Origin: Chloroflexota bacterium
Lineage (GTDB): Bacteria; Chloroflexota; Anaerolineae; Anaerolineales; Villigracilaceae
Assembly: GCA_016865985.1 (NCBI GenBank)
Contig: VGNO01000006.1
Span: forward strand, 1 to 37,342
Length of the DNA stretch: 37,342 nt
Direction of reading: 5' to 3'
How positions within the stretch are numbered: position 1 is the first letter of the stretch; every line of letters starts with the position of its first letter. The notes under the pieces were generated by a model that was given only the letters and a program-made list of their open reading frames with translations, was not told the origin of the DNA and did no database searches. Below are positions 1-37,342 of this stretch, piece after piece. A program made the translations under genes and the position numbers.

Positions 1-127
1 TTCTACACAGGAAATATAGCCTGTTTTGATGATAAGAGACGCTGTTTCAGAATTTCGCCCCGCTATCGGACAGCCCCCTGCGCGAAGCGCTTAGTTCAAC
101 TGCTTATAGACGGCGCAGGGAAAACCC

Positions 128-206
128 GCTGAAATCATTATAGCATCCCTGTCAAGCGTCCCATAAAAAAACCGGCCTTCTTGCATGGCCGGTTTGGTTT
201 AGTTCA
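128..206 (-). repeat. Copy 1 of a direct repeat containing a hairpin terminator (AACCGGCC..GGCCGGTT + T-run on the minus strand) and TTGACAGGGATGCTATAATG
   Basis: Aligns by eye to 721-799; a further shared block CACTGCGGTTAATCGATGG lies at 231-249 (cf. 844-862). Confidence 0.8.
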
Positions 207-219
207 CCCCATTTTCCCT

Positions 220-633
220 TTACTCCTTAGCACTGCGGTTAATCGATGGCCCGCCTGCATTGTTATCCGGCAGATTTTTTCGATAGAGGCAACTGTTTGT
301 ACCAGACGGAATCCTTTCGGCTTCTCCCATTTCAACAAGAATTCCACCTACAATTGAATATCGGCATTGTCCGTCACGATACTCTTTTGAATAACGATTC
401 TGGTAGTATGTTGAGTCAAAAATCTTACCACAAGTTATTATATCGTAGGCATATTTGATCATCTCATAGGTAACCGATTTAGCGTTGTCTGTCTTGACGC
501 CTGTCCTTATTGAAATCTCATTGCCGTTATTGGCGATTATTGACCGCCTATCATTGCCGCGACATTTAAGAATACCTCGATGGCCTGGTTGAATCTCCGA
601 CCGAATTCTTTTCTCCAATTGTTGCCAAGTCAT
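220..633 (-). CDS. Small hypothetical protein (137 aa); its C-terminus is encoded by repeat-associated sequence
   Basis: ORF with AAGGAG RBS upstream (ATAAGGAGAACTCT-ATG); AT-richer than the rest of the window; no family recognised. Confidence 0.5.
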   Translation of the reverse strand: MTWQQLEKRIRSEIQPGHRGILKCRGNDRRSIIANNGNEISIRTGVKTDNAKSVTYEMIKYAYDIITCGKIFDSTYYQNRYSKEYRDGQCRYSIVGGILVEMGEAERIPSGTNSCLYRKNLPDNNAGGPSINRSAKE

Positions 634-720
634 AGAGTTCTCCTTATCTTTTTAGTGGGTAGGTTAACACGCGTTGATGCAGATCACATAATAGATTATG
701 GACAGCGCAGGTTCGAACCA

Positions 721-799
721 CTGAAATCATTATAGCATCCGTGTCAAGCGCCTCATAAAAAAATTGGCCTTCTCGCATGGCCGGTTGGTGTAAATTCAC
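721..799 (-). repeat. Copy 2 of the terminator/extended -10 direct repeat
   Basis: CTGAAATCATTATAGCATCC(C/G)TGTCAAGCG..CATAAAAAA..GGCCTTCT.GCATGGCCGGTT shared with 129-206. Confidence 0.8.
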
Positions 800-881
800 T
801 CTCTCTTCTTGTCCTCCCTCGCGCAGCTCCCCCTTGGGGTTGACACTGCGGTTAATCGGTGGGGGGCAATGCTCTTGCCTT

Positions 882-1358
882 TCATTCTCTTTCTGGATAG
901 CCCACCTTCTTGAAGGGCCACTCCTTTTCAATCCATTCCTTCACTGCTCTGAACAAAACTGGATCAAGTCCCTTTTCGCACTCGCTTTCTCTTACCCACA
1001 TTCGAATCCGCGCGTCAATATCCTCTTCATTTGCGGGATTGATATACACACAGCCCAATACCCTGCTCTCGTCTGGCGATACTACCGTATAAGCAAATGC
1101 TTCTCGAGCGAGAAATTCTTTCTGGTGTTGTTCCAGATCTGCCAGATTTTCTTCTATCGTGAAGCCAATTCTTGGCCAGGAGTATCCCAATGATAAAAAT
1201 CGCTGTTGTGTTTCCATTACCGCTTCGTAATCCTTTTCCACATCATTGACAGACAACATCCTAAGACGGAATTGCTCTGTTTCTAAAATTGGAGGAATCG
1301 CGAAGTCTTCAGGCACGAATTGTTTCTTATCCACTTTTCTGTCCTTTTCAATCCGCAT
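882..1358 (-). CDS. GNAT-like N-acetyltransferase (158 aa)
   Basis: Pattern LETEQFRLRMLSVNDVEKDYEAVM... VLGCVYINPANEEDIDARIRMWVRES resembles the GNAT/RimJ-like fold; exact family not confirmed. Confidence 0.6.
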   Translation of the reverse strand: MRIEKDRKVDKKQFVPEDFAIPPILETEQFRLRMLSVNDVEKDYEAVMETQQRFLSLGYSWPRIGFTIEENLADLEQHQKEFLAREAFAYTVVSPDESRVLGCVYINPANEEDIDARIRMWVRESECEKGLDPVLFRAVKEWIEKEWPFKKVGYPERE

Positions 1359-1462
1359 TCCGAATAGCGGTTCTATTTTGCCACTTTATGCCAGGCTTCA
1401 GCGGCGCAGAGCGCGGATCCGGCATTTAACTGTCAAACGCCGGGACAAGGAAACGCCATCGA

Positions 1463-1618
1463 TCACTTTTTCCTTGATGCATCATCGAGTCCGAAGAAGG
1501 CGAAGAAGCCGAACAGGCCGTACAAACCGTAGAGACCTTCTATTCCTTAAATGGTTCCCATGAAGCCGAGCAAGCCCAGGAAACCGAGATACCCCAGCCA
1601 TCTTTTCTTAAAGGTAAC
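1463..1618 (-). pseudogene. Degenerate small hydrophobic protein of the 'WLGYLGFLGLLGF...LYGLFGFFAFFG' type, interrupted by an in-frame TAA
   Basis: Minus-strand frame reads VTFKKRWLGYLGFLGLLGFMGTI*GIEGLYGLYGLFGFFAFFGLDDASRKK*; AAGGAGG lies just upstream. Confidence 0.5.
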
Positions 1619-1645
1619 ATCCTCCTTTTTTTCTCATCATCTCCC

Positions 1646-2227
1646 CTACCCCTGCCGCATCCACCGCTTGACCGCCGCGTGCGGGTGTTCGTGCTTCTCC
1701 ATCGCCTCCAGCAGTCCCTGCGGGTCTTCATCCACCAGCAGCCCCTGGCGGTGTTCGGGGAAGAGGAACTTCTCCCGGGCGGCGCGGTCGAGCATCGCCA
1801 GCAGGGGGTCGTAATAGCCGTCCACATTCAGGATGCCGACCGGCTTGGCGTGCTCGCCGATCTGCCCCCAGGTGAGGGTCTCGAACAATTCATCCAGGGT
1901 GCCGAAGCCGCCGGGCAGGGCGATGTAGCCCTCGGCCAGTTCGTACATGCGCGCCTTGCGCTGGTGGATGGTGGCGGTCACTTCCAGGCGGGTTAGGCCG
2001 GGGTGCGCCAGGGCCGGGGTGTTCATATTCTCGACGATCACACCCAGCGCCTGCCCGCCGTTCTCCAGCGCGGCATCGGCCAGGGCGCCCATCAGCCCGG
2101 TGCGCCCGCCGCCGTAGACCAGCGCCCGCCCGCTGTGGGCCAGGGCGGCGCCCACCCGCCGCGCCGCCGCCAGGAAGGGCGGCGAAACGCCGTCGGCCGA
2201 CCCGCAGTAGACACAGACCGATCGCAT
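1646..2227 (-). CDS. LOG family / TIGR00730 Rossmann-fold protein (putative cytokinin riboside 5'-monophosphate phosphoribohydrolase)
   Basis: MRSVCVYCGSADG..., GGGRTGLMG, PGGFGTLDELFE motifs. Confidence 0.93.
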   Translation of the reverse strand: MRSVCVYCGSADGVSPPFLAAARRVGAALAHSGRALVYGGGRTGLMGALADAALENGGQALGVIVENMNTPALAHPGLTRLEVTATIHQRKARMYELAEGYIALPGGFGTLDELFETLTWGQIGEHAKPVGILNVDGYYDPLLAMLDRAAREKFLFPEHRQGLLVDEDPQGLLEAMEKHEHPHAAVKRWMRQG

Positions 2228-2242
2228 CCGGTCCCGCCCGGC

Positions 2243-4561
2243 TCAGGCTCCGCCCTGCAGGTTGGCCAGCAGGTTGCGGTAGGAATCGATTTTGGCCGGG
2301 CCCAGGCCGATGATCAATTCCACCGTGCGGATGGCGCCCCCCCGGTCGCCGCCGTCGAGCAGGAGTTCGGCCAGGGCGTCCAGTTGGGCGACGGCCTCCT
2401 CCGTCCGCCCGGCCAGGCGGTATTCCTCGGCCAGATAGGTGCGCAGGGTGTCCTGGTTGGGGGCTTCGCCGGCCAGGTTCTCGAGGAAGGGGATGGCCTC
2501 CGCCCGCCGCCCGGCGCTCTCGAGGTAGGCGGTGTAATTCTCGATCTCGGCTGCCGCCTGCCCCTTCTGTCCCAGGCGCAGGTTGATATCGACCAGGTTC
2601 CTGCGGGTCGGCTGTTCGTCCGGCTGGAGGGTGCGGATCTGCTCGTAGACCCGCAGCGCCTGTTTCCAGTCCAGCCGCTGCATGTCGATGTCGGCCATGC
2701 GGCGCAGGATGCGGACACTCCATTCGCGGTTGGCGCTCGATTGCTGGGCGGTGCGCAGGGCGATGGTGTAGGTCTTGCGCGCCATGTCCAGTTCGGCCAG
2801 GCGGCAGTAGATGTCCGCCAGGTCGATGTATTCGTTCAAGGCTTCGTCCAGCTGGCCGCGGGCGCTCAACTGCTCGATCAGCCGGGTGCGGGTCGGCAGG
2901 TCCATCGGCGCCAGTTGGATGATGCGCTTGAGGGTATTGGCGGCCTGGACGGATTCGCCCCGCACGTTGTAGGCCTGCGCCACGACGCTGAACTTGGCGA
3001 TGGCGTCCTGGGTGCGGCCTTCCCGGATGAGGATGTCGCCGATCAGGGCGTGCAGGGGCAGGTAGGTGGGGGCATAACGCAGGGCGGTGAAGGCTTCGTC
3101 CATGGCCGAGCGCAACCGCCCGGCGCGCGCCAGTTCGTGGACGCTGTGGATGGCGCCGATCACCTGGCTGCTCTGGGCGTGCGCCAGCATTTCGGCCAGC
3201 GGGGTGGGCGGGGCGCCGTCCGCCGCCTTCGGCAACTGGCTGCGGGCCTGCGAGACCTTGCTGCGCCAATCCGGCTGGAGCAGCAGGTCGCTCACGTTCT
3301 GGCACAGGCGTTCCATGGCCTCGGTGTCGGTCTCGGCAGACTGGGCTTCGACCAGCGGTTCGTACAACTGGCGCAGGCTGTCGGCCTGGTCGGCGGGGAC
3401 GACGGCCGCGTCGGCGCACTTGAGCGCCTCCATGTATTCGACCACGGCCTCCTTCAAGCGTCCCATCTGGAGGTAGACGCCGCCCATTACCAGCCGGGCG
3501 CCGAGGGCGTAATCCTGGTGTTTGACGGAGCGCTGCAGGTTGCGCAGGGCGCTCTCGAGGCGGTTGGCTTTGAAGCGCAGCAGCCCCAGGTCGAAGTAGG
3601 CAGCCGGTTCCTTGAAACCGGCTTCGATGGCTTTCTCCAGTTCCTCGGCGGCCTGGGCCTCCTGGCCGTTGGTCTGTTCGTCGATGGCCTGGCTGAGGTG
3701 GAGCAGGATGCGGGTGCGGTCGTTCTTCTGCAGGGACAATTGGCCGGTGGCGCCGCGCATGATGGCCTGCATCCCGCGCCGCGCCGCGGCCGGGCTGCCG
3801 TCGTCGGAATACTCGAACAGGACTTCCGCCAGGCGGGTGAGCGCCTTCTGGCGCGCCTCCGAGACCGGGTCCAACAGGCGTTCGGCCGGCTGGGTCTTCC
3901 CCATTTCCTTGACCTGTGACATGCGCAGCGGCCCGGTGCCGCCCTTGGAACGCGCCGGGACCGGCAGCAACTGCCCGCTCTTGAGCAGGGATTGCGCCTG
4001 GCGCGCTTCGGCGCTGGCGGGCATCAGGCGCAGGGCGCGTCCCACCATTTCGGCGCACTTATCGGCCTGTCCGGCGCGCTGCAACAGGCTGGCGATCGCC
4101 AGGTATTCGGTCACCGCCTGCTGGGTGTGGCCGAGTTTCTCGTGCACCATGGCCAGGTTGTTATGGGCAGGGATGTGGCCCGAGTCCAACTGCGTCACCC
4201 GCAACCAGTTCTCGATGGCCTTGTCGGCTTCCTGGGTGCGGATATAGAGGTCGGCGGCCTGCATGGCGGCCTGCACCGCCCCCTTCAGGTCCCCCAGGCG
4301 CTCGGAAAGCTGGGCGATTTTTTCGAGCGGGATCGGGTCGACGGGCGAGACCTGCGCCGCCCGGCGATAGGATTGCAGCGCCTCGTCGTAACGTTGCAAC
4401 TGGAAGAGCGCCAGTCCCAGGTTGGATAGCGCCTTCGGCTGGTCGGGGATCTCCTCCAACGCCTGCCGGTAGGACCGGGCGGCGCGCTCCCAGTCCTGGT
4501 CCCAGGCCGCCGAATGGCCGGCGCTCATGGCTTGCAGGAATACTTCTTCACGTCCGGGCAT
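2243..4561 (-). CDS. Large tetratricopeptide-repeat protein (772 aa)
   Basis: Many TPR-like units (e.g. AWDQDWERAARSYRQALEEIPDQPKALSNLGLALFQLQRYDEALQSYRRAAQ). Confidence 0.92.
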   Translation of the reverse strand: MPGREEVFLQAMSAGHSAAWDQDWERAARSYRQALEEIPDQPKALSNLGLALFQLQRYDEALQSYRRAAQVSPVDPIPLEKIAQLSERLGDLKGAVQAAMQAADLYIRTQEADKAIENWLRVTQLDSGHIPAHNNLAMVHEKLGHTQQAVTEYLAIASLLQRAGQADKCAEMVGRALRLMPASAEARQAQSLLKSGQLLPVPARSKGGTGPLRMSQVKEMGKTQPAERLLDPVSEARQKALTRLAEVLFEYSDDGSPAAARRGMQAIMRGATGQLSLQKNDRTRILLHLSQAIDEQTNGQEAQAAEELEKAIEAGFKEPAAYFDLGLLRFKANRLESALRNLQRSVKHQDYALGARLVMGGVYLQMGRLKEAVVEYMEALKCADAAVVPADQADSLRQLYEPLVEAQSAETDTEAMERLCQNVSDLLLQPDWRSKVSQARSQLPKAADGAPPTPLAEMLAHAQSSQVIGAIHSVHELARAGRLRSAMDEAFTALRYAPTYLPLHALIGDILIREGRTQDAIAKFSVVAQAYNVRGESVQAANTLKRIIQLAPMDLPTRTRLIEQLSARGQLDEALNEYIDLADIYCRLAELDMARKTYTIALRTAQQSSANREWSVRILRRMADIDMQRLDWKQALRVYEQIRTLQPDEQPTRRNLVDINLRLGQKGQAAAEIENYTAYLESAGRRAEAIPFLENLAGEAPNQDTLRTYLAEEYRLAGRTEEAVAQLDALAELLLDGGDRGGAIRTVELIIGLGPAKIDSYRNLLANLQGGA

Positions 4562-4570
4562 GGGTGTATT

Positions 4571-7363
4571 TTACCCGACAACCTGCATCTCGCCCCAGTT
4601 CAGGCCGGCGCGGGCTTCGGTCTCGAGCGGGATGTCCAGCCGGTAGGCGGAGGCCATCACTTCCTTGACGAGCCGCACGGTGGCTTCCAGTTCGCGGCGC
4701 GGGCACTCCAGCACCAGTTCATCGTGCACCTGCAGCAGCATCCGGCCTTCCAGTTTCGCAGTCTCGAGCGCCGGCGGGATCTTCAACATGGCGATCTTCA
4801 TGATGTCCGCCGCCGTGCCCTGGATCGGGGCGTTGATGGCCTCGCGTTCCTCACGGTTCTTCAGGTTGCGGTTCATCTGTCCCATCAGGGCCGGGAAGTA
4901 GCGGCGGCGGCCCAACAGCGTCTCCACGTACCCCAGTTCGGCGGCGGACCTGCGGATGCCGTCGAGGTATTTCTTGATGCCCGGGAATTCGCGGAAGTAT
5001 TCCCGCACGAAGTCCTCGGCCTCGGCCAGCGTCAACTCGGTGGTACGCGTCAGCCCGAAAGCCGACATGCCGTAGATCAGGCCGAAGTTGATGGCCTTGG
5101 CGTGGCGGCGCTGGTCCTTGTCCACCTGGGCAAGCGGGATATTGTAGATGGCGGCGGCGGTGGTGGCGTGGATGTCCTGCCCGGCGCGGAAGGCGGCCAG
5201 CATCCCGGCGTCCTGCGCCATGTGCGCCACGATGCGCAGTTCGATCTGCGAATAATCGACCGAGAGCAGGACGTTCCCGTCCCCGGCGATGAAGCCGTTG
5301 CGGACGCGGCGTCCCAGGTCGCTGCGGATGGGGATGTTTTGCAAATTCGGGTTGTTGGACGAGAGCCGCCCCGTCACCGCCCCGATCTGGCTGTAGGAGG
5401 TGTGCACGCGCCCGGTCTTTTCGTCCACGGCCAGCGGCAGGGCATCCACGTAGGTGGATTTCAATTTCGAGAGTTCGCGCTGTTCCAGCACCATGTCCAC
5501 CACCGGGTGCTGCCCGCTCAGGGCTTCGAGCACTTCGGCATTGGTGGAGTAGAAACCGCTGGCGGTCTTCCAGGAGGCATCGGGTTTGAGGCCGATCCTG
5601 TTGAAGAGCACATCCGACAGTTGCTGGGTGGAATTGATGTTGAACTCCCGCCCGACTGCGGCGTAGACATCCCTTTCGATCCCAGCCAGGCGCGCCGCCA
5701 ACTCGACCGACATCTTTTGGAAAAACGGCAGGTCGAGCAGCACGCCGGTCATTTCCATCTCCGCCAGAACCGGCGTGAGCGGCATGTCAATCTCGTCCAT
5801 TATTTTTTCACCGCTCACGCGTTTAACTTCCGCCTGCATGATGGGCAGGAGCCGCAGCGTGGACTCGGCGTCGGCCGCGGCGTAGGGCGCGACCCGATCG
5901 ACCGCCACGTCCGCCATGCTGACCTGTTTCCTGCCCTTGCCGATCAGGTCCTCGATGTGGGTCATCTCCGCCCCGAGGCGGGTGAAGGCCAGGTTCTTGA
6001 GTCCCATGTTGCGCGATGACGGGTCGACGACGAACTCGGCCAGCATCGTATCGAAGGTGATCGGTTCCACCCGCAGGCCGTGCTTCGCCAACACGATGAA
6101 ATCATATTTGGCGTTGTGCGCCACTTTGCCAATCTTCGGATTCGTCATCGACGGGCGCAGGGCCGCGAGCGCCTCCGCCAGCGGCAGGTTCTGCCCGATG
6201 CGGTGCCCGACCGGGATGTAGATGCCCTCGCCTTCCTGCACTGCCAGCGAAATGCCGACCAGGTCCGCTTTCATCTCCTCGGTGGAGGTGGTCTCGGTGT
6301 CGAAGGCGACCACCCTGGCAGCCTTCAATTCGGCGGCCAGCGCCGCCAGTTTTTCACCGGTATCGACGATGCGGACGGCGATGGACGATTCGACCAGCGG
6401 CGCGGGGACATTGGAGGCGGGTGTCTCGAACAGCGACAACTGCCCGCTGCGCTCCCGCCCCCGGGCCGGGGCGGCGGCCGGCGCCCCGGTCAACGCCTCG
6501 ACCTTGCCTACCAGCGAGCGGAACTCCAGTTCGTTCAGCAGGGCGGTCACGCTGGCCGGGTCGAAGTCGCGGGCGCGCGCCCGTTCCAGGTCCATTTGGA
6601 GCGGCAGGTCGGTGCGGATGGTGGCCAGGTCGCGGCTGAGGTAGGCGGATGCGCGTCCCGCCTCCAGTTTCACCCGCCAGCGGTTTTCCACCTCCTCCAG
6701 GTGGGCATAGACTTCATCCAGCGTGCGGTATTTGCCCAGCAGGCCGAGGGCGGTCTTTTCACCCACGCCCGGCACGCCGGGGATGTTGTCGGACGGGTCG
6801 CCGACGATGGCTTTGTAGTCCACCACCTGTTCCGGGCGGACGCCGAACTTGCTGGCCTGCACATCCTCGGGCGTGACGTAGGTGCGGTCGTCGCCCGCCA
6901 CGTAGACCGCCGTGCGTTCGTCCACCAGTTGCAACAGGTCGCGGTCGCCGGTGACGATCCTGACCCCCAGCCCCTGCCGCCCGGCCTGGCGAGCCACAGT
7001 GCCGAGCACGTCATCGGCCTCGTAACCTTCCATTTCCAGGCGCGGGATGTTGAAGGCGTCCACCAGTTGCCGGATGCGCTCGATCTGCAGGCGCAGGTCG
7101 TCGGGCATCTTTTCGCGGGTGGCCTTGTAGGCAGGGTAGAGTTGGTCGCGGAAGGTCTTGCCGGTGTCGAAGGCTACCGCCAGGTACTCGGGCTTGTCCT
7201 GCTCGAGGATGCGCACGAGTTCCCGGGCAAAACCATACGTGCCAGCGGTCGGTTCGCCCTTCGAAGTCTGCCAGCGCTGGCTGCCTGCGCCGCCGGAGGT
7301 CAGGGCGAAGTACATGCGGTAGGCCAGGGCGTGGCCGTCGATCAGGTAGAGGATGGGGGGCAT
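4571..7363 (-). CDS. polA: DNA polymerase I with 5'-3' exo, intact 3'-5' exo and polymerase domains
   Basis: 5' nuclease motifs EGYEADDVLGT/TGDRDLLQLVD; exo DTETTS, HNAKYDF, YAAADAEST; polymerase DYSQIELRI, KAINFGLIYG, QVHDELVLE. Confidence 0.98.
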   Translation of the reverse strand: MPPILYLIDGHALAYRMYFALTSGGAGSQRWQTSKGEPTAGTYGFARELVRILEQDKPEYLAVAFDTGKTFRDQLYPAYKATREKMPDDLRLQIERIRQLVDAFNIPRLEMEGYEADDVLGTVARQAGRQGLGVRIVTGDRDLLQLVDERTAVYVAGDDRTYVTPEDVQASKFGVRPEQVVDYKAIVGDPSDNIPGVPGVGEKTALGLLGKYRTLDEVYAHLEEVENRWRVKLEAGRASAYLSRDLATIRTDLPLQMDLERARARDFDPASVTALLNELEFRSLVGKVEALTGAPAAAPARGRERSGQLSLFETPASNVPAPLVESSIAVRIVDTGEKLAALAAELKAARVVAFDTETTSTEEMKADLVGISLAVQEGEGIYIPVGHRIGQNLPLAEALAALRPSMTNPKIGKVAHNAKYDFIVLAKHGLRVEPITFDTMLAEFVVDPSSRNMGLKNLAFTRLGAEMTHIEDLIGKGRKQVSMADVAVDRVAPYAAADAESTLRLLPIMQAEVKRVSGEKIMDEIDMPLTPVLAEMEMTGVLLDLPFFQKMSVELAARLAGIERDVYAAVGREFNINSTQQLSDVLFNRIGLKPDASWKTASGFYSTNAEVLEALSGQHPVVDMVLEQRELSKLKSTYVDALPLAVDEKTGRVHTSYSQIGAVTGRLSSNNPNLQNIPIRSDLGRRVRNGFIAGDGNVLLSVDYSQIELRIVAHMAQDAGMLAAFRAGQDIHATTAAAIYNIPLAQVDKDQRRHAKAINFGLIYGMSAFGLTRTTELTLAEAEDFVREYFREFPGIKKYLDGIRRSAAELGYVETLLGRRRYFPALMGQMNRNLKNREEREAINAPIQGTAADIMKIAMLKIPPALETAKLEGRMLLQVHDELVLECPRRELEATVRLVKEVMASAYRLDIPLETEARAGLNWGEMQVVG

Positions 7364-7465
7364 GGTTTCTAGTATGAATCTGAACGCGGAGAGCGCAATC
7401 CTCGCAGCGGAACGGGGCTGGCGTGTGGCTTGCGGTCTCCGCGGTCGAATGGTCGCCAGCGGCGT

Positions 7466-9028
7466 TCAGGGCTGGAAGGGCTGGGATATCCCTTGCTGCT
7501 GGCGGATCTGGATGATGAATTCCTTGATCAACTGGGCCGGCGGCGGCTGTGAACCGCCCATGATCAGGTTGCCCACAGCCCAGAAATCGCCGGATGGGTT
7601 CTCCCGCAGGAAGCGCGGGAATTCGGCGAAGATCTTGTCGGAGAGTTTCTGGCGCATGACGCGCATCAGGTGTCCCGGGGAGGTGGTCGGCGGGACGCTG
7701 GCGATCCACAACAGGTAATCTGGGCGGATGGAGATGTATTCCAGCCGCCAGGCATAGGCCACGCACACCTGCGGCAGCCAGAGCGCGACCTGGTCCGAGA
7801 GCCCGCCGGTCAGGTGGTGCTGGGGGAAACGCGGGATCAGCAGGCAGGCGTAATTCAGGTTGTAGACCGAGGGCGAGACCGGTTCGAGCACGATCCGCCG
7901 CGCCGCTTCGGAGACCGAGCGCGGGCGGGTGTCCTCCAGGTTTTCCTGGGCGGCGCGTTTCTTCTGCGGGGCGCTCTTGCGGGTGACGGCCAGGTCGGGC
8001 GGCGTCTCCACCCCGGTCCCGGCCTGGAAGGGGTCTTCCTCTTCGGTGTAGATCAGCGCGCCGCGCCGGATGGCCGGGGAACTCTCACGGCTGAAAACCG
8101 CCGGCCGGTCTGCGCCCAGGCGGATCTCTTCGATGCCGTTGTCCTGGTAACCGAGTGGCGGCGGCAGGGGGTTGGGCGGCGGGAGGCTGCCCAGGATGTC
8201 CGCCAGCGGGGTCATCGGCGGCAGTTCGTCCGGGTCGGCCTCGGCGGTGGAGGCGGCCTCATCGACCGTGGCGGCCGAGAGCGAGCGCACCAGGCTGCTG
8301 GCCTGGGAGCGGATGGTGGTGAAGGAGGTCTCGACATCGAAGATGAGCGAGAGCGTCATGCCGGGCGCCAGGAAAGTGGCGTAGAGCATGTATTCGGCAT
8401 TGGTGGTCGAGAGGCGGATGAAACGCACCAGGTTGCTTCTATCCTGGTGGTCCCAGTAGCGCGCCACGGTCGCAGCCAGTTCGCGTGCCGCCGCCTGGGG
8501 CAGTTCACCGGCATATGCCCACAGTTCGTCGTCGCGGGTGATGAGCGCCGCCTGCGAGGCCGATGCGAGCGTCAGGCGGGTCAGGTGTTGGGCGGCGCGG
8601 TTCACGTCCTGCAACCAGGACAGGCCGTCTGCAGGCTGTCCCGCCGGGCGGGATGTTTCCGGGTCGGCGCGCCACACGGCCGAGAACTTGGTCAGCATTT
8701 GCAGCAGGTCGGGCAGGTAGAAGGGTTTGGGGAGGTAGCCATAGGGGGAAAGTTCGTCGACCGGCGGCTGCCAGCCGTCGTCGGCGAGGATGACGAACTG
8801 GATATCCGGCTGCGCCTGGCGCAGCGAGCGCCCCACTTCCAGGGCGCTTTCGACCTGGTTCCCGGTATCCAGGAAGACGATCGCCGGCTGCTCAGCCTGG
8901 ACATAGGCGCTGGCGGCGGCGTGACTGCCCGCCAGGCCGACGCGGTAATCGCCGGTCTCTTCCAGACTCTGGCGGATGAGTTCCCCGAATGCGGTATCCT
9001 GCGTCACTACCAGGAGCGGCATCTTCAT
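7466..9028 (-). CDS. Response-regulator-like receiver domain protein with C-terminal IS200/Y1-transposase-like domain
   Basis: N-term MKMPLLVVTQDTAFGELIRQSLEE..AIVFLDTGN..YLPKPFYLPDLLQML (receiver-like); C-term YNLNYACLLIPRFPQHHLTG...IRPDYLLWIASVPPTTSPGHLMRVMRQKLSDKIFAEFPRFLRE...AQLIKEFIIQIRQQQG matches the TnpA (Y1) layout. Confidence 0.75.
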   Translation of the reverse strand: MKMPLLVVTQDTAFGELIRQSLEETGDYRVGLAGSHAAASAYVQAEQPAIVFLDTGNQVESALEVGRSLRQAQPDIQFVILADDGWQPPVDELSPYGYLPKPFYLPDLLQMLTKFSAVWRADPETSRPAGQPADGLSWLQDVNRAAQHLTRLTLASASQAALITRDDELWAYAGELPQAAARELAATVARYWDHQDRSNLVRFIRLSTTNAEYMLYATFLAPGMTLSLIFDVETSFTTIRSQASSLVRSLSAATVDEAASTAEADPDELPPMTPLADILGSLPPPNPLPPPLGYQDNGIEEIRLGADRPAVFSRESSPAIRRGALIYTEEEDPFQAGTGVETPPDLAVTRKSAPQKKRAAQENLEDTRPRSVSEAARRIVLEPVSPSVYNLNYACLLIPRFPQHHLTGGLSDQVALWLPQVCVAYAWRLEYISIRPDYLLWIASVPPTTSPGHLMRVMRQKLSDKIFAEFPRFLRENPSGDFWAVGNLIMGGSQPPPAQLIKEFIIQIRQQQGISQPFQP

Positions 9029-9085
9029 GGCATTAGTGTATCATGGGCATGGACGGGAAGCAAGTGGCCGCGCGTTGTATCATCA

Positions 9086-10546
9086 TTACACAACTGTCTC
9101 AGCCACCTGCTGGCCATAACCGAGCAAGGCCCGCACCATCTCGGCGCTGCGACCTTCGGCATAGACCCGCAGCACCGGCTCGGTGCCGGAAGGGCGCACC
9201 AGCAGCCAGGAGTCGTCGGCCAGGATGTATTTCACCCCGTCCAGGGCGCTGACCTCCGCCACTTTCTCGCCGCCGATGGCGGCGGGCGCTTTGCGGGTCA
9301 GGAAATCGGTCATCTCGGCTTTTTCGACCGGGCGCACCAGGCGCAGGTCATTGCGCTCATAGAATGCCGGGCCGGCTTCCGCCAGCAGCCTCCCGACCAG
9401 TTCGGAGAGCGGCGCCTGCCAGGCGGCGGCCATCTCTACCAGCAGCAGCCCCATGATGGGACCGTCACCCTCCGGGATGTGACCCTTGAAGGAAATGCCG
9501 CCCGACTCCTCGCCGCCGATCAGGACATCCTCTTTCAGCATGTAGTCGGCGATGTGGTTGAAACCGACCGGGGTCTCGTAGAGTCTCAGGCCGTAACGCT
9601 TCGCCAGGCGGTCGATCATGCGCGTGGTGGAGACGGTCCGCACCACGGCGCCGCTCCAGCCGCGTTTTTCCACCAGGTAGCGCAGCGCCAGCGACATGAT
9701 CTTGTGCGGGTCGACGAAGTTGCCGCGTTCGTCCATGGCGCCGATGCGGTCGGCGTCCCCGTCCATTGCCAGGCCGAAACTGCCCATGCCGGTGGCAATG
9801 GCGCCCGCCAGGGCGCCCAGGTTGGCGGCGATCGGCTCCGGGTGCACGCCGCCGAAACCGGGGTTCATCTCGCCCCGCACTTCGCTGACCTCGCAGCCTG
9901 TCCCTTGCAGGAAGGACTTGATGACACCCCGCCCCGAACCGTACATGGAATCCACCACGATGCGCTGCGGGTTCTCAGCGATCAGGTCGGTATCGATCAG
10001 GGTCCGCAGGTGGTCGAAGTAGGCCGGGAGCGGGTTGAAACGGGTGATCAGGCCGGCATCGCGCGCCTTCTCGAAATCCATCAGGTTGGGGCCGCGGGCG
10101 CGCTCCTCGTTGTCGTTGATGTAGACTTCCACCCGGCGGCACTGTTCCGGCAGGGCCGAGCCGCCGTAGGCCGATTTCAGTTTGACGCCGTTATAACGCG
10201 GGGCATTGTGCGAGGCGGTGATCATCACCCCGGCGATGGCGCCCATCTGCTGGACGGCAAAGGAGATGGCCGGGGTGGGCGCATCCGATTGCGCCAGTTG
10301 GACGACGTAGCCGTTGGCGGCCAGGACGCGCGCCACTTCCTGGGCGTAGCGGTCCGACAGGAAGCGGGTGTCGAAACCGACCACGATCCGGGTCGGGTCG
10401 GGGGTCTTTTTCCCGTTGCCGTTCTTGTCCCAGTGTTCCGAAGCGACCGCATCGGCGATGGCTTGCGCCACCATCCGCAGGTTGCCAAAAGTAAATGAAT
10501 CCGAGATGACGGCTCGCCAGCCGTCAGTGCCAAAATGGATCGGCAT
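9086..10546 (-). CDS. Phosphoglucomutase/phosphomannomutase (alpha-D-phosphohexomutase superfamily)
   Basis: TASHNAPRYNGVK, DGDADRIGA, GGEESGG, RPSGTEPVLRVY motifs. Confidence 0.97.
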   Translation of the reverse strand: MPIHFGTDGWRAVISDSFTFGNLRMVAQAIADAVASEHWDKNGNGKKTPDPTRIVVGFDTRFLSDRYAQEVARVLAANGYVVQLAQSDAPTPAISFAVQQMGAIAGVMITASHNAPRYNGVKLKSAYGGSALPEQCRRVEVYINDNEERARGPNLMDFEKARDAGLITRFNPLPAYFDHLRTLIDTDLIAENPQRIVVDSMYGSGRGVIKSFLQGTGCEVSEVRGEMNPGFGGVHPEPIAANLGALAGAIATGMGSFGLAMDGDADRIGAMDERGNFVDPHKIMSLALRYLVEKRGWSGAVVRTVSTTRMIDRLAKRYGLRLYETPVGFNHIADYMLKEDVLIGGEESGGISFKGHIPEGDGPIMGLLLVEMAAAWQAPLSELVGRLLAEAGPAFYERNDLRLVRPVEKAEMTDFLTRKAPAAIGGEKVAEVSALDGVKYILADDSWLLVRPSGTEPVLRVYAEGRSAEMVRALLGYGQQVAETVV

Positions 10547-10573
10547 GGTTGAACTCCAGGTGGGGGATGAGGG

Positions 10574-11788
10574 TTACCAATTCGGGGAAGGGGTGGCGGT
10601 CAACAGGACGGTCTGGAGCACCCAACCGTCGCGCTTGAACGATTCGACGTAGACATGCACCCAGACGATGCCGTTGACGGTCTCGTTCTCCGGCAGGATG
10701 GTGACCAGGGAACCGTTCGCCAGGCTGCCGATGAGAACCGAGTCGAAACCGGGCGCTTCGCGGATATTGGCGCCGGTGTACCCATCGCCGGCGTTGATCA
10801 CGCCGTAGACCGGGGTCGCCCCGGGGGTGGGCGTCTCGGTCGGGGTCTGCGAAGGCGGGATCTCCAGGGTGGCGCTGGGGGTGACACCTGATTCCGGGGT
10901 GGGCGGGATGGTGGCGGAGGGGCGCATGGTCGGCGTGAGGGTCGGCAGGGGCGCCAGGGTGGCGCCGGGCGCGTCCGGGGTCGCGCCATCCTGCAGCAGG
11001 CCGAAAACCAGCGCCCACAAGCCGGTCAGGTGCGCCAGCAGCACCAGGCTGGCCAGCAGCACGACCAGTCCCAGCGCCACGCCGCCGGCGCGGTGCGGGC
11101 GGAAGCGGAGCGCCGCCAGGGTCAGCATCCCGGCTAGGGTTGCAAGGGAAAGGTGGACGAGCGCCACCAGCAACCCCTGCGGCCAAAAGCCGGCCTGGCC
11201 GCGTCCCAGCCCGAAACCGGCGGCGCTGAGCGGCAGGAAGATCTCGTAAGCCAGCATGACGCTCGGCAGCGCCGGCCGCGCCTCGGAGCGGATGAAGGAG
11301 ACCACCAGCAGGATGGCGCCGAAGGCGGTGACTACCAGGTCGGGCCACCACAGGAAGGGATATTTCGCCACCCGCTCCAGAGGTAGTTCCAGCCACAAGC
11401 GGGAAGCCAGCCCGGCGAGGGCCGAGACCAGCAGCGCCAGCCCGCCCCCCACCAGCAGGCTGCCGAGGGCCTGGAGGAAATAACGCAGGGAACCGGTGAC
11501 AGTCGCCAGGACGAAACCAACCCAGGGGGTCAGGAGCGGCGCCAGCAGCGCCCCCACCACCAGCAGGCCGGGCGAATTCAGCATGAAACCGGCGCCAAGC
11601 ACCGCGCCGCACAGGACGGAGAAAAGGAAGAATTCGATGGAAGGAAAGGCGCGCCGCGCCAGGCCGGCCAGCAACTTGGCGCGTTCCCCCGCCGTGGCAG
11701 GGACAAGGGCGCGCCGGGCGCGTCGCCGCCGCGCCATGGACGGGCGGGTGGAATCTTGCAGGGAGTTGGGATCGCTCGTGAAGGTCAT
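10574..11788 (-). CDS. DUF389-like multi-TM protein with C-terminal bacterial SH3-like domain
   Basis: LNSPGLLVVGALLAPLLTPWVGFVLATVTG (DUF389-like) and GDGYTGANIREAPGFDSVLIGSLANGSLVTILPEN...GWV (SH3_3-like) after a T/P-rich linker. Confidence 0.75.
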   Translation of the reverse strand: MTFTSDPNSLQDSTRPSMARRRRARRALVPATAGERAKLLAGLARRAFPSIEFFLFSVLCGAVLGAGFMLNSPGLLVVGALLAPLLTPWVGFVLATVTGSLRYFLQALGSLLVGGGLALLVSALAGLASRLWLELPLERVAKYPFLWWPDLVVTAFGAILLVVSFIRSEARPALPSVMLAYEIFLPLSAAGFGLGRGQAGFWPQGLLVALVHLSLATLAGMLTLAALRFRPHRAGGVALGLVVLLASLVLLAHLTGLWALVFGLLQDGATPDAPGATLAPLPTLTPTMRPSATIPPTPESGVTPSATLEIPPSQTPTETPTPGATPVYGVINAGDGYTGANIREAPGFDSVLIGSLANGSLVTILPENETVNGIVWVHVYVESFKRDGWVLQTVLLTATPSPNW

Positions 11789-12255
11789 ATGCGCAGGCTC
11801 GCCACCAGGCGCAAGGGCTGTTGGAGCAAGTCCAGCGCCGTCAGGATATCCGGGACGACCAGGTCGGCGGAAAGCAGGGTTTGCACCGCGCTGCCTTCCG
11901 GGGAGAGGATACAGATGCCGACCGCCGCTTCTTTCAACATCCCGGCGTCGTTGCTCCCCTGGCCGATGGCGACCACCGAGGCCGGCCCCAGGCCGCGCAC
12001 ATAGTCCGCCTTGCGGGCCGATTCGCCGCCGGGCGCGATCCGCACCGCCTGGAGGTTGAGTTGGAAATCGATCTCCGCCTGGCGTCCGTGGGTGTCGGCG
12101 GTCAGCAGGTGGAGGGCCAGGCGGTCGCGCAAGAGCGAGAGCCGGCGCGCCACGCCTTCTACCAGAAGGCCGTCCAACGCCAGCGTCCCATTCACGTCGC
12201 AGACCAGGTGGTGCAGTTCCAGGCGCATGCGGCCGGGGATTTCGAGTTCGATCAT
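11785..12255 (-). CDS. HAD-like hydrolase (soluble P-type ATPase-like, COG4087 type)
   Basis: DVNGTLALDG, LTADTHG, AIGQGSNDAGMLKEA; overlaps the next gene by 4 nt (ATGA). Confidence 0.85.
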   Translation of the reverse strand: MIELEIPGRMRLELHHLVCDVNGTLALDGLLVEGVARRLSLLRDRLALHLLTADTHGRQAEIDFQLNLQAVRIAPGGESARKADYVRGLGPASVVAIGQGSNDAGMLKEAAVGICILSPEGSAVQTLLSADLVVPDILTALDLLQQPLRLVASLRI

Positions 12256-12261
12256 TGCCTT

Positions 12262-12267
12262 ATTATA
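12262..12267 (-). promoter_or_regulatory. -10 element TATAAT placed 6 nt before the HAD ATG (predicted leaderless start)
   Basis: Minus strand TATAATAAGGCAATG. Confidence 0.5.
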
Positions 12268-12270
12268 CTA

Positions 12271-12298
12271 TTGACATTTTTGGCGGGGTGCATATAAT
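12271..12298 (+). promoter_or_regulatory. Consensus sigma70-type promoter TTGACA-N16-TATAAT for the T-box leader
   Basis: TTGACATTTTTGGCGGGGTGCATATAAT. Confidence 0.85.
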
Positions 12299-12304
12299 CA
12301 CGCC

Positions 12305-12653
12305 CAATACCGAAAGACGCTGATGAGGACGAGTAGGCCTCGTACGGCGGCCCAGAGAGCAGGCGGCAAGCGGTGAAAGTCCTGCCCGTACGACGAAGCC
12401 GGATGGACCTCGGAGTTGCGGAGAGAAAGTCTGACAGGTCGTCAGGTCTGATAAGTCAGGCAAGTACCCGAGCCGGAGCGGCCACCGTTACCAGGGCCAG
12501 GTCACTTAGTTATCAGGACATGCAAGACTAGCTGACCGACAAGAGTGAGGCTGGCCTTTTCCCTGCGCATCACCGCAGGGATTTTTGTTAGCCTAATTCG
12601 GGTGGCACCACGGACTACGCGTTCGTCCCGTTCATCGGACGAGCGCGCTTTTT
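12305..12653 (+). ncRNA. T-box leader, specifier TGG (tRNA-Trp)
   Basis: GCTGATGAGGACGAGTAGG (stem I base), AGAGAGC..GGTGAAAGTCC distal loop, GGATGGACCTCGGAGTTG specifier loop (TGG at 12404-12406), T-box AATTCGGGTGGCACCACGG (12595-12613), terminator, then a trpB-type gene. Confidence 0.93.
12618..12653 (+). terminator. T-box conditional Rho-independent terminator
   Basis: 11-bp stem CGCGTTCGTCC / GGACGAGCGCG followed by CTTTTTG. Confidence 0.85.
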
Positions 12654-12692
12654 GTTTAACCGCAGAGAGCGCGGAGTACGCGGAGAAAGAAT

Positions 12693-12881
12693 ATGGACAA
12701 GAAAAGAGAACACGAACCCATTACGACCTGTGCGCCGCCCGGGCGGGAGGAAGCCTTCCCGATGCAGGAACAGGTGAACGGTCCGATCACGAGCCGGACC
12801 GAGAAACCGGCCGCCGTCATCTTCGCCGAACGCCTCGCCGGTTCCGGGCCCGATATCGCCGCCCCCATCTTTGTGCCGTAA
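12693..12881 (+). CDS. Possible 62-aa small protein in the trpB leader
   Basis: ORF MDKKREHEPITTCAPPGREEAFPMQEQ...; upstream GGAGAAAG could act as an RBS; no homology known to me. Confidence 0.3.
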   Translation: MDKKREHEPITTCAPPGREEAFPMQEQVNGPITSRTEKPAAVIFAERLAGSGPDIAAPIFVP

Positions 12882-12942
12882 CGAAGGAGCAACCATGTTT
12901 ACCGTTTTCCGTCCGCCTTGAAGGAACCTCCTTTCCCAAATC

Positions 12943-13026
12943 CATTCACCATTCACCATTCACCAATCACCATTCACCATTCACCAATCACCATTCACCA
13001 ATCACCATTCACCAATCACCATTAAC
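12943..13026 (+). repeat. 12 consecutive heptamers (CATTCAC/CAATCAC, last CATTAAC), STRR-like
   Basis: Direct reading: exactly 84 nt of CAWTCAC units ending 17 nt before the trpB ATG. Confidence 0.97.
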
Positions 13027-13043
13027 CAACAAAGGAGATTCCA

Positions 13044-14420
13044 ATGTCCGACCAAACCCGCTTTACCCTGAACGAAACCGACCTGCCGAAGCAGTGGTAC
13101 AACGCGCTCGCCGACAGCCCCGTCCCGCCGCAACCGGCGCTGCACCCCGGTACGAAAGAACCCGTGACGCCGGACTTCCTCTCGGTGCTCTTCCCGATGG
13201 AGATCATCATGCAGGAAGTGAGCGCCGACCGGTTCATTGACATCCCGGAGGAAGTGCGCGAGATCTACAAACTCTACCGCCCGACCCCGCTCATCCGGGC
13301 GCGGCGGCTGGAGAAAGCGCTCGGCACGCCGGCGCATATTTATTTCAAGAACGAGTCCGTCTCGCCGGTCGGCAGCCACAAACCGAACACCGCCATCCCG
13401 CAGGCCTTCTACAACAAAGCCGCCGGGACGAAGGCCATGACCACCGAAACCGGCGCCGGCCAGTGGGGCACGTCGCTGGCGATGGCCTGCAACTTCTTCG
13501 GCATGGATTTGGAAGTGTACATGGTCAAGGTCTCGTACCAGCAGAAGCCCTACCGCCGCATCTTCATGGAGACCTACGGCGCGCAGGTGTTTGCCAGCCC
13601 CTCCGACCGCACCGATTACGGCCGCGCCCTGCTGGCGGAAGATCCCGATAACAATGGCTCGCTCGGCATCGCCATCTCGGAGGCGGTGGAAGCAGCCGCC
13701 AAATCGGGCGGGGCGAAGAAGTACAGCCTCGGCTCGGTGCTCAACCATGTGCTGATGCACCAGACCGTCATCGGCGAGGAAGCCCTGAAACAGATGGACC
13801 TGGCCGGGGAATACCCGGACGTGGTCATCGGCTGCGTGGGCGGCGGCTCGAACTTCGCCGGGCTGGCCTACCCGTTCCTGCGCCATAACCTGAGGGACGG
13901 GCAGCGGGCGCGCCTCGTGGCTGTCGAACCGACCGCCACCCCATCGCTGACGAAGGGCGTCTACGCTTTCGACTTCGGCGATACGGCCCAGATGGCGCCC
14001 ATCGTCAAGATGCACACCCTCGGCCACACCTTCATGCCGGCCGGAATCCACGCCGGCGGGCTGCGCTACCATGGCATGGCCCCCTCGCTCTCGGCGCTGT
14101 ACGACGCCGGGCAGATCGAGGCGGTGGCCGTGCCGCAGGTCGGGACATTCGAGGCGGCGGTGATGTTCACCAGGGCCGAGGGCATCCTGCCCGCGCCCGA
14201 GTCGGCGCATGCCATCCGCGTGGCGATTGACGAGGCGTTGGATGCGAAGCGGAAAGGCGAGAAGCGCGTCATCCTGTTCAACCTGTCCGGGCATGGACAT
14301 TTCGACATGATGGCCTACCAGCAGTATCTCGTTGGCGGGCTGGAGGATTACGAATACCCGGCCGAGGCGGTGGCGGAGGCCATGCAACACTTGCCCAAAG
14401 TGGAGATGGCGGAGGTGTAA
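13044..14420 (+). CDS. trpB: Tryptophan synthase beta chain, TrpB2-type (TrpB-like PLP-dependent enzyme)
   Basis: RPTPLIRARRLEKALGTPAHIYFKNESVSPVGSHKPNTA, TETGAGQWG, GCVGGGSNFAG; 458 aa with the long N-terminus typical of TIGR01415; RBS AAAGGAG. Confidence 0.95.
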   Translation: MSDQTRFTLNETDLPKQWYNALADSPVPPQPALHPGTKEPVTPDFLSVLFPMEIIMQEVSADRFIDIPEEVREIYKLYRPTPLIRARRLEKALGTPAHIYFKNESVSPVGSHKPNTAIPQAFYNKAAGTKAMTTETGAGQWGTSLAMACNFFGMDLEVYMVKVSYQQKPYRRIFMETYGAQVFASPSDRTDYGRALLAEDPDNNGSLGIAISEAVEAAAKSGGAKKYSLGSVLNHVLMHQTVIGEEALKQMDLAGEYPDVVIGCVGGGSNFAGLAYPFLRHNLRDGQRARLVAVEPTATPSLTKGVYAFDFGDTAQMAPIVKMHTLGHTFMPAGIHAGGLRYHGMAPSLSALYDAGQIEAVAVPQVGTFEAAVMFTRAEGILPAPESAHAIRVAIDEALDAKRKGEKRVILFNLSGHGHFDMMAYQQYLVGGLEDYEYPAEAVAEAMQHLPKVEMAEV

Positions 14421-14437
14421 AGAGCGGCCACAAGAAG

Positions 14438-14478
14438 AATAACCGGAGGCCTCAAGTGTCGAGACCTCCGGTTATTTT
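14438..14478. terminator. Rho-independent terminator downstream of trpB
   Basis: Perfect 12-bp inverted repeat AATAACCGGAGG / CCTCCGGTTATT followed by TT. Confidence 0.85.
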
Positions 14479-14558
14479 CAGTATATCCTCGTTCTGCGGC
14501 GGAATGCTCCCACTGGCGCTCCGCGCCGGTTTCGGGACGCAGCACATCGTCACCCGAT

Positions 14559-14618
14559 AATCGTCCCGCAGGTTGGAGCGAATCCCCTGCATCATGCGGA
14601 AAAACCTGCGGGACGATT
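14559..14618. repeat. 16-bp perfect inverted repeat with 28-nt loop in the trpB-era intergenic region
   Basis: AATCGTCCCGCAGGTT (14559-14574) / AACCTGCGGGACGATT (14603-14618). Confidence 0.9.
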
Positions 14619-14690
14619 CGCCAGCCTGCGTAATATCCCACTCTCGCCGTTTGTGATAGACTCGCACCATCCCGTTCCGAGCGAGATCCC

Positions 14691-15596
14691 ATGGATACGA
14701 ATTTCAGGTCCGGTTTCATTGCCGTCATCGGTCGCCCCAATGTGGGCAAGTCCACCCTGGTGAATGCGTTATTGGGGCAGAAGGTGGCGGCTGTCTCGCC
14801 GCGCCCGCAGACCACCCGCCGCCGCCAGTTGGGGATCCTTACGACAGATGAAGCCCAGTTGATCTTCGTGGATACGCCCGGCATCCACATCCCGCGCCAC
14901 AAACTGGGCGTGTACCTGAACCAGGAGGCCGAGGAAGCCCTGGACGGCGTGGACGTGGTCCTGTGGCTGGTGGATGCCGCCAGCGAGCCGACCGAGGAGG
15001 ACCGCCAGATCGCCTCCCTGCTGCATTTCCTGCGCCGCAAGCCGCAAATGCTGCTGGGGCTCAACAAGGTGGACCTGGCGCCGGCCGAGGCGCTGGCGGC
15101 GCGCCGGGCGGAGTACCAGGCCCAGGCCCCGTCCGCCCCGGCGCTGGCTTTTTCGGCGGCCACCCGCCAGGGACTGGATGAGTTGCTGGCGGCGCTGGTC
15201 TCCCGCCTGCCGGTCCGGGCGCCGGAATTCCCCGAAGACCAGGTGACCGACCTCTACGAGCGCGAGATCGCGGCCGAGTTGATCCGCGAGGCGGCGCTGC
15301 TCCACTTGCGGGAGGAAGTGCCGCACTGCCTGGCGGTGCGGGTGGATGAATTCACCGAGCGGCCGAACGGCGGCGCGTACATCCACGCCACGCTGTTCGT
15401 GGAGAAGGAATCGCAGAAGGGGATCGTGATCGGCCAGGGCGGGGAGATGTTGAAGAAGATCGGTTCGTCCGCCCGCCGCGAGATCGAGACCATGAGCGGG
15501 CGGAAGGTTTACCTGGAACTGCGCTCCAAAGTGGAAAAGAACTGGCGGGACGACGAGAACGCCCTGCGGCGCTTCGGCTACAAGGTCAGGAAGTAG
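14691..15596 (+). CDS. era: GTPase Era
   Basis: GRPNVGKSTLVNALLG, DTPGIH, NKVDL, and C-terminal KH domain IVIGQGGEMLKKIGSSARREIE. Confidence 0.97.
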   Translation: MDTNFRSGFIAVIGRPNVGKSTLVNALLGQKVAAVSPRPQTTRRRQLGILTTDEAQLIFVDTPGIHIPRHKLGVYLNQEAEEALDGVDVVLWLVDAASEPTEEDRQIASLLHFLRRKPQMLLGLNKVDLAPAEALAARRAEYQAQAPSAPALAFSAATRQGLDELLAALVSRLPVRAPEFPEDQVTDLYEREIAAELIREAALLHLREEVPHCLAVRVDEFTERPNGGAYIHATLFVEKESQKGIVIGQGGEMLKKIGSSARREIETMSGRKVYLELRSKVEKNWRDDENALRRFGYKVRK

Positions 15597-15610
15597 ACGC
15601 GGAGGGAACC

Positions 15611-16297
15611 ATGCTGGAATACATCCCACTCGCCCTGGGGGCTGCCTTTGCCGTGCTAAACTGGCTGGCTGTTTCGGTCTGGCGCAGGTGGAAGGCGCTG
15701 GAGATGGTCGCCAAGCCGGCAGCCATGCTGTGCCTGGTCATCTGGCTCTATCTGCAAACGGGTTTCCAGGGAGCAGCGCTCTGGTTCGGCCTGGGATTGT
15801 CGCTCTCGCTGGTTGGAGACGTGCTGCTCCTGCTTTTCATCGAGAAACTGGCCGGCGGATTGCTGGCTTTCCTTCTGGCGCACGCGGCCTATATTGCCGG
15901 CCTGACCCATGGCATGACCGAACTGCCGCTGCTGTGGGCCGGGATGCTGATCGTGGCGCTGGGGACGAGCGCGGTGCGGGTGATGCGCCTGATCGTGACC
16001 GGGGTGCGGGCGCAGGGCCTGACCCGCCTGGCGCTGCCGGTGCAGGTCTATGGCTTCGTCATCAGCCTGATGCTCTTTTCGGCCTTCCTGACCCTGGGAC
16101 GCCCCGAGTGGCAGGCGCTGCCCGCCGGGCTGGTGAGCCTGGGGGCCTTCCTGTTCTATATTTCAGATATCATCCTGGCGCGCAACAAGTTCGTCCATCC
16201 ACACAAGTACGGGAGGTTGGCGAACATGGCGACCTATCACGCCGGCCAGTTCCTGCTGGCCGCGGGAGCAGTGTTGCAATTTACGGCAATGGAGTAA
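15611..16297 (+). CDS. YhhN/TMEM86-like membrane protein (lysoplasmalogenase family)
   Basis: 8-TM-like pattern with LSLVGDVLLLL and FYISDIILARNKF. Confidence 0.85.
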   Translation: MLEYIPLALGAAFAVLNWLAVSVWRRWKALEMVAKPAAMLCLVIWLYLQTGFQGAALWFGLGLSLSLVGDVLLLLFIEKLAGGLLAFLLAHAAYIAGLTHGMTELPLLWAGMLIVALGTSAVRVMRLIVTGVRAQGLTRLALPVQVYGFVISLMLFSAFLTLGRPEWQALPAGLVSLGAFLFYISDIILARNKFVHPHKYGRLANMATYHAGQFLLAAGAVLQFTAME

Positions 16298-16308
16298 TCA
16301 GGAACCCG

Positions 16309-16539
16309 CTAGAACAAGCCGCGGACGATCAACAGGAATCCGAGGATGAGCAGCGGGATGCCGACGATCGCCCCCACAATCGTCAGGCTGGCGACCACAC
16401 CCACGATCATCAAGACCAGTCCCAGGATGACCGCCACCAGCCGCCCGGTGGCGGTTACGATTCCGGCCACCAGTTTCCAGAGCGCCACAAATGGCCAGGC
16501 ATACCAGGCGGTCCGTTTTTCCTTCTTCTCTCCGGTCAT
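16309..16539 (-). CDS. Small membrane protein (76 aa)
   Basis: MTGEKKEKRTAWYAWPFVALWKLVAGIV...LLILGFLLIVRGLF; internal ATG of the longer ORF track entry; two hydrophobic segments. Confidence 0.65.
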   Translation of the reverse strand: MTGEKKEKRTAWYAWPFVALWKLVAGIVTATGRLVAVILGLVLMIVGVVASLTIVGAIVGIPLLILGFLLIVRGLF

Positions 16540-16565
16540 TTCTGCCTCCGGTTGGATATACGTCC

Positions 16566-17666
16566 TCAGGGGGAATGGGTTGGCCAGGGCGTATAAGTCG
16601 GGTTCAGCAACTCCGGGCTGCCCGGCAGCGGCGTTCCGGCGATCCCGGGAGCGGTATCCGGCGCGGCGGCGCCTGCCGGGGTTTCGACCGTAAACAGGTC
16701 GCTCGGGACAGGCGCCGGCGAGGGGGTCTCCTCCACCGGCGAGTCGAGCATCCCCGCCAGCCAGACAATGCCAAAGATGGCCAGCGCCAGCAGGATGCCG
16801 GCGGACACGCCGGCCGCCACCCAGGGCCAGTGTTTCCAGGCCGCCCGTCTCAGCCGGCGGGAGGGGAGTTCGAGCAGGATGACCGTGATGTTGTCGTGCC
16901 CGCCGCGGGCGTTGGCGAAGTCCACCAGCGCCTGGACGGCGGATTCGGGGACGGTTGTCGCCAGGATTTCGCCCATTTCCTCGTCGCCGACCAGGTCGGT
17001 CAGGCCGTCGCTGCACAGCAGCAGCCGGTCGCCGGGCAGCAGGCGCATGCCCTGGTTGGCAACCGACTCACTGTCGGTCTCGCGCTGGCGGAGGCGCAGG
17101 CGCGTATCGGGCGCCGGGGGCTGGGCGGATCCCAGGTACCGGCGGATGACATGCATGTTGGGATGCCCGCGCACCTGGTCGGGACGGATAAGGCCTTTTT
17201 CGAGGGCTTCCTGGATCCAGGTGTGGTCGGTGGTAAGGCGCAGCAACTCCCCCCGCCGCAGCAGGTAGATGCGCGAGTCCCCGACCGAGGAGGTATACAA
17301 CTGGTCGCCGATCACCCAGACGCAAGCGCAGGTGGCGCCCATCCCCCGGCGGTCCGGGTCGACCCCGGCCTGGGCGGCGATGGACTGGCTGGCGGCGGTG
17401 ATGGCCTGCCCAAGCGTCTCCAGCGGCCGGTCGGCCTCGCTGCGGGCGATGGCATGGCTGATGGTATCGACTGCGATCTGGGCCGCCACCTCCCCGGCGC
17501 GGTGGCCGCCGATGCCATCCGAGATGATGGCAATGACCGATGGCCGGGCATCCGCCCTGCCCACCTGGTAGGCCGAAACGGCATAACAGTCTTCGTTCAA
17601 TTTGCCTGTCATGCCGGGGTGGGTGCGGACGGCGATGTTGAGGTGGGCGCGTTCGGTGCGGATCAT
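16566..17666 (-). CDS. PP2C-family serine/threonine phosphatase with C-terminal TM segment
   Basis: RTHPGMTGKLNEDCY, ISDGIGGHRAGEVAAQIAVD, VGDSRIYLLR, DGLTDLVGDEEM, GGHDNITVILLEL; internal start MIRTERAH chosen. Confidence 0.93.
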   Translation of the reverse strand: MIRTERAHLNIAVRTHPGMTGKLNEDCYAVSAYQVGRADARPSVIAIISDGIGGHRAGEVAAQIAVDTISHAIARSEADRPLETLGQAITAASQSIAAQAGVDPDRRGMGATCACVWVIGDQLYTSSVGDSRIYLLRRGELLRLTTDHTWIQEALEKGLIRPDQVRGHPNMHVIRRYLGSAQPPAPDTRLRLRQRETDSESVANQGMRLLPGDRLLLCSDGLTDLVGDEEMGEILATTVPESAVQALVDFANARGGHDNITVILLELPSRRLRRAAWKHWPWVAAGVSAGILLALAIFGIVWLAGMLDSPVEETPSPAPVPSDLFTVETPAGAAAPDTAPGIAGTPLPGSPELLNPTYTPWPTHSP

Positions 17667-17698
17667 GGCTGTCTGCTGTCCGGGCGGTACGGGTGGGG

Positions 17699-19594
17699 CT
17701 AGCCTCCCCCGGCTTCCGGCTTTTCCTTCTTCCCACCCGGAACGGGCAGGAGGCGCGGGCGGGTGGCATCCGGCGGTTTCCGCAGCATGAAGCGGAACGA
17801 GACCCGCCCCAGGTTGACCAGGTCGCCGTGCTGCAGCAGGCGGCCTTCGGCGGGGACCGGTTCGAGGTTGACCCATGTCCCGGCCAGCGAACCCTGGTCC
17901 AACAGCAGGTAACGTCCCTCCTTGACCTGCCGCAGGCGGGCATGAAGCGGGGAGACAGATTCGTCCTCCAGCACATGACTGGATTGGATCGGGTCGCTGC
18001 CGAAGGTCAGTTCACTGCCGGTCAGGGAAAGTGGAGGGCGGGTGGCCGGCTGGCCGTCGCCCTTGAGGCGCACCAGGTAGGCAGGCGGCGCTTTGGGACG
18101 CCGCATCCAGGGCAGGTGGCCGGGTCTCCCGGTCGCCTGGAGGATGGGCTGGGTGACCGGGTCGCGCTCCATGCGACGGGTGTGCTTTCTTTCGGCGGTG
18201 GATTGACCGCGGCTGCGGCGGGAGGCGGTCAGGATGCCGCCCAGCGCAGCGCCGGCCAGCAGCACCGAGCCGAGCGTCAGCCAGAGCGAGTTGCGTTTCA
18301 GGAACGGCAGCAGTCCGCCCGGCGGTTCCAGCACCGTAATGGTGACCGGCACGGCCATGCTGACGGCGCTCAGGCCGAGGCTGTCCACGGCCTCCACCTG
18401 GAGCAGGCGCTGCCCGCTGGTGGAGTAAGCCGACAGGTCCCAGGTGAAATGGTCGAAGGGCGCGGCCAGGTTCTCGGCCGCCAGTTGCCCGTCCACATAG
18501 AGGCGGGTGGAAGCCAGCGGGCGGGCCAGGCCGTCCGGGAACTCGATGATGATCTCCAGCGCCTGGCCGGCGGGGAGAAGGTTGGCGGGTTCGAAGCGGG
18601 CGTCCTCCGGCGCCTGGCGCACGATCTGTTCCGGCGGCGAGACCAGGATCGGGTTGGGGGGCAGCACATCCAGTTCGAAGGACAGCGCCGCGCTCGTGAT
18701 GGTAACCCCGCCGGAAGCAGCCTGGGCCGTGAGGCTGTGCAGCCCGGTGGTGCGCACAGTGGAGGCATAGGTCAGCGCATAGGAATGGCGCAGCGGGGCC
18801 AGGTATTGCTCCGGGTCGGGGAAGGTTTCCACACCCGAGAAAAGGAAATACGTGCCGCCGGTCTGGAGGGCAAGGTCCTTGAGGGCGGTGGCGGGGGTGG
18901 AGGCGAAATCCTCCGCTGCGCTCACCACCCAAACGAAGACCCGCACTTCCATCTGCGCTGCCAGCGCCGCCAGGTTCTGCAGGGCGGGTATGTCCTGCGG
19001 GTCGAGCAGGGCGGTGACGAACAACACGGCGCGCTTCATGCCCGGCTGCGGGGTGACATCGGAGGCGGTCTGCAATGCCAGCGCCAGGCTCTCGAGGGAG
19101 GGGCTGGTGGCGCGTCCGTCCGGCCGGTAGGAGGCCAGCCCGTCCGCCCAGGCATTGGGGTCCGACAGGTGCAGCGCGCCGGCCTGGTCGTAGGCGACCA
19201 GGCTCAGGTCATCGCGGGCGGGGGGCGTGAGGGCGGCAGCCCAGGCCTGGAGCGCCTGCGAGACCAGGTCGTAGCGGGAGACTCCCTGGTCGTCCTGGAG
19301 GGCGAAGGCCGGGCCGGGGTTGATGGCTGCCACGAACTGCACACCGGGCTGCTGTTCGACGATGGAGACGACCGGCGCCGGCTGGTTGTCCTCCAGCAGG
19401 GTGATATCGGAGGCGCCCAGGCCGCTGATGAAGGCGCCCTGGGCATCGAAGGCGTCCAGCGTCAGGGCGATGGTCGGGAAGCCGGAGGCGTCCAGACTGG
19501 AAATGGACAGGCGCGCCGCGCCCTGCGCCCAGGCCGGCAGGGACGGGACGAGCGCAGCCAGCAGGAAGGCCAGCGCCAGGCAGATCCTACGCAT
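17699..19594 (-). CDS. Secreted/membrane VWA-like protein with TM segment and C-terminal FHA domain
   Basis: Signal peptide, VWA-like LTLDAFDAQGAFISGL.../VLFVTALLDPQDIPAL, TM LTLGSVLLAGAALGGIL, FHA LTFGSDPIQSSHVLEDESVSPLHARLRQVKEGRYLLLDQGSLAGTWVN. Confidence 0.85.
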   Translation of the reverse strand: MRRICLALAFLLAALVPSLPAWAQGAARLSISSLDASGFPTIALTLDAFDAQGAFISGLGASDITLLEDNQPAPVVSIVEQQPGVQFVAAINPGPAFALQDDQGVSRYDLVSQALQAWAAALTPPARDDLSLVAYDQAGALHLSDPNAWADGLASYRPDGRATSPSLESLALALQTASDVTPQPGMKRAVLFVTALLDPQDIPALQNLAALAAQMEVRVFVWVVSAAEDFASTPATALKDLALQTGGTYFLFSGVETFPDPEQYLAPLRHSYALTYASTVRTTGLHSLTAQAASGGVTITSAALSFELDVLPPNPILVSPPEQIVRQAPEDARFEPANLLPAGQALEIIIEFPDGLARPLASTRLYVDGQLAAENLAAPFDHFTWDLSAYSTSGQRLLQVEAVDSLGLSAVSMAVPVTITVLEPPGGLLPFLKRNSLWLTLGSVLLAGAALGGILTASRRSRGQSTAERKHTRRMERDPVTQPILQATGRPGHLPWMRRPKAPPAYLVRLKGDGQPATRPPLSLTGSELTFGSDPIQSSHVLEDESVSPLHARLRQVKEGRYLLLDQGSLAGTWVNLEPVPAEGRLLQHGDLVNLGRVSFRFMLRKPPDATRPRLLPVPGGKKEKPEAGGG

Positions 19595-20519
19595 GGGCCT
19601 CTTCTGATTTTGGAGCCAGGCTGTTACAGGCCAGCGCCCAGGCCGCCTGCCAGAAGGTCATCAGCCAGGCCGACAGGAACACGATCACGGGCACGGCCAG
19701 CAGGGTGAACAAGCCGGCAAGTACAAGCGCCGCGGTGACGAAGCCCGGATCGGCCGGGAGGGCGCCGGGGGCGGCCACCATCACCGGCAACATGGGAGCG
19801 ATGAAGAGCGGCATCATCACCGGAATGATGACGACAAAGGAGACCAGCATGGCGGCCATGTATAGGATCAGCGACAGGAGCGAGACGGGCAGGAGGTTCT
19901 GCCTGAAAAGCGCCCAGGCGCGGCGGATGGCGTCGACGGTCCGCATGTCGTCCCGGATGATGACCACCACGCCGAGTTCAATGTAAGCATAGGCGGCGAT
20001 CATGAGCGGGTAGATGAGCAGCATCAGGGGCATCATCAGGAGCATGCCGAAACCAAGGGTGACCACTGTCACCAGCAAGATGATCCCTTCCAGCGCGACC
20101 ATGAAGAGCATCAGTCCCAGCATCGAAAGCGCCAGCAGTCCCAACACCCGCCAGAAATATGCCAGGCTGCGCTTGAAGAGCGCCCCGAAGGAGATCTCCC
20201 GCCCGGCATCGACTTCCAGCGCGCCCAGGGTCGGGCCGATCAAGCCGACGGTGGCCAGGGCATAGATGGCGACCATCAACAGCAGCATGAAAGCCATATA
20301 GCCGATCCAGATGCCGAAGAAGGCGCCCGAGTTCATCCAGTCCCCCAGGGTGTATGCCATGCCGGGATCGGAGGCGGCAAAACCCATCAACGCCGATAGG
20401 ACCACCAGCGGCAGCACGGCCAGGATGCCCGGCAGGCTGGAGATGACGCCAAACCACCAGAGTTTTTTATGCCTCCAGGAGATGTTCAGGGCGCGGCCCA
20501 GGAGGTCGCTATAGTTCAT
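19587..20519 (-). CDS. Multi-TM membrane protein (310 aa)
   Basis: Hydrophobic segments throughout; start MNYSDLLGRALNISWRHKKLWWFGVISSL. Confidence 0.8.
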   Translation of the reverse strand: MNYSDLLGRALNISWRHKKLWWFGVISSLPGILAVLPLVVLSALMGFAASDPGMAYTLGDWMNSGAFFGIWIGYMAFMLLLMVAIYALATVGLIGPTLGALEVDAGREISFGALFKRSLAYFWRVLGLLALSMLGLMLFMVALEGIILLVTVVTLGFGMLLMMPLMLLIYPLMIAAYAYIELGVVVIIRDDMRTVDAIRRAWALFRQNLLPVSLLSLILYMAAMLVSFVVIIPVMMPLFIAPMLPVMVAAPGALPADPGFVTAALVLAGLFTLLAVPVIVFLSAWLMTFWQAAWALACNSLAPKSEEAHA

Positions 20520-20889
20520 CGTTCACCTCGGTTTTTTCGAGCGCGGCTTTCCCCTTCCCCGCCGGCAGGCGGACCCACTGGCGCAGCCCGGCCCAGGCCA
20601 GCAGCGGCAGGCCGACCGCCGTCCCGGTCACCGGGTAGGGGACTCCCGCAAGGATGCCCAGCGCCAGTCCCTTTGCCAGCGAAGGTCCCCAGGCATCCTT
20701 TGCCAGGAAGCGCTGCACCATGGCAGTGGTAATGAAACCGACCGAACCGACCGTCAGGCTGGTGAGCAGCAGCAGGAACGGGTCGAAGATCTCGACCACG
20801 CCGAAAATGCTATCGAGGGCGACGGTCGCCAGGGCGGCCAGCGGGTGGACCGGGGCCGGCGGGACGGGGCGGCGGAGTTCGATGGTCAT
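20509..20889 (-). CDS. Small membrane protein (126 aa)
   Basis: ORF overlapping the neighbouring gene start; hydrophobic segments. Confidence 0.7.
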   Translation of the reverse strand: MTIELRRPVPPAPVHPLAALATVALDSIFGVVEIFDPFLLLLTSLTVGSVGFITTAMVQRFLAKDAWGPSLAKGLALGILAGVPYPVTGTAVGLPLLAWAGLRQWVRLPAGKGKAALEKTEVNDEL

Positions 20890-20896
20890 ATCGGAA

Positions 20897-22453
20897 TCAT
20901 TCCCATTCTATGGTTGCAGGCGGCTTGCTGGTAATATCATACACTACTCTGTTGATTCCGTGCACCTCATTCACAATACGGTTGGCCGTCCTCGCCAGCA
21001 GATCCTGGGGGAGGCGCAGCCAGTCGGCGGTCATGAAATCGTCGGTCTGGACGGCGCGCAGCGCGACCGTCTCCTGGTAGGTGCGCTCGTCGCCCATCAC
21101 CCCCACCGAACGCACCGGTAACAGGACGGCAAAAGCCTGGGCCGCCGATCCACCCGGGGCTCCCTGCGGCTTGCCGAGCAGCCCGGCGGCGGAGAGTTCC
21201 TCCAGGAAGATGGCGTCTGCCTGGCGCAGCCTGGCGACCCGTTCGCGGGTGACCTCCCCCAGGCAGCGCACGGTCAGCCCCGGACCCGGGAACGGCTGCC
21301 GCCAGACCAGCCCGGGGGGCAGCCCGAGGGCCTCGCCCACCGCCCGCACCTCGTCCTTGAACAGGTAGCGCAGCGGCTCCACCAGTTCGAACTGCATCTC
21401 CTGCGGCAGGCCGCCGACATTGTGGTGGGTCTTGATGCGGGCGGCCTTGTCCCGCTCCGGGGCGGCCGATTCGACCACATCCGGGTAGATCGTGCCCTGC
21501 ACCAGGAAGCGCGGCCGGCCGAGTTGCGCGGCCTGGCGCTCGAAGATGCGGATGAACTTCTCTCCGACGATGCGCCGTTTCTGCTCCGGGTCGAGGATGC
21601 CCGCCAGGGCGGAAAAATACTCGTCCGCAGCCTCGACCGCCGCCAGTTCCACGCCCAGGCTGTCGCGCAGGGCGGCCACAACCTGTTCCGATTCGCACTG
21701 CCGCATCAGGCCGGTGTCCACGTAGACTGCCGCCAACTGCTCGCCGATGGCCCGCTGCACCAGGGCGGTCGCCACGGACGAATCCACCCCGCCGCTGACT
21801 GCGGACAGGACGCGTTCCCGGCCGACCTGGGCGCGGATGCGGGCGACCGCGTCTTCGATGATGGAAGCCGGTGTCCAGCGCGGGTCGCATCCGCAAATGT
21901 CGACCGCGAAACGGCGCAGGATGTCCGCCCCGCCGGAGGTATGGTTGACCTCCGGGTGGAACTGTAGGCCGTATACTTTCCGGGCCGCATTGCCCATGGC
22001 GGCAAAGGGGCTGTTGCCGGATCTCGCCAGCGAAATGAATCCCGGCGGCAGTTCCGTGATCCGGTCCCCGTGCGACATCCAGGCCTGGAAGGGGCGGCTG
22101 GCGAGGAGCGGGTTGGCGACCTGCACCTCGACCACCGCATTCCCATACTCCCGTTCCCGGGAAGGGTTGACCGTTCCTCCCAGCGTGTGGGTCAGCAACT
22201 GCATCCCGTAACAAATGCCCAGCAGCGGCAGGCCGCTTTCCAAAATATAAGGCGGCAGGCGAGGCGCTCCATCGGCGTAGACCGAGGCCGGTCCGCCGGA
22301 GAGGATGAAGCCGCGCGGCCGCAGCGCCTGTACGGTTCCGGGCGGCGCGTCCCAGGGGAAGAGTTCGCAATAGACCTGCGCCTCGCGCACCCGGCGGGCG
22401 ATCAACTGGGCATACTGGGAGCCAAAGTCGAGTATGGCTATCGAATCGGTCAT
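20897..22453 (-). CDS. guaA: GMP synthase (glutamine-hydrolysing)
   Basis: [63 protein letters not shown]-terminus. Confidence 0.98.
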
Positions 22454-22824
22454 GTGTTTTTTGGGTTCCCGATGGATCCGGATACGAGGTGAAAGTGCAG
22501 GTGCGGGAAATCCTGGTATTCCCCGCCGTTGGCGACCAGGCGATAGGCCGGCAGGCGGTATTCGGCCACAATGGACTGGACCGCCGCCACCAGATCTGGC
22601 AGGAAGGGGCTGGCAGGCGCCAGGTCCGGCAGGGATTGCACCGCCTGTTTTGGGACAATGATGACATGGAAGGGATAGGCCGGCCGCGGGTGGAAGAAAG
22701 CCAGCAGGTGTTCCGTCTCGCGCAGGCGGCGCAGGGGCAGGGCAAAAGGCAGGCGCTCAAACACCCAGCCCACCGCCCTCCCGGCCAGGCGTTTCAGCGG
22801 CCGCCTCCAGGGAGTATCTGCCAT
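22450..22824 (-). CDS. HIT (histidine triad) family protein
   Basis: [17 protein letters not shown] and [12 protein letters not shown] (HxHxH); 4-nt overlap with guaA. Confidence 0.93.
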
Positions 22825-22830
22825 CGCCCA

Positions 22831-23406
22831 TCACGCTTCCTGGAAGACGATCCGTTCCCCGTCCAGGGCGCGGATGCAGGCCAGCGATTCGACCGGGACG
22901 TTGAGATGCGCCAGGGCCGCCCGCCCGCCTTCGAAGGTCTTCTCGATCAGCGTGCCGACCCCCACGATGACCGCCCCGGCTGTCTGCGCCAGGCGGATCA
23001 GCCCCAGGATGGTGGCGCCGGAGGCCAGGAAATCGTCGATCACCAGCACCCGTTCTCCGCCCGCCAGGTATTCGGGAGAAACGATCAGTTCGGTCATGAC
23101 GCCCTTGGTATGGGAAGGAGCGAGGGTCAGCAGGACGGCGTCGGGCATGGTGACGGGCTTGGTCTTGCGGGCATAGACCACCGGTAATCTGAGGTAGAGC
23201 GCTGTCATCAGCGCCGGGGCGATGCCGGAGATCTCGGCCGTCAAGATCTTGGTGGCGCCGACGGCGGCGAAGCGGCGCGCCAGTTCGCGGCCGCAGGCGT
23301 CCATCAGGTTGGGGTCCACCTGGTGGTTGACGAAACTGTCCACTTTGAGAATGCCATCCCCCAGGTGCTTCCCGTCCTGTAAAATGCGCTGCTTCAAGAG
23401 TTCCAT
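22831..23406 (-). CDS. xpt: Xanthine phosphoribosyltransferase
   Basis: MELLKQRILQDGKHLGDGILKVDSFVNHQVDP, VLVIDDFLASGATILGLI (PRPP loop). Confidence 0.96.
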   Translation of the reverse strand: MELLKQRILQDGKHLGDGILKVDSFVNHQVDPNLMDACGRELARRFAAVGATKILTAEISGIAPALMTALYLRLPVVYARKTKPVTMPDAVLLTLAPSHTKGVMTELIVSPEYLAGGERVLVIDDFLASGATILGLIRLAQTAGAVIVGVGTLIEKTFEGGRAALAHLNVPVESLACIRALDGERIVFQEA

Positions 23407-23545
23407 GCTGGTCTCCTGCCTTGCCGGATTTCGACCATTTTACATCGGCACGGCGGAAGATGCCAGAGGCGGCAGTTGTTCAGACCAGTTGGCGCGCAGC
23501 CAGGCGGCCCGGATGGGGCAAAGGGAGTGTGTTAGAATCCTGCCC

Positions 23546-24217
23546 GTGACCGGTCCGACACTGCTCACCCTGGCTTCGAACTCCCCCCGCCGCAGCCAGT
23601 TGCTGGCGCTGGGCGGGTGGCATTTCGCTGTCCGGCCGGCGGATGTGGACGAAAGCGTGCGCGCCGGGGAAGCGCCCGCCGCCTATGTGCAGCGCCTGGC
23701 GGAAGCGAAAGCGCAGGCCTGCGCCGCCCGCCCCCGCAGCAGGAATGTGGTCGTGGCCGCCGACACCGTCGTGGTGGATGGGACGGACATCCTGGGCAAG
23801 CCGCGCGATGCAGCCGAGGCCGGCAGGATGCTGTCCCGGTTACGCGGCCGCACGCACCAGGTCCAGACCGGGATCGCCGTGCTGCAGCCGGGCGACGGCG
23901 AATTGCTCTCCGACCGCTGTGTGACGGATGTCCCGATGCGGGCTTACAGCGACGATGAAATCCGCTCCTACATCCTGACCGGCGACCCGCTCGACAAAGC
24001 GGGGGCCTATGGCATCCAGCACGCCGGTTTCAAGCCGGTGGAAAAACTGGATGGCTGCTACGCCAGCGTGATGGGGCTGCCGCTCTGCAACCTGACCCGC
24101 CTGCTGCGCAGGGTGGGAATCCCACCCGCCGCCGATGTCCCGGCCGCCTGCCAGGCGGCGCTTGCATACCACTGCCCTGTCTTCCCCGCCATCCTGCACG
24201 GCGCCGGGGACGGGTAA
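23546..24217 (+). CDS. maf: Maf-like nucleotide pyrophosphatase (GTG start)
   Basis: LTLASNSPRRSQLL, DESVRAGEAPAAYVQRLAEAKA, AADTVVV, GDPLDKAGAYGIQ. Confidence 0.95.
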   Translation: MTGPTLLTLASNSPRRSQLLALGGWHFAVRPADVDESVRAGEAPAAYVQRLAEAKAQACAARPRSRNVVVAADTVVVDGTDILGKPRDAAEAGRMLSRLRGRTHQVQTGIAVLQPGDGELLSDRCVTDVPMRAYSDDEIRSYILTGDPLDKAGAYGIQHAGFKPVEKLDGCYASVMGLPLCNLTRLLRRVGIPPAADVPAACQAALAYHCPVFPAILHGAGDG

Positions 24218-24234
24218 CCCTGAAAGGTTGAACC

Positions 24235-26478
24235 ATGAAAAACGCGCGTACCATTGTCTGGATGATCGTCCTGGCCCTGCTGGCCGGCTGCAGCCTGTCC
24301 ACCGGGGTCAACGGGAACAACAACCCGCTCCCGACCGGCGAAGTGTACATCACTCCCGCCCCCAGCGTGGAAGCGGCCATCACCGCCTACCTGGAAGCCT
24401 GGCTGGCCGGAGATTACGCCGCCATGCATGCCATGCTGGCGCAGGCCAACCGCGATACCATCAGCGTGGAGGAATTCGGCGGCCGCCACCGCGACGCCCT
24501 GCTGGCGATGAATGTCTCCTCCTTCGAGTACAGCATCCTCTCCACCCTCACCAACCCGAACACAGCCCAGGCCGCCTACCGCATCACCTACCATACCAGC
24601 ATCCTGGGGGACATCCAGCGCGATATCGTGGTCAACCTCAGCCGTGAACAGGACGCCTGGCGCGTGCAGTGGGATACGGCGCTCATCCTGCCCGAAATGG
24701 CGGGAGGCAAAAAACTGGCCACCGATTACCGTTCGCCGGCGCGCGGCGACATCTATGACCGTAACGGGCAGCCGGTCGTGGTCCAGGCCGACGCGGTCGC
24801 CCTGGGCGTGGTGCCCGGACAGATCCTGCTCGACCAGGAGAACCTGCTGTTGAGCGAGTTGTGGAAACTGACCGGTTACCGCCCGGAGACGATCCGTTCC
24901 TGGTACGCCTTCGCCCAACCCGACTGGTATATCCCGGTCGGCGAGACGACCGCCGAGGAACTGGCCGCCTCCTACGAGGCGCTTTCCGCCCTGGGCGGCC
25001 TGCGCATGACCCCCTATACCTCCCGTTACCACTACGACAACGGCATCGCATCCCAGTCGGTCGGTTACGTACTCGCCATCCCGCCCGAGGATGTGGAAGC
25101 CTACCGCAGCCTGGGTTACAGCGGCAACGAGCGCGTCGGCTCGACCGGGATCGAGAAATGGGGCGAACCCTACCTGGCCGGCCGGAACGGCGCATCGCTC
25201 TATGTCACCGACCCGGATGGGGCCATCCTGACCCGCATCGTCGCCACCGACCCGACACCCGCCTCCTCCCTCACCCTGACCATCGACAAGGAATTGCAGC
25301 AGCAGGCCCAGGCGGCCATGAGCAACCTGGCCGGCGCGGCAGTCGTGATCGAAGTGGATACCGGGCGCGTCCTGGCCATTGTCTCCTCGCCGACCTACGA
25401 CCCCAATATCTTCAACCCCGACAATATCAACTACGCCGGGCTGACCAACCTGCTCTCCGCCCCCAACAACCCGCTCTACAATCGCGCCACCCAGGGCGAG
25501 TACCCGCCCGGGTCGGTCTTCAAGATCGTCACCATGGCGGCCGCCCTCGAAAGCGGGGTGTACACCGCCGCCAGCGCCTACGACTGCCAGTACACCTTCA
25601 CCGAACTCTCCGACCGCACCCTCTACGACTGGACCTGGGACCACTGCCAGGAGGAAAAACTCCTGAGCGGCAAGGAGACCTGCGATACCCAGCCGAGCAG
25701 CGTCACCCTCGGCGGCCCGTTGACCCTGCCGCAGGGCTTGATGCGCTCCTGCAATCCCTGGTTCTACCACATCGGTCTCGACCTGTTCAACCAGGGCATG
25801 ACAACCGCCATCACCGACATGGCAACCGGTTTCGGCCTCGGCCATGCCACCGGCCTCGAGCAGGTGGCCGAGACCGAAGGCAACAACCCCTACCCGCGCG
25901 ACGGCGTGGAAGCCACCAGCCTGGCCATCGGCCAGGGCGAAATGCAGACTTCCCCGCTCCAGGTGGCGGTCTTTACCGCCGCCATCGCCAACGGCGGGAC
26001 GCTCTACCGCCCGCAACTGGTCGAACGCGTCCAGCCGGTCTACGGCGATCCGCTGCTGTCCTTCGCCCCGCAGGCGAACGGGGAACTGCCGCTCTCGGCC
26101 GAGAACCTGACCGCCATCCAGAACGCAATGAAGAGCGTGACCAGCAACTCACGCGGCACCGCTTACACGCCCATGCGCGGTCTCACCATCCCGGTGGCCG
26201 GCAAGACCGGTACGGCCGAGACCTCCGTCCCCGGCTCGCCGCACTCGTGGTTCACCGGCTACACCCTCGCCAACCGCGAAGACAAGCCCGACATTGCCGT
26301 GGTGGTATTGGTGGAGTACGCCGGTGAAGGCTCGGAATATGCCGCCCCCATCTTCCGCCGCATCGTCGAGTCTTATTTCTTCGGCCGCCCGCAGACCGTC
26401 TACTGGTGGGAATCGACCATTGGCGTGACCCGCACCCCAACCCCGGAAGGTCTCGAAACGCTCACCCCGACCCCCTAG
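24235..26478 (+). CDS. Class B penicillin-binding protein with MecA_N/NTF2-like domain and lipobox
   Basis: LALLAGCS lipobox; GSVFKI (SxxK), SCN (SxN), KTGTAE motifs; N-terminal NTF2-like EAAITAYLEAWLAGDYAAMHAML. Confidence 0.93.
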   Translation: MKNARTIVWMIVLALLAGCSLSTGVNGNNNPLPTGEVYITPAPSVEAAITAYLEAWLAGDYAAMHAMLAQANRDTISVEEFGGRHRDALLAMNVSSFEYSILSTLTNPNTAQAAYRITYHTSILGDIQRDIVVNLSREQDAWRVQWDTALILPEMAGGKKLATDYRSPARGDIYDRNGQPVVVQADAVALGVVPGQILLDQENLLLSELWKLTGYRPETIRSWYAFAQPDWYIPVGETTAEELAASYEALSALGGLRMTPYTSRYHYDNGIASQSVGYVLAIPPEDVEAYRSLGYSGNERVGSTGIEKWGEPYLAGRNGASLYVTDPDGAILTRIVATDPTPASSLTLTIDKELQQQAQAAMSNLAGAAVVIEVDTGRVLAIVSSPTYDPNIFNPDNINYAGLTNLLSAPNNPLYNRATQGEYPPGSVFKIVTMAAALESGVYTAASAYDCQYTFTELSDRTLYDWTWDHCQEEKLLSGKETCDTQPSSVTLGGPLTLPQGLMRSCNPWFYHIGLDLFNQGMTTAITDMATGFGLGHATGLEQVAETEGNNPYPRDGVEATSLAIGQGEMQTSPLQVAVFTAAIANGGTLYRPQLVERVQPVYGDPLLSFAPQANGELPLSAENLTAIQNAMKSVTSNSRGTAYTPMRGLTIPVAGKTGTAETSVPGSPHSWFTGYTLANREDKPDIAVVVLVEYAGEGSEYAAPIFRRIVESYFFGRPQTVYWWESTIGVTRTPTPEGLETLTPTP

Positions 26479-26521
26479 GATTGCATGGAAACCGCCGGTC
26501 ACCGCCTCCCCTGCCTGGACT

Positions 26522-27436
26522 ATGCCGCCTGACGGCCACCTCCCCGGCCTGGTCGTGCGCGCCCAATCGGGCTTCTTCAGCGTCCAGACGGAAGAAGGCC
26601 TGCTGACCTGCCAGTTGCGCGGCCGCCTCAAGCAGGGTCCCCGCCTGGTCGACCTGCTGACGGTCGGAGACCGGGTGCAGGTATCCCGCCAGGCGGATGG
26701 GAGCGGGATGGTGGAAGCCATCGAACCACGCCGGCAGGCGTTCATCCGGCTCGACCCGCGCCCGCGCGGGGTCTACCAGCAGGTGCTGCTGGCCAATCCC
26801 GACCAGTTGCTGATTGTTTTTGCCTGCGCCCGCCCGGCCCCCAGCCACCGCATGTTGGACCGTTTCCTGGTGATCGCCGAGAAGCAGCGCATTCCGGCCT
26901 TGATCGTCGCCAACAAGGCCGACCTGCTCCCCCGCCGCCAGGCCGAAGCGTTGTTCGGTTTCTACCCCGCCCTGGGCTACCCGGTGTTCTATACCTGCGC
27001 CCACAGCGGCGAAGGGCTGGACGGCCTGCGCCAGCGTTTGGCGGGGAGGATCTCGGCCCTGACCGGGCCGAGCGGGGTCGGTAAATCGAGCCTGCTCAAC
27101 GCCCTCCAGCCCGGCCTGGGACTGGCGGTGCGCGAGGTCAGCCAGGGTTTCGAACAGGGGCGCCACACCACCAACCTGCGCGAACTCTTCCCGCTGGCGG
27201 GCGGCGGTTACGTGGCCGACATGCCCGGCCTGCGCACCCTGGCGCCCTGGGATACCGAGCCCGAGGAACTGGACGGCTACTTCCCGGAGATCTCCCCGCT
27301 GGTGGAGGCCTGCCAGTTCAACGACTGCACCCATGCCCATGAGCCGGGCTGCGCCGTGCGGGAGGCAGTGGCGGCGGGCCGGATGAGGCCGGAACGCTAT
27401 GATTCCTATATTCGATTGAGGTATAGTAAGGAGTAA
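26522..27436 (+). CDS. rsgA: Ribosome small subunit-dependent GTPase A
   Basis: Circularly permuted GTPase: NKADLL, GPSGVGKSSLLNAL, DMPGLR, then Zn site CQFNDCTHAHEPGC. Confidence 0.97.
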   Translation: MPPDGHLPGLVVRAQSGFFSVQTEEGLLTCQLRGRLKQGPRLVDLLTVGDRVQVSRQADGSGMVEAIEPRRQAFIRLDPRPRGVYQQVLLANPDQLLIVFACARPAPSHRMLDRFLVIAEKQRIPALIVANKADLLPRRQAEALFGFYPALGYPVFYTCAHSGEGLDGLRQRLAGRISALTGPSGVGKSSLLNALQPGLGLAVREVSQGFEQGRHTTNLRELFPLAGGGYVADMPGLRTLAPWDTEPEELDGYFPEISPLVEACQFNDCTHAHEPGCAVREAVAAGRMRPERYDSYIRLRYSKE

Positions 27437-27439
27437 AGC

Positions 27440-28384
27440 ATGTCTGTCCAAATTTACGAGAAGTCATGTGAGAAGATGGACGAATTGCAAGCAGACAGTG
27501 TTGCTCTAACAGTAACATCTCCGCCTTACTGGAATGCTATTGATTATGATATCCATGCTGCTGATAAGAGAAAAAATTACCGAACGCGTCAGTACGCAAA
27601 TGGCTATCTGGAATACGATGAATATTTAGGCTGGTTGATAAAAGTATTCACTGAAGTATTTCGAGTAACAAAGCCAGGTGGTTTATGTGCTGTTGTCATT
27701 GGAACAGTCCTAATGGATGGTAATTTATATGCTGTACCATTCGACTTAGTTTCAAAAATGATCCATGGAAAACAATCATGGGCGTTCTATCAAGACTTTA
27801 TCTGGCATAAATGCACAGCTGGTGTCAAGAGAGCCGGAGTTAGTATTCAAAAACCTTATCCCGGTTATTTTTATCCCAATATCATGAATGAATATATCCT
27901 TCTCTTCCAGAAGCCCGGCTCAAAACTCTATACAGGGAGAACAGACAAGGAGAAGAAGGGAGCAGAATATCCAATAAATCGACTCTTTACAATGGATATC
28001 GCTAACAATATTTGGCATATTGCACCTGTACCTCCCGACACTATAAATCATCCTGCTCCATTTCCCGAAGAAATTCCGTTTCGTTTGATCTCGCTTTACT
28101 CTTATCCGGGAGATTTGATTCTCGACCCATTCTTAGGATCCGGGCAAACAGTAAAAGTCGCTAATCATCTTGAGCGCGATGCAGTGGGTTATGAGATCAT
28201 TCCAAAATATGCCCAATTATCTCGAACGCGGTTGAAGGAATCTCTTGCTATCCGCAAACAGCAATTGATTGCGGTATTCGATAAAGTTGATATCGATCAG
28301 CCCACATTGAATGGAAATAAAGTAAAAACCATGAAAAAGACGGATTTGGTAGAGCAGATGTCATTTGAAATCGAAACAAAATAA
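27440..28384 (+). CDS. Beta-class site-specific DNA methyltransferase (N4-cytosine or N6-adenine)
   Basis: Motif IV TSPPYWNAIDYD before motif I DPFLGSGQT; low-GC relative to flanks. Confidence 0.93.
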   Translation: MSVQIYEKSCEKMDELQADSVALTVTSPPYWNAIDYDIHAADKRKNYRTRQYANGYLEYDEYLGWLIKVFTEVFRVTKPGGLCAVVIGTVLMDGNLYAVPFDLVSKMIHGKQSWAFYQDFIWHKCTAGVKRAGVSIQKPYPGYFYPNIMNEYILLFQKPGSKLYTGRTDKEKKGAEYPINRLFTMDIANNIWHIAPVPPDTINHPAPFPEEIPFRLISLYSYPGDLILDPFLGSGQTVKVANHLERDAVGYEIIPKYAQLSRTRLKESLAIRKQQLIAVFDKVDIDQPTLNGNKVKTMKKTDLVEQMSFEIETK

Positions 28385-28398
28385 AAGGGAAATGTACA

Positions 28399-29550
28399 AT
28401 GGAAAATATTCTTGCCTTGACAAATAACATATCTCGGATAGGTCAGGAAAATCCATCTTCTCCCGATATACTTGGGGTTGAGTTATTCGAGAATTTCTTC
28501 TCTGCAGATGGTCAACTCGATACATATAAACTAGAAAAACTCGATGCCAACAGCATCAATCGGCGCGAACTCTTGACTCGTTTTTTGCTTCTTAGCGCCG
28601 TCATTGATCAAGGCCCAGATATCGTTGGAGTCCGGCAATTACTTATGATGGTAACCAATGATCTCTATCACTCGGATGTAAGGTTCTTGCATAAGCCAAT
28701 TGCATTCTTCCAGGAATTGGGAATAGCAATCGATCATATTTTGGAAAAGCATCGGTCTATCAAAGCAGTTAGGTCTGAAGTATGGGCACGGGATAATCTG
28801 TCCAGGGCTAGTCGATATAACCTGTTTATGGATAATTCAACACAGACTCTGAATTACGCCATTTTTAGGTGGGGGGTTCCTCTCGCTCTTCCTCTCTTGT
28901 TGGAAAAAGATCTTGCTGAAAACAAATCTCATTCCCCTTTACTCAACTACCTCGAGAGTTATCCATCAGCGGAATCTATGACTTATTACCTCAAGAGTCA
29001 CGAACGTTATGGTCTCGGTAAAGCCATTGGAGATAAAGCCTGCCACCTATTTGCGAAATGGTTGGTTTCAGTGTTTCACCTTACCCGAAAGAATGAACCA
29101 ACTTGGGGGCCGTACTCGTTCGAGGTTCCCTTTGACTCTAATGCCGGGCGCGTCCTCTGGCGTACAGGGTATCTCCTAAATTGGGCATCAGAAGAAGATT
29201 ATATAAAACACCAAGTAATCCAGAAAGGACAAGGCAAGGGGGGGTTGGATTACATTCGGGTCACAAATATCCGTGGCATGGCAACCCAGAGAGATATTAC
29301 TAAGGAGGTAAGTGATGCTTATATAGAAATATCCGTAAACCATCTTGCAACTCATAAGAAACAACCCAGGAAATACGAAATTCAGAGACTGCAACATCCA
29401 TTCCTAATGTTGGGCAAACAGACAGTTGCCAATTTCGACGATGGACTAATTCATATTGGGACTCAATACTGTTTCAATCACGCACAACCCCGATGTAAAG
29501 AGTGTCCTCAAAAAAGCATTGTGTTGGACATCTGTATTCACCCGGCTTGA
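28399..29550 (+). CDS. Divergent HhH-GPD/endonuclease III-like protein with Fe-S cluster loop; candidate DNA glycosylase/lyase partner of the methyltransferase
   Basis: AIGDKACHLFAKW (cf. EndoIII GVGRKTA, Lys213), FEVPFDSNAGRVLWRTG (cf. IAVDTHIFRVCNRTQ, Asp246), CFNHAQPRCKECPQKSIVLDIC (C-x7-C-x2-C-x9-C, cf. EndoIII CIARKPRCGSCIIEDLC). Confidence 0.75.
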   Translation: MENILALTNNISRIGQENPSSPDILGVELFENFFSADGQLDTYKLEKLDANSINRRELLTRFLLLSAVIDQGPDIVGVRQLLMMVTNDLYHSDVRFLHKPIAFFQELGIAIDHILEKHRSIKAVRSEVWARDNLSRASRYNLFMDNSTQTLNYAIFRWGVPLALPLLLEKDLAENKSHSPLLNYLESYPSAESMTYYLKSHERYGLGKAIGDKACHLFAKWLVSVFHLTRKNEPTWGPYSFEVPFDSNAGRVLWRTGYLLNWASEEDYIKHQVIQKGQGKGGLDYIRVTNIRGMATQRDITKEVSDAYIEISVNHLATHKKQPRKYEIQRLQHPFLMLGKQTVANFDDGLIHIGTQYCFNHAQPRCKECPQKSIVLDICIHPA

Positions 29551-29566
29551 TTCGTAACTTTCGAAC

Positions 29567-30550
29567 ATGAACAACTGGAATATCTTAGGCCACGAGTGGG
29601 CGGTGGAAATGCTGAAACAGCACATCGCCCGCCAATCCGTACACCGCACCTATCTCATCACCGGTCCTTCAGGGGTGGGACGCCGCACCTTAGCGCTGCG
29701 CTTTGTTCAAGCCATAAACTGCTCATCTATTTCCGCGCCAGGAGAACCTTGTGGAACATGCCGTACATGCAAGCAAATTGAGTTGATGCGATACACTGAT
29801 TTGATTGTGAACCAAACAGATGCTGAGGGAAAAATTCTACGAGTTGACTCTGTTCGTGATTCGTTGTCCACTTTGACATTAACCCCATACCAATCCGCTT
29901 ATAAAGTTGTACTTTTTTTGAGATGCCATGAAGCAAACCCAAGTACTGCGAATACATTGCTGAAATCCATCGAAGAACCACCGCCGCACGTGATCCTGCT
30001 ACTGACCGCCGACACTGCTGAACAGTTGCTGCCCACCATCGTCTCGCGTTGCGAGGCGCTGCGCCTGCGCCCCCTGCCGGTCGGGAAAGTGGAGGCGTAC
30101 CTGCTGGGACGCGGCGTCGAAGCGGGGCAGGCCTCGCTGCTGGCTCATCTCTCCGGCGGCCGCCCGGGTTACGCCCTGCGCCTGCTGGAGGACGAGGCCG
30201 GCCTGGCAGGCCGCGTCGAGCGGTTGAATGAACTGCAAACCCTGCTGGGCGCGGCGCGGCTGGAGAAATTCGCCTACGCTGAGAAACTGGTCAAGGATAA
30301 GGATGTCTTCCGGGATGTTTTGCTGGTCTGGCTTTCCTACTGGCGGGACGTTTTCATCCAAGCCTCCGGGGCTGGCGCTCCGCTCGCCAATATAGACCGC
30401 TCGGAGGAGATCGGCCTCCTGGCTGGCCGGTTGGGGCAGGCCGAGGCGCGGCGGGTGCTCGACCTGCACGAAAAGGCGCTTGTGCGCCTGGAGCGCAACG
30501 TCAACCCCCGTCTGCTGGTGGAGAACCTGCTCCTCGATTGGCCGAAGTAG
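29567..30550 (+). CDS. holB: DNA polymerase III delta' subunit
   Basis: HEWAVEMLKQHIARQSVHRTYLITGPSGVGRRTLALRF, CGTCRTCKQI Zn site, SIEEPPPHVILLLTADTAEQLLPTIVSRCEALRLRPL. Confidence 0.95.
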   Translation: MNNWNILGHEWAVEMLKQHIARQSVHRTYLITGPSGVGRRTLALRFVQAINCSSISAPGEPCGTCRTCKQIELMRYTDLIVNQTDAEGKILRVDSVRDSLSTLTLTPYQSAYKVVLFLRCHEANPSTANTLLKSIEEPPPHVILLLTADTAEQLLPTIVSRCEALRLRPLPVGKVEAYLLGRGVEAGQASLLAHLSGGRPGYALRLLEDEAGLAGRVERLNELQTLLGAARLEKFAYAEKLVKDKDVFRDVLLVWLSYWRDVFIQASGAGAPLANIDRSEEIGLLAGRLGQAEARRVLDLHEKALVRLERNVNPRLLVENLLLDWPK

Positions 30551-30575
30551 CCCCCTGCCTGTCCTGGAAATATAG

Positions 30576-30606
30576 ACCTCCTGCAAAGGACACCTTTGCA
30601 GGAGGT
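30576..30606. terminator. Bidirectional Rho-independent terminator between convergent genes
   Basis: 14-bp perfect stem ACCTCCTGCAAAGG / CCTTTGCAGGAGGT, 3-nt loop. Confidence 0.88.
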
Positions 30607-30621
30607 TTGGTTCTAGGCCGG

Positions 30622-33600
30622 TCAGCGGGTGATGGTAAAGACCTCGCCCGCGCTCGTCCCCTGCACCTCGGGGAAGAACTCCAGCCAGGCGCGGGCCGGG
30701 ATGACCCGGTATTCGCCGGCGTGGAGCGGTATCAAGGTGTAGGTCAGCGCGTATGTGCCGGCCGGCAGGTATTCCGCCGTCCACAGGATGCGGTCGTCGA
30801 AGATGCGGGGTGAATCGAAGTACCACCAGCCCCAGCCGCTGGAGAAGGGATTTTCCGGGTCATAGAGGGAAACCTCAGGATCCAGGTCTCCGTACTGTTG
30901 GCTGGTCTCGAGGATGGTATCCAGGATCTCGGTCCCGGCCGGGATCGTATCCACCAGGTTCAGGAAATAGGCCGTGTGTTCGAGGGTCAACGTCAGGCGC
31001 ACGGTCAGGCGCGTTTCGCCGTCCACTTGGACGGAATGGATGGACTCGCAATCGTCCCCGCACCCGGCGAGGGTGTAGGCGCGCTCGACAGCGATCCCGC
31101 CATTGTACGCTCCCGCCTGCTCGACCGGCCTGTAGACCCGCAGGTCGGCCCGGTAGTACAGGCTGCCGCTCCCTTCGCCGCGCGTGATACTGAGGGCGTT
31201 CGGGGCATCCGCCAGCAGGCTGGCGACCGGCGCGACGGCGGTGACCGGCGTCAGGGCGGTCGGACCGGCGGCCTGTCCCTCGGCGAACGGCAGTCCGTTC
31301 AGGTGCGCCTGGAAGGGGAAACTGGCGGCGTAACTGCCGGCGCCGGTCATATAGGCGTTGAGCGCCAGGATGACCCAGGCGGTCTCGTACGATGAAACCC
31401 ACCGCCTGCCGCCTCCCCGCTGGGCGGCGAGATAACGCACCGCGTCCGCCAGCAGGGGGGCGGCCGGATCGTCCTGCGACAGGACATAGACTACCATGGC
31501 CGTGGTATAAAGCGGCGATCCCGGCAGGTACCAGTCTTCGACCTCGCTTTCCCAGTGCGCGCCGCTGGCCGAGCGGATGGCTGTCGTTTGCAGGTTCGAG
31601 CGCAGTTCCTCCGCCTGCGGGTCGCCGCTGGACCTGCTTTCGAGGGTCAGCGCCAGCAGCGCCAGGCTCCAGGGCTGCATCCGGTCACGCTTGCCGTACA
31701 GGTAGGTCAGGATACTCTTCTCCGCCCCGCCGGTCTGTTCCAATACGTATGCCTGGAAGGCCAGGCTGTCCAGTTCCCAGTCGGCGATCGAACTGCCCCC
31801 GCCCAGGTAGGGACGGGTGGCTGCCAGGTAGGCGCGCCCATCGACGAACACCTCCTCATCCACCTCGATCCCAGCCAGGCGCGCCCGTTGCAGACCGAAC
31901 AGGATGTAGGCGCTCAGGTAGGGATTGCTGTCGCTGCCGCTGCGCTGCCAGGTATAGGGGTCGATGTCGCCGCCCCACCAGCCCCAGCCGCCGTCATCCC
32001 GCTGGCGGCGCGCCAGGGTGCGGACTGCCGCCTGGATGTTGCCCCCCATCTGCTCTTCCACGGCGGGGGCTTCCAACCCGGCGGCGTTCAGGGACAGGTA
32101 AAGTTCGACATGGGTCAGGATGTACGATAAAAGGGTATCGTTCGAGCAGGTGGCAGGCGGTATCCCGGCAGACTCGAGACTGCCCAATATGGCGGCAGCC
32201 AGCGAAGGCGATAGTTCGAGGGTCAACTCGCCGCCGCCCGGGTCGAAGGAACGCGGCAGGCTGATGGCTTCCAGTTCCGTCCCGGCTTCAGCGACGATCC
32301 CAGCGCTGCTGTAAGTCTGCGGGGCGGTGTAATGCAGCACCGGGATGGCTCCGGTGACGGGATGGGTGGCGTCGGCCAGGCTGCCGGCGCGGGCGGAGAA
32401 GACAAAATCGGCCGTATCGCCGTCCAGCGCCGTGCCCCACCAGGCGACCAGGACCCGCCCGTTGGCCGGGACCTCCACCTGGAAGGCGGATCGATCCGGG
32501 TCATCGAGGCTGAAGTTCTCGGTCTGGATGGAGACATCCACATCCAACGCCCGGCTGGTATTGTTCTGCACGATGGCGCCCAGTTCCAGGTGGTCGCCGG
32601 TGACCATGAAACGCGGCGTCACCGGGCGCACCAGCAGGTCCTTGCTGGTGACGACCTGCATTTGCGCCTGGCCGACGCGGGTATCGTGCGTCAGGCCGCG
32701 CACTTCGACTTGCCAGGTGGTCAGGTTATCGGGCAGGGCCAGCGAGACGCTCGCCCGCCCGTCGGCATCGGTGACGATGGTCGCGTTCCAGTAGGCGGTG
32801 TCGGGGAAATCCTCCCGGATCACAGTCAACATCCCGTCCCCGCCGCCGCCCTTCCCGCCAGCGGGTTCCTGGAGGGCGCGCCGGGTTTCTCCCGCCAGCG
32901 CCAGGCTGGTCCACACACCGAGCGGCTGCTGGTCGTAGAAGAAATCCATGATGCCGGGTGAGTTCGGTCCAGCCAGCGCCAGCGCCGCCAGGTCCACCAC
33001 CGAAAGTGAGAACTCGCCCTGCACCGGGCGGTTCTGCTGGTCGGTAACGCGCAGGTCGAACGCCACCTGTCCGCCCGGTTCGGTGCGTTGCGGCGTGCCG
33101 GTCAGTTCGACGTTCAACTCCATCGCCGCCGGGTCCACCGCCAGGTTGGCGTAGCCCAGGCGGAACTCGCCATCCCGGAGCAGGGTGGCCGTCAGGTAGA
33201 CGTTCGGCGCCTCCTCGGCGGTCAGGCTGACGGGGAAGGTCGCGCCGGAGGCGTTGAGTTGGATGACCTGCCACTCGCGCACGGTTCCGCGTTCGAGCGT
33301 CACCAGCGCCTGGGCGCCGGTTCCGAGCGGGTTGGGGATGAAGACCTGGGCGGTGTCGCCCGGCTGGTATTGCTCCTGGTCCGGGGTCAGTTCGATGTGC
33401 CCGGAAAGCAGGTCCGGCCAGGCGGCCTGATGGGCGCCGCCCACCCACAGCATGACCTGGCTGCGGACGCCCTCGCCCTGGACATCCAGCATGTAGACGC
33501 CGGGCATCTCGGGCGTGAAGGACAGGCGGGCAACGCCGTCCGCCCCGGTGACGATGTCGCTGCTGGCCACCGGGGTATAGACCGGGACGAAGAAATAGAC

Positions 33601-36486
33601 CGGCCAGGGATACTCGTCGGATAACTGGCGCTGCCATTCGACTTGCAGGAAATCGGCCTGCAATGCGCGCTCGGGGGACGGGTCGCCGGCCCAGTCGACT
33701 GTCAGCGCCTCGAAGCCGAGGGCGCTCCCGGCCTGGCCCAGCCACAGGTCCGGGCGGAGGCCGATGTAGTAGTCCGCCGGATGACGGGTGGCTTCGGCGT
33801 GCGCCGAGACCGGGTAGCCGCTCTCGTCCTGGAGGGTGACCTCGAGCGCCAGTCGTTCGGTGTCCTCGATGACAGGCAGGTCGGAGAAGGTGAGGCTCAA
33901 CATGCCGTCCGCGCCGGTCAGTCCCTGGCCGCTGTCGATGGCGCTGCAGCCGTAATGGTCGAAGTCGTAATACAGGTTCATCCAGCCCGAGTCGTACAGC
34001 CCGACCCGATAACCGGCGAGGCGGAAGGAATCGACGCAGCGGTAGAAGGTCCAATCGACCGGAACATCCGAAGCCGGGGCATCGAAGTAATATCGGGCTT
34101 CCACTTCGGCTTGTACTTCGCCGCCGGCCGCCACATCCTGCGGGGTGAGGCTGACGCCCAGTTCGATCTCCGGCTTGCGGTAATCGGCGACGGTGAAGTA
34201 GGAATAGAATTCGGGATCTGATCCGCCGATGCTGTAATAGCCGGGCTGTGCATCAGCAGGCAATTCGAATGAGCCGCTGGCCGTCCCGTAGGCCGAGAGC
34301 GGCAGGTCGAAGTCCCAGGCCTGGCCGTAGCCGTCGGCGATGTGGAACGCGATGGTCCCCAGCCCGGCGTCGCCATATCGGGCGTCGAATGCCTGGCGGA
34401 CGACGGCGCGGTAGTAGACCACCTGGCCGGGGCGGTAGATCGGGCGGTCGGTGTAGAAATAGACCACCGGCTGCGGCGGCTGGTTCTGGTAGGAGATGGA
34501 GAAGTCCCAGGGGGCGATTTCCCGGTTCCACTCGGTGGAGGCCAGGCCGAACAGGTCGTCGCCCGGCTCTCCCAGGACGGCGTAATAATTGACGTATTCA
34601 TCCTGCGCGGCGACCTGTCCATGCCAGATACCCTGGCTGTCGGTCTGGCCGGAGGCCAGCGCCGTGCCCATTTCATCGTAAATGGTCACTGAAGCGCCCG
34701 CCACCGGCTGGTCGTCGCGCAGGTCCACTGCCCAGATAAAAGCGTCGGTGGCGCCGATCTTGAAGACCAGGTTGAGATGGCTGGAAACGATGAAATACTG
34801 GTCGCGCCACGAAGTCTCCACATTGTTCCAGCCTCCGGGAGTGAAGAAGTAGACGCCGGGGGCCAGCAGGCCGGTGCGGGGCGAGAGGTCGATGGCAATC
34901 ACTTCGCTGTCGTCCTTCGGGATGGATACGGCCTGGGTCCATTCCAGCGCTTCGGGCGGGACATAGTGGGCAAATTCCTGGTAGGACCCGGGACTATTGA
35001 GTTCCATCATTTCGGCCAGCGGCAGGGGGGCAAGTACGATATCGAGGCTGGCGATGTTGGTGGCTTGCGCCATCACCAGCGGGTCGCCGGAGCGCACGAA
35101 AAGGAGGTTGCCTCCCATATAGGGAATGGAAAGCGACGGGGCGGCAGCGCGGGTCAGGACATCGAAAGTGTATGTTTCACCGAGCGTTTGTCCCCAACGG
35201 TCTTCCAGTCCCGCCGCCACGTTGACCGTGTAGCGGGTGGATGGTTCGAAGTAGGCGTACAGGTAGGCTGAGGTGGAGTCGCCATAGACGGACAGACCGG
35301 AGACTGCCGGCGTGACCGTGATCCCGGACTGCCAGCCTTCCTCCGGCAGCGGGGAACTGAAGTGGATCTCGATGCTGGTGTAATCATCCTTGTAAGCGCC
35401 GGAGGCGGGGGTGGTGTAATAGATCCCGAAATCCGGGTAGGTACGGTAGAGCGCCACCGTTTCCTGTTCCAGCCGCGACCCGCCGCGGGCTCGGGCCGAA
35501 TCGGCCAGGGTCAGCAGGTAATCGCGGTCCCGTTCGAGCGGGTCGTCCGGGGTGAAGGTCAGCGCATCGCCCTGCTTGTTCCAGGAGAGACTGCCCGGCA
35601 CGGGCTGATCATCCGGGCCGGTGAAGGAGAAGGCTGCCACCACGCTCCCGGCATCCATCGGAGTGTTGAAGGTCAACCGGATGGGTTCATCCAGCGGCAG
35701 GGGCAGTTCGGTCTCCGGTGTAATGCTCACCAGGCGCGGCGGGGCGGCGGTGAATTCCCAGGATTGGTTTGTATCGGGCGCCAGGGGGCTGCCCAGCGTG
35801 CTTTGCAAGTCCGGGTCGAGTGCGGCGGTATAGGTCACACCGCCGGAGAAGGCCGGGTCTGGATGGAAAATGTACGTACTGGTATTGAGCCACTTCCCCT
35901 GCCCGGTGGCTGCCGGTTGGAGCGTGAAAGCAGGCGGCAGCGAGGCCGGGTCGGCGCCGAGCGCGACCACCGGCTGGTTGAAAGCCGCCACGACCGCCGA
36001 AGCGGCCGATACATCCGTTAGCCCGGTTTCAGGCAGGGACTGCGCCAGGCGCAGGTAGTCGGCAGTGCGGAAGGCCAGGGCGGCCGGCTGCTCGAAGGTC
36101 AGGCCGTTGCGGGCCGCGGCGGTCATGCCGATGGTCAGCGCCAGGGCCGAGTCCGGCTGGAGCGGCTGGGAGGGGGTGAAGGTCAGGGTCGAGTCGCCGG
36201 TCCAGGTGAACTCCCCCGTCACCTCCGGCAGGAAGGAGATGGCCGCTTCGACCGAGTCCGGTTCCATCGGCTGGTTGAAGTAGAGCGTAATGGACGGGTG
36301 GAGGGCGATGGAACTGCCCGCCAGCGGGTAGGTTTCCACCAGCGCAGGGGGCAGGGGCGGGATGTCGAGCGGGGTGGGACCGGGCGTGGGGCGCGGCGTA
36401 AAGCCGGGCAGGTTGCAGGCTGTGAGCAGGATGGAAAGTACGATGAGGGCGGAAAACGCACGGAGCAAAAGACGGCGCAGGTTCAT
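30622..36486 (-). CDS. Bacterial alpha-2-macroglobulin family lipoprotein (~1954 aa)
   Basis: Lipobox ILLTACN at start; MG-type repeats, YFYTDRPIYRPGQVVYYRAVVR, FPDTAYWNATIVTDADGRASVSLALPDNLTTWQVEVRGLT; thioester-region equivalent PPATCSNDTLLSY. Confidence 0.95.
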   Translation of the reverse strand: MNLRRLLLRAFSALIVLSILLTACNLPGFTPRPTPGPTPLDIPPLPPALVETYPLAGSSIALHPSITLYFNQPMEPDSVEAAISFLPEVTGEFTWTGDSTLTFTPSQPLQPDSALALTIGMTAAARNGLTFEQPAALAFRTADYLRLAQSLPETGLTDVSAASAVVAAFNQPVVALGADPASLPPAFTLQPAATGQGKWLNTSTYIFHPDPAFSGGVTYTAALDPDLQSTLGSPLAPDTNQSWEFTAAPPRLVSITPETELPLPLDEPIRLTFNTPMDAGSVVAAFSFTGPDDQPVPGSLSWNKQGDALTFTPDDPLERDRDYLLTLADSARARGGSRLEQETVALYRTYPDFGIYYTTPASGAYKDDYTSIEIHFSSPLPEEGWQSGITVTPAVSGLSVYGDSTSAYLYAYFEPSTRYTVNVAAGLEDRWGQTLGETYTFDVLTRAAAPSLSIPYMGGNLLFVRSGDPLVMAQATNIASLDIVLAPLPLAEMMELNSPGSYQEFAHYVPPEALEWTQAVSIPKDDSEVIAIDLSPRTGLLAPGVYFFTPGGWNNVETSWRDQYFIVSSHLNLVFKIGATDAFIWAVDLRDDQPVAGASVTIYDEMGTALASGQTDSQGIWHGQVAAQDEYVNYYAVLGEPGDDLFGLASTEWNREIAPWDFSISYQNQPPQPVVYFYTDRPIYRPGQVVYYRAVVRQAFDARYGDAGLGTIAFHIADGYGQAWDFDLPLSAYGTASGSFELPADAQPGYYSIGGSDPEFYSYFTVADYRKPEIELGVSLTPQDVAAGGEVQAEVEARYYFDAPASDVPVDWTFYRCVDSFRLAGYRVGLYDSGWMNLYYDFDHYGCSAIDSGQGLTGADGMLSLTFSDLPVIEDTERLALEVTLQDESGYPVSAHAEATRHPADYYIGLRPDLWLGQAGSALGFEALTVDWAGDPSPERALQADFLQVEWQRQLSDEYPWPVYFFVPVYTPVASSDIVTGADGVARLSFTPEMPGVYMLDVQGEGVRSQVMLWVGGAHQAAWPDLLSGHIELTPDQEQYQPGDTAQVFIPNPLGTGAQALVTLERGTVREWQVIQLNASGATFPVSLTAEEAPNVYLTATLLRDGEFRLGYANLAVDPAAMELNVELTGTPQRTEPGGQVAFDLRVTDQQNRPVQGEFSLSVVDLAALALAGPNSPGIMDFFYDQQPLGVWTSLALAGETRRALQEPAGGKGGGGDGMLTVIREDFPDTAYWNATIVTDADGRASVSLALPDNLTTWQVEVRGLTHDTRVGQAQMQVVTSKDLLVRPVTPRFMVTGDHLELGAIVQNNTSRALDVDVSIQTENFSLDDPDRSAFQVEVPANGRVLVAWWGTALDGDTADFVFSARAGSLADATHPVTGAIPVLHYTAPQTYSSAGIVAEAGTELEAISLPRSFDPGGGELTLELSPSLAAAILGSLESAGIPPATCSNDTLLSYILTHVELYLSLNAAGLEAPAVEEQMGGNIQAAVRTLARRQRDDGGWGWWGGDIDPYTWQRSGSDSNPYLSAYILFGLQRARLAGIEVDEEVFVDGRAYLAATRPYLGGGSSIADWELDSLAFQAYVLEQTGGAEKSILTYLYGKRDRMQPWSLALLALTLESRSSGDPQAEELRSNLQTTAIRSASGAHWESEVEDWYLPGSPLYTTAMVVYVLSQDDPAAPLLADAVRYLAAQRGGGRRWVSSYETAWVILALNAYMTGAGSYAASFPFQAHLNGLPFAEGQAAGPTALTPVTAVAPVASLLADAPNALSITRGEGSGSLYYRADLRVYRPVEQAGAYNGGIAVERAYTLAGCGDDCESIHSVQVDGETRLTVRLTLTLEHTAYFLNLVDTIPAGTEILDTILETSQQYGDLDPEVSLYDPENPFSSGWGWWYFDSPRIFDDRILWTAEYLPAGTYALTYTLIPLHAGEYRVIPARAWLEFFPEVQGTSAGEVFTITR

Positions 36487-36744
36487 GGTTTCACCTTCCG
36501 GTTCTTGGTGGGGTGGTCGGGGCCCCCGCGGGGGCGGCCTCCCATTCATTTTACCGCGAAGGCTCCTTTGCAGAGGAGGAGCGGATAAGAATATAGCCTT
36601 ATGTTCTATAACCGCCGAGCGCGCGGGGTTGGCGGAGGAAAGCAAAAACCGGCCTTCATTGTGAAGTGAACCCTAATAAGTAGACACGAACAAGGAAAGC
36701 CCCCTTGGGTGTCGAAACTGATATAAATCAGTGGGCGGGCAATC

Positions 36745-37342
36745 CTATTTTGCCAACCGAATGATGATAGGATAGTCTTTTATCAAAAGGTCACGGATAA
36801 CCAGGTTGCCATTCTCGTTGCTGGTAATCAGGGTTTGCTCAAAACTGTTTAGAACATCAATGCCTGTGGCATGCCAGCCCGCAAAGCCAGGAAGTGTAAG
36901 AGTCGATGAGATGCCGGGGTTGTCGTCGACTGCCACGCCATCTGTCCATAATGCGACCATTCTATCGCCATTCGGCAGAGTAAAACTGTAACTCTTAATG
37001 TTTGTCGCCCCACCTTGTATTTCAATCGGTATGTTGTGGGGATTGGCCCCTGCCATTAAGTCACATATGTTGTGGATTGCCTGAACTTTCTGGAGAGTGG
37101 GATCGTGTGCTCCAGGGAGGGCGATAGTCACAATAACCCCGAGGCCTCGATGCATGACTATTGTCCTCAAATAGTATTTCGCCGCCACGACTTCAGTGAC
37201 CCCTTGCATTTGTGGCTCGTCATCGCTTGCAGTCCGCCACTTAGTCTCTTCGACCAAAAATTGTCCTTGAAACCCTTCAGATGTCGCCAGTTCTCTGAGC
37301 TGCGTTACTAGTTGGGGATAGTTCTGGTAGTAAGGATCGTCT
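36745..37342 (-). CDS. Partial glycoside-hydrolase-like protein (C-terminal part), runs off the window edge
   Basis: Frame stays open to the edge: DDPYYQNYPQLVTQLRELATSEGFQGQFLVEETKWRT...LPNGDRMVALWTDG...FAGWHATGIDVLN; resembles the C-terminal part of TIM-barrel GH proteins. Confidence 0.5.
   Translation of the reverse strand, partial: DDPYYQNYPQLVTQLRELATSEGFQGQFLVEETKWRTASDDEPQMQGVTEVVAAKYYLRTIVMHRGLGVIVTIALPGAHDPTLQKVQAIHNICDLMAGANPHNIPIEIQGGATNIKSYSFTLPNGDRMVALWTDGVAVDDNPGISSTLTLPGFAGWHATGIDVLNSFEQTLITSNENGNLVIRDLLIKDYPIIIRLAK

Follow-up and report, generated by a model that had tools for sequence, protein, structure and literature searches.

The window, by which we mean the whole stretch of 37,342 nucleotides that was analysed, contains a gene whose 520-residue product ends in a transposase-like segment and begins with a receiver-like one. 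The question it raises is whether a transposase has become a resident part of a host protein here, and what its domain could then be doing.

A TnpA fold at the end of a receiver protein

A first-pass annotation had read the last ~135 amino acids (7466-7873) as IS200/IS605 TnpA-like, and Pfam, NCBIfam and profile-profile comparisons all agree. Pfam Y1_Tnp matched residues 387-486 at 2.8e-6 when the whole protein was used, which is above cut-off, and the C-terminal 135 residues alone gave 1.4e-7. The NCBIfam IS200 transposase model matched residues 387-505 at 2.7e-9, scoring 37 bits where the cut-off is 55. Y1_Tnp was present in 37/37 relatives (best value 2.7e-15, Pfam). Compared as a profile with four TnpAs of the same class, the family C-terminal domain gave an E value of 1.1e-28 over 131 columns, and against the PDB it matched TnpA chains with E values down to 6e-21.

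A structure model was built with AlphaFold2 using 53 relatives. The receiver and the middle domain were modelled with confidence, and the C-terminal domain with moderate confidence, its elements following the order found in TnpA. In Foldseek, the full-length model retrieved mainly receiver structures. With residues 134-520, TnpA structures ranked first (2ec2, 2f4f, 2xo6; also 2vic), at a TM of about 0.6 by target, placing the C-terminal domain in the Y1 fold. We conclude that this domain is homologous to IS200/IS605 TnpA. Positions of the domains and neighbouring features are given in Table 1. Members such as those of G038 and G004 exceed the NCBI cut-off for 'IS200/IS605 family transposase', and therefore proteins of this kind may stand annotated as mobile elements.

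Table 1. Features of the fusion gene and its surroundings (positions in the window).
Feature	Positions	Strand	Evidence
Whole gene, 520 aa: REC - Roadblock-like - linker - HUH-less TnpA domain	7466..9028	(-)	ORF, Pfam, AlphaFold, Foldseek
Receiver domain, residues 1-118	8675..9028	(-)	Pfam Response_reg 6-112, Foldseek receiver structures, residue counts
Predicted Roadblock/LC7-like domain, residues about 134-256	8261..8629	(-)	Foldseek; weak Pfam Robl_LC7, relatives only
Linker, residues about 260-383, mostly disordered, fastest-evolving	7880..8251	(-)	pLDDT, dN/dS
Domesticated TnpA (Y1_Tnp) domain, residues 386-513	7490..7873	(-)	Pfam, NCBIfam, Foldseek, tree, profile comparisons
Former HUH motif, Y438-L439-L440 (relatives usually Y-L-Q)	7709..7717	(-)	Residue counts, common alignment
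Former nucleophile helix, F504..R509	7502..7519	(-)	Residue counts, common alignment
polA (DNA polymerase I), conserved downstream neighbour, 102-bp gap	4571..7363	(-)	
TPR-repeat protein gene, usually third in row	2243..4561	(-)	
Hairpin-forming stretch, gap before polA, stem CGCGGAGA/TCTCCGCG	7382..7446	(-)	Folding, comparison with relatives

The receiver-like N-terminus announced by the same annotation was also recovered: Response_reg matched residues 6-112 at 3.8e-5, under the curated cut-off, and Foldseek returned receivers. This Pfam family was found in 21/37 relatives. In two sets of relatives, Asp54 is kept in 36/37 and 53/53 sequences, and Lys101 in 31/37 and 52/53. Positions 9-10, which we take to be the counterpart of the CheY acidic pair for Mg2+, read T-Q in the window protein and mostly T-P in relatives. 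Because the acidic pair is missing, phospho-signalling by this receiver appears doubtful, as judged from its residues. The layout is that of response regulators with unusual outputs, an N-terminal receiver followed by an effector-like C-terminal domain; unlike in those proteins, the acidic pair has been lost and no cognate kinase gene was seen adjoining the fusion gene.

The long linker described earlier is a linker in part only. A disordered stretch does follow the middle of the protein (AlphaFold2 pLDDT <50 at residues 291-389), but residues about 134-256 are predicted to form a Roadblock/LC7-like domain, as Foldseek places them with MglB, MP1/p14 and Ragulator (E about 1e-5 to 1e-4); hence not everything between receiver and TnpA domain is linker. 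The likeness to Roadblock/LC7 proteins such as MglB and MP1/p14 lies in the modelled fold, whereas sequence similarity is at the edge of detection: Pfam Robl_LC7 was found in 1/37 members, at 0.0013, and one REC-Roadblock relative gave 2.6e-4, under cut-off. This domain and the linkage to polA had both been overlooked. In the deep relatives L237, L240, L241 and L242, insertions of hundreds of residues with no Pfam match separate receiver and Roadblock-like domain; the one read through, in L237, is acidic and disordered-looking.

The HUH motif is lost throughout the family

Catalytic positions were counted in a common alignment of 146 family rows (50 order-level sequences, 6 solo paralogues, 10 from outside the order and 80 from the genome_contigs set, samples that partly overlap), TnpA rows being limited to those with clear TnpA sequence. 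What HUH, Tyr and Q131 do in Y1 transposases has been described, as have the Y---Q and Y---NP motifs (PMC6006769). HxH was found in 0/146 family rows (partly overlapping samples), compared to 8/9 genuine nearby TnpAs, and a few family members retain a single His. The site reads Y-L-L in the window protein, in keeping with the reported change from DHxHLL to DYLLWI, and no homologue of the fusion carries HxH, so that the loss is consistent across the family. The loss of the nucleophile, claimed at the same time, is true of the window protein, where position 504 is F, but it does not extend to the relatives: among the best 80 of the 182 genome_contigs relatives, the residue is Y in 61/80 and F in 19/80. 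HUH loss is thus a family trait and Tyr loss is not. At position 508, that of the third metal ligand, the window protein has I and the genome_contigs set mostly T or I, and the residue that follows (R509) is Arg in 145/146 family rows. The family shows neither the Y---Q context of functional TnpA, with F or Y at the Tyr position and mostly T or I at that of Q, nor the intact HUH with Y---NP that is the signature of TnpAREP.

The window copy (7466-7873) differs from its family at near-invariant positions (P485V, Y487N, Q440L, D409G), and its tree branch is longer than those of its nearest relatives.

A probable single capture, followed by vertical inheritance

Relatives were found in 56/61 related genomes, a few of them matching by the first two domains only. 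A scan of genome_contigs with the single sequence found no relative; an alignment-based scan yielded 182 stretches, of which the best 80 are titled Anaerolineae, Anaerolineales or Chloroflexi. Full fusions outside the order occur in families f34, f48, f60, f62 and f69 of the class sample. Outside class Anaerolineae, the phylum sample contained stand-alone TnpA-length matches only. In the samples searched, the fusion was therefore found only in class Anaerolineae.

In a tree with nine active-type TnpAs, a small sample, the dead TnpA domains group together as a single clade (100/99). Six short or partial dead copies branch within the family and have the appearance of more recent duplicates. Short paralogues of 169-200 aa, consisting mainly of the dead TnpA domain, were seen elsewhere in the genome (L071:5618-6199, L072:5935-6441, L062:2231-2752, L073:5728-6327, L074:2683-3201), and the tree places these within the family as well. 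Between close pairs, dN/dS of the TnpA domain is mostly 0.01-0.06, the lowest of the protein, while values are mostly 0.01-0.13 for the middle domain, 0.05-0.3 for the receiver and 0.1-0.5, the highest, for the linker. The reading frame is open in 80/80 genome_contigs loci (best 80 of 182). In place of the multiple copies and varying locations of a mobile element, there is usually one fusion gene per genome, fixed at polA. The TnpA-domain protein is thus shown to be inherited vertically and under very strong purifying selection, and the domestication proposed in the first-pass annotation is borne out by a single-copy gene free of IS context. In all likelihood, the HUH-less TnpA domain was captured once, before the fusion-bearing Anaerolineae orders diverged.

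REC and middle domain are all that the gene at polA encodes in families f2 and f7. As deeper relatives have the TnpA domain, its loss in f2 and f7 is the simplest reading. The polA-upstream genes L037:5955-6914, L048:5799-7109 and L052:2569-3489 encode receiver and Roadblock-like domain without TnpA domain, and the L037 and L048 proteins end in K-T-G-[ED]-L-type repeats.

The fusion gene lies upstream of polA

In 70 of the 79 loci that could be judged, the fusion gene is found directly upstream of polA on the same strand, with a median gap of 111 bp, and polA is usually followed by the TPR gene. The same arrangement is seen in other families of the order, in some with 2-6 bp from stop to start, and in several relatives outside the order. 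Protein distances of the fusion gene product and of PolA are correlated (Mantel r 0.80, 0/500 permutations, n = 65), which shows shared descent, not shared function; gene neighbourhood with polA is likewise no proof of a common function. At nine loci the fusion gene is away from polA. In three of these, L127, L132 and L141, its neighbour in the opposite direction is a gene that by eye resembles radA.

What the TnpA domain may do

The reading that we favour, with a probability of roughly 0.4, is that the TnpA domain would no longer cut DNA and would form a rigid docking unit, probably a dimer, that still touches structured ssDNA (gaps, hairpins, fork-like ends) as TnpA does, in the service of Pol I or of repair. 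The Roadblock-like domain would dimerise or recruit partners, the eroded receiver could be an interaction module or weakly phospho-responsive, and the whole protein would probably serve to tether or regulate Pol I, or else DNA repair, where there are gaps or lagging-strand structures. We infer such docking near Pol I from published work (PMC5371812): the substrate of IS200/IS605 TnpA is ssDNA of the lagging-strand template, and the IS608 enzyme binds both fork-like DNA and the beta clamp. The TnpA fold, the absence of HxH, the single clade, the lowest dN/dS, the presence in 56/61 genomes, and both synteny and co-divergence with polA argue for it. Against it stand the net charge of the domain, which is modest at about +3 within the order (TnpA has about +5) and negative, about -5 to -5.5, in deep relatives, and families f2 and f7, which lack the domain at polA. 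No conserved beta-clamp motif was found in the family. The bolder proposal, that a class-wide, once-domesticated transposase reads single-stranded or forked DNA without catalysis and works with Pol I as a lineage-specific replication or repair factor, seems to us rather unlikely.

The acidic domain of the deep relatives, the adjoining Roadblock-like domain and the absence of the TnpA domain at polA in f2 and f7 would also suit a TnpA fold kept solely as a protein-protein or dimerisation platform, a scaffold comparable to Roadblock-domain scaffolds and free of any nucleic-acid role. This is a real if tentative possibility, which has to accommodate the conserved basic residues R400 and R459, at K/R positions of TnpA, and the extreme degree to which the domain, over its entire length, is conserved within the order.

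The gap before polA suggests a further alternative, in which the protein regulates polA and its own operon in an atypical manner, by binding an intergenic hairpin as DNA or RNA. Over 58 folded gaps the mean z was -3.6, compared to -0.5 upstream of the gene (mononucleotide shuffles). In several genera, CGCAGAG-TATAAT-n-CTCTGCG followed by a T-rich tract lies between fusion gene and polA (for example L110:9663-9684 and L134:9632-9653). It is present in exactly one copy per genome in 34/120 family genomes, just after the fusion gene wherever gene positions could be compared. The broad stem pattern GCGCAGAG..CTCTGCG is also found elsewhere in genomes, and only the TATAAT-loop form is locus-specific. 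TnpA relatives do bind hairpins near their own genes (PMC8266576); for TnpAREP, cognate palindromes are many, and the TATAAT-loop hairpin is single-copy per genome. The T-rich tract and the -10-like loop, however, suggest a terminator overlapping the polA -10 box, which is the plain reading. The candidate hairpin stands beside the gene in several genera and is absent from other families, and gaps of 2-6 bp leave no room for it. It is thus a possible target of the dead TnpA domain, one that cannot be general, and regulation through it is unlikely. Rfam applied to six representative loci returned nothing but one RNase P RNA.

Continued ssDNA cleavage by the Tyr, metal-independent or through a rebuilt site, could be argued from the Tyr kept by most of the 80 best relatives, but other residues stand at both His positions and, mostly, at that of the third ligand, and Y swaps freely with F, making this very improbable. 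A functionless, decaying transposase fusion, to which the missing catalytic residues and the deviating window copy might point, is refuted for the family by its dN/dS, open frames and class-wide age, and is hardly credible.

Relation to known systems

With IS200/IS605 TnpA (class 1 Y1; IS608, ISDra2), the family shares fold, sequence profile, a conserved Trp and the order of elements. It differs by the absence of HUH, a mostly replaced third ligand, the fusion to REC and Roadblock-like domains, and a single copy at polA with no sign of mobility. TnpAREP/RAYT is likewise a Y1 transposase turned host gene, usually single-copy (PMC8266576), but it still has HUH and Tyr, and the REP copies on which it acts are many, whereas here the metal site is gone and one single-copy hairpin is the candidate. 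TldR proteins, described as RNA-guided transcription factors (PMC13418256), are also IS200/IS605 proteins reused in a dead, nuclease-less form; they derive from TnpB, a protein unrelated to TnpA.

In the open-licence papers searched, no description of a receiver-Y1 fusion or of an HUH-less Y1 family was found. The 2018 survey of Y1 proteins excluded unexpectedly long ones and those without core motifs (PMC6006769), and a family of HUH-less fusions would therefore be hidden from it. Domesticated Y1 transposases known so far (TnpAREP) retain their catalytic site; here only the fold has been kept, across the class, and no other part of this chromosomal protein is conserved so well. The adjacency of the gene to polA is a hint that Anaerolineae, a large and little-studied class, may have a replication or repair helper so far overlooked, and the stability of this position raises the question of whether a transposase targeting the lagging-strand template became a host replication or repair factor. 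If so, such a factor would descend from an IS200-type transposase and be wired to receiver and Roadblock domains.

Three other Y1 proteins of the same genome (L001, L002, L003) keep H-x-H and a Y---NP-like motif, and are TnpAREP-type in look. Two stand-alone TnpA-like proteins, PDB 2fyx (DR_0177) and L249:1357-1740, read D-Y-V-H, the first HUH His being absent.
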